Below are positions 1 to 64,000 of a stretch of DNA of 64,000 nt, piece after piece. The notes beneath the pieces were generated by a model. It was not told the origin of the DNA. It did not search any database and saw only the letters and a list, made by a program, of their open reading frames with translations. Both the position numbers and the translations under genes were made by a program. Position 1 is the first letter of the stretch. Every line of letters begins with the position of its first letter. The DNA is from Flavobacteriales bacterium (GTDB taxonomy: Bacteria; Bacteroidota; Bacteroidia; Flavobacteriales_D; Sanyastnellaceae). The stretch is taken from NCBI GenBank assembly GCA_029245065.1, contig JAQWQB010000105.1, positions 1-64,000 of the forward strand, read 5' to 3'.

Positions 1-339
1 GACATTTCAGACGGCTTGGCTTCTGAGCTCTTGCATTTGTGTTCAGAATCTGGACTCGGTTGCAAGCTGCACGAAGACAAGATCCCCATTGATCAGCAAA
101 CGTTTGACACGGCCATGGACTTCAATTTGGACCCAACACTGTGTGCATTAAGCGGGGGCGAAGACTATGAATTGCTCTTCACCATCAACCAAGAGAATTA
201 CGAGAAGATTAAAGGCGACGCTCATTTCACCGTTATTGGGTACATGACTGACAAGAGTCAGGGCTATAACATGGTCTTGAAGAATGAGGGCGAAGTGCCG
301 TTGCAAGCGCAGGGGTGGGATTCGTTTTTAGGGAAATAG
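1..339 (+). CDS. thiL: Thiamine-monophosphate kinase, C-terminal part (5' end outside window)
   Basis: The reading frame is open from the first base and ends with TAG at 337-339, giving 112 residues of an incomplete protein. It begins with a DISDGLASEL motif (residues 1-10) and has SGGEDYELLF at residues 51-60. Both are hallmarks of ThiL, the AIR-synthase-like ATP-dependent kinase that converts thiamine monophosphate to thiamine diphosphate in the cytoplasm; the Asp-rich motif helps hold Mg-ATP. The C-terminal domain looks intact and of usual length, so only the N-terminal ATP-binding part is missing, because of the window edge. Downstream is repeat-rich gene-free DNA, so thiL is probably last in its transcript. 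Confidence 0.93.
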   Translation, partial: DISDGLASELLHLCSESGLGCKLHEDKIPIDQQTFDTAMDFNLDPTLCALSGGEDYELLFTINQENYEKIKGDAHFTVIGYMTDKSQGYNMVLKNEGEVPLQAQGWDSFLGK

Positions 340-406
340 TCCGCCTACGCCTCCTCCTTCGCCAAGGCTTCGGCGGATGCTTCGGCGGATGCGACGTCTT
401 TTGTAG

Positions 407-425
407 CCACGAGCCTAGCTCGTGG
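407..425. repeat. Small hairpin repeat (CCACGAGC-cta-GCTCGTGG), copy 1
   Basis: Perfect 8-bp stem with a 3-base loop, preceded by TGTAG. The same 19 bases preceded by TGTAG recur at 15784-15802. Both copies are intergenic, so this is a dispersed palindromic element rather than a gene-specific terminator; no T-run follows. Confidence 0.75.
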
Positions 426-460
426 TTCTTTAAACGGAACAAAACGCTAGAGCGTACGAA

Positions 461-500
461 GAGGTCACTGAGTTTATCGAAGTGTCGAAGTGTCGAAGTG
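461..500. repeat. Dispersed GAGGTCACTGAG..TCGAAGTG element
   Basis: Contains GAGGTCACTGAGTTTATCGA followed by three tandem AGTGTCGA-like units. Related copies in either orientation lie at 894-930, three to four times in 3329-3530, and at 13614-13718. All are between genes. The core resembles a short repeat common in flavobacterial intergenic DNA (from memory); its function is unknown. Confidence 0.75.
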
Positions 501-720
501 CATTTTTCCACCTTTTTTCTTCAAAAGGTGGAGCCAAAACCGTGACGCATCACCTTCCCTTCAATTTCTACACTTTACTCCTATTAGAATGCAAACTCAC
601 CTTGGATCATCATTTATCGTATTACTCAACGCTTTTAGCCAAGGCTTAGACACTGCATTCTAATCACGGAGTTTCAGCGTGAAATTGTACGGGTCAGGTG
701 ATAAAGTCAGGCCTGTAGTA
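496..720. repeat. 225-bp dispersed noncoding repeat, copy A
   Basis: Aligns without gaps to 26536-26760 with about 25 mismatches (about 89% identity); similarity fades beyond 720. It opens with a perfect 9-bp hairpin (CCACCTTTT/AAAAGGTGG, 508-531). Inside, 584-593 pairs perfectly with 654-663 (TTAGAATGCA/TGCATTCTAA), and 599-605 pairs with 639-645. Most mismatches fall at 606-637, between the inner stem arms. No open frame is shared by the two copies, since each has stops. It may be a structured RNA or a small non-autonomous element. Confidence 0.85.
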
Positions 721-754
721 TGAATCAACCAAATTGGATGATTTGAAACCATCA

Positions 755-782
755 CCCTGCAGGGTTGGCTCACGAGCCGAAC
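755..782 (-). repeat. Degenerate GGCT-GTGAGCC-ACCCTGCA element, copy 1
   Basis: On the minus strand it reads as a diverged form of the GGTCGGCT-nGTG-AGCCGACC hairpin followed by CTGCA, better preserved at 7882-7910 and 13516-13545. The stem here keeps 6 bp with one wobble. Confidence 0.6.
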
Positions 783-825
783 TTTCCGGTAAAGATTATT
801 TTTTTCCACCTTTTTTCTTCACGGT

Positions 826-859
826 CGCTTCAGCTGAAGCTTTAGCGAAAGCTGAAGCG
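826..859. repeat. Inverted repeat CGCTTCAGCT / AGCTGAAGCG
   Basis: Perfect 10-bp arms around a 14-base loop in gene-free DNA. No T-run follows, so it is unlikely to be a terminator; probably another small palindromic element. Confidence 0.6.
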
Positions 860-893
860 ATAACCATTTTCTACAACTAAAGTTCAATGAGAT

Positions 894-930
894 GAGGTCA
901 CTGAGTTTATCGAAGTGCCGAAATCTCGAA
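894..930. repeat. Dispersed GAGGTCACTGAG..TCGAAGTG element
   Basis: Second copy in this intergenic region, same orientation as 461-500, with GAGGTCACTGAGTTTATCGA followed by AGTGCCGAAATC. Confidence 0.75.
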
Positions 931-961
931 TCGAACATCTTAAAAGGTCAATAAAAAAATA

Positions 962-990
962 AAAAGCCCGAAGAAATTCTTCGGGCTTTT
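962..990 (-). terminator. Rho-independent terminator for the decayed gene at 1011-1631
   Basis: A nearly uninterrupted inverted repeat, AAAAGCCCGAAGAA/TTCTTCGGGCTTTT, with T-runs on both sides. It lies 20 bases past the ancestral minus-strand stop at 1011-1013, in the right place to end that transcript. It could also stop plus-strand reading. Confidence 0.85.
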
Positions 991-1010
991 ATATCTAAGA
1001 AGATTGATAC

Positions 1011-1631
1011 TTACAGTTTCAAAGCACGCTTCACATATTCTTGTCCGTCAACGATAAGGGAGTAAAAATAAATTCAACTTTCAAGGTTAGAGGCATCCCA
1101 TTGGAATTGGTAATCACCTGCTTCTTTAGCGCCATTGTTAAATGTTTCAATGATTCTTCCTGCTTGATCAAGGATAACCACTTGAGCTTCGCAAGCGCAA
1201 CCTACCGTGTAAGAAATGGTTGTGGTGCGCTGAAATGGATTCGGATAATTTTGGTCCAATGCCGTTTCTTTCACGTCCATGAAGATGTTAAAGTCCTCCG
1301 TTTCATTGCTCTTGGTATCAGCGCTGCAGCACGCTGAAACAACGTCCATTAGGTCATTGATTTGTGCTGCTTGTTGATCAATGAGTTCTTGTTGTTCTTG
1401 GGTGGCTTTGATGAGGATTGGGATGAGTTCAGTGTAATTCACTGATTTGAACGAAACGGCCTCTCCGATAAGTTCTCCTTCGTCATCATATTTAGCAGGA
1501 CGGTTCACTTCTGTAACTGCATCTGGTAATACTTCTTCCAGCTGTTGAGCAATTACACCATAGTGGAGGCGAGTAAGCACCAATGTAAGGCCAATGAGAA
1601 TGCACGTAAAAAGTGAAATTGTTTTCGTCAT
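1011..1631 (-). pseudogene. Remnant of a T9SS-secreted S74-type (tail-fibre chaperone) protein, internally deleted and with a nonsense codon
   Basis: The frame from ATG at 1631 gives a signal-peptide-like start (MTKTISLFTCILIGLTLVL), then jumps straight into an intramolecular-chaperone-type segment (HYGVIAQQLEEVLPDAV) and a T9SS sorting domain starting QNYPNPF. Intact relatives have hundreds of residues between the signal and this segment, so an internal deletion is likely (known of the family). The frame meets TGA at 1074-1076, exactly where the sorting domain expects Gly (..NLES-stop-IYFYSL..). It then continues in frame for 20 normal-looking residues to TAA at 1011-1013. One GGA-to-TGA change explains this. 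TGA is a true stop elsewhere in the window. Probably non-functional for secretion. Confidence 0.8.
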
Positions 1632-1653
1632 GGGCTTGTTCTAATGCCAACAA

Positions 1654-1661
1654 CAAAACTA
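1654..1661 (-). promoter_or_regulatory. -7 promoter box (TAGTTTTG)
   Basis: Matches the Bacteroidota TAnnTTTG consensus on the minus strand, 22 bases before the ATG at 1631. No convincing -33 TTG is seen. Confidence 0.45.
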
Positions 1662-1686
1662 GGCGAATTCGTAGAACCGAAGATAG

Positions 1687-3201
1687 TTAAGCCTGCGCTT
1701 TCTTCTGCTCCTTCGCCCACTCCAAGAAATCAAAGTATTCAAAAACCGGACGTTCGAACGGGTCTTTCTTCAACTCTTCTAATTCACTCACCAGTTGTGA
1801 AATGAGTTTTTGCTCGTCGGCTTTGGACGTTGCCTTCAAGTGGTTATTCACAAATTTCAGCATCACTGTTTCAAACTGGTAAACACGCTCACGCGTCTCC
1901 AGAAAACGCTGGGTACTGCGCATAGCGTATGGCATGAGGCTTCTGTTGCCCAGCTGCATGTGGATGATGAGGTTCAGTACCTGCCCCATGCAGTGAATGT
2001 CTTGCGTTTTATCGATCTCAATGTTATTCAACAACTGGTTCACCCATTTGAGTGCTTCATTTGGGTGGCCCGCTTTGAAGAATAATACCGCAATATTTAA
2101 GTAGAACGATGCTTTTCGTACACTACTCAATTTCTTGTCGTATTTGATCAAGCCATCTTCAATGGTTGAAACCAATTTGATTCCTTCTTCGAAGTTTCCT
2201 CTGTCTGTATGCAACGCTAATTCAATACTGTTGGACAGCGCGAAGATTTTAATGGTCAAATCAGCATCTCCTTTGGCGTCCATAATTACAGGAAGACTCC
2301 GCAGGCGTTCGAGGTTTTGAAAAGCCTCTTCTTCTTTCCCAAGTTTGTTCCCCACGTAAATAGCGTTGGTCAACGTAGTGATTACAAATGATTTATCTTC
2401 CTTGAAGAGGTGTGGCTTGGACTCTATCAACGCCAGGTTGTCCATCAAGTAAGGGTAGGAAGCCTTTTCCTCTCCTGTTCCGAAATGAAATGCACTGAAC
2501 AAATGATTAAGCATGTAGGCATTCTCTGTAAGCATGCCTTCTTTTTCTTGCTTCAATGCCAGTTCATCCAGCATCTTCTTGTACTTCGCTAACTCTTTTT
2601 TACTTCGCGCTTTCCCACGGACATACAAATTGCTGAAGATTCTACTTTTCACATTCCACAACTGATTGTAGGTATCAATTCGAGCCGTCATTATTTGATC
2701 TTCCGCCAAAATTGATTTCAGTTCTTTTTTACCAAGTGCTTCGTACTGGTCTTTCTCAAGCAGCTTCTTTTCCCACCGCGAGATCTCTATTAGACTTGTA
2801 ATCTTTTCATGCTTTTCTGCTTGCTTCCTCGCCGACCGAAATAAACGTTTACTTTGGTTGTAGAGTCCTTTTTTATAGAGGATTTCTGCCGCGTGAATCT
2901 GACGTTTGATTTGTGCGTCGGCAGAACTGTTCGCGTGGTAGGTGTCTAAGCTTTTAAGGATGGAGTTGTACAGCCTGTTTTTTGATATGCTAAACCTGTT
3001 CACAAAGGCTTCATTCTTAAACTTGGTGAGCAATTCCGCTTCATCATACACTTCTTGTGCGGCAATGGCATCAAACAACTTCTCGTAGTTGTTCTCGTCG
3101 CCAATCACATGGCGTGAAGCAAACACCTTAAAGTACCTTTTTTCAGGTTTCGTTAACGATTGGATTAATTCATGGAGGTTGGAGGAGGCTACATTGCTCA
3201 T
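1687..3201 (-). CDS. Helical-repeat (TPR-like) cytoplasmic protein of unknown function
   Basis: 504 residues from ATG at 3201 (MSNVASSNLHELIQSL); an in-frame ATG 20 codons upstream is possible, but the leader it adds does not look like protein. There is no signal peptide or membrane segment. The sequence is almost all amphipathic helix with TPR-like pairs (for example ILYKKGLYNQSKRLFRSAR near residue 110 and AVLFFKAGHPNEALKWVNQL near residue 385). This architecture is familiar as a Bacteroidota-only hypothetical protein. It is last before the T9SS remnant on the same strand and separated from uvrC by a repeat cluster, so probably transcribed alone. I do not recognise a specific function; a scaffolding role is only inference. 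Confidence 0.8.
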   Translation of the reverse strand: MSNVASSNLHELIQSLTKPEKRYFKVFASRHVIGDENNYEKLFDAIAAQEVYDEAELLTKFKNEAFVNRFSISKNRLYNSILKSLDTYHANSSADAQIKRQIHAAEILYKKGLYNQSKRLFRSARKQAEKHEKITSLIEISRWEKKLLEKDQYEALGKKELKSILAEDQIMTARIDTYNQLWNVKSRIFSNLYVRGKARSKKELAKYKKMLDELALKQEKEGMLTENAYMLNHLFSAFHFGTGEEKASYPYLMDNLALIESKPHLFKEDKSFVITTLTNAIYVGNKLGKEEEAFQNLERLRSLPVIMDAKGDADLTIKIFALSNSIELALHTDRGNFEEGIKLVSTIEDGLIKYDKKLSSVRKASFYLNIAVLFFKAGHPNEALKWVNQLLNNIEIDKTQDIHCMGQVLNLIIHMQLGNRSLMPYAMRSTQRFLETRERVYQFETVMLKFVNNHLKATSKADEQKLISQLVSELEELKKDPFERPVFEYFDFLEWAKEQKKAQA

Positions 3202-3549
3202 AAGCTTACATTTAATATCAGGTGATGGTACGGGTGTAACTAAAGATATAATAAAACTCAAAAATCAACTTGTTAGCAGTGTAATATATAAAATGATATA
3301 TAACAGTTTTAAGAGATCATTTGGGTTGACACTTCGACGGGCTCAGTGACCTGTTCAACGGATTAGAGGTAACGAATTATAGCAAGCGATTGTATGTAGT
3401 GAGGTCCCTGAGCTTGTCGAAGGGTTGGTGAATCAAAGAAATCTGTAGTTAATAATTGTATTTGGCACTTCGACAAGCTCAGTGACCTGTCAAAAACTTC
3501 GACACTTGGATCAACTCAGAGACCTCTTCTATATTCAACCACCCCTAAC
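3202..3549. repeat. Intergenic repeat cluster of CTTCGACAAGCTCAGTGACC elements
   Basis: About 350 bases between uvrC and the helical-repeat gene hold no gene. Copies of one short element occur at 3329-3352 and 3464-3490 (ACTTCGAC(A/G)(A/G)GCTCAGTGACC), 3401-3425 in the opposite orientation (GAGGTCCCTGAGCTTGTCGA), and a decayed one at about 3493-3530. Opposed neighbours could fold into long hairpins. The same family appears near 461, 894 and 13614. Confidence 0.75.
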
Positions 3550-5349
3550 CTAAATTCTGTAATAGTTATAAATATTCTGAGACACCTTCAGATTAACCAC
3601 CTTCTGAAGATCTTCCACCGAAGCCTTTTTAATCTTCTCAACGGTTTTAAAATGGTCTAGCAGTTTACGCGCGGTGGTCATGCCAACCCCCTCCACATCT
3701 GTTAGGGAGGTTTTGAGCGCGGCCTTGCTTCGCTTGTTGCGGTGATGACTTAGTGAAAAACGGTGGGCTTCATTTCGCAGCTGCTGGATTAACTTCAAGG
3801 ATTCAGAGCGTTTGTCGATGTAGATGGGAATGCTGTCTCCTGGGAAGAATATTTCTTCCAATCGCTTGGCGATGCCGATGACTGCAAGTTGGCCCCGTAG
3901 TCCTAATGCGTCAATGGCTTTCATGGAGGAGCTCAACTGTCCTTTCCCTCCATCAATAATGACCAACTGGGGCAATGGTTCTCCCTCATCTCGCAGTCGT
4001 TTGTACCTCCTGTAAACCACCTCTTCCATGCTGGCGAAGTCGTCTGGACCAACAACGGTCTTGATGTTGAACTTGCGGTAATCTTGTTTGGACGGTTTCG
4101 CGTTTTTGAAGACCACGCAGGCAGAAGCCGGATTGGTTCCTTGGATGTTGGAGTTGTCAAAGCATTCAATGTGCACAGGGAGTTCTGTCAGACGAAGATC
4201 TGCTTTCATGGTTTCAAGAATACGCTTGGTGTGCGCTTCTGGATCCACCATCTCTTGCATCTTGTGCTTGTCGCGCATGAAGTATTTCGCGTTGCGCATC
4301 GACAAGTCCAGCAGCTTGCGCTTATCGCCTCGCTGCGGAACGTGAAATTGCACTTCAGGAATGTCCAGTTGCACTTCTGATGAGATGAGCACTTGTTTCG
4401 CACTGCTCTGCGCTTGCTCACGCACTGCAACAATGACGTGCTCTAGCAATTCAGCATCGGTTTCTTCCAAACGCTTTTTCACCTCAACGGTATGTCCTTG
4501 CACAATGGAACCATTCATGACTTTCATGTAGTTCACATAGCCACTTTTCTTGTCAGAAATAATGGAAAAGACCTCTGTATTGTGAATGCTGGCGTGCACA
4601 ATGGTGCTTTTTGCCTGGAAACGTTCCAGAATATCAACACGGTTCTTGATGGCTGCCGCCTGCTCAAATTCCATGTTGGCCGCACTTTCAGCCATTTTAA
4701 CTTTCAACGTCTTCACCACCTCAACATAATCTCCCTTGATGATGTTTCGAATGGCATCTACATTCTGGTTGTAATGCTTTTCAGACATCTTGCCCTCGCA
4801 TGGGCCCAAGCAATTTCCTAAATGGTATTCCAGGCAGACCTTGAACTTCCCGGCATCAATGTTCTCCTGACTCAAGTTGTACTTACAGGTACGAATGGGG
4901 TAGAGTTTCTTGATGAGGTCAAGGAGCGCATGCATCGCTTTGACGTTGGCATAAGGACCGTAATATTCTGATCCGTCTTTGATCAATTGCCGGGTCGGGA
5001 AAATGCGGGGAAACCGCTCTTTCTTGATTACAATGGACGGGTACGACTTGTCGTCTTTGAGCGCGATGTTGTATTTCGGCTGGTATTTCTTGATCAAGCT
5101 ATTTTCCAGCAAAAGCGCATCGAACTCTGTTTCCACGACCATGAATTTGATATCGTGGATGCGTTTGACAAGCAGACGTGTTTTCCCGTTTTCGTACTTA
5201 TTTTTATTGAAATAGGACGAAACCCGCTTTTTGATATCCTTCGCTTTCCCAACATAGAGGAGTTGTCCGTCTACGTCGAAATGCTGATAGACCCCCGGTT
5301 TGTTCGGGAGTCTTTTCAGCAATTGTTTTATGTGTTCGGGCGTTTCCAC
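3550..5349 (-). CDS. uvrC: UvrABC excinuclease subunit C
   Basis: 599 residues, normal for UvrC, the nuclease that makes both incisions around bulky DNA lesions in nucleotide excision repair. Domains in order: GIY-YIG nuclease (KPGVYQHFDVDGQLLYVGKA, residues 17-36), UVR motif for UvrB contact around 205-240, RNase H-like nuclease around 390-530 (HIECFDNSNIQG near 392 and IIDGGKGQ near 460), and C-terminal helix-hairpin-helix (DVEGVGMTTARKLL near 553). Translation starts at GTG 5349, since upstream codons do not fit the family. A TAATTTTG promoter box ends only 4 bases before this GTG, so the mRNA may be leaderless. It appears to have its own promoter and to stand outside an operon. Confidence 0.97.
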   Translation of the reverse strand: METPEHIKQLLKRLPNKPGVYQHFDVDGQLLYVGKAKDIKKRVSSYFNKNKYENGKTRLLVKRIHDIKFMVVETEFDALLLENSLIKKYQPKYNIALKDDKSYPSIVIKKERFPRIFPTRQLIKDGSEYYGPYANVKAMHALLDLIKKLYPIRTCKYNLSQENIDAGKFKVCLEYHLGNCLGPCEGKMSEKHYNQNVDAIRNIIKGDYVEVVKTLKVKMAESAANMEFEQAAAIKNRVDILERFQAKSTIVHASIHNTEVFSIISDKKSGYVNYMKVMNGSIVQGHTVEVKKRLEETDAELLEHVIVAVREQAQSSAKQVLISSEVQLDIPEVQFHVPQRGDKRKLLDLSMRNAKYFMRDKHKMQEMVDPEAHTKRILETMKADLRLTELPVHIECFDNSNIQGTNPASACVVFKNAKPSKQDYRKFNIKTVVGPDDFASMEEVVYRRYKRLRDEGEPLPQLVIIDGGKGQLSSSMKAIDALGLRGQLAVIGIAKRLEEIFFPGDSIPIYIDKRSESLKLIQQLRNEAHRFSLSHHRNKRSKAALKTSLTDVEGVGMTTARKLLDHFKTVEKIKKASVEDLQKVVNLKVSQNIYNYYRI

Positions 5350-5353
5350 CTTG

Positions 5354-5361
5354 CAAAATTA
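5354..5361 (-). promoter_or_regulatory. -7 promoter box of uvrC (TAATTTTG)
   Basis: Minus-strand match to TAnnTTTG, separated from the uvrC GTG by CAAG only. If transcription begins about 4 bases after the box, the first base is the start codon. Confidence 0.55.
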
Positions 5362-5388
5362 CGAAGATGAAGTGACGTATCGGCATCG

Positions 5389-5403
5389 CCGCATTTTATG
5401 CGG
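5389..5403. repeat. Small hairpin CCGCAT-TTT-ATGCGG, copy 1
   Basis: Perfect 6-bp stem between uvrC and the CotH gene. Its reverse complement recurs at 13577-13591, also intergenic. Confidence 0.6.
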
Positions 5404-5426
5404 AGTGATGATTCTCAGAAAAAACC

Positions 5427-7760
5427 TCAATGGCGCACAACGAACCGCTCGGCAATTTGTTCCGAGGTCACGATGTACAAACCATCAGACCAATCCCCAG
5501 TCTGAATGGTCGTTTTTCCATTCAACGTGCCACTCCACATCAGCGCTCCATGTACCGAATAGATTTCAGCCTGCTGGACGCCGTTGTTGGCCAGTGCAAT
5601 GGTGATGTTGCTGTTCGTTGGGTTGGGATAAAGCGAAACAATCACTGCCTGATCCTCTTCAACATCAACGCCATCATTGCTGCTGCCCAAGGTCTGTCCT
5701 TGTTGAATAAAGTCGCCTGTTCCATTCGGAGAGCGGGCGAAGGCAACATCTGTTGTTTGGTCTCCGAACTCAATGAGGTCAACGATTTCGTTTTCCGCAT
5801 TTAAGAGCACAACCGTTTCACCATTGCCATCCAATTTGAAATTGGCGTGGTAAGGTCCGTCAGCTACATCTTCATCTGCCCAGATCACCAGGTATTCATC
5901 TGGCTGCAAGATGTATCCTTCAGGGATAGGCCATTTATCTAAGTTCCACAGGTTATCTGTGAGGTGATACCCTGTTAAATCAATGGCTTCAGTGCCCTTG
6001 TTGTACAATTCGATCCAATCATCTGCTTCGTCTGTTTCGTCGAAAACGGCTTCATCGTTTTTGGCCATTAATTCGTTGATGACTACATCTGCACTTTCAG
6101 CAAACAGGGCTTCGGTAACGTAGTAGTAGGTGTCGTGTTCAGCTCCTTTTGGTGAGTACACGCGAGATTCAGCGCCGTTGTCAGCAACCGTTTCAACGTA
6201 GAAGCGCACTACTGTTCCGGCTGGTTGACCTGGAAGCATAGCAGTATAGTTCCCACCTTCGGCAGTCATTTCGATTTTAGTAAAGTTTCCAACGAGTTCG
6301 TTGCTCCAGAAGAGATTTACGAGCGAAGGCATTCCTTCAACACCAGCAGTAATGGTAGTTCCTTCGAGCGCATCTGGATTCACCCATTCGCCCCCTTCAG
6401 AAGTCATAGAAACCGATGCAATAGCAACACCTTCTTCAGCGACTTCGTTGTTTGAAAGAATGAATTCGTAACGCTCTTCAGCCCAAGATTGAAGTGCTTC
6501 CACTTCATTCACAAATTGGTTGTAGGTGTATATTTTCTTGGGGTCATCTTCTACTTGCTGGTCAATCAGCGCAGACCAAGAGGTCAGAATTTCATCGATG
6601 GCTGTTGGGTTCATTACTTCGTCAAGAAGCACACGCATGTGCGCTAGGTAGCGTTGTCTGTATTCGTCTACTTGAAGCATGCGGTGCAACAAGGGGTAGT
6701 TCTCATCGTCGGCATTGTAAAATGCGCTCCAGTTCACAAACTCATCCTCCATGACCGTGTTTCCATCGTATTCCAACGGAGTCATTCGTCCGGTTTCTGG
6801 TTCCCAATAAAGGAAGTAATCCATTTTACCTTTGTAGCAGTAGCCGTCGTCATCTGAAAAGAGAATTTCAGAAGCCAAGAACCAAAGCGTACGGTCTACA
6901 TCCAGCACGGCAGGAAGTTCAGTTGAGAGCTGATCAATTGGCGTGTTTTCAAGAACATCACACGTTTGGATGAGGGCATCCCACGGATTGTCTACACTGG
7001 TTGTTTTCAAGGTGTAGTACTCTTCGTAGTCATCGGCATTCGCACCGAGGTAGTTCAGCGCTGCGGTGCCGTCGCCCCACTGGCCACCGCCACCACCTCC
7101 GCCGCCACCACCACCTCCGCCGCCGCCACCTGGGCCTCCGGTGTCAGTGTCGCTATCAGCACGCCATCTTGTTCCTGATGAGCTTAAAAACCACTCGTCG
7201 ATGAATTCTGAATTGAGCTGTTCCACATTTGGGTACAACCCCCAGTCTTCACCATTGAGAAACAGGTGCATGTAGGCAGATTGAGCCGTTGGAATATGCT
7301 TTCTGATAAGTCGTTGGTATAAGAACTCTCTCATGAAAGAGGGGTCGAAAAATGAATTTTGAAGGTTCATCGCTTCGTATCCATTGAGGTCTTGATCATC
7401 AATCCACTCATCAAATTTGATGTTGAATGATTTCTTGTCCGTATTGTTCATGAAGTACGACGTCTGTCCTTTAAAGCGCACACCCGTCTGCGGAATTACT
7501 TCTCCATTGCACGAAACGGTAGCTTCAATGGCAATTTGGTCATCGTAATTATCTTCCAATTGATTCCACCAATCTGATTGCTCAAAAGTGATTTCAATGG
7601 TTTTGATGTCGTACGGGTCGTATAAATCATCTCCGTCAATACCACCTATTGTTAAGCGGTGTTCCGTTTCATTGATGGTCCATTGATAAGGCAAGTTCTG
7701 GGCGAAACTTGACAGCATAGCCATAGCGGCAAATGCTGTTAAAAGGCATTTAACATTCAT
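5427..7760 (-). CDS. T9SS-secreted CotH-kinase-like protein with lamin-tail domain
   Basis: 777 residues from ATG 7760 (MNVKCLLTAFAAMAMLSSFAQ, a signal peptide); ATGs up to 13 codons upstream are possible. Residues of roughly 30-450 match the CotH family, with MDYFLYWEPETGRMTPLEYD as the metal-binding core; CotH enzymes are atypical protein kinases, but the substrate here is unknown. A run of 16 glycines (about 209-224, after GGP) sits inside this domain. About 558-667 is a lamin-tail domain (INELMAKNDE..DDWIELYN), typical of surface proteins. The end (VSLYPNPTNSNITI.. to VVRH) is a type A T9SS sorting signal. Expected at the cell surface or released. Monocistronic by position. Confidence 0.88.
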   Translation of the reverse strand: MNVKCLLTAFAAMAMLSSFAQNLPYQWTINETEHRLTIGGIDGDDLYDPYDIKTIEITFEQSDWWNQLEDNYDDQIAIEATVSCNGEVIPQTGVRFKGQTSYFMNNTDKKSFNIKFDEWIDDQDLNGYEAMNLQNSFFDPSFMREFLYQRLIRKHIPTAQSAYMHLFLNGEDWGLYPNVEQLNSEFIDEWFLSSSGTRWRADSDTDTGGPGGGGGGGGGGGGGGGGQWGDGTAALNYLGANADDYEEYYTLKTTSVDNPWDALIQTCDVLENTPIDQLSTELPAVLDVDRTLWFLASEILFSDDDGYCYKGKMDYFLYWEPETGRMTPLEYDGNTVMEDEFVNWSAFYNADDENYPLLHRMLQVDEYRQRYLAHMRVLLDEVMNPTAIDEILTSWSALIDQQVEDDPKKIYTYNQFVNEVEALQSWAEERYEFILSNNEVAEEGVAIASVSMTSEGGEWVNPDALEGTTITAGVEGMPSLVNLFWSNELVGNFTKIEMTAEGGNYTAMLPGQPAGTVVRFYVETVADNGAESRVYSPKGAEHDTYYYVTEALFAESADVVINELMAKNDEAVFDETDEADDWIELYNKGTEAIDLTGYHLTDNLWNLDKWPIPEGYILQPDEYLVIWADEDVADGPYHANFKLDGNGETVVLLNAENEIVDLIEFGDQTTDVAFARSPNGTGDFIQQGQTLGSSNDGVDVEEDQAVIVSLYPNPTNSNITIALANNGVQQAEIYSVHGALMWSGTLNGKTTIQTGDWSDGLYIVTSEQIAERFVVRH

Positions 7761-7881
7761 AGATTCTCTCATAAGGTTCTCACACAGTGAGACGGCCAAA
7801 TTATGGAAAGGTTTAAATGCGTGGGAGATTTTTTTGGATGGCTCGTGAAGAAAAAGGTGGAAAGAAACGTTTTACCTAAAT

Positions 7882-7910
7882 GGTCGGCTAGTGAGCCGAC
7901 CCTGCAAATC
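7882..7910 (+). repeat. GGTCGGCT-AGTG-AGCCGACC hairpin plus CTGCAAAT, copy 2
   Basis: Perfect 8-bp stem with a 4-base loop (7882-7901) followed by CTGCAAATC. Same family as 755-782 and 13516-13545. It lies between the diverging CotH and epimerase genes. Just upstream, 7845-7862 reads on the minus strand as TTTCCACC plus a T-rich run and CTTCACG, like 803-823. Confidence 0.7.
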
Positions 7911-7955
7911 GTTGGAGAACCGAACGGTTAATCCGTTTATTTGAAAACCACTCAC

Positions 7956-7963
7956 TACCTTTG
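7956..7963 (+). promoter_or_regulatory. -7 promoter box of the epimerase gene (TACCTTTG)
   Basis: Exact TAnnTTTG match ending 4 bases before ATG 7968. The -33 region is weak. Confidence 0.55.
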
Positions 7964-7967
7964 AATT

Positions 7968-8969
7968 ATGAACTTTGTCACGGGCGGAACAGGATTGGTT
8001 GGAATGCACCTCATTGCGAACCTTATTAAAAAGGGAGAGCCCGTTCGCGCGTTGCATCGAAAGGGGTCCAACTTAGCACCCGTCAAAGCCTTTTTGAAAC
8101 ACACGTTGCAAAGTGATTTTCAACCTGAGTGGGTAGAAGGAGAGTTGGCCGATGTAGGTTCATTGGAGGAAGCGATGTCTGATGTGCAGACGGTTTTTCA
8201 CGCGGCGGCCCTGGTTTCTTTTCACCGCAAAGACCGCCAAGCCTTGTATGAAGTGAATGTGCAAGGAACAGCCAACATGGTGAACTTGGCACTTTCTGAG
8301 GGCGTTTCTAAATTCGTTTACATCAGCTCGGTAGCTGCATTGGGACGAAAAGATGAGCTAGAGCCTGTGAATGAGAAGACCGAATGGAAAGACGGGCCGG
8401 AATTGACGCATTATTCCAAAAGCAAGCACATGGCTGAACGAGAAGTTTGGCGCGGACATGAAGAGGGGTTGGATGTTGTTATTGTGAATCCAGGAATCAT
8501 TGTTGGTATTGGAGATTTTACGCGTAGTTCTGCTGAAATTTACCACCAAGTCGATAAAGGAATCCCCTATTATCCTCCAGGTGCGAACGGTTTCGTGGCC
8601 GTTGAGGATGTCTCAGATGCATGCTTTCATTTACTTGAAAATGGCCCATTGAATGAACGCTTTTTGTTGGTCGGTGCTCACATGCCGTTGAAGGTGTTGT
8701 TTGAAAAAGTAGCAAAGTCACTCCACAAAGAGGCGCCTCAAAAGGAGGCCCCCGCTTGGCTCATGGGACTCGTTTGGCGCTTATCGCGTTTGGCGGAATT
8801 CGTCACCAGAAAACGTGGATTCGTCACCAAAGAAGGCGTTCGCAACGCACAGAAGAAATACGCCTACGACACTTCAAAACTGTTGGAACAAACGTCGTTT
8901 ACCTACCGCGATATTGACGCGGTTATTGCAGAAACAGGCGCGTATTACCGTGCTCAGCAGGCCACTTAA
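7968..8969 (+). CDS. NAD(P)-dependent epimerase/dehydratase, extended SDR family
   Basis: 333 residues. The N-terminus is a Rossmann fold with TGGTGLVG (residues 5-12, the TGxxGxxG nucleotide motif). VFHAAALVSF near 75, YISSVAAL near 118 and the catalytic YSKSK near 148 follow. The C-terminal third is the variable substrate domain. The family acts on nucleotide sugars, flavonoid-like ketones or sterols, and the sequence does not say which. There is no signal or membrane segment, so it is cytosolic. It is followed 76 bases later by a DUF1361 membrane protein and a GT2 enzyme, which hints at polyprenyl-sugar or surface-glycan chemistry, but that link is only by position. Confidence 0.88.
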   Translation: MNFVTGGTGLVGMHLIANLIKKGEPVRALHRKGSNLAPVKAFLKHTLQSDFQPEWVEGELADVGSLEEAMSDVQTVFHAAALVSFHRKDRQALYEVNVQGTANMVNLALSEGVSKFVYISSVAALGRKDELEPVNEKTEWKDGPELTHYSKSKHMAEREVWRGHEEGLDVVIVNPGIIVGIGDFTRSSAEIYHQVDKGIPYYPPGANGFVAVEDVSDACFHLLENGPLNERFLLVGAHMPLKVLFEKVAKSLHKEAPQKEAPAWLMGLVWRLSRLAEFVTRKRGFVTKEGVRNAQKKYAYDTSKLLEQTSFTYRDIDAVIAETGAYYRAQQAT

Positions 8970-9045
8970 TGGTTCCAATGTGAAATTGCGTTAACGAAAT
9001 ACGAATTTCGGGTTGGCTTCGTTAGAGCTAACACAACCCGATACC

Positions 9046-9729
9046 ATGAATTCAACACCTCGCAGTTACCGCTGGCTTTTTCTCCTTGCAGCTCCAACAG
9101 CATTGGCCATTTTGCTGTTGATGGCCCGCATAGTCTACACCAAGGATTTTACTTTTTTATTCCTCGTCTGGAATTTGTTCTTAGCATTCATTCCACTGGG
9201 TTTGGCGCTTATCATCAAACGGATCAATGCCCGTGTGCACCGCATGTTGTTTTATCCGTTGTTGGGAATATGGTTGCTCTTTTTACCTAACGCACCCTAC
9301 ATCTTAACAGACCTGCTTCACTTGCATTACGATCACGACATGCCCGTGTGGTTTGATATGACCATGATTCTCACCTTCGCTTGGAGCGGATTGGTTGCAG
9401 GATTTTACTCGCTTCTGTGGGTACAAGACTGCATTGAAGTGCGGTTTCGAGGCCGTGTATGGGTTGGGAGGTTGTTCGCCGTACTGACCGTGTTCGCCTC
9501 TGCCTATGGTATTTACTTAGGGCGTTTTCTTCGGTGGAACAGCTGGGATATCATTGAAGCTCCAGGGATGTTAGTGGAAGAAATAATCCACAGCTTGACC
9601 CATTCAAGCGAACTGCTTCATACCTATGGTTTTACCCTGAGTTTTGGGTTCCTTTTGCTCTTCATGTACCTCATGGCGAACGGGCTTAAGATGAACTCAG
9701 ATCGGAAGGCGGTCAGAGAATCAGCGTGA
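9046..9729 (+). CDS. DUF1361 integral membrane protein
   Basis: 227 residues from ATG 9046 (MNSTPRSYRWLF); an ATG-less frame extends 11 codons further up and is ignored. About six hydrophobic segments are visible, with LFLPNAPYILTDLLHLHYD between the second and third pairs. That NAPY(I/L)xTDLLHL signature identifies DUF1361. No biochemical role is established for the family as far as I know. It lies in the same direction as the epimerase and the GT2 gene, 40 bases before the latter, which has its own promoter box. Confidence 0.85.
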   Translation: MNSTPRSYRWLFLLAAPTALAILLLMARIVYTKDFTFLFLVWNLFLAFIPLGLALIIKRINARVHRMLFYPLLGIWLLFLPNAPYILTDLLHLHYDHDMPVWFDMTMILTFAWSGLVAGFYSLLWVQDCIEVRFRGRVWVGRLFAVLTVFASAYGIYLGRFLRWNSWDIIEAPGMLVEEIIHSLTHSSELLHTYGFTLSFGFLLLFMYLMANGLKMNSDRKAVRESA

Positions 9730-9745
9730 TTCCCATTTCACTTCC

Positions 9746-9753
9746 TATATTTG
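9746..9753 (+). promoter_or_regulatory. -7 promoter box (TATATTTG) for the GT2 gene
   Basis: Exact TAnnTTTG match 16 bases before the GTG start at 9770. No clear -33 partner. Confidence 0.45.
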
Positions 9754-9769
9754 CAGCAAGATTATACCC

Positions 9770-10492
9770 GTGGAAGACAGTTTAGTCATCATACCAACGT
9801 ACAACGAAAAGGAAAATGTGGAGCGTATTATACGCAAAGTATTTTCCTTCGAACACCCGTTTCATATCTTGATTGTTGACGACGGCTCCCCAGATGGAAC
9901 CGCAGACATTGTTAAGAAATTGATGCAAGAGTTTTCTGGAAGACTCCACATATTGGAGCGCGAAGGAAAGCAAGGGTTGGGAACCGCTTACATTGCAGGT
10001 TTTCGTTTTGGAATCGAAAAGAAGTACGACTACATCTTTGAGATGGATGCTGATTTCTCCCACAATCCAGAAGACCTTATTCGCCTCCGCCAAGCATGTG
10101 TTGACGGGGCAGATTTCGCCATTGGTTCACGCTATGTGAAAGGCGGAAACGTTGAGAATTGGCCGAAGAACCGGGTGTTGATGAGCTTTTTTGCCAGCGT
10201 CTATGTCAACACCATTTTATGGATGGGAATTCGTGATTGTACCGCCGGTTTTAAGTGTTACAAACGCGCAGTTCTGGAGGCTGTTGAACTCGATAAAATT
10301 CGATTCATTGGGTATGCCTTCCAAATTGAAATGAAGTACAAAGCCCAACGACTTGGGTTCAAAGCGGCTGAAGTGCCTATTACCTTCATCGATCGCCAGT
10401 TTGGTGAAAGCAAGATGAGTATGGGGATTTTTAAGGAAGCTTTTTGGGGTGTCCTCCGCATGCGTTTTATGAAAGTAAGGCGCGCAAATTAA
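9770..10492 (+). CDS. Polyprenol-phosphate mannose synthase-like GT2 glycosyltransferase
   Basis: 240 residues, starting at GTG 9770 (VEDSLVIIPTYNEKEN). This is a compact GT-A fold without the C-terminal membrane domain of DPM-GtrA fusions. Motifs: IIPTYNEKENVERI at the N-terminus, VDDGSPDGTADI near 40, and the metal-binding EMDADFSHNP near 89. GIRDCTAGFKCYKRAVLE near 155 and the final FGESKMS motif are typical of dolichyl/polyprenyl-phosphate hexose synthases. It should transfer a sugar, usually mannose from GDP-mannose, to polyprenyl phosphate on the inner membrane face. It is followed 9 bases later by dihydroorotase, a gene pair I recall from other Bacteroidota. Confidence 0.9.
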   Translation: MEDSLVIIPTYNEKENVERIIRKVFSFEHPFHILIVDDGSPDGTADIVKKLMQEFSGRLHILEREGKQGLGTAYIAGFRFGIEKKYDYIFEMDADFSHNPEDLIRLRQACVDGADFAIGSRYVKGGNVENWPKNRVLMSFFASVYVNTILWMGIRDCTAGFKCYKRAVLEAVELDKIRFIGYAFQIEMKYKAQRLGFKAAEVPITFIDRQFGESKMSMGIFKEAFWGVLRMRFMKVRRAN

Positions 10493-10501
10493 TTACGATT
10501 T

Positions 10502-11839
10502 ATGTCTACGCTATTTAAGAATGTAACGCTCATTAACGAAGGAACGGTGCGAAAAGCGCACGTCTTGGTTCGTGATCAGCGAATCCAAACGGTTGATTTT
10601 TCATGCACCATTGAGCCGCCTGTGAAGCAAACAGTGGAGGGTGAAGGAAAATACTTGATGGCAGGAGCCATTGATGATCAGGTGCACTTCAGGGAGCCCG
10701 GATTGACCCATAAAGCGGAAATAGCCACGGAATCAAGAGCAGCTGTTGCTGGAGGAATTACCTCTTTTATGGAAATGCCGAATACGGTGCCAAACGCTCT
10801 TACTCAAGAACTCTTACAAGATAAGTACGATCGCGCTGCAGAGGTTTCGCCCGCTAACTACTCGTTCTTTATGGGAGCCAGCAACGAGAACATTAAGGAC
10901 GTGCTCAAAACGGATCCGAAAACGGTTTGTGGAGTGAAAATTTTCATGGGCTCTTCAACCGGAAACATGCTGGTTGACGACCGCACGGTCTTGGAAGGAA
11001 TCTTCAGCGAATGTCCGATGTTGATTGCGACCCACTGCGAAGATGAGGCCACCATTCAAGCCAACATTGCGAAGGCAAAGGCCACCTACGGTGAAAATGT
11101 GCCGATGAGCCAGCATCCGTATATCCGTTCGGAAGAGGCTTGTTACAAGAGTTCTTCTTTGGCGGTGGAACTCGCAACGAAATACAACACCCGTTTGCAC
11201 ATTTTGCACATTAGCACGGCGAAGGAATTGTCGCTTTTCAGAAATGATATTCCACTTGAGGAAAAACGCATTACGGCTGAAGCATGCATTCATCACCTCT
11301 GGTTTAGCGAAGAAAACTACATTGAAAAAGGGACACATATTAAGTGGAACCCGGCGGTGAAAAAGAAGTCAGATAGAGCAGCCATTCGCGAAGCACTGCT
11401 TGACGGACGAATTGACGTAGTGGCTACAGATCACGCGCCGCATACGTTGCAAGAGAAGTCTGGCACCTACTTCAACGCTCCTTCAGGTGGCCCATTGGTG
11501 CAGCATTCTGTAGTGGCGATGTTGGCGTTGGCAGACCAAGGAGTGATTGAATTGACAGATGTACCACGATTGATGGCGCATGATGTAGCACGCTGTTTTC
11601 AGTTGGCTGAACGTGGCTATGTGCGTGAAGGCTACTATGCTGATTTGGTCTTGATTGATCCTTCTACCTCTTGGACCGTTTCAAAGTCCAACATCTTGTA
11701 CAAGTGTGGTTGGTCGCCTTTTGAAGGAACGGCGTTCGAAAACAAAGTGGCTGGAACATGGGTCAACGGGGAACAGGTATACGATGGGGAGCGCGTAACA
11801 GATAACCCTGTTGGAAAGCGTTTAACATTTGACCGATGA
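10502..11839 (+). CDS. pyrC: Dihydroorotase
   Basis: 445 residues, amidohydrolase superfamily, class I-like dihydroorotase, which interconverts N-carbamoyl-aspartate and dihydroorotate in pyrimidine synthesis. Seen: DDQVHFREPGLTHK at residues 58-71, FMEMPNTVPN near 92, KIFMGSSTGNM near 146, ATHCEDE near 177, and VVATDHAPHTLQEK near 302. The first metal motif reads QVH where the family usually has HVH; His62 and the Arg-Glu-Pro-Gly substrate loop are kept. I recall this variant from other Bacteroidota, so the enzyme is probably active with a modified metal site. Its stop overlaps the next gene's ATG (ATGA), so the two are translationally coupled. Confidence 0.93.
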   Translation: MSTLFKNVTLINEGTVRKAHVLVRDQRIQTVDFSCTIEPPVKQTVEGEGKYLMAGAIDDQVHFREPGLTHKAEIATESRAAVAGGITSFMEMPNTVPNALTQELLQDKYDRAAEVSPANYSFFMGASNENIKDVLKTDPKTVCGVKIFMGSSTGNMLVDDRTVLEGIFSECPMLIATHCEDEATIQANIAKAKATYGENVPMSQHPYIRSEEACYKSSSLAVELATKYNTRLHILHISTAKELSLFRNDIPLEEKRITAEACIHHLWFSEENYIEKGTHIKWNPAVKKKSDRAAIREALLDGRIDVVATDHAPHTLQEKSGTYFNAPSGGPLVQHSVVAMLALADQGVIELTDVPRLMAHDVARCFQLAERGYVREGYYADLVLIDPSTSWTVSKSNILYKCGWSPFEGTAFENKVAGTWVNGEQVYDGERVTDNPVGKRLTFDR

Positions 11840-12186
11840 AGTGGCTGATCCCGTTGATTTTTCTAGTTCTTGTTGCCTGCGGCGAAGAGCAACCTGAGCA
11901 ACCGCCTGGTGCGTTGGACAGGGCTAAGTTTGTGCAGGTGCTTGCTGATATTGAACTTATTGAGGGGATTTCCAAGCACAAGATTATTCGCAATGACGAT
12001 CCAGAGACCCGCATCAAGGGCTATTACCGAGATGTGTTTGAAAAGCACCAAGTGAGTGATTCAGCTTTCAAGATCACCTACGACTGGTATTATTCTCAGC
12101 CCGCGGAAATGCTCATCATTTACGATGAGGTGCTCATGGAACTCAAAATGAAAGAAGAAGGCTACAAGCCTGAAGCAGAAGGTTAA
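11836..12186 (+). CDS. DUF4296 lipoprotein
   Basis: 116 residues. Residues 1-15 form a lipoprotein signal (MKWLIPLIFLVLVAC, lipid Cys15). The rest matches DUF4296 (LDRAKFVQVLADIELIEG near 27, then a helical segment ending YDEVLMEL). Predicted to be anchored in a membrane on the periplasmic side; no function is known for the family. It starts inside the pyrC stop codon and ends 3 bases into the convergent pseudouridine synthase gene. The pyrC-DUF4296 neighbourhood is common in Bacteroidota (from memory), but a joint role is not evident. Confidence 0.87.
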   Translation: MKWLIPLIFLVLVACGEEQPEQPPGALDRAKFVQVLADIELIEGISKHKIIRNDDPETRIKGYYRDVFEKHQVSDSAFKITYDWYYSQPAEMLIIYDEVLMELKMKEEGYKPEAEG

Positions 12187-13040
12187 CTGTTCATGTAAAG
12201 GAAGCTAATTTCTTCCTTGGTCAATTCACGCCATCTGCCTCGTGGAAGGTCTTTTTTGGTCAATCCACAGAACATCACACGGTCAAGTTTTTGCACATGG
12301 TATCCGAAGTGCTCGAATATTCTTCGCACGATGCGGTTTCGTCCTGAATGGATTTCAATACCTACTTCGTGTAAGTTGGAGCCATCGCCTACAAATGCAA
12401 CATTATCTGCTTTGATGATGCCATCTTCCAGCTCGATTCCTTCCTTGATTTGATTCAGGTGGTGTTGTTGCACCTTTTGTTTCAAGGTAATGTGGTACAA
12501 TTTGCTCACTCCGTGTGTAGGGTGTAGCAGGCGCTTTGTTAATTCACCATCGTTGGTGAAGAGGAGCAAACCAGTTGTCATGCGGTCCAATCTTCCCACC
12601 GGATACACACGTTCTTTCGTAGCCCCTTTCACGAGCGACATCACCGTTCTTCTTCCCATGGGATCATCCATGGTGGTAATGAAGTTTTTTGGTTTGTTGA
12701 GAATGATGTACTGCTTGCGTTCAGGCTTGATGCTGTGTCCGTCGTACTTCACCACATCTCCCGGGAACACCTTCGTTCCCAGTTCAGTAACGATTTTTCC
12801 ATTGATGCTTACTACACCAGAAGCGATCATTACGTCGGCTTCACGTCTAGAACACACACCGCTGTTAGAGATGTACTTGTTCAGGCGAATGGGATCGTTG
12901 TCGCTAGGGGCTTTACCAGCTTTTTTGGCAGGTTTCGGCTTAGGCTTTGCCTTTCCGCGGAATTTACCACCTTCAGATGGGTAGTCTTTCTTTCCTTTTC
13001 CGGAATCGAAATTCCCTGATTTGCGTGCTGGTTTCTTCAT
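12183..13040 (-). CDS. rluB: 23S/16S rRNA pseudouridine synthase, RsuA/RluB family
   Basis: 285 residues. A Lys/Arg/Gly-rich extension (1-48) precedes an S4 RNA-binding domain (IRLNKYISNSGVCSRREAD near 51) and the catalytic domain with PVGRLDRMTTGLLLFTNDG near 146, where the Asp is the nucleophile. Such enzymes isomerise one rRNA uridine. RluB, RluE, RluF and RsuA are hard to tell apart by motif; the S4 plus basic extension fits RluB best. The basic tail is typical of Bacteroidota members and probably binds rRNA. Its stop overlaps the convergent DUF4296 gene by 4 bases. Confidence 0.9.
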   Translation of the reverse strand: MKKPARKSGNFDSGKGKKDYPSEGGKFRGKAKPKPKPAKKAGKAPSDNDPIRLNKYISNSGVCSRREADVMIASGVVSINGKIVTELGTKVFPGDVVKYDGHSIKPERKQYIILNKPKNFITTMDDPMGRRTVMSLVKGATKERVYPVGRLDRMTTGLLLFTNDGELTKRLLHPTHGVSKLYHITLKQKVQQHHLNQIKEGIELEDGIIKADNVAFVGDGSNLHEVGIEIHSGRNRIVRRIFEHFGYHVQKLDRVMFCGLTKKDLPRGRWRELTKEEISFLYMNS

Positions 13041-13060
13041 TTCTCTTCTAATGCAGTATG

Positions 13061-13068
13061 CAAAAGTA
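13061..13068 (-). promoter_or_regulatory. -7 promoter box of the pseudouridine synthase gene (TACTTTTG)
   Basis: Minus-strand TAnnTTTG match 20 bases before ATG 13040, in the 41-base gap to yraN. Confidence 0.5.
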
Positions 13069-13081
13069 CTAAGAACAATGG

Positions 13082-13444
13082 TCAGAGCATCGGAAAGAAG
13101 GCATTTTCGATGTGTTCCAACGATTTATGTTGTGCATTGTGGATTATGGAGATGATGTCGAACCGTGCATTGAGGTGGTCATCGGCATGTTTGTTCAGGT
13201 AATGGTGCGCGGCTTTGATCACCCGTCGTTGCTTGTCTTTGCTCACAAATTGAAAGGGTTTTCCGCCCCAATCGTTGTCTCTCAGTTTCACCTCTACGAA
13301 GCAAATATCTTCTTCTTTTTGGGCGATGAGATCTATTTCATTTCGTCCGAACCGCCATTGTTTGGCGAGGATGGTGTATCCGTTTTGTACGAGGTGTTCG
13401 GAGGCGAGTTGTTCCCCAAGGTTTCCTTTTTCGGTGGTTGTCAT
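13082..13444 (-). CDS. yraN: YraN family endonuclease-like protein (UPF0102)
   Basis: 120 residues from ATG 13444 (MTTTEKGNLGEQLASEHL). The frame is open 46 codons further upstream, but that extension is translated repeat DNA. The fold is a small restriction-endonuclease-like domain: E10 in GNLGEQLA, then NEIDLIAQKEEDICFVEVKLR near 38-58, which supplies the D-ExK acidic metal site. Exact function is unsettled; the family is thought to act on branched or recombining DNA. It stands alone upstream of the pseudouridine synthase gene on the same strand. Confidence 0.9.
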   Translation of the reverse strand: MTTTEKGNLGEQLASEHLVQNGYTILAKQWRFGRNEIDLIAQKEEDICFVEVKLRDNDWGGKPFQFVSKDKQRRVIKAAHHYLNKHADDHLNARFDIISIIHNAQHKSLEHIENAFFPML

Positions 13445-13836
13445 GGGGTGAAGGTGGGGGAAAAGGGGGGTGGTTCGACAAGGGATTTGTGGGCGTTGGG
13501 GATTGTTTTGTAGATGGGTCGGCTGGTGAGCCGACCCTGCAAGCCGACCCTGCTGGCGGATATTTGTTCTGTTGCGCCGCATAAAATGCGGTGTTGAGTA
13601 AAGGTCACCGAGAAGAGGTCACTGAGTTTATCGAAGTGTCGAAGTACCGAAATCTGGGTGAGATTAATGAACATGGTTGAATTCGTCAACGAGGCTTCGA
13701 CGAGCTCAGCCACCTATAGGAGCTAACACACCAAAGGTGATTGAACCTCCGCCGTAGCTTTAGCGAAGGCGGATGCTGACGAAATACCTTATATTTCTCC
13801 TATCCAACGTATTATTGCGTTATAGACTAGACAGAG
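13445..13836. repeat. Repeat-rich intergenic region
   Basis: About 390 bases without a gene. It holds a GGGTCGGCT/AGCCGACCC hairpin (13516-13537, 9-bp stem, then CTGCAA and a second GCCGACCCTGC), CCGCAT-AAA-ATGCGG (13577-13591, reverse complement of 5389-5403), a GAGGTCACTGAG..CGAAGTG element (13614-13650), and an opposed GCTTCGACGAGCTCAGCCACC copy (13693-13718). A palindromic CGCCG..GAAGGCGG stretch lies at about 13747-13772. This is the same set of elements as the gene-free region after thiL. Confidence 0.75.
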
Positions 13837-14154
13837 ATGACTGATGTATCTGAGGTAGAATGGCATATTGTATGGGACATTTTCAGAGAATTTGTGCTTC
13901 CTCACTCAGGCACGCTGATATTGAATGTGGTTCTTTTTGGAGTGCTGGGAGTGGTTGTTTCCATTATTTATGCGGTCATCTTATACAAGAAGGGTGTTTT
14001 TAGAAGGAAGCCGAAGTACTACAATTGGTCGGTGAAACTGTACTACCCATTGTTGATAGGAGGGATTATTTTCTTCTTCGGACAAGTAGGTTTTGTGAGG
14101 GGGGTCTATAAGATTATTGATAATGAAAAGGACGTGGTTGTTACGGGCATTTAG
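13837..14154 (+). CDS. Small predicted membrane protein, possibly truncated
   Basis: 105 residues with two clear membrane segments (LILNVVLFGVLGVVVSIIYA near 28-47 and YYPLLIGGIIFFFGQVGF near 69-86) and a basic loop between them (YKKGVFRRKPKYYN). No family is recognised. Its TAG at 14152-14154 overlaps by three bases the stop of an opposing DUF1761 fragment. That one breakpoint ends both frames suggests a deletion or recombination junction and that this protein may have lost its C-terminus. Coding likelihood rests on codon pattern and membrane topology only. Confidence 0.5.
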   Translation: MTDVSEVEWHIVWDIFREFVLPHSGTLILNVVLFGVLGVVVSIIYAVILYKKGVFRRKPKYYNWSVKLYYPLLIGGIIFFFGQVGFVRGVYKIIDNEKDVVVTGI

Positions 14155-14258
14155 AATGCTTCATTGCAGGCTGTTCCGAATACTTTAGGGTTGTACCAGA
14201 TAAAACCGACAACGGTTGGTACGAGTGCTGCTAGGAGCACAAAGAGTAGATTTGGCAT
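14151..14258 (-). pseudogene. N-terminal fragment of a DUF1761 membrane protein
   Basis: 35 codons from ATG 14258 to TAA 14151-14153. The peptide (MPNLLFVLLAALVPTVVGF, then IWYNPKVFGTACNEAF) matches the start of DUF1761 proteins, where VxGFIWYNPxxFGxxW is the signature of the first membrane helix and loop. Full members run to about 130-150 residues, so three quarters are missing. The sequence after the stop belongs to the opposing gene and shows no DUF1761 continuation in other frames. Likely a remnant left by a deletion that also defines the end of the gene at 13837. Confidence 0.7.
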
Positions 14259-14397
14259 ATCGTATTTGTTTTTTTTGGACAACCAGAAGGTAGCCAAAAG
14301 AACGAGATACTCTTTTCCAATCAGGTCAATTTATGCCCGTTGAAGCTGTTAATTTCTATTCCAGACACGGACGCTCCGCTTGCGTGTGTCCGCTCCT

Positions 14398-15690
14398 TTA
14401 AAGCACCACCACTTGATGCCGTGACAGCGCCTCCCCATCCTGAACCACCAAGAAATAAGCCCCTCCAGCGAGTTGGTTAACTGGAACAATTCGCCCCGTT
14501 CCGCTTAAAACTTGCGTACCCAGCTGATTGAAGAGTGTCCAACTTGATGTTGTTGACGCACCCTTGATCTCAAAGTTGGTGCTACTTGGGTTAGGGTATA
14601 CAGAAACGTCATTCGTTTGTTCCTCTTCAACGGAGTCAGGAAAATCGCAAAACAAGAAGTCAAGCACCTCCCATAGTTCAACATTGAAGGTCACCGGTAA
14701 AAGGGAATTATCAGGAGAGCTGCCCATGCGAATAAGCACCAAATCCATAGAAGGAACAACATGTATGACTTGGGAGTCAGCGCCAAGTGCGGCGAACATG
14801 TCGTCAGGAGCTGAAGGCACCATGGACCCGGGTATTTCAAGTTGAATTCCCGGCAGTTGATACGAATCATAGCCATTCAACCACCACAAATACCCGTAAC
14901 TCTCATTCAAGTCTTGTGTTGGATTCACCATCTCTTGGAAGAAATTCGCATCGTCTAAAACAGGTGTTCCATCCCATATTCCCTTATTCTGCATGAGCAA
15001 TCCAAAACGCGCCATAGATCGCGGCTTCGATACAAAAATCTTGTTGTAACCTATGGGTAAGAATAGTCCGGTCATTCCCGTTGGTTGTAGCAACTGCTGA
15101 TACGTGTAAAGGTTCATGGTGCTTCCAGCGGCTTCACCAATGACATCTTGCAAGAGCGTGTACGGCCCGTTGTGGTATGCCCACCTGTCGCCTGGCGGTT
15201 CAAGATAGGTTAAGCACTCAGGATCAGTACAAAATACATCTACTTCTGTATCATCCAAGCCAGAAGTCATAGTCAGCTGATTCCAAATCGTAATGGCCGA
15301 TTCTTGTTCCAAGGTTAAATTAGTCCACCCTTCGCCAAGGTAGGTGTTCGTTGCATCATCAAGCGTCAACAGTCTTTCTTCTTGGGCAATTCCCGCCATG
15401 GTAGCGGTGATGGTTTTCCCTGCTGAATTCCATACCCAAACACTGTCTTCGTGAAAGTCATTGAAGTATTCTTCCACCACTATTCGCCCCTGATGTAACA
15501 AAATGAATGCATTGGTATTTCGGTCTTCAAGAAAATTGGAGAGGGTATCTAAACCCGTTGAACACCAGCCTATTTCTTCAGGAGTAACCGTTTCCCAATC
15601 GTCTGACCCAACGGGAGGGAAATACATGTCGTTCTGTGCTGTAGCAGCAAAGAAAGAGGCAAAGAGGAGAGAGGTTATAAACGTGCGCAT
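14398..15690 (-). CDS. Secreted serine hydrolase (beta-lactamase/class C fold) with T9SS tail
   Basis: 430 residues. Signal peptide at 1-18 (MRTFITSLLFASFFAATA). The hydrolase core has VVEEYFNDF, then WNSAGKT near 89, where Ser-Ala-Gly-Lys is the SxxK nucleophile motif, and YHNGPYTLLQD near 167 (Tyr-x-Asn). VVPSMDLVLIRMG near 320 is the usual last strand. Residues from about 357 (VSVYPNPSSTNFEI) form a T9SS type A sorting domain ending HQVVVL. Relatives include 6-aminohexanoate-dimer hydrolases and esterases; nothing points to antibiotic resistance. Substrate unknown. Probably surface-bound or released. Confidence 0.9.
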   Translation of the reverse strand: MRTFITSLLFASFFAATAQNDMYFPPVGSDDWETVTPEEIGWCSTGLDTLSNFLEDRNTNAFILLHQGRIVVEEYFNDFHEDSVWVWNSAGKTITATMAGIAQEERLLTLDDATNTYLGEGWTNLTLEQESAITIWNQLTMTSGLDDTEVDVFCTDPECLTYLEPPGDRWAYHNGPYTLLQDVIGEAAGSTMNLYTYQQLLQPTGMTGLFLPIGYNKIFVSKPRSMARFGLLMQNKGIWDGTPVLDDANFFQEMVNPTQDLNESYGYLWWLNGYDSYQLPGIQLEIPGSMVPSAPDDMFAALGADSQVIHVVPSMDLVLIRMGSSPDNSLLPVTFNVELWEVLDFLFCDFPDSVEEEQTNDVSVYPNPSSTNFEIKGASTTSSWTLFNQLGTQVLSGTGRIVPVNQLAGGAYFLVVQDGEALSRHQVVVL

Positions 15691-15783
15691 AGCTGTTTGA
15701 CCGTGAAAAATGAAGAACGTTTAAAAGTAAGAAATAAAGTTTTGAGTCTGGAGTGAAGAGTTCAGAGTACGGAGTTTTTGTAG

Positions 15784-15802
15784 CCACGAGCCTAGCTCGT
15801 GG
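15784..15802. repeat. Small hairpin repeat (CCACGAGC-cta-GCTCGTGG), copy 2
   Basis: Identical to 407-425, including the TGTAG before it. It lies between the GT4 gene and the serine hydrolase gene. Confidence 0.75.
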
Positions 15803-15834
15803 TATCTAAAGAGTATTGAGTGAAGGATCGTCAT

Positions 15835-15854
15835 CAACTCTCAACTCTCAACTC
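15835..15854. repeat. Tandem CAACTCT heptamers
   Basis: Nearly three copies of CAACTCT in a row, 12 bases before the GT4 stop codon region. A short simple repeat with no evident role. Confidence 0.55.
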
Positions 15855-15866
15855 ATTTCTCCCAAC

Positions 15867-17081
15867 TCACCTGTTCTTCTCAGCAATAAACCGGCTCATA
15901 AACTCTGTACTCCGCATGGTATGAAACTGCATCATCTGCCCAATGAAATTTTGATTTCGATGGTTGTTCAAACCTCCCTGAAGTGCCGTGAGTCGTTCCT
16001 TAAATTGAGAACGATGATTTGGCGAATCGAAAACAGTGGTTAGAATCGTTCGGCCGTTCTCATTGGCTTGGTTCCATGCCTCTTCGTTGTTGTGCAGAGC
16101 AACTGCTTCTGCGGCAAATGAGGTAGGGTCATCTGTTACTGCACCTGCCCAATTCAGTGAACCGTGCATGCCTTCGGCACCAATGGAAGTCGTAACAGAG
16201 GGTGTGTTGAGAACCATGGCCTCCAGTAGTTTTCCTTTCATTCCGGCCCCAAACCGAAGGGGTGCAAGGCAAACCCGTGCCGATTGAAATGTAGCAGTAG
16301 ATGATTCTGCTCTTCCATGGACGAAGAATCCCGTTTTCTCATCATTAAGCTGCCCAATGGATTCCGATGGATACGCTCCGTAAACATGCATTTTAGCCGT
16401 TGGGAACTCATTTCGAATCAACGGCCAAATCTCTTTTTTCAAGTACCGCACACTGTCAGCATTGGGCGGATGTATAAAGTTCCCAATGGTCATAAATCCG
16501 TTTCGCTCAGCAAAAGAGGGCGATTTTCGCTCGACGTTCTCGGGCAAGAAAGGCAAGTAGTGAAGTTGCGATGAGGGAACATTGTAAACCGAGGTCAACA
16601 CATCGATTTCAGCACGGGAAATCATCAACGACATGTCTGCTCTGAACAAGGCCGCAATTTCACGTTTCGCGATGTCATTGAAATAGTCTTCTGACCGCAC
16701 TTCCCGACTGCTTTTCAGGGCAAGTCGTCGCGCCTCACGCAAACAATGCAGGTCTTCGGTGTCAATGATACGAACGGCGTCTGGGCATTCCTTCGCTACT
16801 CTCCAGCCGTATTGCTCTTCGGTCAAATAGCGATCGAACAGCACCACATGGGGCGCCAACTGTTTGATTTGTTCATTGAACCGATCACTATTGAGCTCAA
16901 TGGTTTCGACGGCCACGTTGTAGTCCTTCAAGTCGACCGAAAAATCAACATTTTGTGCGGCGGTGGCATACGTTATGGAGTAACCGAAAGAAGAAAACAG
17001 GCGCATCAACTCCAGCATCCTTGTACCCGCTGCAGAAGATGCAGGCTCAGGTAAAAGATGTCCGATGATGACGAGGCGCAC
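15867..17081 (-). CDS. GT4-like glycosyltransferase
   Basis: 404 residues, GT-B fold of two Rossmann halves. The N-terminus (MRLVIIGHLLPEPASSAAGTR) is the usual acceptor-domain start. The C-terminal half has FMTIGNFIHPPNADSV near 195 and RVCLAPLRFGAGMKGKLLEAM near 270-290, in which the conserved Glu binds the sugar nucleotide's ribose or phosphate. The GAGxKxKxLEAM form is typical of GT4 enzymes working on surface polysaccharide or glycoprotein glycans. Donor and acceptor cannot be told. The gene lies 5 bases after glyS on the same strand, so both are probably one transcript, although their roles are unrelated. Confidence 0.85.
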   Translation of the reverse strand: MRLVIIGHLLPEPASSAAGTRMLELMRLFSSFGYSITYATAAQNVDFSVDLKDYNVAVETIELNSDRFNEQIKQLAPHVVLFDRYLTEEQYGWRVAKECPDAVRIIDTEDLHCLREARRLALKSSREVRSEDYFNDIAKREIAALFRADMSLMISRAEIDVLTSVYNVPSSQLHYLPFLPENVERKSPSFAERNGFMTIGNFIHPPNADSVRYLKKEIWPLIRNEFPTAKMHVYGAYPSESIGQLNDEKTGFFVHGRAESSTATFQSARVCLAPLRFGAGMKGKLLEAMVLNTPSVTTSIGAEGMHGSLNWAGAVTDDPTSFAAEAVALHNNEEAWNQANENGRTILTTVFDSPNHRSQFKERLTALQGGLNNHRNQNFIGQMMQFHTMRSTEFMSRFIAEKNR

Positions 17082-17086
17082 CGAAA

Positions 17087-18625
17087 TTAAGCTTGAGTGA
17101 ACAAGTTCTTGAAAGCAACACGCTCACCAATAATGCGGTGCACATCTGCAATGGCAACACGGTCTTGGGTCATGGTGTCTCGTTCACGAATGGTTACCGT
17201 ATGGTCTTCCAAAGACTGGTGGTCTACCGTAATACAGTAAGGCGTTCCAATGGCATCTTGTCTTCTGTAGCGACGTCCAATAGCGTCTTTTTCATCGTAC
17301 TGGCAGTTGAAATCGAACTGTAGTTCTTTCAAGATCTCACGTGCTTTTTCTGGCAGTCCGTCTTTCTTCAATAAAGGAAGAATAGCTGCTTTCACAGGTG
17401 CCAATGCTGGTGGAATATTCAATACCGTTCGCTCGTTTCCACCTTCTAATTTTTCTTCGTTGTAAGAAGCACTTAGAACAGCTAAAAACATTCTGTCCAA
17501 CCCAATGGAAGTTTCCACCACATAAGGAACGTAGTTCTTGTTTTCTTCTGGGTCGAAATACTGCAATTTCTTGCCGCTGTGCTCTTCGTGTTGACGAAGA
17601 TCGAAGTCTGTTCTACTGTGAATTCCTTCGAGCTCTTTAAAACCCATTGGGAAGTTAAATTCAATGTCTGCCGCGTTGTCTGCGTAGTGCGCCATTTTCA
17701 CGTGATCGTGAAATTGATAGTTTTCTTCTCCTAGGCCAAGTGCTTTGTGCCACTGAATTCGTGCATTCTTCCAGTATTCATACCACTTCTCTTGTGTGCC
17801 AGGCTTCACGAAAAATTGCAGTTCCATCTGTTCAAATTCGCGCATTCTAAAGATGAATTGACGGGCAATAATCTCGTTTCTAAAGGCCTTCCCTATCTGT
17901 GCAATTCCAAACGGAATTTTCATTCTACCCGTCTTCTGGACGTTCAAGAAGTTAACGAAAATCCCTTGTGCCGTTTCAGGGCGAAGGTAAATGACCCCTG
18001 AATCTCCAGATACTGCTCCAAGTTCTGTTTTGAACATCAAGTTGAACTGACGTACATCTGTCCAGTTCTTGCTACCCGTATCAGGATCAGCAATACCTAA
18101 ATCTTCAATCAGCTGTTTTACACCTGCCAAATCTTCGGCATTCATGGCGGTTTTGAAGCGCTCATTGATGGAATTGATTTCAGCTGATCTGCGTAAACAA
18201 TTCGCATTCGTAGAAAGAAATTCTTCTTCGTTGAAAGCGTCCCCAAAACGCTTCTTCGCTTTGGTAACATCTTTCTGAATCTTCGCCTGGATCTTCGCAA
18301 CGTAGTCTTCGATCAACACGTCTGCACGGTAGCGCTTTTTTGAGTCTTTGTTGTCAATCAATGGATCATTGAAGGCATCTACGTGACCAGAAGCTTTCCA
18401 GGTTGTTGGGTGCATGAAAATAGAGGCATCCAACCCAACAATGTTCTCATGCATCTTTACCATGGCCGTCCACCAGTAATTTTTGATGTTGTTCTTGAGT
18501 TCAACCCCAAGTTGCCCGTAGTCGTACGCCGCACTTAGTCCGTCATAAATCTCACTACTAGGGAAAACAAATCCGTACTCTTTCGAGTGACCAATTACTT
18601 TTTTAAGCTTATCATCTTGTGCCAT
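17087..18625 (-). CDS. glyS: Glycyl-tRNA synthetase (homodimeric class II type)
   Basis: 512 residues from ATG 18625 (MAQDDKLKKVIGHSKEYGFV); an in-frame ATG 13 codons earlier gives an unlikely leader. It charges tRNA-Gly. The alpha2-type enzyme is recognised by FPSSEIYDGLSAAYDYG near 22-38, motif 2 region RPETAQGIFVNFLNVQK, FRNEIIARQFIFRMREFEQ, and motif 3 ETSIGLDRMFLAVL. The C-terminal anticodon-binding domain (LPLLKKDGLPEKAREILKEL) follows. A TATCTTTG promoter box lies 20 bases upstream. It is divergent from gpsA and followed closely by the GT4 gene. Confidence 0.96.
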   Translation of the reverse strand: MAQDDKLKKVIGHSKEYGFVFPSSEIYDGLSAAYDYGQLGVELKNNIKNYWWTAMVKMHENIVGLDASIFMHPTTWKASGHVDAFNDPLIDNKDSKKRYRADVLIEDYVAKIQAKIQKDVTKAKKRFGDAFNEEEFLSTNANCLRRSAEINSINERFKTAMNAEDLAGVKQLIEDLGIADPDTGSKNWTDVRQFNLMFKTELGAVSGDSGVIYLRPETAQGIFVNFLNVQKTGRMKIPFGIAQIGKAFRNEIIARQFIFRMREFEQMELQFFVKPGTQEKWYEYWKNARIQWHKALGLGEENYQFHDHVKMAHYADNAADIEFNFPMGFKELEGIHSRTDFDLRQHEEHSGKKLQYFDPEENKNYVPYVVETSIGLDRMFLAVLSASYNEEKLEGGNERTVLNIPPALAPVKAAILPLLKKDGLPEKAREILKELQFDFNCQYDEKDAIGRRYRRQDAIGTPYCITVDHQSLEDHTVTIRERDTMTQDRVAIADVHRIIGERVAFKNLFTQA

Positions 18626-18645
18626 GGCATTCTGCTTTGAGGCGC

Positions 18646-18653
18646 CAAAGATA
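18646..18653 (-). promoter_or_regulatory. -7 promoter box of glyS (TATCTTTG)
   Basis: Minus-strand TAnnTTTG match, 20 bases before ATG 18625. Confidence 0.55.
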
Positions 18654-18723
18654 AGGTGAATCAATCAGTTCGCACATGAACAGCCAGAGAACATTTCTTC
18701 TGGCGATTGTCTATCTTGCAATC

Positions 18724-19734
18724 ATGGATGAAGTAATGAACGGTACACCGCGTATTGGGGTGCTCGGCGGAGGGTCTTGGGCTACGGCCATTGTCAAGAT
18801 GCTGAGTAACAACATGGAACGGGTGAATTGGTGGATGAGAAACGAAGGGTCGGTGGCCCATTTGAAGAAGTACGGACACAATCCTAAGTACATTCAGAGC
18901 ATCGCTTTCGACATGGATATAGTGCATGTTACCACCAGCATGCAAGAAGTGATTGACTCTTCAGACATTATTGTCATTGCTATTCCTTCTGCCTTCCTAG
19001 ACAGCACGGTGAAGGAACACCAGCCGAAGGGAATGGATGAGAAAATTGTTTTTTCAGCGATCAAAGGGGTGATCAATGAATACGATGCCATTCCTGCACG
19101 TTACATCCACAAAGAGTTTCGCACGCCATACGATCAAATAGGAATCATAGCGGGACCATGCCACGCAGAGGAAGTAGCCAGCGAAAAGCTCTCTTACCTG
19201 ACCTTGGCTTGTCCGAACTTAGATCACGCAGCAGCCATGGCAGATCTCATGCGCACCAGGTACATCAAAACGTCAATCAGCGAAGATGTATTCGGTACAG
19301 AAATCAGTGCTGTTTTGAAAAATGTGTATGCTGTTGCGGCTGGAATATGCCACGGATTGGGATATGGAGATAATTTTCAGTCGGTATTGATTTCCAACGC
19401 CATTATTGAAATTAAACGTTTCGTTGACGCCATTCATGAAGTACACCGCGATGTGAAAACAAGCGCTTATTTGGGAGACCTCTTGGTAACGGCGTATTCG
19501 CCCTTCTCTAGAAACAGAACCTTCGGAACCATGGTCGGAAAGGGCTACAGTGTGAAAGGGGCCATGATGGAAATGAACATGGTAGCAGAAGGATATTACG
19601 CGGCAAAAGGAATCCATGAAATGAACAAAAAATTCATGGTGGACATGCCCATTGCTGACGCCGTCTACAACATTCTTTACGAGCGGATTTCCCCCGTAAT
19701 TGAAATGCGCTTGGTAGCAGATAAACTCACCTAA
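18724..19734 (+). CDS. gpsA: NAD(P)-dependent glycerol-3-phosphate dehydrogenase
   Basis: 336 residues from ATG 18724; ATG 18736, four codons later, is equally possible, and an ATG 48 bases upstream seems too early. It reduces dihydroxyacetone phosphate to sn-glycerol 3-phosphate for phospholipid synthesis. Seen: GVLGGGSWATAIVKML near 11-26 (dinucleotide fold), VFSAIKGV near 105 with a catalytic Lys, IIAGPCHAEEVA near 140, and SAVLKNVYAVAAGICHGLGYGDN near 195-217 with the second catalytic Lys. Length is normal. Monocistronic and divergent from glyS. Confidence 0.93.
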   Translation: MDEVMNGTPRIGVLGGGSWATAIVKMLSNNMERVNWWMRNEGSVAHLKKYGHNPKYIQSIAFDMDIVHVTTSMQEVIDSSDIIVIAIPSAFLDSTVKEHQPKGMDEKIVFSAIKGVINEYDAIPARYIHKEFRTPYDQIGIIAGPCHAEEVASEKLSYLTLACPNLDHAAAMADLMRTRYIKTSISEDVFGTEISAVLKNVYAVAAGICHGLGYGDNFQSVLISNAIIEIKRFVDAIHEVHRDVKTSAYLGDLLVTAYSPFSRNRTFGTMVGKGYSVKGAMMEMNMVAEGYYAAKGIHEMNKKFMVDMPIADAVYNILYERISPVIEMRLVADKLT

Positions 19735-19792
19735 ACTTTTTCGGTCAAAAGCGGTTGTTTTTCAGACAACTAAAGGCCACTTTTTTGCGTCT

Positions 19793-19800
19793 TATCTTTG
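19793..19800 (+). promoter_or_regulatory. -7 promoter box (TATCTTTG) of the gliding-type surface protein gene
   Basis: Exact TAnnTTTG match ending 3 bases before ATG 19804. No alternative downstream ATG fits the signal peptide, so the mRNA is predicted to be leaderless or nearly so. Confidence 0.5.
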
Positions 19801-19803
19801 ACT

Positions 19804-22800
19804 ATGGCAAAACTGCACGACATACGGGTTCTCGTAGCCTTGTTTGTGTGCGCCTCATTTTTTGGGGCGAAGGTGTTTGCCGCGCCTGAATTTGTTGCTA
19901 ACCAAGGACAATGGGATGAACAAATTCTATTTCGAACAGAACTGAATGGAAGCCTCGTTTGGGCAGAAAAAGCCGGCCTCACGTTTCTCTTGCTTTCGGA
20001 AGCATATGCCGATTTAGGTCATGAAGGCAATGAGTTTTCAGATGAAGATTACCGTGCTCATGCCTACCGAATGAATTTTCTGGGGGTTGAAAATGCCTTA
20101 GCGCAGGGGGAATTGGAGAAATCACACTTCTACAATTACTACCTGGGAAATGATCCATCGCGTTGGCAGCAAGGAGTGTCCGCATTTGAAAAAGCACGTT
20201 ACTCAGCATTGTATCCCGGGGTGGAAATGTTGCTCTACAGCGCCCATGGAAATTTGAAATATGACCTCAAAATAGCTCCCTATGTAGACCCAAATCAAGT
20301 GGCGTTTCAATACGAAGGGGTGGAAAGCATTCAAATCAGAAATGGAAAGCTTGTACTGGGCACTTCAGTAAGAACCGTGAAGGAATTGGCACCGTTTGCG
20401 TATCAAATGGTGGGCTCTACCTTGGTTGAAGTGGAATGTGAATACCTGCTAGATGGCACCACTGTTTCCTTCGAGCTAGGAGAATACGACACCAGTTTAC
20501 CACTCATTATTGACCCAGAAATTACTTTTGCATCGTACATCGGTGCGGTCTCAAGCAACTTTGGTTTTACTGCAACAGACGACCCTGATGGAAACTTGAT
20601 TGCGGGCGCGGCCGTCTTTCAAGCCGGGTATCCAGCCACAACGGGCGCTATTCAAAACACCTTTGATATCATTACCAATGGTTATTGTGACGTGGGCATT
20701 TCCAAGTTCAGCGATGATGGCGACCAGCTGTTGTACAGTACCTACATGGGAGGTGAAGGGGTGGAAATGCCGCATAGTATTATTGCCGACGATGATGGGA
20801 ATTACATTGTGATGGGCACTACGGGAAGTTCGAATTTCCCAACCACTGCTGGAGCATTTCAACCATTTCTCATTGGTGGACCGGCCTTTTCGTTTTCCAC
20901 CTTTTTTATCAACGCCTCTCACGCTAATGGATGTGATTTTTTCGTGGCGAAATTCAATGCAGATGACTCCGGTTTAATTGCTTCAACGTATGTCGGTGGA
21001 AGTGATACGGATGGGCTGAACATGGGTGATAAACTCCATTACAATTATGGCGATGCCTTCCGTGGGGAAGTCATTGTTACTCCGTTTGGAGAAATTGTAG
21101 TTGCCTCTACAACACTGAGTTTGGATTTTCCAATGGGAGGCGCTACCCATCAAAATTTCAATGCGGGAGCGCATGATGGAATTGTATTTCGGATGAGTAA
21201 CGACTTGACTTCCTTGAATTGGGCGAGTTACCTCGGCAGCGTTGGAGATGATGCCGCCTACAGCGTTCAGGCCGATGGGAATAATAACCTGGTCGTTACT
21301 GGAGGCACTAGAGACAGCGGACTGGTGCCCAATGAGAATGGGGTGGACCCTACTTTCAATGGTGATGTAGATGCATTTATTGTTCGGTTCAACGGGAATG
21401 GAACAGCAGTAGAAGCCTCTACTTATTTAGGGACGAACGAATATGACCAAGCCTATTTTGTTCAACTCGATGGAGAGGACAACATCTACATCATCGGACA
21501 AACTGAAGGAGAACTAGAAGTGCAAGGGGGTGTTTATTCAAACCCGGGCTCTGGCCAATTTATTGCGAAATACAACAATGACCTCACCAACTTGGAATGG
21601 TTGACAACCGTCGGAACAGGCAGCGGTGAAATCGATATTAGTCCGACCGCATTCTTGGTTTCTGATTGCTACCAGATTTACTTCTCAGGATGGGGAGGGC
21701 TCACCAATCAGAACAACTCACCTTATGCCACACAAAGCACAACGGAAGGCCTTCCGCTGACAGATGACGCTTTTCAATCGGAGACCGATGGAAGTGATTT
21801 TTACCTCATGGTATTGTCGGAAGATGCACAAGACGTGGTCTATGCTACGTTCTTCGGTGGTGATTTAAGTAGGGAACACGTCGATGGCGGAACTTCGAAG
21901 TTCGACAAGGATGGAAGTGTTTACCAGGCTGTTTGTGCCGGATGTGGTGGCAATGATGACTTTCCAACAACAACAGGAGCCTGGAGCAACGACAACGGAA
22001 GTACCAACTGCAACCTGGGAGTGTTCAAATTCGACTTAGGAAAAATTGAAGCTGAAATAGAGATCAATGGGCCTTCAGAAGTGTGCGAAGGTTCGGGTGC
22101 CAACTTCAACAACTTCACAACCGGAGGGAACAGCTTCGAATGGACATTTGGCGATGGTGAAGAAAGCAATTTGACAAGCCCATTTCACATTTACGAAACG
22201 CCGGGGACCTATGAAGTAATGATGATTGCAAGTGCCATTGGTGATTGCGTTGAACCCGACACCGCCTTTTTAACCATTGAAGTGCTACCAGGAGTAAGCC
22301 CCACCTTTGATTTGGTAGACCCCATTTGTGATGGTGAGTCGGTCCAACTTTTCGGGTACGGAAGCGACAATCTTTATTGGCTGGATGACCCAACACTCAG
22401 CAGCACTGAAGTATCGGACCCAATTGCATCGCCTACTGAACCAACAACGTATTTTTTGGTAGACTTCAATGACTGTGAAGCAGAAACACTTGAAGTAGTA
22501 GTAGACTTCGTAGTGCCACAGACGACGATTTCTGAAGATGCCACCATTTGTATTGGTTCCAGCGTAGAGCTTGAAGTAACAGGAGGGGTCAACTACTTTT
22601 GGTCGCCAAGTGCCAGTCTTTCCAGCCCCACGAGTGATTCGCCCGTAGCCACGCCCGAAGAAACCACCACCTACACCGTGGAAATTACCACTGTGGAAGG
22701 GTGTGTGTTTGAAGAGGAAGTGACCATCAACGTGGATTTCGACATTCCCGGCGGTGAAACGTACGACCCAGTGCCTATGTGCATTGGTACCAGTGTACAA

Positions 22801-23697
22801 TTGGAAGCTGTTGACGGCATCGCTTGGTCATGGACTCCAGCGGAATACTGCAATAACCCGTCGCTTCAATTCCCAACGGTTGATCCACCGGAAACAACAA
22901 CCTTCTTTGTGGAAGTCACCAACGCTTGTGGCACAGGAACAGATCAAGTAACAGTAGAGTTGATTATTCCAGAAGGGGAAGCAGGAAGCGACGGAGCGGT
23001 GTGCTTAGGAGCTTGGCATCCTGTGAGTGCCTCAGGGGGCGAAACCTATCAATGGCAGCCGCAACAGTTTGTGCTGGATCCCGAAAGCGCTACCACGGTA
23101 GTTTCACCTCCAACAGATCAAACATTTACCGTTTATGTAACAGATGAATTCGGCTGCACCGTTACTGCGGAAGTAGACGTTACCGTATTGCCTTTGCCTT
23201 ACGTTGATGCTGGTCCAGACAGAGTCATTAACTGGATGGAATACGACTACCTATTTGGAACAGTAGACGGAACGGAATTCTGGTGGGAACCAGACATTGA
23301 TATCACATGCACGGATTGCATTACCCCAATTGTAGACCCAGAGAATCCCATGTGGTATACCCTCCACACCATTGATGACAATGGCTGCATTGGCATTGAT
23401 AGCGTTTACGTAGATGTGTTCTATCCTATTTATGTGCCCAACACCTTCACCCCTGATAACGATGGTATCAACGATGTTTTCCGTGCGTATGGCGAGAATA
23501 TCCGTGAATTTAGAATGGAGATCCGCAACCGTTGGGGCGAACTAATCTTCGAAACGGAGGACATTAATAAGGCATGGGACGGAAGCGTTCGGGATGGCGA
23601 ACATTACGTTCAAATAGACACCTACGTCTGGACCATCTGGTATGACACAAAAGAGGGCATGAATAAACTTGTTGGCCACGTGAATGTTATTAGGTAA
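19804..23697 (+). CDS. Large T9SS surface protein with DUF7948, SBBP, PKD and gliding-motility C-terminal domains
   Basis: 1297 residues from ATG 19804. Signal peptide MAKLHDIRVLVALFVCASFF..FA. Residues about 28-240 match the DUF7948 N-terminal domain (EFVANQGQWDEQILFR). About 245-640 hold SBBP-type beta-propeller repeats with recurrent STY(M/V/L)GG, DGN and FPTT motifs. A PKD domain follows near 765-832 (FEWTFGDGEESN), then several Ig-like modules with Cys and Pro-Thr-rich ends (TTTYTVEITT). From about 1208 (VPNTFTPDNDGINDVF) to the end is the gliding motility-associated C-terminal domain, a type B T9SS signal. Probably a cell-surface adhesin or matrix protein; ligand unknown. Stands alone as a transcript. 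Confidence 0.92.
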   Translation: MAKLHDIRVLVALFVCASFFGAKVFAAPEFVANQGQWDEQILFRTELNGSLVWAEKAGLTFLLLSEAYADLGHEGNEFSDEDYRAHAYRMNFLGVENALAQGELEKSHFYNYYLGNDPSRWQQGVSAFEKARYSALYPGVEMLLYSAHGNLKYDLKIAPYVDPNQVAFQYEGVESIQIRNGKLVLGTSVRTVKELAPFAYQMVGSTLVEVECEYLLDGTTVSFELGEYDTSLPLIIDPEITFASYIGAVSSNFGFTATDDPDGNLIAGAAVFQAGYPATTGAIQNTFDIITNGYCDVGISKFSDDGDQLLYSTYMGGEGVEMPHSIIADDDGNYIVMGTTGSSNFPTTAGAFQPFLIGGPAFSFSTFFINASHANGCDFFVAKFNADDSGLIASTYVGGSDTDGLNMGDKLHYNYGDAFRGEVIVTPFGEIVVASTTLSLDFPMGGATHQNFNAGAHDGIVFRMSNDLTSLNWASYLGSVGDDAAYSVQADGNNNLVVTGGTRDSGLVPNENGVDPTFNGDVDAFIVRFNGNGTAVEASTYLGTNEYDQAYFVQLDGEDNIYIIGQTEGELEVQGGVYSNPGSGQFIAKYNNDLTNLEWLTTVGTGSGEIDISPTAFLVSDCYQIYFSGWGGLTNQNNSPYATQSTTEGLPLTDDAFQSETDGSDFYLMVLSEDAQDVVYATFFGGDLSREHVDGGTSKFDKDGSVYQAVCAGCGGNDDFPTTTGAWSNDNGSTNCNLGVFKFDLGKIEAEIEINGPSEVCEGSGANFNNFTTGGNSFEWTFGDGEESNLTSPFHIYETPGTYEVMMIASAIGDCVEPDTAFLTIEVLPGVSPTFDLVDPICDGESVQLFGYGSDNLYWLDDPTLSSTEVSDPIASPTEPTTYFLVDFNDCEAETLEVVVDFVVPQTTISEDATICIGSSVELEVTGGVNYFWSPSASLSSPTSDSPVATPEETTTYTVEITTVEGCVFEEEVTINVDFDIPGGETYDPVPMCIGTSVQLEAVDGIAWSWTPAEYCNNPSLQFPTVDPPETTTFFVEVTNACGTGTDQVTVELIIPEGEAGSDGAVCLGAWHPVSASGGETYQWQPQQFVLDPESATTVVSPPTDQTFTVYVTDEFGCTVTAEVDVTVLPLPYVDAGPDRVINWMEYDYLFGTVDGTEFWWEPDIDITCTDCITPIVDPENPMWYTLHTIDDNGCIGIDSVYVDVFYPIYVPNTFTPDNDGINDVFRAYGENIREFRMEIRNRWGELIFETEDINKAWDGSVRDGEHYVQIDTYVWTIWYDTKEGMNKLVGHVNVIR

Positions 23698-23780
23698 CCG
23701 TTCATGTAAATCTTCGCACTTCGTTTAATTATCACGAAATCCTTTGCTAGCTTCGTCCTTCAATCAAGAATTCCAATTCT

Positions 23781-25955
23781 ATGAATCTTTCCATTCGTTT
23801 TTTAGCCCTATCTGCACTTATTTTTGCAGTCGGCTGTAGTGAACCTACAGTTGAAGAATCAAAAGAAACCAAGGCAATGCCAACAGCACCTACCGCGCAA
23901 AAATCCCCTGAAGAGCTCGTAGCTCACGGAGACACCCGTATTGACAACTACTTCTGGATGAGGTTGAGTGACGAGCAAAAAAATGCTGACACTCCTGACG
24001 CCCAAACAACAGATGTGTTGAACTACCTCAATGCAGAGAACGCCTACAGAAATGAAGTGATGGCGCACACCGATGCGTTTCAAACAGCACTGTATGATGA
24101 AATCGTTGGGCGTATCAAACAAGATGACCAAAGTGTTCCCGTGAAGATCGATGGATATTGGTACTACACGAGATACGAAGAAGGAAAAGAGTATCCAGTT
24201 CACTGCCGTAAGTTGGAGTCAATGGACGCAGAGGAAGAAGTGATGCTCAATGTCAACGAAATGGCTGAAGGCTACTCTTATTACGCTGTTGGTGGTCGTT
24301 CAGTGAGCCCGAATAACAACTTGGTCGCGTTCGGAGTGGATACAGTGAGTAGAAGACAATACACTGTGTATGTGAAAGACCTTAGCACCGGAGAATTGTT
24401 GTCAGATGAAATTCCTGAGACTTCAGGAGGTGCCACTTGGGCAAACGACAACAAGACATTGTTCTACACGAAGAAAGACCCGGTGACGTTGCGCTCTTCT
24501 ATGATTTACAAGCACGTGCTAGGTACAGATGCTTCGGAAGACGTGTTGGTTTTCCAAGAAAATGACGAGACGTTCTCTTGCGGAATAGGCAAAACGAAGT
24601 CGAAAGACTACTTGATGATCGGAAGCTACTCTACTATGTCTACTGAGTGGAGGTACTTAGACGCGAATGATCCGAACGGAGAATGGAAAATCATCCAAGC
24701 ACGTGAACGAGGATTGGAGTACAGTGTCAACCAATTTGGTGCGTCATTTTACATTACACACAACCTTGATGCACAAAACTTCAAGCTATCTCGCACACCG
24801 GTAACCGCTACTTCAAAAGAGAATTGGGTAGATGTCATCCCTCATAGAGACGACGTGCTGTTGGAAGGAATCGAAATGTTCAAGGATTACCTTGTTGTTG
24901 ATGAACGCTACCAAGGGTTAACGCGCATTCGCGTAATGCCATGGGAAGGCGAAGAATACTACTTGGAATTCCAAGATCCTGCGTACACAGCATACGTTGC
25001 GTACAACCCAGAATTTGACACGAAGGTGCTTCGCTACGGATATAGCTCACTGACAACACCTGGATCTACGTATGATTACGACATGGTGACCAAAGAACGT
25101 ACGTTGTTGAAGCAACAAGAAGTGATGGATGAGAACTTCTCTCCAGAAAATTATGCTTCTGAGCGTTTAATGGCAACGGCTGCTGACGGAACGAAAGTCC
25201 CAGTTTCTATTGTTTACCGAAAAGGAACTGAGCGCAATGGTCAAAACCCAACCCTCCTTTATGGATATGGGTCGTATGGAAACACCATTGATGCTTACTT
25301 CAGTTCTGTAAGATTGAGCTTGCTTGATAGAGGATTCGTTTTCGCCATTGCTCACATCAGAGGAGGACAGGAAATGGGCCGCTACTGGTACGAAGACGGA
25401 AAACTATTGAAGAAGAAGAACACGTTCACAGACTTTATTGATTGTGGTGAATTCATGATCGAAGAAGGATTCACGAGCAAAGATCACCTTTATGCGATGG
25501 GTGGAAGTGCTGGAGGATTGTTGGTTGGTGCCGTAGTGAATATGCGCCCTGACCTATGGAACGGTGCCATTGCAGCCGTACCTTTTGTAGACGTGGTAAG
25601 TACCATGATGGACGAAAGCATTCCGTTGACCACTGGAGAATTTGATGAGTGGGGGAACCCAAAAGACAGCGTGTACTACGAGTACATCAAGTCTTACTCT
25701 CCTTATGACCAAGTAGAAGCGAAAGACTACCCAAATATGCTTGTAACAACTGGTTACTGGGATAGTCAAGTTCAGTACTGGGAACCGGCAAAATGGGTTG
25801 CCAAATTGCGCGAACTTAAAACAGATGACAACCAACTGTTGATGTATTGCAACATGGAAACAGGACACGGAGGTGCTTCGGGTCGTTTCCAACGTTACAA
25901 AGAAACAGCAATGGAGTATGCGTTCTTGTTTGACCTAGAAGGCATCACTGAATAA
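23781..25955 (+). CDS. S9 family oligopeptidase (prolyl oligopeptidase / oligopeptidase B type), lipoprotein
   Basis: 724 residues. Signal MNLSIRFLALSALIFAVGC has a lipobox with Cys19, so it is membrane-anchored in the periplasm or outer membrane. Residues about 30-420 form the beta-propeller lid (WMRLSDEQKN, FYTKKDPVTLRSS). The C-terminal alpha/beta hydrolase has YGSYGNTIDAYFSS, then the nucleophile in MGGSAGGLLVG (Ser576), the Asp region GYWDSQVQYWEP, and the catalytic His in METGHGG near 695. Such enzymes cleave short peptides after Pro or basic residues; the GYGSYG and GGSAGG forms fit the oligopeptidase B branch. Length and triad look intact. Confidence 0.93.
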   Translation: MNLSIRFLALSALIFAVGCSEPTVEESKETKAMPTAPTAQKSPEELVAHGDTRIDNYFWMRLSDEQKNADTPDAQTTDVLNYLNAENAYRNEVMAHTDAFQTALYDEIVGRIKQDDQSVPVKIDGYWYYTRYEEGKEYPVHCRKLESMDAEEEVMLNVNEMAEGYSYYAVGGRSVSPNNNLVAFGVDTVSRRQYTVYVKDLSTGELLSDEIPETSGGATWANDNKTLFYTKKDPVTLRSSMIYKHVLGTDASEDVLVFQENDETFSCGIGKTKSKDYLMIGSYSTMSTEWRYLDANDPNGEWKIIQARERGLEYSVNQFGASFYITHNLDAQNFKLSRTPVTATSKENWVDVIPHRDDVLLEGIEMFKDYLVVDERYQGLTRIRVMPWEGEEYYLEFQDPAYTAYVAYNPEFDTKVLRYGYSSLTTPGSTYDYDMVTKERTLLKQQEVMDENFSPENYASERLMATAADGTKVPVSIVYRKGTERNGQNPTLLYGYGSYGNTIDAYFSSVRLSLLDRGFVFAIAHIRGGQEMGRYWYEDGKLLKKKNTFTDFIDCGEFMIEEGFTSKDHLYAMGGSAGGLLVGAVVNMRPDLWNGAIAAVPFVDVVSTMMDESIPLTTGEFDEWGNPKDSVYYEYIKSYSPYDQVEAKDYPNMLVTTGYWDSQVQYWEPAKWVAKLRELKTDDNQLLMYCNMETGHGGASGRFQRYKETAMEYAFLFDLEGITE

Positions 25956-25977
25956 TATTGTTTGACCTATAGAATTC

Positions 25978-26005
25978 AAGCCCTGGCTGCAAAGTCGGGG
26001 CTTTT
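25978..26005 (+). terminator. Terminator or attenuator-like hairpin before the DUF6495 gene
   Basis: A 10-bp stem with two G.T pairs (AAGCCCTGGC / GTCGGGGCTT) and TGCAAA loop is followed by TTTTG. It sits 22 bases after the peptidase stop and ends 4 bases before ATG 26010. It should end the peptidase transcript; in a read-through mRNA it would cover the ribosome site of the next gene. Confidence 0.7.
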
Positions 26006-26009
26006 GCTT

Positions 26010-26495
26010 ATGAAATACCGTACACTACTTAAAGAGGAGCTGGAAGAGGTTCAAGATGAATTCATCAAATTCTTGGCAGCAAACTCTATTGCCAGCGATG
26101 ATTGGGAAAACTTGAAGAAAACCGACCAAAAGAAGGTCAGTGGACTGATTGATATTTTCTCTGATATTTTTTGGGAAAAAGCCCTCACTAACATCAAATG
26201 TGTAGAGCAAAGAAGCCCAAAAAGACTGCGTATGATTAAGTTCGATGACGATCAAGCAGAGTTGATCGAGCTTCGTATTCCAGAAGCGGAGCAGCTCAAT
26301 TTGATGGACCCTGAACATGTAAAACAGTTGTCCGACGGTTCAAAAGATATTGCTCAATTCAACCCTGAGTTGTTCACGGGGACCCGCAATTTTGAACATA
26401 GCAGAAACCTCGAGTTGTTCAACTTTTTGGAACAAGGAGCACGTCCAACGAAGTTGGATATGTTCAATCATTTCAAACAGTTTATTAAGAAATAA
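26010..26495 (+). CDS. DUF6495 family cytoplasmic protein
   Basis: 161 residues from ATG 26010 (MKYRTLLKEELEEVQDEFI). An upstream in-frame extension reads through the hairpin and is discarded. The N-terminal KYR-LxxEELExxxxEFIxFLAxxSIxxxxW pattern is characteristic of a Bacteroidota-specific family I recall as DUF6495. It is mostly helical and acidic-basic, without signal or membrane segment. A short acidic segment (DDDQAELIEL near 88) precedes a conserved-looking C-terminal helix ending FKQFIKK. No function is known. Its last bases (AAGAAATAA) begin the 51-base segment resembling the end of the HAD gene, which runs on the other strand. Confidence 0.8.
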   Translation: MKYRTLLKEELEEVQDEFIKFLAANSIASDDWENLKKTDQKKVSGLIDIFSDIFWEKALTNIKCVEQRSPKRLRMIKFDDDQAELIELRIPEAEQLNLMDPEHVKQLSDGSKDIAQFNPELFTGTRNFEHSRNLELFNFLEQGARPTKLDMFNHFKQFIKK

Positions 26496-26535
26496 GGTGA
26501 GCCAGAATGTCTGTTACTTCCTTCTCAGGGAGTTC
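26485..26535 (-). pseudogene. Residual 3' end of a second HAD phosphatase gene copy
   Basis: Read on the minus strand, these 51 bases encode ELPEKEVTDILAHLIS and TAA. The intact HAD gene at 26853-27500 ends ELPEEEITDILAHLIS and TGA. Eight bases differ: five silent, one in the stop codon, and two giving K/E and V/I. That pattern means the two tails diverged as coding sequence. Similarity stops at 26535, exactly where the 225-bp repeat begins. It is therefore a scar of a lost allele or paralogue, partly overlapping the DUF6495 stop. Confidence 0.75.
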
Positions 26536-26760
26536 AAGTACTTTTTTCCACCTTTTTTCTTCAAAAGGTGGAGCCAAAATCGTGACTCATCACCTTCCCT
26601 TCAATTTCTACACTTTACTCCTATTAGAATGCAAACTCGCCTTGGGTCGCCGTGAATGGTATTACCCAACGTTCACAGCCAAGGCTTAAACACCGCATTC
26701 CAATCACGGAGTTTCAGCATGAAATTGTACGGGTCATGTGATAAAGTCAGGCGCCTAGTA
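26536..26760. repeat. 225-bp dispersed noncoding repeat, copy B
   Basis: Ungapped match to 496-720 (about 89% identity). Hairpin CCACCTTTT/AAAAGGTGG at 26548-26571. The stems seen in copy A correspond to 26624-26633 with 26694-26703 and 26639-26645 with 26679-26685. Here the second is fully Watson-Crick, while the first has two pairs changed to G.U on the minus strand. Copy B also has an apical 8-bp pairing that copy A lacks. The remaining 26761-26852 shows no gene. Confidence 0.85.
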
Positions 26761-26852
26761 CAAATGATCAAGTTCGATGTGTCGAAAGTTTAATTCAATC
26801 GGTTGAATGAAAGACTTTCTATGACCTTTTGCGGCTTATACCGTTGAGCGGT

Positions 26853-27500
26853 TCAAGAAATAAGGTGAGCTAGAATGTCTGTTATTTCCTCTTCGGGAAG
26901 CTCTAGATGGTAAGCATGCAATCCAGCGTCTAATGCTCCCTTCACATGTTGTGGTGAGTCATCTACAAAAAGCGTGCGAGCAGGATCCAGTCCATGGAGC
27001 TCACACAAATGCAAATAGGTGGAAGGTGCAGGCTTCTTAATGCCCAAAACGTTGGAATAATGAATCTTTTCGAACCCCTGATAGAAATACGATAATCCCA
27101 TTTTTTGATCAATCGTCTTTTCAAATTGAGCTACGTGAATCGCATTGGTATTGCTCAGTAAGAACATGCGGTAACGTTCTTTTAACTGGTGCACAAAGTC
27201 AATTCTTGCTTTGGGAATGTCCAACAAAATGGTGTTCCATGCTGCTTCTACCTGATCAAGTGTTACGCGGGGCGGAAGGTGTTGTTGAAGTGCTTTTAAA
27301 AAATCGGTGTTCGAAATGGTACCTGTTTCCAATCGGTCAAAAAGGTCCGATTGTGTTGCTTTGGAGTAAATCTCCTCGAAATTGTCTAATCCAAGTTGTT
27401 TGAATGCAACTGCCGGACGTAGGTAGTCGATGTCAAATAATACGCCGCCAAAGTCAAGAATAATGGCATCTAGTTGATCAGAAGAGGGAAGGGTTTTCAT
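26853..27500 (-). CDS. HAD superfamily (subfamily IA) phosphatase
   Basis: 215 residues. Motif I is IILDFGGVLFDIDY near 14 (nucleophile Asp with GG, as in the epoxide-hydrolase-like/YihX branch). Motif II FLLSNTNAIH near 115, Lys in LGIKKPAPSTY near 155, and motif IV LFVDDSPQHV near 175 complete the set. The helical cap lies between motifs I and II. Relatives such as YihX dephosphorylate sugar phosphates, but the substrate here is not evident. Its ATG directly follows the stop of the HU/SPOR gene, so it is the last gene of the receptor-kdsB-HU/SPOR unit. A decayed copy of its 3' end lies 318 bases downstream. Confidence 0.9.
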   Translation of the reverse strand: MKTLPSSDQLDAIILDFGGVLFDIDYLRPAVAFKQLGLDNFEEIYSKATQSDLFDRLETGTISNTDFLKALQQHLPPRVTLDQVEAAWNTILLDIPKARIDFVHQLKERYRMFLLSNTNAIHVAQFEKTIDQKMGLSYFYQGFEKIHYSNVLGIKKPAPSTYLHLCELHGLDPARTLFVDDSPQHVKGALDAGLHAYHLELPEEEITDILAHLIS

Positions 27501-28601
27501 TTATTGACGCTTCAACCAAGCGTTTTTGTTTTCGTTCACACGAACTTCAGCCAGCGCCTTTTTCGCTGCACGTTTTGAAGTGTAGCTGCCTAAAGAAACC
27601 ATGTGTAAATCGCCTTTCATTCCAAAGATGCTAGCGTCATACCCTTTCTTGTTCAGGTTGGCAACGTAGTCGGTCGCATTGCTCTTTTCACGAAATGCAC
27701 CGCCAACAATAAAATACAATTTCAAGTTAGAGGTTGATGCGCTGATGTCTGCTGGTTGATCAGTAGAAGCTACAACAGGTGCTTGTCCTTCACGAATGAT
27801 TTCTACACCGTCTGGTGCAATGCACTCGCGTTCGAACGAGTACCTGAATGATGTGTTCTGCGGATTCTGTACGAGGTATTCATTGAATGGATTCCCATCA
27901 GCTGGTGCTTCGAAGTGAATGCCTTCTTCCTCGAATCTTGGTTGATAGGTGGAAGTAATTTCAACACGGTTCAAATCAAGCGGAAAGGCAGAAAATGCTT
28001 CTGGACTGTTCACCCCTGTTTGCACCCACGAACCAGCGGCAATGAGCAGTGGAATAGCAGCAGCAGCGGCTAGATTTCTCCATCCACTTCGCTTGCGCCC
28101 AGTTGGCTCAATTACTTCTACTGTTTCGGTAACAACTGGAATGGCAATTTGCTTCGTCTCAACTTCTTTCACCACCTCTTTTTGTACAGGTGATAAACTA
28201 ACAGGCTCAAGCCCGAAAGACGAAGTCAAGAAATTTCGCTCATTGGAAGGAAGAAACTGAATGTTACCTTCTTCATTGAGGAACATGGCTCCTACTTCAT
28301 CAAATTGGTACTGCTTGCCGGCGGCTAACAGTGTTTTGATTTCTGCTACTTCATCAGCAATCAATGTTGCTGCGGCATCGTACGATACGTGTTCATGAAT
28401 ACGTAGCCATTGCGTCAACAATCCATCGTTGTGCACCAAGCGCTGATTGAAACCAACTTCTTTACTCGGAGGAACAATGCGATTTGTGCGCTTATTCAAA
28501 GAAGCAGGTTTGTTATTCGTCACAAAACCACCAAGGCCAGGAACGATAACACATTCGTGCTCAATTAATAAGTCTGATAGATATGTCTGAAGCAGTGCCA
28601 T
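27501..28601 (-). CDS. HU-CCDC81 plus SPOR domain membrane protein (cell-division/peptidoglycan associated)
   Basis: 366 residues. The N-terminus (1-130) is the bacterial CCDC81-like HU domain (LIEHECVIVPGLGGFVTN and LNEEGNIQFLPS). It is followed by a Val/Glu linker and one membrane helix (WRNLAAAAAIPLLIAAGSWV near 173-192). The C-terminal 75 residues (LYFIVGGAFREKSNATDYV to the end) form a SPOR domain, which binds denuded septal glycan. The HU part should be cytoplasmic and the SPOR part periplasmic. Known family inference: links the division site to chromosome or cytoskeleton; the role is not proven. Same operon as kdsB (34 bases upstream) and the HAD gene. Confidence 0.88.
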   Translation of the reverse strand: MALLQTYLSDLLIEHECVIVPGLGGFVTNNKPASLNKRTNRIVPPSKEVGFNQRLVHNDGLLTQWLRIHEHVSYDAAATLIADEVAEIKTLLAAGKQYQFDEVGAMFLNEEGNIQFLPSNERNFLTSSFGLEPVSLSPVQKEVVKEVETKQIAIPVVTETVEVIEPTGRKRSGWRNLAAAAAIPLLIAAGSWVQTGVNSPEAFSAFPLDLNRVEITSTYQPRFEEEGIHFEAPADGNPFNEYLVQNPQNTSFRYSFERECIAPDGVEIIREGQAPVVASTDQPADISASTSNLKLYFIVGGAFREKSNATDYVANLNKKGYDASIFGMKGDLHMVSLGSYTSKRAAKKALAEVRVNENKNAWLKRQ

Positions 28602-28635
28602 TCTCTAAACGAAAGTACAAAAAACCCCGCAAATA

Positions 28636-29385
28636 TTACGCTTTGTCTTTATAGGTTAGCTCAATTTCTCTGAGGTCTTCAGGGGTGTCTACACTCGGAG
28701 ATTCATGTTTGGTAATTCCACAGTGGATGTGAATTCCAGATTCGAGCCAACGCAATTGTTCAAGAGACTCAGCCCGTTCCAGTGCACTGTGTTCAAGATG
28801 AACAATGTCGCGAAGCACCTGTGTCTTATAGCCATAGATGCCAATGTGCTTGTAGTAATCATGCTTTAGCAGCCACTCCGTAATTTTTCCATCACGCAGA
28901 AATGGAATCGGACTTCTACTGAAATACATGGCTTTGTTATTGCGGTCCAACACTACTTTAACCTTGTTCGGGTTCAACAGCACTTCTTCGTCGTCAATTC
29001 GTTTTACCAACGTGGCAATGGACACGTCTGGTTTCATGAGCACCGTTACCAATTCATCAATCTGACTCGGCACAATGAATGGTTCATCGCCTTGGATGTT
29101 AATGACGGCATCAAACGTTCCTCCAATGCGCTCCGTAGCTTCATGGCAACGTTCTGTACCTGAAGTATGGCTGGGTAAGGTCATCACTACCTTCCCTCCG
29201 AAATCGTGCACATGTGCTTCGATCCGTTCGTCGTCTGTGGCAACATAAACTTCACTCACAAGGCTTGCTTGTTGCACTTGCTCATAGACGCGCTGAATCA
29301 TGCTTTTGCCTAAAATGAGCTCAAGTGGTTTTCCAGGGAAACGAGATGATCCGAAACGGGCGGGGATAATTCCGAGTATCTGCAT
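28636..29385 (-). CDS. kdsB: 3-deoxy-manno-octulosonate cytidylyltransferase
   Basis: 249 residues, full length. It activates Kdo with CTP to CMP-Kdo for lipopolysaccharide core synthesis. Recognised by IIPARFGSSRFPGKPLELI near 5-23 (CTP-binding loop), VYVATDDERIEAHV near 46, INIQGDEPFI near 95 with the metal-binding Asp, and YFSRSPIPFLRDG near 155. It starts 5 bases after the TonB receptor stop and precedes the HU/SPOR gene, so it belongs to an envelope-themed transcript. Confidence 0.96.
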   Translation of the reverse strand: MQILGIIPARFGSSRFPGKPLELILGKSMIQRVYEQVQQASLVSEVYVATDDERIEAHVHDFGGKVVMTLPSHTSGTERCHEATERIGGTFDAVINIQGDEPFIVPSQIDELVTVLMKPDVSIATLVKRIDDEEVLLNPNKVKVVLDRNNKAMYFSRSPIPFLRDGKITEWLLKHDYYKHIGIYGYKTQVLRDIVHLEHSALERAESLEQLRWLESGIHIHCGITKHESPSVDTPEDLREIELTYKDKA

Positions 29386-29390
29386 GTAAA

Positions 29391-31793
29391 TTAAAAGGTC
29401 AAAGTATACTGCAAGGTAGTGAGTCTTGTGGGTTCAATCGCTAACGGACGAATAGCGTACTCTTCATTTGTCAAGTTAGAGATGACCAACGCAATTTTTT
29501 GATTCTCCCCGAAGAAGTAGCCTACTCTTGCGTCAAGAATGAGAATGTTCGGATTGTTATTTGCCATCCAGTCTTCTAGCCCCCATTGAATAGTTGGGTC
29601 AATGTCTTCCACCAAAATGAAAGCTTGATCAATGTTTTTAATAGAACTGTGGTAGCGGGCACTAAAACCAATCAACCAGTTGTCGTTTGACGCTTCTACA
29701 TCTGCTCTTACAAGGTGCTGCATCCGGTACTTTAGAATGTTGTTGGTGCTATCTGAACTGGTAGAAAGGAAGGTCAAAGGGCTTTCAAAATCGGGATTTA
29801 AATTTCCATCAGCGTAAACGTAATCTGGTGTCTTGGAAATAGGCTTCGTATAGGTGTATCCGGCAAGAACATTGACATTCCAATTCCGTATTTCGCCCGT
29901 TCCCACAATGGAAAGTTCAGCTCCTGTAACTTGGCTATCACCTGTGTTCAAGCTTCTAAAGCCAAACCCTAACAGCTGTGAAGTCGCCGGGTCACCCCAT
30001 TGTCCGAAAGTGAATTCAATGAAGTTGTTGTACTCTTGGACGAAGGCTGCCGCGTCAATAAAACCTTTGAATTCGCCGATCTTAAACCCTTGCTTGATGC
30101 CGATTTCAGCGTTGTAAGAGGTTTCAGGAACAAGTTCTGTACTTGGGTAAATGGTTAAACTTCCAACAGAAGTTTGAATGAATTTTTCTGCTATGCTCGG
30201 GAAGCGGAATCCTTGTCCGTAGCTGGCGCGAAGGAATGTAAAATCTGCAGCTTGGTAATTCACACCAGCGCGGAAAACCGGCCTACCTTCGCTGCTCTTA
30301 TTGATTTCGAAATACTCATAACGCACACCTGCCGAAACAGTTAAACGATCAAAGAATACTTTATCGGCCTGGAAATAAGAGGCGTAATTGTTGGCTGTAT
30401 TGTCTCCATTGGTGTTTTCACCACTGTACAACTGCGAGCTACTAGTGGTGTTTTGGCCCATGACACCAAAAGTGGTGCGAAAATCCTTGACACCTAAGTG
30501 CTCGTAATTTTGTTGGTATTGATATTGGGCGAAAAATACATCGGAGAAATTCCCCTGATCATTGTCGTTGTCATTGTCCAATTTCATCCAGCGCGTCTGC
30601 AATGTATGCGAACTCCCTTCCGGGGTGAAATACTCTATAAACGGATCTACCGTTCCAATAACCTGCTTGGTGCGTGTAGCAGAACCTTGAAATGCTTCGA
30701 AAAGTCCGTCCTCATTATTCTCCCAGAGCAACGTTGCCAAAGATTCTCCTTTTAGCCAGTTGGTGTTTAATCCAACATTCAACCCGTTGATTTTTTTGCT
30801 TCTGTAACGCAGGTTCATGTTGATCCTGCCTCTGGTCTCGGCAGCGTACCTGTTGACATCAAATATGTTGTAGGCAGATGAAGCCGTATCCCTTCGAGTG
30901 CCATCAGCGTTGTAGTTAACGATTGGACCTTGGTGGCCATCGTCTCCCAGGAAATTCCCGCCAATGACGAGGTCCAGCTGCCCAATCCTTCTGGAGTGAA
31001 GAAATTGAAAGCCACTTTGCATCATGTTTCCCTCCCAATAGGTAGCATTGGATGATTGCGGATTGGAATAAACTCCGTGGAAAAGCGAAATTTTGGTCTT
31101 CGGCTCTGCCTTCGGATATGCTGTTCGTAAATTGATAACTCCACTCAATGCAGCACTTCCATAGAGAACACTTGAGGCGCCCTTGATGACTTCAACTTGC
31201 TCTACATTTTCCACGGGTAAGAAGCCCCACGAAGGCCGCCCGGCATCTCCACTCAAAACAGGAAGTCCATCCAATAGCACCATCACACGACTACCAGCAC
31301 CAAAACTAAATCCGCTACCACTTCGTATTTGGGGTTCGTTGTCTACAATGCTCACCCCGGGCGTTTGCTGCAGCAAATCGTCCATTCGAATGGTGTTCTT
31401 ATTTTCAATGATATCTGGTTTGATGACCTCCATGGACACCGTTACTTCTCCCAATTCTTGCTCGAATTTACCCGCACTTACCACCACGAAGTCAATTTGT
31501 TTGGCGGCAGGTTTCAACTGGATATTTCGTTCCACATTGGTGTTGCTGATGACAACAGTGAACGTCATTTTCTCATACCCAATAAACGATGCGCTCAATT
31601 GGTGTTCTCCCGTAGGAAGTTCCAACGTATAAAGCCCATCGATGTTCGTCGAAGCGCCTTTTCCGCTGTCATCAACGATGTTCACGCCTATCATTGGTTC
31701 ACCAGTTGAAGCGTCGGTGACGGTTCCAGAAACGCTGAATCCATGCATAAATGATGGGAGGAAAAGAAGGGCAAAAAAGACGATTAGGCGCAT
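29391..31793 (-). CDS. TonB-dependent outer membrane receptor
   Basis: 800 residues. Signal peptide MRLIVFFALLFLPSFMHG; residues 22-107 form a carboxypeptidase-like regulatory domain (SGTVTDASTGEPMIGVNI). The plug follows (VLLDGLPVLSGDAGRPSW; VEVIKGASSVLYGSAALSG near 205). The barrel ends with NLTNEEYAIRPLA and a terminal strand LQYTLTF. No SusD-like partner gene is adjacent, so a metal chelate, vitamin or other small ligand is more likely than a polysaccharide; the substrate is not evident. First gene of the kdsB-HU/SPOR-HAD transcript, divergent from dprA. Confidence 0.93.
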   Translation of the reverse strand: MRLIVFFALLFLPSFMHGFSVSGTVTDASTGEPMIGVNIVDDSGKGASTNIDGLYTLELPTGEHQLSASFIGYEKMTFTVVISNTNVERNIQLKPAAKQIDFVVVSAGKFEQELGEVTVSMEVIKPDIIENKNTIRMDDLLQQTPGVSIVDNEPQIRSGSGFSFGAGSRVMVLLDGLPVLSGDAGRPSWGFLPVENVEQVEVIKGASSVLYGSAALSGVINLRTAYPKAEPKTKISLFHGVYSNPQSSNATYWEGNMMQSGFQFLHSRRIGQLDLVIGGNFLGDDGHQGPIVNYNADGTRRDTASSAYNIFDVNRYAAETRGRINMNLRYRSKKINGLNVGLNTNWLKGESLATLLWENNEDGLFEAFQGSATRTKQVIGTVDPFIEYFTPEGSSHTLQTRWMKLDNDNDNDQGNFSDVFFAQYQYQQNYEHLGVKDFRTTFGVMGQNTTSSSQLYSGENTNGDNTANNYASYFQADKVFFDRLTVSAGVRYEYFEINKSSEGRPVFRAGVNYQAADFTFLRASYGQGFRFPSIAEKFIQTSVGSLTIYPSTELVPETSYNAEIGIKQGFKIGEFKGFIDAAAFVQEYNNFIEFTFGQWGDPATSQLLGFGFRSLNTGDSQVTGAELSIVGTGEIRNWNVNVLAGYTYTKPISKTPDYVYADGNLNPDFESPLTFLSTSSDSTNNILKYRMQHLVRADVEASNDNWLIGFSARYHSSIKNIDQAFILVEDIDPTIQWGLEDWMANNNPNILILDARVGYFFGENQKIALVISNLTNEEYAIRPLAIEPTRLTTLQYTLTF

Positions 31794-31885
31794 AAGTGGG
31801 TGTTAAGGTATTACGCAAGTATAATAAATTGCTACGTCTACAAAGTTGTTGTTTCAACAGTTCGAAGAGCGTGTATTCTTGCAAG

Positions 31886-32983
31886 ATGAAGCTTTTAGAT
31901 GAATTAATAGCAAAAGTTGCTTTGGCAAGAGCAGATCGAATGGGTCCCGCAACGGCTCAAAAACTGGTAGAACGCTTTGGAGACCCGTTGGCTATTTTTC
32001 AATCGAGCAACGCAGAGCTGCGTGATTTCGGTTGTCATGACCAATTGATTAGAGGAATTCGTGATGAGGTGAATTGGAGGCGTGCTGGCGAAGAGATTCT
32101 GGAGGTTCAGAACGAGGGAGGTGAAGTGATTTCGAAGTGGGAGCCGAACTACCCCGAGCAGCTAAAGCGGTGTTTAGACGCCCCTATTTTTCTTTACGTA
32201 AAAGGATCATTCTCGGGAGGGATGAAGCGTTGCTTGTCCATTGTAGGGACCAGACGGTCTACTGAATATGGCAAGAAAGTGTGCGAACGAATGGTCGCCG
32301 AGTTGGCAAAGTACGACGTCACAATTGTAAGTGGCTTGGCTTTTGGAATTGACATTCTAGCCCATCGAGCGGCACTGAATTACGGGTTGCCCACCATTGC
32401 CTGTTTGGCTCATGGGCTGGATCGAATTTACCCATCAGTGCATGCAAGTGATGCTCGAAAAATGCTTGAAACAGGAGGTTGGATTACCGAGTTCCCACCG
32501 AACCGAAAGCCAAAACGGGAGAATTTCCCCTCACGAAATCGAATTATTGCAGGACTTTCTGAGGCCACGGTTGTTGTGGAATCGAATGTAAAGGGTGGGT
32601 CTATGATTACGGCGCGGATTGCGGCTTCTTACAACAGAGATGTTTTTGCCGTTCCCGGAAACGTATTTGATGCTTCTTCTGAGGGGCCGAACTTCTTGAT
32701 ACAAAACATGGAGGCTCAACTGTTTTCTTCGGTGTCTAAAATGGCGCTCGAGTTGGGATGGGAAAATAGGGGGAGACCAAAAAAACAGTTGCGATTGTTA
32801 CTTGACTTGGATGAAAACGAACAAAGGGTGGTAGACCTTCTCAGTCAACGTAAGACGCACATTTCAAGCATGGAATACGAGTTGGGATGGACTCCTTCGA
32901 CGCTGTCCATGGTGCTCTTGAACTTGGAATTGAAATCGCTAATTAGGCTTTGTCCAGGTCAATGTTATGAGCTGATTCATTAA
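31886..32983 (+). CDS. dprA: DNA-processing protein A (natural transformation)
   Basis: 365 residues from ATG 31886 (MKLLDELIAKVALARADRMG). The frame continues 30 codons upstream, but those residues are not protein-like. DprA loads RecA onto incoming single-stranded DNA. Seen: N-terminal helix-hairpin-helix/SAM-like segment (MGPATAQKLVERFGD), Rossmann core with SIVGTRRSTEYG near 115, VSGLAFGIDILAHRAAL near 145, GGWITEFPPN and PSRNRIIAGLSEATVVVES, and a C-terminal winged helix (LDENEQRVVDLL). A TATTCTTG box, one base off consensus, ends 4 bases before the ATG. The 3' end overlaps an opposing gene by 41 bases. Confidence 0.95.
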   Translation: MKLLDELIAKVALARADRMGPATAQKLVERFGDPLAIFQSSNAELRDFGCHDQLIRGIRDEVNWRRAGEEILEVQNEGGEVISKWEPNYPEQLKRCLDAPIFLYVKGSFSGGMKRCLSIVGTRRSTEYGKKVCERMVAELAKYDVTIVSGLAFGIDILAHRAALNYGLPTIACLAHGLDRIYPSVHASDARKMLETGGWITEFPPNRKPKRENFPSRNRIIAGLSEATVVVESNVKGGSMITARIAASYNRDVFAVPGNVFDASSEGPNFLIQNMEAQLFSSVSKMALELGWENRGRPKKQLRLLLDLDENEQRVVDLLSQRKTHISSMEYELGWTPSTLSMVLLNLELKSLIRLCPGQCYELIH

Positions 32984-33326
32984 CGGGTGACGCGCCAAGA
33001 ATATCTTTCTTCGCCTCGGCCAGTCCGTTTTGAACGGTGTTCATGAAGCGCTTTGCGCACAGCGATTTAATTTCACCGTCTTCAGAGGTTTTCATGGCCA
33101 TGTATAATGTTTGAAGCTCTTCTAGGAACCGCGCTTGGCAATAAGGTTGAAGATCGTGTAGGTAACGTTCAAAAAGGATGTGGCATGCATTCCATCTTTC
33201 CTCATCGATGAAGCGAATGGTTTGCTCCTTGACACTTTCATATTGATTGATAATCAATTGAAGCATTTGCTTGCGGAACGAGCTGTCATACCCAGAAATC
33301 TTGGTAAGCAGGTGTAGGTTGATCAT
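32943..33326 (-). CDS. HPt-like protein lacking the phospho-accepting histidine
   Basis: 127 residues from ATG 33326 (MINLHLLTKISGYDSSFRKQ). Without gaps its first 60 residues align with the neighbouring HPt protein: both start MINL, share L7, S11, F17 and L22, and keep the helical spacing. Where the neighbour has AHKLKSS (His53), this protein has FERYLHD, placing Glu53 at the phosphorylation site. The C-terminal half diverges and ends EAKKDILGAS.. with a helical tail. It could be a regulatory pseudo-HPt, possibly mimicking the phosphorylated state; that is inference from a by-eye alignment. The 3' end overlaps dprA by 41 bases on the other strand. Confidence 0.65.
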   Translation of the reverse strand: MINLHLLTKISGYDSSFRKQMLQLIINQYESVKEQTIRFIDEERWNACHILFERYLHDLQPYCQARFLEELQTLYMAMKTSEDGEIKSLCAKRFMNTVQNGLAEAKKDILGASPVNESAHNIDLDKA

Positions 33327-33417
33327 AGTTTGTGCATTTTCAATACACAAGTATACCATTGATCTGAACGGAAGGGAGTAGGATGGGTTCTCAGGTGTAG
33401 GTCAGATTTGTCTGACA

Positions 33418-33759
33418 CTACATGTAATTGGTTAGCTCAATTTTCACCGCACGAATGCAATCGTCGCAGAGCCCTTTGGCCTGAGTAAATTTTTGAGGAA
33501 TATTTTCTTCGCCAACCTCATTTTTGATGTCGTGTTCAATTTCTTGAAAGACCTTGAATCCATCATTGAACCCTATGGTGAACGAGGAAGATTTCAACTT
33601 GTGCGCGAAGTAGCGTACCATTTGAAAATCGCCAGATTCAACAGCAGCCTCCATGCTTTCAACATCTTTTGGGGTGTTCATGAGGTACACCTCAAGAATC
33701 TCCCTGATGAAGGCATGGTTGTTTTTTGATAGACTTTTTAAGTTGTCAAGGTTAATCAT
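33418..33759 (-). CDS. Histidine phosphotransfer (HPt) domain protein
   Basis: 113 residues, a single HPt four-helix domain. The core is YFAHKLKSSSFTIGF with His53 as phospho-acceptor and the Lys-(Ser)-Ser that follows, as in relay proteins between hybrid kinases and response regulators. The N-terminal helices (NHAFIREILEVYLMNTPKDVESMEAA) fit the family. Its start lies inside the 3' end of the antiporter gene (8-base overlap), so the two are co-translated. No kinase or regulator is nearby apart from the LytS-type kinase 28 kb away. A diverged sister without the histidine follows 91 bases downstream. Confidence 0.87.
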   Translation of the reverse strand: MINLDNLKSLSKNNHAFIREILEVYLMNTPKDVESMEAAVESGDFQMVRYFAHKLKSSSFTIGFNDGFKVFQEIEHDIKNEVGEENIPQKFTQAKGLCDDCIRAVKIELTNYM

Positions 33760-35071
33760 CAGTGGTCGGCTTTCCAGGAACCTGAACGTTCGGGTGTTCT
33801 TCCGGTTCTTCCAAAACAGTTAAGTCTCCGGTTGCTACGTTTCGCACAACTTCCTTCAATCCAAATCCATTTTGAATCAAAGAAATAGTCATGACCAACG
33901 ACGTGATGAAAATAACCTGCAATAGAATTCCGCGGTCAAAAGCATCCGATGCAAACGAATCATACGCACTGTAAATCTGGAAGAAAAGGAGAATCGTTAT
34001 TAGTCCTCTTGGTGCAATATAAAGTAACGGAAAAATATTCTTTCTGTCGAACACCAAGAGCAATAAGAATCGCACCAAATACAGTAAAACCGTGATAACC
34101 AGACTGAAAAATAATACTTCCCAACTCAGAAGGGATGCCAATGTGATGGTAATACCGAAAATAACGAAGAAGAAGGTCCGTATCACAAAGGCAGATTCCA
34201 ATGTAAGTAGGTGAAATTCGTTGTGAAGGCTCTTCAACCGGTCTAAATTTACGAACCTTCGAATCCCCTTGAACCAGAAAAGTTTCGGGTTATTGATCAT
34301 CAACCCGAACGCCAGGATAAGAATCAGTGGCGACAAGTGATACACCTTTTGGACAGCGTAAATGAGCAACAAAATGGCGATGGTCAAAAATAGTTTTACC
34401 TCGCTTGTCATTTTCTGAATTACCCAAACCAATCCGTAACAAACTACCACGGCAATAACCAACGTAAGTCCAATATTTGAGAACACATTCACTGCTACTT
34501 GTCCGGTGTTTGCTTCGCCAGCATTTCCAAGAAGCAAGTAGAAAAACATGATCCCTAGTATGTCTGAGAAGGTACTTTCGTACACCATAAACTCCTTCTG
34601 GTCATGCGCTAATCCGCCAACACTCGGAATAATAATGGCGCTGCTCATGATGCTCAAAGGAATGGCGTAAACCAACGCATTCAAGAAGTCAGGAATGATC
34701 ATGTAATTGAGGAAGGCTGCAATGGCCATGCTACTTCCCATAAGCGCAATAAGGGCTACAGTGAAGCTTTTCCAAATAATGGGCCATTTGCTTCTACTGA
34801 GTTCCAGGTCCAATGCGGCCTCAAGTACAATAAATATTAACCCTACGGTACCTAAAATCTCGAGTAACAAGCCTTCATAAGGAAGCGCCACGATGTCCAT
34901 GGATAACATCCCTTGCTTGATCCCAATTCCAAGTCCAATTAGAAGTAAGACACTCGGGATGTTCGTTTTTCTGGAAATTACTTGTGCGAAATACGACAGG
35001 ATAATTACCACCGAAGCACCAATCATGAGTCCGTATGCACTCGTTAAATCAATAGCAGCTGCTAACATCAC
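33752..35071 (-). CDS. Cation:proton antiporter (CPA family, NhaP/KefB-like membrane domain)
   Basis: 439 residues, about 12 membrane helices. The first helices (SAYGLMIGASVVIILSYFAQ, then IPSVLLLIGLGIGI) and the SDILGIMFFYLL helix near 165, with the ion-binding Asp, are typical of CPA-type Na+ or K+/H+ antiporters. There is no C-terminal RCK or TrkA-N nucleotide-binding domain, only a short acidic tail (EEPEEHPNVQVPG). It exchanges a cation for protons across the inner membrane; ion specificity is unclear. Its ATG overlaps the upstream gene's stop, and its end overlaps the HPt gene, making a tight three-gene unit. Confidence 0.88.
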   Translation of the reverse strand: MMLAAAIDLTSAYGLMIGASVVIILSYFAQVISRKTNIPSVLLLIGLGIGIKQGMLSMDIVALPYEGLLLEILGTVGLIFIVLEAALDLELSRSKWPIIWKSFTVALIALMGSSMAIAAFLNYMIIPDFLNALVYAIPLSIMSSAIIIPSVGGLAHDQKEFMVYESTFSDILGIMFFYLLLGNAGEANTGQVAVNVFSNIGLTLVIAVVVCYGLVWVIQKMTSEVKLFLTIAILLLIYAVQKVYHLSPLILILAFGLMINNPKLFWFKGIRRFVNLDRLKSLHNEFHLLTLESAFVIRTFFFVIFGITITLASLLSWEVLFFSLVITVLLYLVRFLLLLVFDRKNIFPLLYIAPRGLITILLFFQIYSAYDSFASDAFDRGILLQVIFITSLVMTISLIQNGFGLKEVVRNVATGDLTVLEEPEEHPNVQVPGKPTTDD

Positions 35072-35835
35072 TCTTCGTCGGTTTGAGGTTCAGGCAATAA
35101 AATAGTTTCAATTTGAGCATAGAGCTTTTCTGCCGCGGCAATAAACTCTTCTCGGGCAAATTTAGTTGGATTGTAAGTATCACTGCGAAGGGGTGATTTT
35201 ACAAGGCCGCCTTTTACTTCAACACCACTCGGATCAAAAAGGGAGTAATGCAAGCGAACGAAAAGTTCGGCACCTTCTGGGTTCACTCTGATCGGGTCAC
35301 CTAGGTTAACGATGTCTAGTTCCGTGACCACTAAAATGAAATTGGTTTGCGTTTCCGTTGCTAAGCTTGAAACCACTGTGGTGTCAACAATGGCCGCCAT
35401 GTACCGTGAAACGCTGTCGCGCTTAATGCGCAATTCGCCCTCTCCAATGTATGCTCCGGTTTGTCCAACTTCTTGTGTAACTGCATTCTTTTGCTGGTAG
35501 CCGAGGCCGCCGTAAAAATCGTTTAGCGCTTCTGGCCATTCATCTTCCCAACCGTAGACCATACTTTCAGCCAATTGGGGTTTTGAAACGCGCATGGCAT
35601 GACAAAAACCTTCAGCGAGTGCGGCTTGTACTGCTTTGGAGTCCATTTCATTCTGCACACACATATCTCTGTGGATGTCTGAAATAAGCATGCGTGGAGT
35701 AAACGGCACCACAGCTATGCTGGCTGACTTGGTAGAATAGAACTTTCTTCCGAATACAGCTGTGTTGTCTTGGGCTTGAGCCGAAGCTGCACATAGCAAT
35801 AGCAGAACACACGTGTGTATAAATGTTAACTTCAT
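35068..35835 (-). CDS. Secreted/periplasmic protein of unknown function
   Basis: 255 residues with signal peptide MKLTFIHTCVLLLLCAASAQA. The mature part begins with SIAVVPFTPRMLISDIHRDMC, which recalls the strand-loop seen in lipoproteins that form surface or curli-like assemblies (GNA1162/CsgG-like). The similarity is too short to name a family. Two Cys residues (in DMC and GFCHAM) could form a disulfide. It ends in an acidic tail (PEPQTDEE). It is the first gene of a unit with the antiporter (4-base overlap) and HPt proteins, so it may sense or support ion homeostasis; no function can be assigned. Confidence 0.75.
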   Translation of the reverse strand: MKLTFIHTCVLLLLCAASAQAQDNTAVFGRKFYSTKSASIAVVPFTPRMLISDIHRDMCVQNEMDSKAVQAALAEGFCHAMRVSKPQLAESMVYGWEDEWPEALNDFYGGLGYQQKNAVTQEVGQTGAYIGEGELRIKRDSVSRYMAAIVDTTVVSSLATETQTNFILVVTELDIVNLGDPIRVNPEGAELFVRLHYSLFDPSGVEVKGGLVKSPLRSDTYNPTKFAREEFIAAAEKLYAQIETILLPEPQTDEE

Positions 35836-35909
35836 CTTAGTGCAAGATACCAGTGTTGCTTCCTTCTTGCGGGGAGTCGAAGGAAGATTTATTAAGAAGG
35901 CAGTGTGGC

Positions 35910-37241
35910 TTACAGCTTTCCAGTGACGAGACGAACGATGTCGTTACCAAACGCTAAAATCATCAGTGCAATCAAGATGATAACACCCACCATTTGAGCA
36001 CGTTCAAGTACTTTTTGTGGTGCCGGACGTCCAGCAACCATTTCGTATAATAAGAATACCACGTGACCTCCATCCAATGCAGGAATAGGCAAGATATTCA
36101 TGAACGCAAGAATCAGCGATAAGAAGGCTGTTGTTCTCCAGAACACCAACCAATCCCATTCCGCATCGAAAATGCTTCCAATGGTCAAGAAACTCCCAAC
36201 CTGTTGCGCACCTGACTTTGAAAACAAGAAACGCATTCCAAGGATATATCCGTGGAGTACTTCTTTGGCTTCTGTGAATCCTGCTGGAATGGCTTCGCCA
36301 AACGTGTATGAGCGGTGTTGGTAGTTGAAGTCTTCTGAGTTGCTTGGTAAAATAGGCGCAAACCCAATTCTACCATTGGCGTCATTCGTCAAAGAAATAG
36401 ATTGAAGTTCTCCTGCTCTGTAGAATCCAATCTCAACTTCCGCCTCTTTATTGCGGGTGATCTCTTTAGCAGCGTCACCAAAGAAAATCGCCTTCTTTCC
36501 ATTGACAGAAACAATGCTGTCCCCTTTCAAGAAACCAGCTTTTTCAGCTAAATCACCTGGGAAAACGGAATCAAGAACACACGGAAAACGCATGCCAAAT
36601 GGCTCTCGTACATTGCTGTCAATAAGCACTTGTCCGAAATCTACAGGCAACTTCACGGTAGCTTTTGAGCCATCGCGAATAACACCTATTTCGTTTACTT
36701 TCTCAGTGAAGATGAAACGCTTTACGCTGTTGTATTCGGCAATTTCTTGTCCATTCAAACTGTAAATTTGGTCCCCTTCTTCAAATCCGAAGTGCTCAAT
36801 ACGATCGTCGATATGCAATCCATAAGCTACATCGTCGTTGTTGATGTAATCTTCGCCCCAAACGAACATGATCATGATGTAAATGAAGAAACCAAGAATG
36901 AGGTTTACTGTCACACCACCGATCATAATGATCAAACGCTGCCACGCTGGCTTCGCTCTAAATTCATCTGGCTTTGCCGGCTCTTTAAGCGCTTCGGTGT
37001 CCATAGATTCGTCCACCATTCCGGCGATCTTCACATAACCACCAAGAGGAAGCCATCCGATACCGTACTCGGTTTCGCCAATTTTCTTCTTGAAAAGAGA
37101 AAAGCCTGGGTTGAAAAAGAGGTAAAATTTCTCAACGCGTGTCTTGAACCATTTCGCTGGAAGAAAGTGACCGAGTTCGTGAAGAACAACGAGTATAGAT
37201 AAACTCAGAATGAGCTGGGCTGCCTTGATTAGTGCAATCAT
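35910..37241 (-). CDS. rseP: Site-2 intramembrane metalloprotease RseP
   Basis: 443 residues. The zinc site HELGH (residues 21-25) is in the first membrane helix, and the third ligand is in NILPIPALDGGHV near 385. Central PDZ-like domains contain FEEGDQIYSLNGQEI and FPGDLAEKAGFLKGDSIVSV. Four membrane segments are seen. RseP cuts anti-sigma factors and leftover signal peptides inside the inner membrane during envelope stress. Length is normal. Its ATG faces the PBP1A gene across a 219-base divergent region. It ends 74 bases before the start of the secreted-protein gene and lies upstream of it on the same strand. Confidence 0.95.
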   Translation of the reverse strand: MIALIKAAQLILSLSILVVLHELGHFLPAKWFKTRVEKFYLFFNPGFSLFKKKIGETEYGIGWLPLGGYVKIAGMVDESMDTEALKEPAKPDEFRAKPAWQRLIIMIGGVTVNLILGFFIYIMIMFVWGEDYINNDDVAYGLHIDDRIEHFGFEEGDQIYSLNGQEIAEYNSVKRFIFTEKVNEIGVIRDGSKATVKLPVDFGQVLIDSNVREPFGMRFPCVLDSVFPGDLAEKAGFLKGDSIVSVNGKKAIFFGDAAKEITRNKEAEVEIGFYRAGELQSISLTNDANGRIGFAPILPSNSEDFNYQHRSYTFGEAIPAGFTEAKEVLHGYILGMRFLFSKSGAQQVGSFLTIGSIFDAEWDWLVFWRTTAFLSLILAFMNILPIPALDGGHVVFLLYEMVAGRPAPQKVLERAQMVGVIILIALMILAFGNDIVRLVTGKL

Positions 37242-37425
37242 AAATGAAGCATATTCAACGCCCTTCGCGAAGCGCGCTGATTAATTTGAATTTTCGAAGT
37301 TGCAAACATACGGTTTTCGTTACAGTAGTTAATGTGACAATACCCATCATAACACGTCAAATTTTAGAAAAGTTGTGACGTTTGAAAGAAGTACCCCCAT
37401 TTTTCGGTAGAAGAATGAAGAAATT

Positions 37426-37433
37426 TACCTTTG
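37426..37433 (+). promoter_or_regulatory. -7 promoter box of the PBP1A gene (TACCTTTG)
   Basis: Exact TAnnTTTG match, 27 bases before ATG 37461. It covers the TTG codon of a longer frame, which argues against that start. The 37242-37425 divergent region shows no gene. Confidence 0.6.
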
Positions 37434-37460
37434 CATCAACGCCTCAATGGCATTTTGATT

Positions 37461-39929
37461 ATGGCTCAAAAGAAAAAAACAACTGCGAAAAGCAAGTTTA
37501 ACCCGAAGAAGTACCTCGTATTATTCTGGTTGGCTGTGCTTGCACCCTTCGCAGGAATAGCGGTTTTACTGGCAATTGCCTCGTCTTCAGATCTCCCTGA
37601 TACAGAGACTTTGGCAAACCCAAAAACCAATTTAGCGACCGAAGTATACACGTCTGATGACCAAGTAATTGGTCGGTATTACAAGGAAAACCGTTCAGAC
37701 ATCGGCTTTGAAAACCTCCCTGATCATCTCGTGAATGCACTGGTTGCTACGGAAGATGTGCGTTTTTGGGACCATTCAGGGGTTGATTTCTATGGTTTGG
37801 CGAGGGCCATTGCGTACATGGGGAAGAAAGGAGGGGGAAGTACCATTTCTCAGCAGTTGGCCAAACTTATTTTCACCAAAGAATACGAACAGGTTAGCTA
37901 CATAGAACGTGCATTGCTCGATAAGCCAAAGGAATGGATTATCGCTACAAGGCTAGAAAAGCAATACACCAAACAAGAAATCATGGCCTTGTACCTCAAC
38001 AGGTATGATTTTTTGAATCAAGCAGTAGGCATCAAGAGTGCTGCCAATATCTACTTCAACAAAACGGTTGAAGAACTCACAGTTGAAGAATCAGCAATGC
38101 TGGTTGGTATGCTGAAGAACTCTTCTTATTTCAATCCGCTTAGAAGACCTGAAGAGGTGCTAAAGCGAAGAGAAGTGGTGCTTTCGCAAATGGTGAAGTA
38201 TGAATTTATTGCCCAAGATCTCTATGACTCGTTGCGCACCATGCCGCTGAATTTGAATTACCAGCGCGTAAGCCACGATGAAGGCTCAGCTCCTTATTTC
38301 AGGGAAATACTTCGTAGCAAAGTGAAAGAGATTCTTTCAGCCAAAGACGCGGACGGAAATTACATTTACGCGAAGGCTGATGGTGCGAAGTATGACCTCT
38401 ACAGCGATGGATTGAAGATTTACACCACCCTTGATTCGCGTTTGCAAGAGTATGCAGAAGAGGCGGTGCACACGCACTTGGGTTCTGAACTTCAGAAAGA
38501 CTTTTGGAAAGACCTGAAAAAGAGAAGAGAGGCGAATGCTCCTTTCTACAATGGCATTAAAACGAAAGATAAGGACCGCATCATGCGCATTGCCGTGAAG
38601 CAGTCTGAACGGTACAAGAAATTAACCGGGGACCTTTGCCCAGATTGTCACCGACCTGCTTTTTACATTGTGAAGAAAGACAAGGAAGGAAAACCTCATT
38701 TCTACTGTGATGCCGAGAAAGGTGGTTGCGGACATGAGTGGCCAAGATTGTCGGATGAAGAAATCGAAAAGAACTTCGAGACGCCATTTAAAACGAAGAT
38801 TTTCACACACGACGGCCCTGTGGATTCGGTGATGACCCCGATGGATTCTATCCGCTACCACAAAAGTATTCTCCACGCAGGATTGATGACCGTAGAACCT
38901 TCTACCGGACATATCAAAGCGTGGGTTGGAGGCATCGACTACAAGTTCTTCCAGTATGATAATGTGGGGCAGTCTAGAAGACAAGTTGGATCTACCTTTA
39001 AGCCATTTGTTTACGCCACAGCGGTAAGAATGGGGATGCACCCATGCACAGAATTACCAAACCAAAAAGTGGTGATTGAAATGCCAGATGGCCAACCCGA
39101 TTGGTCTCCAGATAACTCAGACTTCAAGTATGGCGAAATGGTGACGCTGGAATATGCATTGGCCAATTCCATGAATACCATTACCGCGAAAATGATGCAA
39201 CGATTCAGTCCTGATTTGATTGCTCAAACGGCCAACGACATGGGGATTCAATCTGACATTCCTCGGGTTCCTTCCATTGCGCTGGGGGTAGCTGAACTTT
39301 CGTTGTTTGAAATTACAGCCGCCAACGCCACCTTCGCCAACAAAGGAGTTTACATTGAGCCATCTTTCATTGTTCGAATTGAAGACAAAAATGGCAACGT
39401 AGTATACGAACCAGAAATGAACATTCGCCAAGGGCTGGATGAGGTAACCGCCTACAAAACCCTCACCATGATGAAAGGAGTGGTTGATGGCGCCTACAAT
39501 GCCGAAAAAGGGAAGACAAGTGGAACAGGAGTTCGTCTTAGAATGGACCTCAAAAGCAGGGACTACGATGGAATTAAGGCACCGATGGCAGGTAAAACCG
39601 GGACAACTCAGAACAACACGGATGGCTGGTTCATGGGGTTAACACCAGAATTGGTGACAGGCGTTTGGGTGGGCGCCCAAGACCCTGCAGTTCGTTTTTC
39701 AACCACGTCCAAAGGACAGGGTGCCAACACAGCACTTCCTATTTATGGATATTACATGAAGAAGGCTTATGCAGACAAGAAAATCGGATTGACGCAGGCG
39801 AAATTCATCCCTCCTGAAGGAATCGATGAAGAAAGCCTTGATTGTAGAAATTACATGGATGAGTCGAAATCAATTAACTTTGACGCAGACGCTGAAGAAA
39901 CCCTCGAGGACGAGGAACTTTTCGAATAA
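37461..39929 (+). CDS. mrcA: Penicillin-binding protein 1A (bifunctional) with a four-cysteine zinc-ribbon-like insert
   Basis: 822 residues from ATG 37461. A basic cytoplasmic start and one membrane helix (YLVLFWLAVLAPFAGIAVLL) lead to the GT51 glycosyltransferase (ATEDVRFWDHSGVDFYGLAR, GGSTISQQLAK). The transpeptidase has SxxK in VGSTFKPFVYA, SxN in NSMNT and KTG in GKTGTTQNNTDGW. It polymerises and crosslinks peptidoglycan on the periplasmic face. Between the two domains lies CPDC (393-396) .. C416 and C423 (FYCDAEKGGCGHEW), shaped like a zinc ribbon. I do not know this in standard PBP1A. Ends in an acidic tail. The CoA-transferase genes follow 9 bases later. Confidence 0.95.
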   Translation: MAQKKKTTAKSKFNPKKYLVLFWLAVLAPFAGIAVLLAIASSSDLPDTETLANPKTNLATEVYTSDDQVIGRYYKENRSDIGFENLPDHLVNALVATEDVRFWDHSGVDFYGLARAIAYMGKKGGGSTISQQLAKLIFTKEYEQVSYIERALLDKPKEWIIATRLEKQYTKQEIMALYLNRYDFLNQAVGIKSAANIYFNKTVEELTVEESAMLVGMLKNSSYFNPLRRPEEVLKRREVVLSQMVKYEFIAQDLYDSLRTMPLNLNYQRVSHDEGSAPYFREILRSKVKEILSAKDADGNYIYAKADGAKYDLYSDGLKIYTTLDSRLQEYAEEAVHTHLGSELQKDFWKDLKKRREANAPFYNGIKTKDKDRIMRIAVKQSERYKKLTGDLCPDCHRPAFYIVKKDKEGKPHFYCDAEKGGCGHEWPRLSDEEIEKNFETPFKTKIFTHDGPVDSVMTPMDSIRYHKSILHAGLMTVEPSTGHIKAWVGGIDYKFFQYDNVGQSRRQVGSTFKPFVYATAVRMGMHPCTELPNQKVVIEMPDGQPDWSPDNSDFKYGEMVTLEYALANSMNTITAKMMQRFSPDLIAQTANDMGIQSDIPRVPSIALGVAELSLFEITAANATFANKGVYIEPSFIVRIEDKNGNVVYEPEMNIRQGLDEVTAYKTLTMMKGVVDGAYNAEKGKTSGTGVRLRMDLKSRDYDGIKAPMAGKTGTTQNNTDGWFMGLTPELVTGVWVGAQDPAVRFSTTSKGQGANTALPIYGYYMKKAYADKKIGLTQAKFIPPEGIDEESLDCRNYMDESKSINFDADAEETLEDEELFE

Positions 39930-39938
39930 GAACGCATT

Positions 39939-40643
39939 ATGGCAATAAGCAAAGTAGTAGCAAACGCACAAGAGGCTTGCGCAGGCATTGAGAGTGGAAT
40001 GACGCTCATGCTTGGCGGTTTTGGTTTGTGCGGTATCCCAGAAAACAGCATCAAACAGCTGGTGAATTTGGGAGTAACCAATCTCACATGCATTTCCAAC
40101 AATGCAGGAGTAGATGATTTCGGATTGGGGCTATTGCTTCAGGGGCGTCAAATCAAAAAGATGATCTCTAGCTATGTGGGTGAGAATGACGAATTCGAAC
40201 GTCAAATGCTGAGCGGCGAATTGGAAGTTGACTTGATCCCTCAAGGTTCGTTGGCTGAGCGTTGCAGAGCTGGTGGTGCAGGAATCCCCGCTTTTTTCAC
40301 ACCGGCGGGCTATGGAACAGAAGTGGGCGAAGGAAAAGAAACCAGGGACTTCAACGGTAAGCCGCACATTTTAGAAACGGCACTTACCGCTGACTATGCC
40401 ATTGTGAAAGCCTGGAAAGGAGATACCGCTGGGAACTTGATTTTCAAAGCTACTGCTCGAAATTTCAACCCGATGATGGCCATGGCCGGTACCATTACCG
40501 TTGCCGAAGTAGAAGAACTAGTGCCTCTTGGAGAACTGAATCCAAACGAAATTCACACGCCGGGAATCTTTGTACAGCGTATTTTCCAGGGAACAGGGTA
40601 CGAGAAACGAATTGAACAACGAACCGTTCGCACACGCGGATAA
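39939..40643 (+). CDS. scoA: 3-oxoacid CoA-transferase subunit A
   Basis: 234 residues. Together with the next gene it forms succinyl-CoA:3-ketoacid CoA-transferase, which moves CoA from succinyl-CoA to acetoacetate in ketone-body and fatty-acid breakdown. The subunit A signature is [17 protein letters not shown] near 21-37, and [15 protein letters not shown] near 120 is also typical. No signal peptide. It lies 9 bases after the PBP1A stop and 11 bases before scoB, so all three could share one mRNA, although the roles differ. Confidence 0.94.
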
Positions 40644-40654
40644 AATTGGAAGCC

Positions 40655-41311
40655 ATGTTAGATAAGAACGGAATCGCAAAACGTATTGCACAGGAACTAC
40701 AAGATGGGTTTTATGTGAACTTAGGAATTGGTATTCCTACACTCGTTGCCAATTACATTCCTGAAGGAATTGATGTTGAATTTCAATCGGAAAACGGAAT
40801 TCTCGGAATGGGCCCTTTCCCATTTGAAGGGGACGAAGATCCTGATCTCATCAATGCCGGAAAACAAACCATCACAGCCATGCCAGGTGCAGTGTACTTT
40901 GATTCAGCAACCAGCTTCGCCATGATTAGAGGACAACACGTCCAATTGACGGTGTTGGGTGCCATGGAAGTAGCACAAAATGGCGACATCGCTAACTGGA
41001 AAATCCCAGGAAGAATGGTGAAAGGAATGGGGGGAGCTATGGACTTGGTTGCTTCTGCAGAGAACATCATTGTAGCCATGATGCACACCAACAAAAGAGG
41101 TGAGTCAAAACTGCTTCCTGCTTGCTCATTACCATTGACTGGCGTAGGCTGCGTGACAAAAGTTGTGACCAACATGGCCACGCTTGAAATCAAAGACAAC
41201 GCCTTTCACTTGTTGGAACGTGCTCCGGGTGTAACTGTTGAAGAAATTCAAGCAGCTACCGCTGGAAAGCTCGTGCTTCCAGCAGGTGAAGTGCCAGAAA
41301 TGAGTCTTTAA
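40655..41311 (+). CDS. scoB: 3-oxoacid CoA-transferase subunit B
   Basis: 218 residues from ATG 40655 (MLDKNGIAKRIAQEL); a TTG three codons upstream is less likely. The catalytic Glu lies in FQSENGILGMGPFP near 48-60, which forms the glutamyl-CoA intermediate in this family. GIGIPTLVANYIPEG near 25 and GGAMDLVASAENIIVAM near 127 are also diagnostic. It pairs with scoA. Its stop overlaps by 4 bases the stop of folB on the other strand. Confidence 0.94.
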   Translation: MLDKNGIAKRIAQELQDGFYVNLGIGIPTLVANYIPEGIDVEFQSENGILGMGPFPFEGDEDPDLINAGKQTITAMPGAVYFDSATSFAMIRGQHVQLTVLGAMEVAQNGDIANWKIPGRMVKGMGGAMDLVASAENIIVAMMHTNKRGESKLLPACSLPLTGVGCVTKVVTNMATLEIKDNAFHLLERAPGVTVEEIQAATAGKLVLPAGEVPEMSL

Positions 41312-41658
41312 AGGACAATTTCAACCGCCACAGACGCCACATCTCCACCAATAGGAGGAGCAGGCTTCACCACTTCTATTTTTACTTGTTCTATTTGAGG
41401 AAGCTCTTTCTTCAACGCTGTTCCGATACGATGAGCAACGTGCTCAATCAACTTAGAGCGTTGCTTTGTTTCGCGGAAAACAATGTCGTGAACCGCCACG
41501 TAGTCAACGGTGTCTTTCAAGTCGTCAGAGACCATGGATGGACCTAAATCCGTTGTCAGTTCGATGTTAACAATGAACTCTTGTCCAATTAACATTTCCT
41601 CTTCCATGCAGCCGTGGTTGCTTTGAACCCGAATGCCTGTTACCCGAATAATACCCAT
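41308..41658 (-). CDS. folB: Dihydroneopterin aldolase
   Basis: 116 residues from ATG 41658 (MGIIRVTGIRVQSNHGCMEEE). It is the tetrahydrofolate-pathway enzyme that cleaves dihydroneopterin to hydroxymethyl-dihydropterin and glycolaldehyde. The N-terminal strand and SNHGCMEEE turn hold the substrate-binding Glu. VDYVAVHDIVFRETKQRSKLIEHVAHRI near 51-78 is the core, and KPAPPIGGDVASVAVEI near the end has the catalytic-site Pro-Pro region, although a Lys (here in VEVVKPAPP) is the expected general base. It begins 1 base after the gltX stop, so it is co-transcribed. Confidence 0.92.
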   Translation of the reverse strand: MGIIRVTGIRVQSNHGCMEEEMLIGQEFIVNIELTTDLGPSMVSDDLKDTVDYVAVHDIVFRETKQRSKLIEHVAHRIGTALKKELPQIEQVKIEVVKPAPPIGGDVASVAVEIVL

Positions 41659-41659
41659 C

Positions 41660-43183
41660 TTACTGTGCTGCAAGTGCTGTTAGTCCCTCGTTCATTCGTG
41701 CCAAGGTTTCTTCTTTCCCTAGGAAGGCTGCAATAGCGAACATGCTTGGTCCACCTGCAGCTCCTGTTGCCAGAAGTCTGAACCCTGGAAGTGCCGCACC
41801 AAAACCGAGTTCTTTGCGTTCTAGAAATGCTTTGAATGCTACCTCTACTCTTTCCTCCGTGAATGGTTCGCAGGCCTCCAATTCCGTCATGAGTTCCTTC
41901 ATGATGGTCGGCGTGTTTTCTTTCCACTTTTTCTTGACTGTTTTCGCGTCGTATTCGGTAGGACGTCCAAAAAAGTAATTCGCTGCAAGAAGATCTTGAA
42001 TGAAAACAGAACGTTCCGCCATCATGCCGCACAGCGAAACAAGTTTTTCGTCTGAGAGGTCAATCCCTTTTTCAGTAGCCAACGGCTTTACTAATTCAGC
42101 CAATTCAGATGAACTGTACTGACGCAAGTAATTTTCGTTGAACCACTTTGCTTTGTCCGGGTTAAAGCGTGCACCAGATTTTACCACCCGGTCCAGTGAG
42201 AATGCAGACACCGCTTCATCGAGTGAGAAGAGTTCTTGCTCTGTACCAGGGTTCCATCCTAACATGAGCAGCATGTTGATGAATGCCTCTGGGAAATACC
42301 CGCTTTCCTTGTAGCCTGAAGATACATTTCCGCTAGCTGGGTCTTTCCATTCTAGCGGGAAGATTGGGAAACCGCCTTTGTCGCCATCTCGCTTGCTTAA
42401 TTTCCCATTCCCAGTAGGCTTGAGAATAAGCGGAAGGTGGGCGAATTGTGGTGCTTCCCATCCAAGTGCTCTGTAAAGCAAAACATGCAATGGAGCAGAT
42501 GGTAACCACTCTTCACCGCGAATAACATGGCTGATTTCCATCAAATGGTCATCCACAATGTTGGCGAGGTGGTACGTTGGCATTCCATCTTGTTTCAGCA
42601 GTACTTTGTCGTCAAGCACCGCTGTTTGAATGCTCACAGATCCACGGATGAGGTCGTTGAACACAACTGCTTCGTCATCTGGCATCTTGAAACGAATGGT
42701 CCAAGGGTGCCCTGCATCAAGCAATTCCTGTGTTTCTTCCTTTGAAAGAGTCAATGAGTTCTTTAGTGACATACGCGTTGAAGCGTCGTACTGCCACGTT
42801 TTCTTTTCTGCTTCCGCCGCTGCGCGAAGGGCTTGAACGGCCTCTTCACTGTCGAATGTGTAATATGCATTCCCAGATTCAATCAGTTGATACGCATATT
42901 GAGCATACATGTCCTTACGTTCAGATTGTCTGTAAGGGCCTTTATCTCCGCCATAACCTTGGCCTTCCTGGGGCTCAATTCCACACCATTTCAGTGCTTG
43001 CTGAATGTATTCTTCAGCTCCTGGAACGTACCTTTTTTGGTCTGTGTCTTCTACACGAAGAATGAATGTTCCACCTTGGTTTTTGGCGAAAAGGTAATTG
43101 TACAATGCTGTACGAACTCCACCCATGTGCAATGGGCCTGTAGGACTTGGGGCGAATCTAACGCGCACCTTTGAATCTGTCAT
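41660..43183 (-). CDS. gltX: Glutamyl-tRNA synthetase
   Basis: 507 residues from ATG 43183 (MTDSKVRVRFAPSPTGPLHM); the frame extends 18 codons upstream over the promoter. Class I synthetase: the HIGH motif appears as HMGG in GPLHMGGVRTALYNY, and KMSKS as KLSKR in GNGKLSKRDGDKGG near 253. The discriminating IRGEEWLPSAPLHVLLY lies between. The C-terminal anticodon-binding domain is complete. It charges tRNA-Glu, and possibly tRNA-Gln if the organism uses the indirect route. A TATCTTTG box lies 19 bases upstream; folB follows directly. Confidence 0.96.
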   Translation of the reverse strand: MTDSKVRVRFAPSPTGPLHMGGVRTALYNYLFAKNQGGTFILRVEDTDQKRYVPGAEEYIQQALKWCGIEPQEGQGYGGDKGPYRQSERKDMYAQYAYQLIESGNAYYTFDSEEAVQALRAAAEAEKKTWQYDASTRMSLKNSLTLSKEETQELLDAGHPWTIRFKMPDDEAVVFNDLIRGSVSIQTAVLDDKVLLKQDGMPTYHLANIVDDHLMEISHVIRGEEWLPSAPLHVLLYRALGWEAPQFAHLPLILKPTGNGKLSKRDGDKGGFPIFPLEWKDPASGNVSSGYKESGYFPEAFINMLLMLGWNPGTEQELFSLDEAVSAFSLDRVVKSGARFNPDKAKWFNENYLRQYSSSELAELVKPLATEKGIDLSDEKLVSLCGMMAERSVFIQDLLAANYFFGRPTEYDAKTVKKKWKENTPTIMKELMTELEACEPFTEERVEVAFKAFLERKELGFGAALPGFRLLATGAAGGPSMFAIAAFLGKEETLARMNEGLTALAAQ

Positions 43184-43202
43184 AATGCTTTCTAAAGGAC
43201 GG

Positions 43203-43210
43203 CAAAGATA
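43203..43210 (-). promoter_or_regulatory. -7 promoter box of gltX (TATCTTTG)
   Basis: Minus-strand TAnnTTTG match, 19 bases before ATG 43183. A TTTG at 43238-43235 could be the -33 element at the long spacing of 24. Confidence 0.6.
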
Positions 43211-43308
43211 GCCAATTCTGAAGGGATAGAAGACCAAATACGAAAGGGCATTATTGCACGAAAGTACGAAAACGTGAAACCAGGCGGGGAGCGAGATCGA
43301 AGTAGTAA

Positions 43309-43332
43309 TTTAAACGTTTATAAGCGTTTAAA
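43309..43332. promoter_or_regulatory. Palindrome TTTAAACG-n8-CGTTTAAA in the gltX/ssb divergent region
   Basis: Perfect 8-bp inverted half-sites around TTTATAAG, no T-run, between two divergent promoters. The layout resembles a dimeric regulator's operator, although AT-rich symmetry can arise by chance. It lies 58 bases before the ssb ATG. Confidence 0.45.
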
Positions 43333-43389
43333 ATGGGGCGAAAACAATAGGGTGTTCAGACATTTGTGCCAACATTAATTCTAAGAAAC

Positions 43390-43734
43390 ATGAACAGTTT
43401 GCGAAATCGAGTGACCCTCATTGGGCACTTAGGACAAGATCCTGAAATGACCAAATTTGATAGTGGTAAGGTCCTTACCAAAATGCGTATGGCTACTTCA
43501 GATAGCTACAAGGATGCCAAAGGCGAAAGAGTGGAAGACACGCAATGGCACGACATCCAAGTGTGGGGTAAACCTGGCGAAACGGCTTCTCAATACCTTA
43601 AGAAAGGTTCTGAACTAGCCGTGGAAGGACGTATAAAACACTCTCAATTCGAAGATAAGGAAGGCAACAAACGAAATAGAACAGAGATTGTGGCTTCTGA
43701 ATTTGTGATGCTGGGTGGGAAGGCACGCGATTAA
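43390..43734 (+). CDS. ssb: Single-stranded DNA-binding protein, short form
   Basis: 114 residues from ATG 43390 (MNSLRNRVTLIGHLGQDPEM). The protein is essentially one OB-fold (VTLIGHLGQDPE.., WHDIQVWGKPGETASQYLKKGS, VEGRIKHSQFEDKEGNKRN) and ends at FVMLGGKARD. The Gly/Pro-rich linker and acidic DDDIPF-like tip of the main bacterial SSB are absent. It should bind ssDNA but not recruit repair proteins through the tip. Probably an accessory SSB, perhaps linked to recombination or to dprA-type uptake, while a longer one lies elsewhere in the genome (inference). It has its own terminator. Confidence 0.92.
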   Translation: MNSLRNRVTLIGHLGQDPEMTKFDSGKVLTKMRMATSDSYKDAKGERVEDTQWHDIQVWGKPGETASQYLKKGSELAVEGRIKHSQFEDKEGNKRNRTEIVASEFVMLGGKARD

Positions 43735-43759
43735 CGGCTCACGTATCTTCCCCTAAAAG

Positions 43760-43797
43760 CAGGTCTCAGCTCCCTCAGCTGGGGCCTGTTTTGTTTT
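43760..43797 (+). terminator. Rho-independent terminator of ssb
   Basis: 12-bp stem with two G.T pairs (CAGGTCTCAGCT / AGCTGGGGCCTG, loop CCCTC) followed by TTTTGTTTT, 25 bases after the stop codon. Confidence 0.85.
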
Positions 43798-43947
43798 AGT
43801 GATCTCCAGAAATGCTCAATTGTTGGCAACTTGGGCGTATAAAAATGCTTTCGGTCGCTATCAAGAACATTTCTAAACTATTTTTGGTTTTGGTGGAACG
43901 ACCGCTGAGGTCTAATTTTGAACCATCAATTTTGATAGCCAGAACCT

Positions 43948-44673
43948 ATGAGCAAATCTGCCATTCTAAAATCATCACTAGCCAAGAAATATTGGATGGG
44001 CTTTACCGGCCTGTTCTTGTGTGTATTTCTTCTAGGGCACCTTGCAGGAAACCTTCAGCTTTTTATGACAGGCGTGGAAGGACAATTTCAGTTCAATGAA
44101 TATGCGAAGTTCATGACAACGAACCCAGCGGTGAAGATTTTGTCTTATGTGACGTACATCAGCATTCTTTTTCATGCAATCGATGGTTTAATCCTGACAA
44201 TCAGAAATGCAAAGGCAAGACCACAGAAATATGCGTACAACAAGCCTTCGGCCAATTCAACATGGGCATCCCGCAACATGGGTGTTCTTGGAACGGTTTT
44301 GTTGGCCTTCATTGTAACGCACATGACCAACTTTTGGGCGAAAATGCACTTTTCAGAAGTGCCATTCATGACGGCAGACCCAGAAGGAAAAATATTAGAA
44401 GAGCCTTTGAAAGATTTGCACACCATAGTCATGCAGTTTTTCAATCCTGCTGAGAACAGCATGGCTCTTGTTGCTGTCATTCTATACGTGGTGAGTATGA
44501 TTGCCATTGGGTTTCACTTGTCCCATGGGTTCCAAAGTGGTTTCCAATCATTGGGCTTTAAGAATGAGAAGTACAAAAGCATCATTGACCTTTCAGGTAA
44601 AGCATTTAGCATAGTAGTACCCCTATTGTTTGCCATTATTCCTATCTACTTGTACGTTATACAAGTAATGTGA
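43948..44673 (+). CDS. sdhC: Succinate dehydrogenase cytochrome b subunit
   Basis: 241 residues with five membrane helices and several buried His residues (FLLGHLAGNLQ, ILFHAIDGL, FIVTHMTNFW, GFHLSHGFQSGFQSLG) that fit the di-haem cytochrome b558 type, in which one subunit replaces SdhC plus SdhD. It anchors the flavoprotein and iron-sulfur subunits to the inner membrane and reduces quinone. First gene of sdhCAB: sdhA starts 36 bases later. The 212 bases upstream hold the ssb terminator and no other gene; no clear TAnnTTTG box was found there. Confidence 0.95.
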   Translation: MSKSAILKSSLAKKYWMGFTGLFLCVFLLGHLAGNLQLFMTGVEGQFQFNEYAKFMTTNPAVKILSYVTYISILFHAIDGLILTIRNAKARPQKYAYNKPSANSTWASRNMGVLGTVLLAFIVTHMTNFWAKMHFSEVPFMTADPEGKILEEPLKDLHTIVMQFFNPAENSMALVAVILYVVSMIAIGFHLSHGFQSGFQSLGFKNEKYKSIIDLSGKAFSIVVPLLFAIIPIYLYVIQVM

Positions 44674-44709
44674 ACATAATCAACTGGTAAACGGTAAATA
44701 GAACAGAAT

Positions 44710-46713
44710 ATGACCGTATTAGATTCTAAAATTCCTCAGGGTCCACTGAAAGACAAGTGGACAAAGCACAAGAACGATATTCGTCTTGTAAACCCAGCAA
44801 ACAAGCGTTTGATTGACATCATCGTTGTTGGAACAGGATTGGCAGGAGCATCTGCGGCTGCATCCTTCGCTGAGATGGGGTACAATGTAAAAGCATTGTG
44901 TTTTCAAGATTCACCTAGACGTGCCCACTCAATTGCGGCACAGGGCGGAATCAACGCAGCTAAGAATTATCAGAACGATGGTGATAGTACCCACAGACTC
45001 TTCTACGATACCGTAAAAGGAGGTGATTATCGTTCACGTGAAGGGAACGTTTACAGACTGGCAGAGGTTTCTGCGAACATCATTGACCAATGCGTGGCTC
45101 AAGGTGTTCCGTTTGCAAGAGACTATGGCGGCTTGTTGGACAACCGTTCATTCGGGGGTGTACTTGTATCACGTACGTTTTACGCTAAAGGTCAAACAGG
45201 TCAACAGCTGCTTCTTGGAGCTTATTCAGCGCTTTCCCGTCAGATTTCGAAAGGAAAGATTGAGATGCTCAACCGTCATGAAATGATGGAGCTGGTAACT
45301 GTTGATGGCAAAGCACGTGGAATCATCGCCAAAAACCTGGTGACAGGAGAAATTGAAAAGCACGGCGCTCACGCTGTGGTGTTGTGCACAGGTGGATACG
45401 GAAACGTGTTCTTCTTGTCTACCAATGCGATGGGTTCAAACGTATCGGCAGCATGGAAAGCACACCGGAAAGGAGCTTTTTTCGCCAACCCAAGTTTTAC
45501 GCAGATTCACCCTACGTGTATTCCTGTTTCTGGAGATCACCAATCGAAATTGACCCTCATGTCAGAGTCGCTTCGTAATGATGGGCGAATCTGGGTACCA
45601 AAGAACATAGAGGATGTGAAAGCCATTAGAGACGGTTCTAAAAAACCAGTTGAAATTGCGGAAGCAGATCGTGATTACTATTTAGAAAGAAGATATCCTT
45701 CATTCGGAAACTTGGTACCTCGAGACGTTGCGTCGAGAGCTGCGAAGGAACGTTGTGATGCAGGATATGGAGTGAATAAAACAGGAGAAGCGGTATTCTT
45801 GGATTTCGCCAGTGCCATCATGCGTTATGGAAAAACAGAAGCGCATATCCAGGGATTACACAATCCGTCAGATGCGCAAGTGCGTGAACTAGGAGAGCAA
45901 GTAGTACGTAACAAGTACGGAAACCTCTTCCAGATGTACGAGAAGATCACCGACGATAACCCGTACAAAACACCAATGAAGATTTACCCAGCGGTGCACT
46001 ACACCATGGGTGGAATTTGGGTTGATTACAACCTTCAAACAACTGTTCCCGGATTGTTCGCTGCGGGAGAAGCCAACTTCTCTGACCACGGTGCCAACAG
46101 ACTAGGTGCTTCTGCGCTGATGCAAGGGCTAGCAGATGGGTATTTCGTTCTTCCATACACCATCGGGGATTACTTGGCAGATGATATTCGAACTGGAGCA
46201 ATCTCAACAGATACACCTGAATTTGAAGAAGCAGCAAAACGTGTGCAAACACAATTGGACGCTTTCGTCAATAACAATGGAACGAAACCTGTAGATGATT
46301 TCCACCGTCGTTTGGGACGAATCATGTGGGAAAACTGTGGAATGGCTCGAAACGAGAAAGACCTGAAGCAGGCCATTGCAGACATTCAAGCACTGCGCGA
46401 AGAATTCTACAAAGATGTTCGTGTACCAGGATCTACAAAAGGGTTCAACCCTGAACTAGACAAAGCAGGACGTGTGGCGGATTTCCTAGAACTAGGAGAG
46501 TTGATGTGTTTAGATGCACTTGAACGCCGCGAGTCATGCGGAGGACACTTCCGTGAAGAATACCAAACTCCAGAAGGAGAAGCACTTCGTGATGATGAAA
46601 ACTTCACGTTTGTATCTGCTTGGGAGTACACAGGAAAGCCTTCCGAAGCGAAGCTCAACAAAGAAGAGCTTACGTATGAAAATATTGAATTGAAACAACG
46701 TAGCTACAAGTAA
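44710..46713 (+). CDS. sdhA: Succinate dehydrogenase flavoprotein subunit
   Basis: 667 residues. FAD-binding N-terminus [20 protein letters not shown] near 37-56; [20 protein letters not shown] near 78-97 includes the His that usually carries covalent FAD. Catalytic-site segments [11 protein letters not shown] and [10 protein letters not shown]-like [20 protein letters not shown] near 457-476 are present. It oxidises succinate to fumarate, feeding electrons to SdhB. It belongs to the b558-type group found in Bacteroidota and epsilon-like bacteria; a fumarate reductase role cannot be excluded by sequence. Middle gene of sdhCAB, 23 bases before sdhB. Confidence 0.96.
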
Positions 46714-46736
46714 GCTACCTAAAGCAAGTTAGGACT

Positions 46737-47489
46737 ATGAACCTCACGCTTAAAATTTGGAGACAAGCTGGCCCTGATGCCAAAGGAAGTATGGAAACGT
46801 ATCCCGTTTCTGATATCTCCCCAGACATGTCATTTCTTGAAATGATTGATGTATTGAACGACCAGCTCGTACGCGACGGAAAAGACCCCGTAGCTTTTGA
46901 CCACGATTGCCGAGAGGGAATCTGCGGAATGTGCAGTATGTACATCAACGGTGAAGCCCATGGCCCAGGTCGTGGTGTTACCACATGCCAGTTGCACATG
47001 CGTTCATTCAGCGACGGAGAAACCATTTACATCGAGCCTTGGAGAGCAGCAGCTTTTCCAATTATCAAAGACTTGGTGACCGACCGTGGTGCATTTGATC
47101 GAATCATCCAAGCGGGTGGTTATGTATCAGTAAACACTTCAGGAAACACACAGGATGCAAACGCATTGCCAATTCCTAAAGACAATGCAGACAAAGCGTT
47201 TGATGCGGCTACCTGTATCGGATGTGGTGCGTGTGTGGCAACATGTAAAAACTCTTCAGCAATGCTCTTCACATCTGCAAAGGTGTCTCAGTTGGCCCTG
47301 TTGCCTCAAGGTGAGCCTGAAGCAGCACGTCGTGTGCAGCGTATGGTTGCTCAAATGGACGAAGAAGGGTTTGGGAACTGTACCAATACCGGTGCTTGCG
47401 AAGTGGAATGTCCGAAAGGAATCAGCCTCGAAAACATCGCTCGCATGAACAGAGAATTCTTGAAAGCACAGTTCACTTCTGAGAAGTAA
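46737..47489 (+). CDS. sdhB: Succinate dehydrogenase iron-sulfur subunit
   Basis: 250 residues. The [2Fe-2S] cluster motif is [20 protein letters not shown] with a later Cys in TTCQLHM (near 57-84). The second domain has [16 protein letters not shown] near 161 and [15 protein letters not shown] near 217, for the [4Fe-4S] and [3Fe-4S] clusters. It passes electrons from FAD to quinone at SdhC. Last gene of sdhCAB, followed by a strong terminator 28 bases after its stop. Confidence 0.96.
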
Positions 47490-47517
47490 GGTCGAAGCAA
47501 GAAATATACATTGAGAA

Positions 47518-47540
47518 GGGCGCCTACAGGCGCCCTTTTT
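47518..47540 (+). terminator. Rho-independent terminator of sdhCAB
   Basis: GGGCGCC-TACA-GGCGCCC perfect 7-bp stem followed by TTTTT. Confidence 0.93.
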
Positions 47541-47545
47541 GCTGC

Positions 47546-47579
47546 TTGAACCCCAGCAATGTATTATTTCGTAACTTTG
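47546..47579 (+). promoter_or_regulatory. Promoter of the putative metal-uptake operon (TTG-N23-TAACTTTG)
   Basis: TTG at 47546-47548 and TAACTTTG at 47572-47579 fit Bacteroidota -33/-7 elements. The box ends 4 bases before ATG 47584, suggesting a leaderless first gene. Confidence 0.6.
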
Positions 47580-47583
47580 TAAC

Positions 47584-47973
47584 ATGCAGCGCATATTCGC
47601 AATAACAATCATGATTTGGTACGCAGTCCTTTCAATGGGCTTCCAAATCCATGTGCACTATTGTTGTGGGAATGTTGCTGGAATAGCCATCAATCAATTC
47701 GCTGTTGAAGAAGAGAACTGTTGTGGTTCACATCACGAAGGATGTTCTTTGGCCAATTCATGTTGCTCAAGCGACGATTTTTACTTGGCCTTAGAAGAAG
47801 AACACAAAACGCCTGGCGAATTAGTGATTCCTATGCCCGTTGCCATCCAATCGGTAGCGGTTATCCAAAAGAAATCCATCCAAAAAACAGCGCTCATCAA
47901 AGAAGAGGCTACTGTTTGGATTAATGGGCCACCGCTGTATCTCTGGCATAGCGCACGACTTCATTACGGCTGA
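47584..47973 (+). CDS. HYC_CC_PP family protein
   Basis: 129 residues. An N-terminal hydrophobic segment (FAITIMIWYAVLSMGF) acts as signal or anchor. The mature part has HVHYCCGNVAG near 22, ENCCGSHHEGC near 44, SCCSSDD near 58 and GPPLYLWHSARLHYG at the end; HYC, CC and PP name the family. Eight Cys and several His in about 45 residues strongly suggest soft-metal binding. It is predicted to lie in the periplasm. First gene of a three-gene unit with an HMA protein and a TonB receptor, which supports a part in copper or related metal handling; metal identity is inference. Confidence 0.87.
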   Translation: MQRIFAITIMIWYAVLSMGFQIHVHYCCGNVAGIAINQFAVEEENCCGSHHEGCSLANSCCSSDDFYLALEEEHKTPGELVIPMPVAIQSVAVIQKKSIQKTALIKEEATVWINGPPLYLWHSARLHYG

Positions 47974-48041
47974 AATTCAATGTTTTGGTATGGAATATTC
48001 CCTGCCCTTCAGTCTTAGTTTAAACATTGAAATTTCTCAAA

Positions 48042-48437
48042 ATGAAAAAGTTATTATTCCCAATTACCCTTATTTTCTTATTTCTAACATCGAACACATT
48101 TGCCCAAGATAAAGTGGTCGACGAGACCTTCTGGGTTGGCGGTGTTTGTGGCATGTGTGAAGATCGAATCGAAAAAGCACTTGATTTAAAGGGAATCAAA
48201 ATGGCCGATTATGATCACGAAAAGCAAGAATTGCATGTGGTTTATAAAACAACGAAGATCACTAGAAAGCAAATTGATCAGGCGTTGAATGCGGTAGGCC
48301 ATGACACGGCTACATCAAAAGCAACAGACGAACAGTACAATAACATGCACGGATGTTGCAAGTACAGAGACCCGAATGCGAAGTCTTGTGAGTCAGGTGA
48401 TGATCACGAAGACGAAGACCACGATGATGAGGACTAA
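48042..48437 (+). CDS. Periplasmic HMA-domain metal-binding protein with acidic-His tail
   Basis: 131 residues from ATG 48042 (signal peptide MKKLLFPITLIFLFLTSNTFA); a TTG five codons upstream is less likely. The HMA domain has GVCGMCEDRIEKAL with the CxxC metal site near 35, then a typical beta-alpha-beta pattern (MADYDHEKQELHVVYK). A second Cys/His cluster is MHGCCKYRDPNAKSC, and the protein ends in a run of Asp, Glu and His (GDDHEDEDHDDED). It probably carries Cu(I), Zn or another soft metal in the periplasm. It overlaps the receptor gene by 14 bases in another frame. Confidence 0.88.
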   Translation: MKKLLFPITLIFLFLTSNTFAQDKVVDETFWVGGVCGMCEDRIEKALDLKGIKMADYDHEKQELHVVYKTTKITRKQIDQALNAVGHDTATSKATDEQYNNMHGCCKYRDPNAKSCESGDDHEDEDHDDED

Positions 48438-50691
48438 GCTGCTACTTGCACTCAGTCTATTCCTACTCTGTTTTTCGGCACAATCTCAATCTTCCAAAAC
48501 CCCTAAATTCGTTAAGGGCAAGGTACTTGTTCCTCGTGGTGGAGGCCATGAAGAAAAGGACCCACTGGTAGGTGCTAATGTGTACTGGAAGGGAACACAA
48601 GTAGGAACCATGACAGACGCTTCTGGGTTTTATAAGCTGGAAACGGAGAATCATACAGACACCCTAGTGTTTTCTTTCATTGGCTATAAGACTGGCTATG
48701 TGCTCTGGAAAGGTCAAGAATGGGTAGAGGTTGTGCTCACTTCAGGAGAACTCTTGGAAGGAGCAGAAGTTATTGTAGATGCGGGTTCAACCAGAATGCA
48801 GATGCTAGACCCTCTTGGTTTTCAAACATTGGATCAGCGCGAACTGACCAAAGCGGCCTGCTGTAACTTGTCTGAGAGCTTTGAAACGAATGCCTCCATA
48901 GACGGTGCGTATACAGATGCGGTCACCGGCACGCGACAAATCAAAATGCTTGGTCTGGACGGGAAGTACGTTGATATGAACAAGGACAATATCCCAACTA
49001 TCCGTGGTCTAAGCACGGTTTTTGGTTTAGGGTATATTCCTGGTCCATGGATCAGACAAATCGCTATTTCCAAAGGAGTGGGGTCGGTGACTGCGGGCTA
49101 TGAGAGTATAACTGGACAAATCAATATTGCCATTAAAGATCCAGTTGAATCAGAACGCTACTACCTGAACTTTTATGGAAGCAACGGCGGAAGACTAGAG
49201 GCAAATGTACATACACGCCAAAATGTTGGAAGGAAATGGGCGACAAGTATCATGGCACATGCGAACATGAACAACCTCGAACAAGACAACAACAAAGACG
49301 GCTTCATGGATAATGCCTTGAAGGAAATGGTAGTGTTCAGAAATGAATGGAAATTCCAAGGAGACAGAGGAATTGAGGGAACATACCAGATTACTGCCAT
49401 GCAGAATACTATTCAGGCCGGTCAATTGAATTCCATCGATGCTTCTACCATAGAAGGTGGTCTTTGGACGTCAGATTATACCAGCACGCACATTGAAGGA
49501 GCGGCAAAAACAGGATATGTTTGGCCAAAATTCCCTCATCGTACGTTGGGTACTCAGTTTTCCGGAGAGTGGCATGACCAAGAAGCGAATTATGGAGAGC
49601 GTGTATATTCAGGACATCAACGCACCGCAAGGGCCAACATCTTGTATGTATCGTTGATCGGAAACACAGACCATAAATTTACGGTTGGAGGCAGTTTTCT
49701 TTATGACGAATACGATGAAACTCTCGACTCGTTGAGGTACACGAGAACGGAAGTTGTTCCAGGGATATATGGAGAATACACGTGGTCTAGGCTTGAACGT
49801 TTTACCTTGGTGGCGGGAATGCGATTAGATGACAACAGCTTGTACGGCTTGTTTTGGACGCCACGAGCTCATTTTCGCTACAGTTTCTCAGAGAATACTT
49901 CGTTCAAATTGATGGCAGGGAAAGGCTACCGCACGAGCAACGTCATCATGGAAAATGTAGGACAGCTCGCTTCTAGTCGAGCCTGGATTATTGAATCTGA
50001 GGAAGGGGTAGATGGTTTTGGATTGCAGCCAGAAGTAGCGTGGAATTTCGGTACGAATTTGATGCATAAATTCAGGTTGAACTACCGAGAAGCATCGGTT
50101 TCAATCGATTTTTACCGAACTGAGTTTGAAAACCAAATTGTGACGGATTTGGAGAATCCTCGTGAAGCAAGGTTCTACAATTTGGAAGGAAGCAGCTTTT
50201 CGAATAGTGCGCAAATCGAATTTGGCTGGAGCCCCGCAAGGCGATGGGATGTGAGATTGGCCTACCGATGGCTCCAAGTGCAGACAGATTATGACGAAGG
50301 CAGGTTGGACGTGCCGTTGGTATCAACTCACCGCGCCTTTGCCAATGGTTCGTATGAGACAAAGAAGAACAACAAAGGAGCCCAATGGCGCTTCGATGCT
50401 ACAGTTCAATGGGTAGGAGATGTAAGACTTCCCAATACGGAAGCAAACCCAGAGGAATACCAATTGAATGAAAGATCGGATGACTATTTCTTAGTGAGCG
50501 CCCAGATAACGCGTGCGTTCAATTCGAAATTCGAACTTTATATTGGAGGAGAGAACCTTCTGAACTACCGTCAGCCAAATGCAATTTTAGCTGCGGAAAA
50601 CCCAAATGGTGAATTTTTCGATGCATCCATGGTCTGGGCCCCGGTCTTTGGAGCCATGGCTTACGGAGGCATTCGGTGGAGTGTGAAATGA
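48424..50691 (+). CDS. TonB-dependent receptor, likely for a metal or metal complex
   Basis: 755 residues from ATG 48424 or 48427 (MRTKLLLALSLFLLCFSAQS signal). Carboxypeptidase-like domain (GANVYWKGTQVGTMTDASGF). The plug has LTKAACCNLSESFETNASID with an adjacent Cys pair, followed by the plug core ISKGVGSVTAGYESITGQIN. The barrel ends YGGIRWSVK. The CC-bearing plug, and its overlap with the HMA gene and linkage to HYC_CC_PP, suggest passage of a soft metal across the outer membrane into periplasmic carriers. That role is inference; the receptor family is certain. A bidirectional terminator follows. Confidence 0.9.
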   Translation: MMRTKLLLALSLFLLCFSAQSQSSKTPKFVKGKVLVPRGGGHEEKDPLVGANVYWKGTQVGTMTDASGFYKLETENHTDTLVFSFIGYKTGYVLWKGQEWVEVVLTSGELLEGAEVIVDAGSTRMQMLDPLGFQTLDQRELTKAACCNLSESFETNASIDGAYTDAVTGTRQIKMLGLDGKYVDMNKDNIPTIRGLSTVFGLGYIPGPWIRQIAISKGVGSVTAGYESITGQINIAIKDPVESERYYLNFYGSNGGRLEANVHTRQNVGRKWATSIMAHANMNNLEQDNNKDGFMDNALKEMVVFRNEWKFQGDRGIEGTYQITAMQNTIQAGQLNSIDASTIEGGLWTSDYTSTHIEGAAKTGYVWPKFPHRTLGTQFSGEWHDQEANYGERVYSGHQRTARANILYVSLIGNTDHKFTVGGSFLYDEYDETLDSLRYTRTEVVPGIYGEYTWSRLERFTLVAGMRLDDNSLYGLFWTPRAHFRYSFSENTSFKLMAGKGYRTSNVIMENVGQLASSRAWIIESEEGVDGFGLQPEVAWNFGTNLMHKFRLNYREASVSIDFYRTEFENQIVTDLENPREARFYNLEGSSFSNSAQIEFGWSPARRWDVRLAYRWLQVQTDYDEGRLDVPLVSTHRAFANGSYETKKNNKGAQWRFDATVQWVGDVRLPNTEANPEEYQLNERSDDYFLVSAQITRAFNSKFELYIGGENLLNYRQPNAILAAENPNGEFFDASMVWAPVFGAMAYGGIRWSVK

Positions 50692-50700
50692 TATGATTTG

Positions 50701-50726
50701 AAAGGGAGGCGAAAGCTTCCCTTTTT
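50701..50726. terminator. Bidirectional terminator between convergent genes
   Basis: AAAGGGAGGC-GAAA-GCTTCCCTTT stem of 10 bp with one G.T pair, T-run on the plus strand and A-run before it. It separates the TonB receptor gene from the beta-helix gene. Confidence 0.85.
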
Positions 50727-52446
50727 CAATTCCTAATGAATGTAATCGACGTTTCTGCACGGCCAACTCTATACACCACTACATAGCTTCCCTTCGCTAA
50801 ATCACGTACGTCCACAGGTGTGTTGGTCATGGTTTGCACCTGTTTTACCAAGCCACCTACCATATCGTAAATTTCGAGTTGAACGCGTTCACTTCCCCAA
50901 CCTAACAAAGAGAAACTGTCTGCTGAAGGATTCGGGTAAAGAGCAAACGCCAACGATTGTTGGTCCGAAACACCTATCGAAGAACCGAATTCATCTGCAC
51001 CGAAATCAGGAGCGATACCGCTAATGCGATCTTCACCGTCAAAATCTACCGTGCCTACATATTCAGAAATCATACCCTGATCCAGTGCGGGCGAATCACT
51101 TTGCAAGTGAAGGTCTGGGTTGTTCCAGTTGCAACAAACTTCGGGTCGCCAAAAGGACAGTTGGAACAATTTCCCGTTCCATTGTTGAAGGCCCCCGTTC
51201 CTTGATAGCCTCCAACATACCAAAAGAACACATTGTTGTTCTCCACATCAGCGGAGAAAAATAGGTTGTTGTCAATCAACAAACTCTGAGAAGCCGGACC
51301 GTCCGCTGCGAGCAGAATAGTGCCTCCATTGTCTACATATACAATGTTCTCGGTAACGACCCCATTTTCGATGTAGGTGAAGTAGATTTCGCCATTGTAA
51401 GGGACCAGCATTCCATTCCGATAGACCGAATTGTAAGCAACAACCAAATCGGTCACTTTGCCGCTTCCATTAGGATAGTCATATCCGCCAACGGCAATTC
51501 CGGCATCCCTATTTCCGTGAATGAAGTTACTTCGAACAATGATTTCACTTGCCGACTTGCCTACGTTTTCGCACCCAACTTCTATTCCCCATTCCCCAGC
51601 ATAAACCTCATTTCGCTCTACGATGATCTGATTTCCTCCATCAACATAAATGCCCGCTGCAGTAGCATAAGGAGAACTGAAGTCATAGACCGTATTCCCG
51701 CTTACCAAGCCTTGTCTTGCTTGGTCCAATGCCGGGTCTTCGCATACGCCTTCGTGACCAATAATGTCAATGCCTATGTTGGTGACCATGTAGATTTCAT
51801 TGTCAGAAACCTCAAACCCCTCTACATTTCCATTAACAGCCAGTGCTTCGCTGTAGCCAAGGATGCAGTGGTGAATTTCACAATCAATGATTGCTAAGTC
51901 GGTAATTGTATGGTTGCTATCAGATCCGTAAACGATGATTGGTTGAGCATTGTTTTCTTCTGTTGGAAACGCAGTAGGATCATCAGTGAAGCCGATGTCA
52001 TACACCTCTAGATTTCGCAGTGTAATGTGATCACAGGCTCCTTCAACTAGCACACCCATTGCATCTGCCTGAAAATTATTTCGAAGAATGAATCCATCAA
52101 TAATGATGTGATGAACGTTGTACGCCTCAATTAGTGCTGGGTCTGTAGTGCCTTCCCCATCAATTATAACTTGGTCGGTTTCCCAATTTCGAAAGGTGAT
52201 GTAAGCATCTTCCTCTCCTGAAACATTGACATAAAGTCGTTCATTGTAGGTTCCTCCGTGGACGTAAACCGTACTACCAGCGGTAGCATTGTCCATGGCA
52301 TATTGAATGGATTCCCAAGGTGTAGCTTGACTTCCATCGGCTGTGTCATCTCCGGTTGTGCTTACGTGAAAATCCTGGGAATAGCCGGCCATTGTTACCA
52401 ATACCGCCACGAAGACCAAGAGGTGAGAGCGTCTTTTTTCGAACAT
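50726..52446 (-). pseudogene. Right-handed beta-helix T9SS protein split by a frameshift
   Basis: From ATG 52446 (signal MFEKRRSHLLVFVAVLVTMA) the protein has a DUF1565-like start (DFHVSTTGDDTADGSQATPW) and many right-handed beta-helix turns (ITLRNLEVYDIG, IIVERNEVYAGEWGIEVG), typical of polysaccharide lyases and surface proteins. Near 51110-51125 the frame fails: one frame reads GDPKFVATGTTQTFTCK and stops at 51070, while the next frame continues NNPDLHLQSDSPALDQG, as the family expects. The second frame runs to TGA 50726 and carries the T9SS tail (FALYPNPSADSFSLL). A 1-2 base indel explains this; there is no homopolymer. As it stands the product lacks its sorting signal. Confidence 0.85.
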
Positions 52447-52507
52447 AAGAGTAATTGAGTGCCTCGAATTTAGAAGTTTCATTGACTCAATGAATATTAG
52501 GAACCTT

Positions 52508-53314
52508 TTATCGCCGAATGACAGCCTTTTTATCGTGTTTCCCTTCTGCTGACTGTATATCAATCGTGTAAGCACCAGGGGGTAAATGCGCCATCGAAAT
52601 GGTTCGCTTGTTTTGTTCATCTATGACGCGTTGACCGGCGGCATTAAATACTTGAATTCGTTCTGCCAATTGATTTCCATCACAAAATCGCACCGTTAAT
52701 TCATCTGTTGTAGGGTTTGGAAAGATGCTAAGTTCACAGCCTGATTCTTGGACTGAGTTGTCCACGTCGAACCCCATGGCATCAACTGAAATCCATGTAT
52801 TTGGATTGCCTTCCAGAAAAACTTCGCCGTATCCTGCGATGACTTCAATGGTCACTAAATCCATAATAGGTTCAATTTGATCAAGTTCCAATGTGATGAA
52901 TTGCCACTCGTCGATGGACACATCTGAAGACCACTCTTTGGTATAAACGGGCATGAATTGATTTGTGAAACGAAGGCGAACGAAGACGCTGTCCAACGGT
53001 TCAACATGGCACTTAACTGCGAAGCTGAAAGTAGGTGGTATGAAGGACGTTGGAATTTGTTGTGTGCTATATCCGGGGAGAGGTTCGAAGAAAGACCATG
53101 GATACACACGCATGGCTACTTCTCCTTCATAGGAGGCTGAGTCTGGCTCAACGTTGTATGCCAGTTGCATATTGCTGGTTTGCCAAGCGTCAGGGTCCAA
53201 GGTCCATGTATTGTAATAATCCCAGGTTTCGAAATCGGCATTTTCAATTGGAAGGTCTTGTGCAGTGGCTGTGCAAACAAATAGCACGAGCAAACCTGAG
53301 AGAATTGTTTTCAT
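52508..53314 (-). CDS. T9SS-secreted protein with carbohydrate-binding-like domain
   Basis: 268 residues. Signal peptide MKTILSGLLVLFVCTATAQ. The middle (ENADFETWDYYNTWTLDPDAW to MGFDVDN) is a jelly-roll-like domain of the kind found beside glycan-binding or PCMD-type modules; the match is by pattern only. The end from about 196 (LSIFPNPTTDELTVRF) to KKAVIRR is a type A T9SS sorting domain. Probably a surface or released binding protein. It precedes the broken beta-helix gene on the same strand by 62 bases; no enzyme motif is seen. Confidence 0.8.
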   Translation of the reverse strand: MKTILSGLLVLFVCTATAQDLPIENADFETWDYYNTWTLDPDAWQTSNMQLAYNVEPDSASYEGEVAMRVYPWSFFEPLPGYSTQQIPTSFIPPTFSFAVKCHVEPLDSVFVRLRFTNQFMPVYTKEWSSDVSIDEWQFITLELDQIEPIMDLVTIEVIAGYGEVFLEGNPNTWISVDAMGFDVDNSVQESGCELSIFPNPTTDELTVRFCDGNQLAERIQVFNAAGQRVIDEQNKRTISMAHLPPGAYTIDIQSAEGKHDKKAVIRR

Positions 53315-53349
53315 CGTAAGTTGTTTAGTATGTGATAGTTAACCGCAAC

Positions 53350-54423
53350 TTATACAAATAACGGGTATTGTTCCCCCGGCCGAAAGAACTTATTTGTTGA
53401 AATAGGCGGTGTTTTGGTCTTTGGAAGGTACTTCGCTTTAGCCAGGTTGAACATGTCCTTGATTTGATCGGCGATATGCCCTTCTCCTTTCATCCGCCTT
53501 TTCCATTCACTGTCGTTCAACATTCCACCGTGTGTTTCCCTTATTTGATTCAACACTTTGGCAGCACGATCGGGATAAATTTCAGCGATCCAATCTTCAA
53601 AGATGTCGCAAATTTGACCGTTCAGGCGCACCATGATATACGCTGCACTTTGTGCTCCACGTTCGCCAACTGCTTTCACAATATCTACGATTTCATGACT
53701 ATTGAGTCCGGGAATTACGGGAGCAAGGTTCACATTCACCGGAATAGCATTTGAGGATAACACTTCGACGCATTTCAATCTGTTTTTGGCCGAAGAGGTG
53801 CGTGGTTCCATGTGCCTTCTTAGCGATTCATCCAGGGTTGTGATGGACATGGTAACACGCACTAAATTGAGGTCGTTTAGTTGCTCAAGCAAATCTAAAT
53901 CCCTGAGGATGAGGGCGTTTTTGGTAATGATTCCTACGGGGTGTTTGTATTCTAGGCACACTTCAAGTAGTTGTCTAGTAAGAAGTAGCTGGCGTTCTGC
54001 TGGTTGATAGCAATCGGTATTTCCACTGAGCATGAGCATTTTGGGCTCCCAAGATTTCTTGTTAAATGCTGCGCGAAGGAGGTCAGGGGCATTCGCTTTG
54101 TAGAGAATTTTTCGCTCAAAATCTTGCCCCATGCTATAGCCCCAATATTCATGTGTGTTTCTTGCGTAGCAGTAAATACATCCATGTTCACATCCCTGGT
54201 AGGGGTTGATGGAGTAGGCGAAAGGCACATCTGGGCTAGACACCTTATTCACAATGGTTTTCGGATGTACTGGAATCAGTTGTGTTCGGTCGCTTTCAAC
54301 TTCATCACCTTCAATTCGGCACCATTCGAGGTAATCATCACGGTACTCGTGTTCGTATTGAAAGAATCGATTTGGCGGATTGGTGAGTGCGCCTCTGCTA
54401 TGGTTTTTACGTGTTTTTTTCAT
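53350..54423 (-). CDS. PA0069-family radical SAM protein (spore photoproduct lyase-like)
   Basis: 357 residues from ATG 54423 (MKKTRKNHSRGALTNPPNRF). The radical SAM cluster motif is YQGCEHGCIYCYARNTHE (Cys-x3-Cys-x2-Cys) near 86. MLMLSGNTDCYQPAER near 134 and GIITKNALILRDLDLL near 165 match the family often annotated as DNA repair photolyase. No substrate has been proven for it. Its ATG overlaps the polymerase stop (ATGA), so the two are co-translated; that and the nearby damage-tolerance genes support a DNA or nucleotide repair role. Confidence 0.9.
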   Translation of the reverse strand: MKKTRKNHSRGALTNPPNRFFQYEHEYRDDYLEWCRIEGDEVESDRTQLIPVHPKTIVNKVSSPDVPFAYSINPYQGCEHGCIYCYARNTHEYWGYSMGQDFERKILYKANAPDLLRAAFNKKSWEPKMLMLSGNTDCYQPAERQLLLTRQLLEVCLEYKHPVGIITKNALILRDLDLLEQLNDLNLVRVTMSITTLDESLRRHMEPRTSSAKNRLKCVEVLSSNAIPVNVNLAPVIPGLNSHEIVDIVKAVGERGAQSAAYIMVRLNGQICDIFEDWIAEIYPDRAAKVLNQIRETHGGMLNDSEWKRRMKGEGHIADQIKDMFNLAKAKYLPKTKTPPISTNKFFRPGEQYPLFV

Positions 54424-57400
54424 CCTAATTCTTGCCAACGTGAACGTTTTCCTTCCAGTTTTTTCTCGTTCAAGACTTTCGTGAACGCTTTTGCCTCAGC
54501 GTACCGAGGGTCTTCAATTACCGCTAACTTTTCCATGTAGGAAGCTTCAATGGCATAGCAGTCAAACTCTTCCGTGACTACACCAACCACTTTGTAGATA
54601 CCTCTGCCTCGAAAGGGGTATCGCTCTGCGATGTTGGGGAAATGAACAGAGTCAAGCCATTCACCTTCTTGGTCAATAAAGGTTCCAAAGAACATTCGCT
54701 TTTTGTTGCTGGTGCTGGTCATTTTAGCGGTAATGAGGTAACCGGCAATCGCTACTTTCTGGCCAACGTATTTGGGTAAATCTTTTGCTAAGACTACTTC
54801 TTTTGGAGCTTCGCGAAGCAAGGCAAAAGGAGTACAAAGTGGGAACCCGAGCAGCTCCATTTGATCGAAGGCATCTTCAAAAGCAGCGGTGTAAAGTGCT
54901 GGCAAAGAATAGGCTTTCGGGTTGGGGAGAAACAGGGTTTGTGTCGGCTTTTTTTTCGGAGCATGACCCAGCAACAGGTGAGCATCCCAAAGCAGTTCTT
55001 TCTTGGATTTCCCGGTGAACCGAAAAGCATTGCACCGAATGAAGATGGTGAGTTGATCGAGCGAAATGGGCACGCGGTCTACGAAGTCAATAAGATGTTC
55101 GAACACGCCGTTTTCTTGTCGCTCTGCCAGCAATTGAGCAATGGCACGATGCTCAATGTCTTTCACCAACCCGAACCCAAGAACAATGGTTGAACCGTAA
55201 ATAACAGTTTCTGCACCTCCCGTATTTACACAAGGCTCTTCAATCTGTGCGCCGTGCATTCGTGCTTCGTGTACATAGAGTTCGGTGCGGTAAAACCCGC
55301 CAAAGTTGTTGATGGTTGCCACCATGTATTCAAGAGGATAGTAGGCTTTTAGAAAGAGGCTCTGGTAGCTTTCAACCGCGTATGAGGCAGAATGTCCTTT
55401 GGCAAATGCATACCCAGCGAAGCTCTCTGTTTGGCGCCAAATTTCAGCGGTAAGTTCTCTGGTGTGACCTATTTCCAGACAGTTTGAGAAGAATTTCTGC
55501 TTGGCTTTGTCAAACTCTTCGCGCGATCGGAATTTACCTGACATCCCCCTTCGTAGTACGTCTGCTTCCCCTAGTGTGAGCTTCGCGAAGTAGTGAGCCA
55601 CCTTAATCACATCTTCTTGGTAAACCATGACGCCATAGGTTTCTGGCATGATATCTAGCATGATGGGGTGGGCGTCTTTTCTTTTTTCTGGGAAGCGGTA
55701 CCGATGGATGTATTCGCGCATCATTCCACTTTTGGCTACCCCCGGACGAATAACTGAACTAGCAGCCACCAGTCCGAGGTAGTCATCTACTTGGAGTTTA
55801 CGCATCAACATGCGCATGGCGGGCGATTCTACGTAGAAGCATCCAATGGCTTGTGCCGTACGAAGCAAGTGCTTGATTCGTTCATCTTCTTTGAATCGCT
55901 GCATGTCGTGAATGTCAATCTCAGGGGCATCAGGCTGATTGTACTTGACTATTTCAATGGTGTCTTTGATTTTGCCTAAACCCCGTTGACTGAGGATGTC
56001 GAATTTGTAGAGCCCTGCATCTTCTGCTACAATCATATCGAAGTGCGTGGTAGGATACCCTTTGGGAGGAAGAAAGGTGGCTGAATAGCAATGAATGGGC
56101 TCTTCGGCAATGAGAATTCCGGCAGCGTGTATGCTAATGTGGTTAGGGAAATTCTGAATGCGCTCACTGTACTTCAGTACCAGTACAGATAGGTGGTCTA
56201 GCTCTCTGAAGTTGAATTTACCAGAACAAAGCAGGTCAATTTCATGCTTCGGCAAGCCAAAAACTTTTCCCAATTCCCTTACAACAGCTCTGTATTGAAA
56301 GGTATTGTATGCTCCAAGGAGGCTTACGTGATCAAAGCGCTCGAAAATGTACCGGGTGATGTCTTCGCGATCGGTCCATGAAAAATCAATATCGAAGTCG
56401 GGTGGATTTTGGCGGTACAGGTTGATGAACCGTTCAAAGTAGAGGTCCAATTCAATGGGGTCCACATCGGTGATGCGCAAAATATAAGCAACAACACTGT
56501 TAGCCCCACTGCCTCTTCCAACATAGAAATATCCTTTACTTCTGGCGTAGGAGGTAATGTCCCAGTTGATGAGGAAGTAGGAGAGGAAGCTCTTTTCTTT
56601 GATGATGGAGAGTTCTTTTTCCAGCCTGCTATACAGCTCCTTTGTGGGGGTTGGGTAGCGGTAAGGCAGACCTTCTTGTACTAATTTTTGAATGAGTTTG
56701 TAGTCTTCTTTTTCGCTACTGGTATAGGTTTTTTGGTTTTTGTGTGGGTGTTCAGTGCCGAATTGGAAAGTGAATGAGCAAGCTTCTAGCAGGCGATTGT
56801 ACCGTTCAAGAAGTTCTGGTCGTTCGGCAAATTGTTGTGTGAGTTCATCCTTCGAGCAGAAGAGGTCATCTGGTGAGCCTTCTTCACTTTTTGAGAGCTT
56901 GCTCAGCAACGTGTTGTTGTCTATAGACCGAAGCAAGCGGTGGGTGTTGAAATCACGTTTATCGCGAAAAGTAAATGTGGGAATAGCAACCAGTTTGTCT
57001 GATGTTGCTAATTGGGGCGAAGCCAAGCGGAGTTGTGGCAAATCGGCTGCTGTAACACCAATAAATTCATGTTTGCGCAGGGCGGTGAGCTTAAGATCTG
57101 CGGCCACTTTAAAAGGATAAATCACATAGGTGTAGGGCATGTAGGGTGCGCGTACATCAAACGGTTCTTTTGCATGACTGTAGGAGGAGAGGTGATCATT
57201 GATGGCTTTGAAACCAGCATTGTTTTTGGCAAGCGCTACATACCGTCTTTGTGCCCCATTTCTGAAATCAACACCTACTACAGGTTTGATCCCATAGTTG
57301 GGCGCCATTCGCACAAAATCAAGTGTAGCCGAAGTATTGTTAATGTCGGTTAGCCGTACATCACAGTAACCGAGCTCTTGCATGGTTTGCAAGTATTCTT

Positions 57401-57443
57401 CCGGACTAAGAATTCCATAACGAAGTGAGAAGTGGGTGTGCAT
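54420..57443 (-). CDS. dnaE: Accessory DNA polymerase III alpha subunit (DnaE-type)
   Basis: 1007 residues, shorter than replicative DnaE. PHP domain at the N-terminus (MHTHFSLRYGILSPEEYLQ). The polymerase core has GRGSGANSVVAYILRITDVD near 305, then PPDFDIDFSWTDRED near 345 with catalytic Asp residues. FRSREEFDKAKQKFF and AKGHSASYAVESYQSLFLKA follow, then HhH and a C-terminal OB-like domain (VAIAGYLITAKMTST). The short length and its neighbours (DinB, SRAP, radical SAM) point to an ImuC/DnaE2-like lesion-bypass polymerase rather than the replicase; this is inference. It is co-translated with the radical SAM gene. Confidence 0.9.
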   Translation of the reverse strand: MHTHFSLRYGILSPEEYLQTMQELGYCDVRLTDINNTSATLDFVRMAPNYGIKPVVGVDFRNGAQRRYVALAKNNAGFKAINDHLSSYSHAKEPFDVRAPYMPYTYVIYPFKVAADLKLTALRKHEFIGVTAADLPQLRLASPQLATSDKLVAIPTFTFRDKRDFNTHRLLRSIDNNTLLSKLSKSEEGSPDDLFCSKDELTQQFAERPELLERYNRLLEACSFTFQFGTEHPHKNQKTYTSSEKEDYKLIQKLVQEGLPYRYPTPTKELYSRLEKELSIIKEKSFLSYFLINWDITSYARSKGYFYVGRGSGANSVVAYILRITDVDPIELDLYFERFINLYRQNPPDFDIDFSWTDREDITRYIFERFDHVSLLGAYNTFQYRAVVRELGKVFGLPKHEIDLLCSGKFNFRELDHLSVLVLKYSERIQNFPNHISIHAAGILIAEEPIHCYSATFLPPKGYPTTHFDMIVAEDAGLYKFDILSQRGLGKIKDTIEIVKYNQPDAPEIDIHDMQRFKEDERIKHLLRTAQAIGCFYVESPAMRMLMRKLQVDDYLGLVAASSVIRPGVAKSGMMREYIHRYRFPEKRKDAHPIMLDIMPETYGVMVYQEDVIKVAHYFAKLTLGEADVLRRGMSGKFRSREEFDKAKQKFFSNCLEIGHTRELTAEIWRQTESFAGYAFAKGHSASYAVESYQSLFLKAYYPLEYMVATINNFGGFYRTELYVHEARMHGAQIEEPCVNTGGAETVIYGSTIVLGFGLVKDIEHRAIAQLLAERQENGVFEHLIDFVDRVPISLDQLTIFIRCNAFRFTGKSKKELLWDAHLLLGHAPKKKPTQTLFLPNPKAYSLPALYTAAFEDAFDQMELLGFPLCTPFALLREAPKEVVLAKDLPKYVGQKVAIAGYLITAKMTSTSNKKRMFFGTFIDQEGEWLDSVHFPNIAERYPFRGRGIYKVVGVVTEEFDCYAIEASYMEKLAVIEDPRYAEAKAFTKVLNEKKLEGKRSRWQELG

Positions 57444-57516
57444 GGTAAATAGTGGGGTTTCAAGGGTGTGTTTTTCAGTGTTTTGCGTAGTTGAATTGGC
57501 TCATTACCTTGGGGGT

Positions 57517-58428
57517 ATGAAACAGGTCTCTCTCGTATGCTTTTTGATCTTGCTACTATCCAGTAGTTATGCTCAGTCTTCTTTGCCAGCAGATGGCTCT
57601 TGGTGGTTCAATGCTCATTTCGGAATGTTCGGCTTGTACAGCAACAATTACCATGTGATGGAGGGTGATACCGTCATCAATGACCTGATTTATTCCAAGT
57701 TGCGCACCGGTGTATCTACTGAGTTGGCCACCTATGAAGGGGCTGTTCGCAGTGAGGGCGACAAGTGGTATACGGTAATGAATGAAACAGATACGGAGCA
57801 TGTGCTATATGATTTTGGGTTGGCAGTGGCAGACACGTTTTGGGTAGACAACCCTTACATGTATGAGCCAGTACCTTATTTAGTTGTTATGTCCATCGAT
57901 GAAATCACCTTGTTAGACGGTTCAGTTCGGACAAGGTGGAATTTGGAGCATCCCCTGTGGTCTGCTGTTTCATGGGTGGAAGGTGTAGGCTGTTCACAAG
58001 GTTTTACAAATGTTTCAGGTTGTTTTCAGATTGATTGTGGTTGGTCTCAGTTGATCTGTTTTCATGAAGAAGAGACCTTGATGTACGAAGAAGTACCTTC
58101 ACAACTCTCCTATTTCAATGGTTCCGAATTGATAGAGTTAGCCTATTCAAACTGCAGTATTTCTGTGGGGTTGGAAGAACTTGAGCTGCTGCCCATTGCT
58201 GTTTACCCAAATCCAAGTAGAGGAGCATTCACTTTGGAACTGCCCCAATTAACAGGCAATGTATCATGGTGTGTTCTTACTACTGATGGCAGAAAAGTAC
58301 AGGAAGGAGTTATTTCACCAGGTTCTTCAGCGCATCAATTAATGCTCACAGATTTAGCTGATGGCGTATACATTCTTCAAGTAGAAGCAGGCAGTAAGCA
58401 AGCGCGAACACGTTTGCTAATTCAGTAA
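57517..58428 (+). CDS. T9SS-secreted protein of unknown function
   Basis: 303 residues from ATG 57517 (MKQVSLVCFLILLLSSSYAQ, signal peptide). The frame opens 27 codons earlier without a better start. The middle contains four Cys (SQGFTNVSGCFQIDCGW and nearby) and Trp-rich strands but no family I can name; similar short proteins that report a converted value occur in Bacteroidota. From about 228 (IAVYPNPSRGAFTLEL) to RTRLLIQ is a T9SS type A tail. It sits inside the DNA-damage cluster on the opposite strand, so it is probably unrelated to it. Stops 6 bases before the SRAP stop. Confidence 0.78.
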   Translation: MKQVSLVCFLILLLSSSYAQSSLPADGSWWFNAHFGMFGLYSNNYHVMEGDTVINDLIYSKLRTGVSTELATYEGAVRSEGDKWYTVMNETDTEHVLYDFGLAVADTFWVDNPYMYEPVPYLVVMSIDEITLLDGSVRTRWNLEHPLWSAVSWVEGVGCSQGFTNVSGCFQIDCGWSQLICFHEEETLMYEEVPSQLSYFNGSELIELAYSNCSISVGLEELELLPIAVYPNPSRGAFTLELPQLTGNVSWCVLTTDGRKVQEGVISPGSSAHQLMLTDLADGVYILQVEAGSKQARTRLLIQ

Positions 58429-58434
58429 GCTAGG

Positions 58435-59247
58435 TTAGCTGGCTTCCTGATCTCGTCGTTCTTTTGAGCGTGTTTCACCCATCCCAAAGAGTTTTACTTC
58501 TTGGTAGATTTCGTAATCATACTCTTTGTAGATACGCTCTCCAATTGGCTTCAGGAGTTCCATTCCATTTTGCCTAGGGTTTTTAATCGCAGGGTCAATG
58601 GGATAGGCGTTCATCATGCTTCCGTCTACAGGCTCTAGCATGGCAGTTGCCTCACTCAGGGGAATAGCGGAATTAATCCATGCTTGCTCTTGCTCTGGTT
58701 TGAGTACAACAGGTGAACGATGATGTCCAATACGTTGAAGTAGGTCATTGCTCACGGTAGTAATGATGGCGAAAGAGCGCACCACTTCTCCAGTTTGTTT
58801 ATGAACCCACTCATCCCAAATACCGGCAAAAGCAAACGGACGCTGTTTATTTTGAAGATAAACCACATAAGGCTTGCTGAGTTTTTCTTTCTCAGGACCT
58901 TCTATGAAAGCGTCAGCCACAACCAAGCAGCGTTTTGACCGGATGGATTGCCTGAACATGGGCTTATTGATAATTCCTTTTGACCCGGTATAAGCGGGGT
59001 CATTGGCCTTATTGTGATCGCCTTCTGCTCGGGCGTTGATCATATAAAACTGTTTCTGCGCCCAAAAGGGTGTAAAGCCGAATTGAAAGAACTGAATTTC
59101 TCCGGGGTTGTCATTGGTAATGACGGGTGCTTTTTCTCCGTGAGAAATATTGGTGTTAGGTGTGTATAGTTCAGGCTGTGTTGCTTGAATATTGAAGCGC
59201 TTTTCAATGGATTTAATAGACGAAACGGTTACATATCTGCCGCACAT
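58435..59247 (-). CDS. yedK: SOS response-associated peptidase (SRAP), YedK/HMCES family
   Basis: 270 residues. Met is followed by Cys2 (MCGRYVTVSS), the catalytic residue after Met removal. YMINARAEGDHNKAND near 69, FAGIWDEW near 135 and GHHRSPVVLKPEQEQAW near 178 give the conserved Asn-Ala-Arg-Glu, Glu and His of the family. SRAP proteins form thiazolidine crosslinks with abasic sites in single-stranded DNA, shielding them from cleavage. It lies between dinB and the DnaE-type polymerase, the expected company for abasic-site tolerance. Confidence 0.95.
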   Translation of the reverse strand: MCGRYVTVSSIKSIEKRFNIQATQPELYTPNTNISHGEKAPVITNDNPGEIQFFQFGFTPFWAQKQFYMINARAEGDHNKANDPAYTGSKGIINKPMFRQSIRSKRCLVVADAFIEGPEKEKLSKPYVVYLQNKQRPFAFAGIWDEWVHKQTGEVVRSFAIITTVSNDLLQRIGHHRSPVVLKPEQEQAWINSAIPLSEATAMLEPVDGSMMNAYPIDPAIKNPRQNGMELLKPIGERIYKEYDYEIYQEVKLFGMGETRSKERRDQEAS

Positions 59248-59382
59248 GATTTGCTGGGGTTGTGAAGGTTAATATTACGGATTAACGATGAGATTTACAG
59301 GAGTTTGCGGTATGCTTTCTCCTTCTTTTAGTTATTTACGAGGTGTCTTTTTTAAGCATTGTAGATTGTGTTTAGGGATGAA

Positions 59383-60597
59383 TTATTGTCTTCTATTTGC
59401 TAAGAGTAGAGGTGGTTCTCCGTTGAATGGATTGGTTCTGCCGATGGTTCTAGCTCCCATTCCTGCTGCAGTTATGATAGCTCGGTCACCGTAACGCAAG
59501 CGCATCTTATCCATGGCTTGATAGAGCCTTATGCGCTCTTCACTGTCTTCGAAAAGATTGATTTGATGTCCGCCACCTACCAAATGACTGTACCTAACAC
59601 CAATGAGTCGAACCAATAGTCTTCTGTTGTACAATCGTTCAAATAGTTCCATCACACGAGGTACGAGAAGATGATCTGCAGCACTATAGGGGATGCGTGA
59701 TTGAAGACTGTACGTATTGAAATCTGAGTAACGAATTTTGATAGTGACGCAAGCAGTCAGTTTGCCTCCGCGTCTAAGTTGAAATGCTAGGTTTTCAGCC
59801 ATTGCTAGGAGAATCCCTCTCAATTTCTGCATGTCTATGGTGTCTTTGTCGAAGGTGCGCTCGGTGGAGATTGATTTTCGTTCTGAGTAGGGAATCACGG
59901 GACTATTATCTAGCCCTTTGGCTTTCTTCCAAATGGCAATTCCGTTTTTCCCCAGTACATTCTCCATGAGGTCAGGAGGCATTTCTTGTACGGTGCGAAT
60001 GACGCGTACGCCCAGGTTGCGAAGTGTTTGGTATGTTTTGTCGCCCACCATCGGAATTTTTTTGACAGATAGCGGAGCAAGGAACGGCTCTTCATTTCCT
60101 TTGATAACATGAATTTCATTGTTCGGTTTCGCCTCTCCTGTAGCCACTTTCGCTACGGTCTTACTCGTTGATAGTCCGAAGGAAATAGGTAAGCCTGTTT
60201 CTTTGATAATGCGAACGCGGAGTTCATGCGCAAATTTCACACATCCAAAAAAACGATCCATTCCGGTGAGGTCGGTATAAAATTCATCGATGGAACTCTT
60301 CTCATAGATGGGAACATCTTCCTTGATGATCTCCGTAACCATGTCTGAGTACTTGAGGTAGTTCATGGAGTTTCCTCTAATCACAATGGCTTCAGGACAT
60401 AGCTGTCGTGCCATTTTCATTGGCATTCCTGAATGCACTCCAAATGTGCGTGCCTCATAGCTGCAAGAAGCTACCACACCACGGTCACTTGTTCCTCCAA
60501 TAAGGATAGGTCTGTTGTTTAAGCGGCTGTCAGACAGGCGCTCTACCGACACAAAAAAAGTGTCGAGGTCTAGGTGCATGATGGATCTTTCTCCCAT
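59383..60597 (-). CDS. dinB: DNA polymerase IV (Y family)
   Basis: 404 residues. Catalytic acidic residues are in IMHLDLDTFFVSVERL near 7-22 and KSSIDEFYTDLTGMD near 100-114. Thumb and HhH (KIPMVGDKTYQTLRNLGV) and little-finger domain (GKLTACVTIKIRYSDFNT) follow. No beta-clamp motif was picked out with certainty at the C-terminus (NPFNGEPPLLLANRRQ). It performs translesion synthesis. First gene of the minus-strand damage-tolerance set, 135 bases before SRAP; I saw no convincing LexA-type box, but that consensus is not known for this organism. Confidence 0.94.
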   Translation of the reverse strand: MGERSIMHLDLDTFFVSVERLSDSRLNNRPILIGGTSDRGVVASCSYEARTFGVHSGMPMKMARQLCPEAIVIRGNSMNYLKYSDMVTEIIKEDVPIYEKSSIDEFYTDLTGMDRFFGCVKFAHELRVRIIKETGLPISFGLSTSKTVAKVATGEAKPNNEIHVIKGNEEPFLAPLSVKKIPMVGDKTYQTLRNLGVRVIRTVQEMPPDLMENVLGKNGIAIWKKAKGLDNSPVIPYSERKSISTERTFDKDTIDMQKLRGILLAMAENLAFQLRRGGKLTACVTIKIRYSDFNTYSLQSRIPYSAADHLLVPRVMELFERLYNRRLLVRLIGVRYSHLVGGGHQINLFEDSEERIRLYQAMDKMRLRYGDRAIITAAGMGARTIGRTNPFNGEPPLLLANRRQ

Positions 60598-60720
60598 TGT
60601 GCAGCAATTGAGGGTTCATACTTTGTTTAGGTGTGAGGTTGAGGCAAGAACTGTCTGCAACCACGATGCTAAAATAGTAAGAATACCAATATAATTAGCA
60701 AGAACTAAATTGTTTGGCAC

Positions 60721-60742
60721 AAAAAAAGCCGCGTTAGCGGCT
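60721..60742 (-). terminator. Rho-independent terminator of the small lipoprotein gene
   Basis: On the minus strand AGCCGC-TAAC-GCGGCT followed by TTTTTT, 25 bases after the lipoprotein stop codon. Confidence 0.88.
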
Positions 60743-60767
60743 CAGTGTATTGAGAATCAATGAATAA

Positions 60768-61052
60768 TTAATCAGGAAGATTATTCAATGACTGCTCTTC
60801 ATCATCATCTTCATCGTCATCATCATCATTCACATTTCCAAGATTGTCGTCAGGACGATCAACACCAGAACGTGTTTGTTTGATACCAATGTGCGTAGTG
60901 TCTTCATCTTCATCCATGTCACTTGTTTGCACAGCGCGTGAAGGAAGAACAGAATCTCCTCCTGGCTCAATCTCCTCTAGCTTCTGGCAGCTGCTCATAG
61001 CAAGCAAACCAACAAGGGCAAAAAGACTAAATATGTGCTTCAATTTTATCAT
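60768..61052 (-). CDS. Small, highly acidic lipoprotein
   Basis: 94 residues. Lipoprotein signal MIKLKHIFSLFALVGLLAMSSC with Cys22. The mature part is rich in Asp and Glu, with two acidic runs (SDMDEDEDTTH and NDDDDDEDDDEEQ), and looks unstructured; no family is recognised. It could bind divalent cations, but that is inference from composition. It has the best promoter in the window (TTTG-N19-TATATTTG, 61073-61103) and its own terminator, so it is an independent and perhaps well-expressed unit beside the sensor kinase. Confidence 0.82.
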   Translation of the reverse strand: MIKLKHIFSLFALVGLLAMSSCQKLEEIEPGGDSVLPSRAVQTSDMDEDEDTTHIGIKQTRSGVDRPDDNLGNVNDDDDDEDDDEEQSLNNLPD

Positions 61053-61072
61053 GGTGTATTATCACTACTTAA

Positions 61073-61103
61073 CAAATATACCTAAAATTAACGAAAATGC
61101 AAA
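61073..61103 (-). promoter_or_regulatory. Promoter of the acidic lipoprotein gene (TTTG-N19-TATATTTG)
   Basis: Minus-strand -33 TTTG (61103-61100) and -7 TATATTTG (61080-61073) at the ideal spacing of 19, 20 bases before ATG 61052. Confidence 0.82.
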
Positions 61104-61104
61104 C

Positions 61105-64000
61105 TTAATTCGTATATACCCCCTGCAAATTGGAAGGTAAAATGATCCTCACTTGCGTACCTTTTACGTGTTGGTCAGCATCTTTAACTTCATAAGGACC
61201 AATAAGTTCGACGTTTTTACCGGTCATCTTTTTTATCAGTTCTATTCGTCCTGAAGTAATGCTCATGCCTTGGGAGATGTGGTCTTCACTAGCCATTTTG
61301 TTCTTCCGTGAAGTGTCAATACCGATGCCATTGTCTGTTATCGTAAATGCCACCACATCAGTCCCTTGCATAGCTATGTCTACGTTAATATGGCCAGGAT
61401 GTTCCATTGGAAGAATGCCGTGCCAAATGCTGTTCTCTAAGAAGGGTTGTAGCAGCATAGCTGGAACTTTAATACTCTCCTGGTCAACGTCTTCTTGAAT
61501 GGAGATGTCGTAATTGAACTTGTCTTTGAACCGCATGTGCTCCAAACCAAGGTACAGCTCCAAACGTTCAACCTCTTCTCTGAGGGAAGTGAAATTGACC
61601 TGTGAACTATCGAGATTTTTTCTAATCAGCTTCGCGAAGCTGCTCAAATACCGATTGGCAGATAGCCGATCTTGCCTGTTGATGTAGTACTGAATAGAGT
61701 TAAGCGCATTGAATATAAAGTGCCTATTCATACTGGAATTCAAGGTCTGTTGTTCCAACGAAAGCATCTTCGTTTTGTATTCGAGCCTCTCTTTTTCAAG
61801 CTTCTCAATTAGCGCCCTTCTTCGACGTGTGAAAATGAACCACGCAATAGCTAACACGGCAATTACCTCAAGCGCAATGAACCACCAAGAGAGCCAGAAC
61901 GGACTGCGAACAGTGAAATTGAGCAAGGTGGGCTCACTTCGCTGCCCCATTTCGTCAACCGCCCTGACCTGAAACGTATAGTCCTTGTAGGGAAGTTGAG
62001 AGTAGGTAGCAAAATTGGTCTCCGTAAGTGGTTCCCAATCATCATCTAGTCCAACCAGCTGGTACTGATAACGAATGCGTTCGGGATGGTGAAGATTCAA
62101 GCCATTGAAGAAAAACGTAAAATGATTATCAGTATGAGGTACATTGAGTTCTTCAGGCCAACTGCCATAACGGTGATTCGAAATTTTGAGCTTGTTCCAA
62201 TCTGGCTTTTCAAGATTGATTCTCACCTCAGCCAAGTGGATTTTAAGTTGCTCCTTCGCACTACTTCTTCTAAAAAATGAGAGGTCAATTCTCGTTAATG
62301 CTTCACTGGTGCCGAATAACAAGGCATCATTGGCAATAAGCGTGGCATTTTGATTGGTTTCCAAATAGATTAAACCATCGTGCTTGCCAATGTGCCTCCA
62401 AGTAGGGATGTCAACGGTTGCGTTTGCACTGTAGAACAGTCCATCATTTGTGCCCAACCACATGCCTTCGCCCTCTGGCTGGATGAAATTGATATGGTTG
62501 GCACCGAAGCCTCCTTCCAATTCAAGTCGTTCAATTTCATTGTTTGCCGTAATCTTACAAAGTCCACTTTCTGTTCCAACCCACAGGTTGTTGTCTGGCC
62601 CCAATTCCAAACAGAATACAGAGTTATCTGGAAGTCCTTTGGATTCGTCGAAATAGGTCGTGTTTGAACCGTCAAAAGAGTAAACACCTTTACTGGTGGC
62701 GATCCATAACGCACCGCTTTCGCCCCGTAAAATGGACCTTACTTTTACTGATGGGATGAACTCAATTTGAACAAACCGATCGGTTTCCGGCATGTACCGA
62801 ACAAGTCCGCGTGCCGTCCCCACCCACAACTTGCCATCATCTTCAGACAATAAGCTAATGACTTGTTTATGCGGCAACCCTGCTGATTTGCCATAGGTCA
62901 CGAATTCTTGCCCAACCATTTTGCTGAGACCGCCGGAAGTACCGAACCAAAAGTTACCAGAAGTATCTTTTTCGGAGCACCAAACTCGCGTGCTTTTCAG
63001 GCCGCTTTCAATACCGTAGTACTCAGATTCCGAGCCACTTTTTCGAGTAATGCCATTGTCATAAGTGCTGTACCAAAAAGTGGAATCATTCTCTTGTAAA
63101 ATAGACATGACGATGTTTCCATTCAGTCCGTCGTTGGAGTTGAAATGGGTCACACCATCGCCACAATACTTGGCAATTCCAGCACCATTGGAGCCAATCC
63201 AAATGTCTCCTTCGATTCCCTGGAGAATGGCCCGGATGTCGGCAGTTTGTAATCCGTCAGATTCCCTAAACGAAGTAATCTTGCCTTCCGGATTCATCCG
63301 AGAAAAACCGTCCCTAGATTTAATGAGCAACCCGCCATCTGTTCCCACAGATACCCCAGTAATGTTTTCGCTCACGAGGCCTTCTTCCACAGACCATTGC
63401 GTTTGCTTTCCATCTTTGTAATGAAGTAACCCTTTGCCCACAGTGGCTAGGTAAACGCCTCCTTCACCATCGGGGGCACCGTCCATTACTACTGCGTTGA
63501 TCTGCGATTGATCAATCAAGTTGAACATGGTATCCTTGGTGAGTTGGTAGGTCGAAGATTTCGTAACAACGTAGTGGATGTCGTTTTGCTCAAAAATGCG
63601 CTTCACATGTGCGTCATCGAGTAAAGAAGCGTCTAGGGCTACTTGCAAGCTGTCTTTGTAGACCAAAATACCGCGTTCTGTAGCAATCCACAAGGTGTTT
63701 TTTTCAGCATAGAAATCATTGACTTGAGCATTTCCGATTTCTTTGGGAAAGCTGACGGATTTAAAATTTCGACCATCGTAAAAAGTGATTCCTCCTAGGG
63801 AACCAAAGACAATAGTAGAGTCTCCTACTTCAGAAATGCAATTGACTGGATTTCCGTAGAGGCCATCTTTTCTTGAGAAGTTGTCGAATTCTCTTCCGTT
63901 GAACCTACTAACACCTCCCAGCGTTCCAACCCACAAATACCCCAGGTGGTCTTGATGCAGGCATCGTACCTGAGATTGAGCGAGTCCTTCAGCGGTGTTC
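61105..64000 (-). CDS. Two-component sensor: beta-propeller (Reg_prop), Y_Y_Y, LytS-type histidine kinase (5' end outside window)
   Basis: The frame is open to the window edge; before the TTG at 63936 it continues in family-like fashion (NTAEGLAQSQVRCLHQDHLG, then YLWVGT), so the true start lies beyond. About 20 Reg_prop-like blades ((L/I)W(I/V)GT..GG..) form periplasmic beta-propellers. A Y_Y_Y domain (YRFQVRAVD-like YTFQVRAVDEMGQ) and one membrane helix (WWFIALEVIAVLAIAWFIF) follow, with a coiled coil after it. The cytoplasmic part is a His_kinase/HATPase of the LytS type (NRHFIFNALNSIQ with phospho-His; ITDNGIGID). It lacks a fused response regulator, so a LytTR-type partner is expected elsewhere. 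Ligand unknown. Confidence 0.92.
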   Translation of the reverse strand, partial: NTAEGLAQSQVRCLHQDHLGYLWVGTLGGVSRFNGREFDNFSRKDGLYGNPVNCISEVGDSTIVFGSLGGITFYDGRNFKSVSFPKEIGNAQVNDFYAEKNTLWIATERGILVYKDSLQVALDASLLDDAHVKRIFEQNDIHYVVTKSSTYQLTKDTMFNLIDQSQINAVVMDGAPDGEGGVYLATVGKGLLHYKDGKQTQWSVEEGLVSENITGVSVGTDGGLLIKSRDGFSRMNPEGKITSFRESDGLQTADIRAILQGIEGDIWIGSNGAGIAKYCGDGVTHFNSNDGLNGNIVMSILQENDSTFWYSTYDNGITRKSGSESEYYGIESGLKSTRVWCSEKDTSGNFWFGTSGGLSKMVGQEFVTYGKSAGLPHKQVISLLSEDDGKLWVGTARGLVRYMPETDRFVQIEFIPSVKVRSILRGESGALWIATSKGVYSFDGSNTTYFDESKGLPDNSVFCLELGPDNNLWVGTESGLCKITANNEIERLELEGGFGANHINFIQPEGEGMWLGTNDGLFYSANATVDIPTWRHIGKHDGLIYLETNQNATLIANDALLFGTSEALTRIDLSFFRRSSAKEQLKIHLAEVRINLEKPDWNKLKISNHRYGSWPEELNVPHTDNHFTFFFNGLNLHHPERIRYQYQLVGLDDDWEPLTETNFATYSQLPYKDYTFQVRAVDEMGQRSEPTLLNFTVRSPFWLSWWFIALEVIAVLAIAWFIFTRRRRALIEKLEKERLEYKTKMLSLEQQTLNSSMNRHFIFNALNSIQYYINRQDRLSANRYLSSFAKLIRKNLDSSQVNFTSLREEVERLELYLGLEHMRFKDKFNYDISIQEDVDQESIKVPAMLLQPFLENSIWHGILPMEHPGHINVDIAMQGTDVVAFTITDNGIGIDTSRKNKMASEDHISQGMSITSGRIELIKKMTGKNVELIGPYEVKDADQHVKGTQVRIILPSNLQGVYTN

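Follow-up and report, generated by a model that had tools for sequence, protein, structure and literature searches.

CutF (PMC9973294) is the leader of the cutFOG operon of Rhodobacter capsulatus, and CruR is an uORF of the bfrG/crtA operon of Bordetella pertussis (PMC9426467, PMC12914433). Together they provide precedents for both senses of response. CutF-like proteins from Bacteroidota are listed in PMC9973294, which for its set as a whole mentions RND and TonB genes in the neighbourhood; this Bacteroidota set may overlap with the HYC_CC_PP (HYC) proteins considered here. A survey of RAPP/RGPP uORFs noted a gap in Bacteroidota (PMC12992588), which HYC would fill if it is indeed a leader. Copper leaders as a kind are known from Pseudomonadota (CutF/CruR), and what we add is HYC_CC_PP as a putative leader of this kind. 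HYC_CC_PP was named in no paper found by our literature search, and the literature searched described no outer-membrane copper import and no copper receptor of Bacteroidota. Nor did the papers searched contain a link of HYC_CC_PP to leaders, a stop-anchored hairpin of variable sequence, the use of one leader for import and export, or a receptor-HMA module.

The three-gene locus

The window, i.e., the whole stretch of 64,000 nt that was analysed, contains ORFs for HYC_CC_PP, a secreted HMA protein and a TonB-dependent receptor (Table 1). All three were found on the plus strand where an earlier note on this DNA had placed them, and the overlap of the last two that it described amounts to 11 bp, while HYC and HMA are separated by 68 nt. 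Since terminator-like hairpins are located before HYC and after the receptor gene, we take the three genes for one operon, which follows succinate-dehydrogenase-like genes. The upstream hairpin, which was not listed by the consensus scan, resembles an intrinsic terminator that would set the operon apart from the upstream genes. A scan of the region against Rfam matched no family. The promoter-like element resembles the Bacteroidota -7 consensus, TAnnTTTG. As it lies only a few bases 5′ of the HYC ATG (47572-47584), the transcript may be nearly leaderless.

Table 1. Features of the locus (positions within the window).
Feature	Position	Strand	Basis and remarks
Intrinsic-terminator-like hairpin, AAGGGCGCC-TACA-GGCGCCCTT-TTTG	47516..47540	+	By eye; 3′ of sdhB-like gene
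TAACTTTG, -7 promoter-like element	47572..47579	+	By eye; very close to HYC ATG
HYC_CC_PP, 129 aa, proposed leader ORF	47584..47973	+	ORF and NCBIfam NF047658 profile
RNA hairpin, HYC stop to HMA start	47972..48036	+	Fold of window and family-wide tests
Secreted HMA protein, 131 aa	48042..48437	+	PF00403; alignment of 49 homologues; AlphaFold2
TonB-dependent receptor, 754 aa	48427..50691	+	CarbopepD_reg_2 and TonB barrel profiles; model with low-confidence plug
Terminator-like hairpin 3′ of receptor gene	50704..50725	+	Consensus scan

The HMA protein matches PF00403 with 33.6 bits (cut-off 24.8, E 5e-8) and carries the CxxC motif as CGMC, together with a GHD loop, the sequence GCCKYRD and an acidic/His tail, GDDHEDEDHDDED. 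This confirms the earlier description as an HMA protein with a D/E/H-rich tail. In the alignment C36, C39, G86, C105 and C106 are invariant, and H87 is conserved to at least 90%. The AlphaFold2 model has a mean pLDDT of 85.6; here the stretch carrying the second Cys pair is placed confidently within the fold. CopA and CopZ are the closest solved relatives. The NCBIfam model for the CopZ copper chaperone gave 28.8 bits, below its cut-off of 91; the N-terminus of the protein is export-like, and additional Cys residues are present.

The receptor consists of a CarbopepD_reg_2 domain and a barrel (PF00593, 5e-20), which is also seen in the AlphaFold2 model, while the match to the Plug profile was weak and below its cut-off. 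The Cys-Cys pair that had been noticed in the plug is present: Cys145-Cys146 are part of the sequence AACCNLSESF, where the plug region begins, and are invariant in 20/20 receptors that were found by BLAST, i.e., without the motif as a key. We quote conservation from this set, since the pair was partly a search key for the 80 named receptor loci considered below. AlphaFold2 confidence around Cys145-146 is about 36-45, too low to place the pair. The motif is presumably another one than in OprC and MbnT. CrtA and OprC were not among the solved relatives retrieved with the receptor alignment and no such model matched in the profile search; MbnT was likewise not among the solved sequence relatives. 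A distant relative of the receptor (26% identity) is encoded in the same genome (G000:C87:3249-5207), without a scored HYC gene.

Conservation and rearrangement of the module

About 31 close relatives of the receptor (E below 1e-70) were found in 118 genomes of the phylum, and comparison of two tables placed a scored HYC gene beside about 20 of them. We then have the co-occurrence of the three families at the named loci: HMA is adjacent to or fused with the receptor at 79/80, and HYC is located upstream at 72/80. With these numbers the module is conserved and the families, as viewed from the receptor's side, do not occur apart in most genomes, the outcome that the earlier note had named as speaking against a common system. 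Of the eight loci that lack HYC, four offer hardly any sequence upstream; in L065 and L066 another Cys-rich ORF is found where HYC would be.

The order of the genes varies. HYC-HMA-receptor is the order in the window and HYC-receptor-HMA that in most Flavobacteriaceae, and HYC stays first. A single HMA-receptor chain comes after HYC or a substitute at around twelve loci, which are of Chitinophagaceae, Sphingobacteriaceae and Saprospiraceae type. Fusions of HMA and receptor were seen in L065, L066, L069, L082, L087, L089, L115, L120, L124, L131 and L136, and also in L039, L046, L047 and L048. Such fusions suggest a direct hand-over, and they make the transfer from receptor to chaperone testable. 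A gene for an HMA-MauE membrane protein lies between HYC and the receptor in L074, L081 and about ten further loci; this protein is a candidate for the inner-membrane partner of the module.

The metal

No gene in the window is copper-specific by a curated cut-off. Copper is nevertheless the likely metal by association, since genes for MbnP/MbnH, multicopper oxidase, CusA and CopA are found in or near some related operons. Two receptor operons (L092:1062-2893 and L107:7662-9504) have MbnP and MbnH-type di-haem genes between HYC and HMA. In L107 the E values are 6.8e-41 for MbnP and 1.3e-62 for the CCP_MauG/MbnH-type protein; both score below the NCBIfam equivalog cut-offs and are named at Pfam level, where MbnP passes the cut-off and MbnH is a CCP_MauG protein. 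In L073 a multicopper oxidase is encoded along with DUF3347 and an HMA-MauE membrane protein. Genes for a CopA-type ATPase and a copper nitrite reductase lie upstream in L136, and L071 faces a CusA-type (RND) pump. The uptake of a soft metal that the earlier note had suggested can thus be narrowed to copper through the neighbours of related operons, while uptake itself is suggested by the class of the receptor.

Import of a metal or metal complex other than copper (zinc, nickel, cobalt, silver or mercury species) is improbable. Several metals are handled by HMA domains and by CusA/CzcA pumps, and the P-type ATPase beside a CusA-type HYC gene in L008 scores best as Cd/Zn type; the copper nitrite reductase and the other neighbours mentioned above, and the solved relatives of HMA, argue against such a metal.

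HYC_CC_PP genes and their substitutes

The first ORF belongs to the HYC_CC_PP family (31.7 bits with NCBIfam NF047658, cut-off 28). It shows a hydrophobic, export-like N-terminus as judged by eye, followed by HYC, a single Cys, CC, and GPP 12 residues before the UGA stop. Within the family the four Cys residues are essentially invariant and PP is kept in 91/99 members. The distance from the last CC to PP is nearly constant (52-62 residues, mode 56), and PP usually stands 12 or 15 residues upstream of the stop. The sequence in between is very variable; the last residues (FLI, YG, YA) are kept. UGA is the stop codon of 38/63 HYC genes versus 127/1021 genes at the same loci (L061-L140). The genes ending with UGA mostly have the stop after Ile and PP 15 residues upstream; in the class whose last residue is Ala or Gly, most genes have a UAA stop and PP at a distance of 12 residues.

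By profile search HYC did not match DUF2946 (PF11162), the family of CruR and CutF, and membership in this family was therefore rejected. DUF2946 was found in 4/118 Bacteroidota genomes, in one of them above the cut-off. CruR-type peptides were taken to have RAPP or RGPP about three residues from the C-terminus; the PP of HYC lies further inside, as described, and is mostly not part of RAPP. HYC does share the features of the CutF type: it is a small Cys-rich ORF with an export-like N-terminus and a C-terminal PP, first in a metal operon, and a stem-loop in the gap covers the next start. In L142:1492-1866 (-) and L144:1492-1851 (-), both from Bacteroidota, small His/Cys ORFs with weak DUF2946 matches end with SRAPPFA or SRAPPLS and are possible candidates for RAPP arrest peptides.

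Away from the receptor, HYC genes are located on the same strand 5′ of genes for CusA-type pumps, HMA or other metal proteins, and in a replicate set all 40 HYC genes had a same-strand frame within 300 nt. CusA efflux operons that lack a receptor are also headed by HYC. Other small Cys-rich ORFs, ending with QPP plus three residues, replace HYC in L046:265-672, L047:4225-4641 (-), L060:656-997, L065:9067-9429 and L066:9129-9512. Pfam and NCBIfam gave no family for the scanned ones among these QPPK-type ORFs, and all five keep the hairpin from stop to start that is described below.

HYC had been proposed as partner or sensor of the uptake system. As it also heads CusA operons, a sole role as dedicated uptake partner was rejected. 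A partner is also not favoured because an unrelated-looking Cys-rich ORF can take its place and because it is followed by a stop-to-start hairpin of the regulatory-leader type. Of the overall reading of the locus, the conserved module is supported and a sensor fits, as a nascent peptide acting in cis, and the partner is less favoured.

A hairpin links the HYC stop to the next start

An inverted repeat that the earlier note did not contain joins the HYC stop to the HMA start. Its 5′ arm, GAAATTCAATGTTT (47972-47985), begins within the HYC stop codon, and its 3′ arm, AAACATTGAAATTTC (48022-48036), stops 5 nt short of the HMA ATG. The arms form 14 pairs with one bulge, and an energy value of -18.9 kcal/mol was calculated (z -2.05; 6/200 shuffles were as good), a moderate significance for this hairpin by itself. 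No T run follows the hairpin in the HYC-HMA gap, as seen from the sequence and the terminator scan, and an intrinsic terminator between the two genes was therefore rejected.

The repeat was noted in the window and the family was tested afterwards; in all statistics that follow the loci are related, so that the p values do not refer to independent events, and start codons were set by rule. Shuffled sequences fold less well than the junctions between the HYC stop and the next ATG (median z -3.04 for the junctions versus -0.43 for controls from the same loci, p 1.2e-19). A helix of at least 10 pairs links the stop and start regions in 49/63 junctions versus 19/220 controls (p 1e-26). The arms differ in sequence among loci yet remain complementary: the duplex of an arm with its own partner has -11.3 kcal/mol, versus -6.4 kcal/mol if arms are swapped between loci (0/10000 permutations). 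The pairing probability reaches 0.65 at the stop codon and peaks between there and +14; it is at background from -20 and beyond +27. The 3′ arm is found at the start codon, ending -4 to +14 nt from the start in most loci, and the gaps between HYC and the next gene are 50-140 nt long. The hairpin is anchored at the HYC stop codon and is kept despite sequence change.

Masking of the stop codon, in imitation of a ribosome placed there, frees the next start region (0.43 to 0.59), while masking of the PP codons does not. At CusA junctions the helix was present in 9/11 cases, the two misses probably being due to a wrong ATG. L061, the closest relative of the window, shows a weaker link between stop and start. 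A replicate with the most divergent HYC genes, fetched afterwards, showed the 10-bp link in 20/39, and about half were without it.

Proposed mechanism and alternatives

In our reading, to which we give a probability of about 0.6, the operon serves the acquisition of copper and its first ORF, HYC_CC_PP, is a leader that senses metal. HYC is probably a leader whose translation opens a hairpin that hides the start of the next gene. From the data above we infer copper, import, metal binding by Cys, ribosome arrest and the direction of the response as follows. The TonB receptor would carry copper, or a chelate of it, through the outer membrane. In the periplasm the copper would be taken over by HMA, which has CxxC, the Gly-His loop and the second Cys pair, as suggested by the fact that HMA and receptor are one chain in several lineages. 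HYC would mainly be a sensor in cis: the four invariant Cys of the exported nascent chain may bind copper, and the C-terminus, with PP 12-15 residues before the stop, may set how long the ribosome dwells at the stop codon. A ribosome at this stop would cover the 5′ arm and leave the next start free for translation of HMA and receptor; when it leaves, the hairpin would close over the start. The masking test (stop versus PP codons) predicts that the pause takes place at the stop codon. An arrest at PP like that in CruR would not open the hairpin, since this site differs from the ribosome position that does. It weighs against this reading that a single device found in front of uptake as well as efflux genes would have to respond in two directions: in the receptor operon the ribosome would presumably linger when copper is scarce, and before CusA, in the opposite sense, when copper is plentiful. 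If true, a leader role explains why HYC precedes both import and export genes.

We extend this to the phylum only tentatively, at somewhat less than even odds. HYC_CC_PP proteins may be copper-sensing nascent-peptide regulators throughout Bacteroidota, which pause at their own (mostly UGA) stop with PP in the exit tunnel, open the hairpin, and are tuned oppositely for import (receptor-HMA) and export (CusA), and the Cys-rich ORFs ending with QPPK may have taken over the same role.

A different, rather unlikely explanation is that HYC really is a copper-binding protein of the periplasm, either a chaperone or a store, with a hairpin that provides only ordinary translational coupling and keeps HYC and transporter in proportion. 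The export-like N-terminus, the four invariant Cys, the conserved ends and the constant position beside metal transporters fit this, and a hairpin by itself yields coupling without sensing. A periplasmic protein does not readily account for a very divergent middle combined with kept Cys-to-PP and PP-to-stop spacings and kept last residues, nor for its replacement by a different Cys-rich ORF ending with QPPK with the hairpin unchanged, nor for the same gene preceding import as well as export systems.

Considering that CruR of Bordetella works through Rho (PMC9426467) and that gaps of this length leave room for it, the leader could also act on transcription instead of translation of the next gene, through attenuation (Rho-dependent or intrinsic) in the gap behind HYC. 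We regard this as very improbable: the position of the 3′ arm at the start codon and the lack of a terminator T run in the junctions inspected fit better with occlusion of the start. That the repeat is a palindrome in the DNA bound by a regulatory protein, and not an RNA structure, is hardly credible. It is a near-perfect inverted repeat in the window, but its arms vary between loci and it is anchored at the HYC stop codon.

Comparison with known systems

CutF (PMC9973294) is, like HYC, a small exported protein with C-terminal prolines, first in its operon, with a copper motif of Cys residues, and the next start is hidden by a stem-loop in a short gap that is opened by translation in cis; the HYC gap also has a stem-loop. 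HYC differs from CutF in that it is unmatched by the DUF2946 model, has the Cys pattern HxC, C, CC, carries PP 12-15 residues from the end, and is followed by a hairpin whose arm begins at the stop codon. The next genes are HMA/receptor or CusA for HYC and CutO for CutF, and ribosome arrest is a putative step in HYC.

The operon of CruR, whose relatives were compared as described in the paper, is likewise a three-gene copper operon with a small Cys-containing first ORF, a TonB receptor and a third gene. A fixed spacing from the Cys motif to PP is common to CruR and HYC, and CruR relatives are located with MbnPH genes. CruR differs by its RAPP arrest, the action of Rho and a gap of 162 nt; in its operon, the receptor CrtA did not come up among relatives of the receptor described here, and the third gene is of PepSY_TM type and not HMA.

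The arrest peptides SecM, VemP and MifM sense protein export or membrane insertion rather than a metal, and the likeness is one of mechanism: in them, as proposed for HYC, a nascent chain on its way to export governs a hairpin that covers the next start. With OprC and MbnT the receptor shares the class of TonB receptors that is used for copper.
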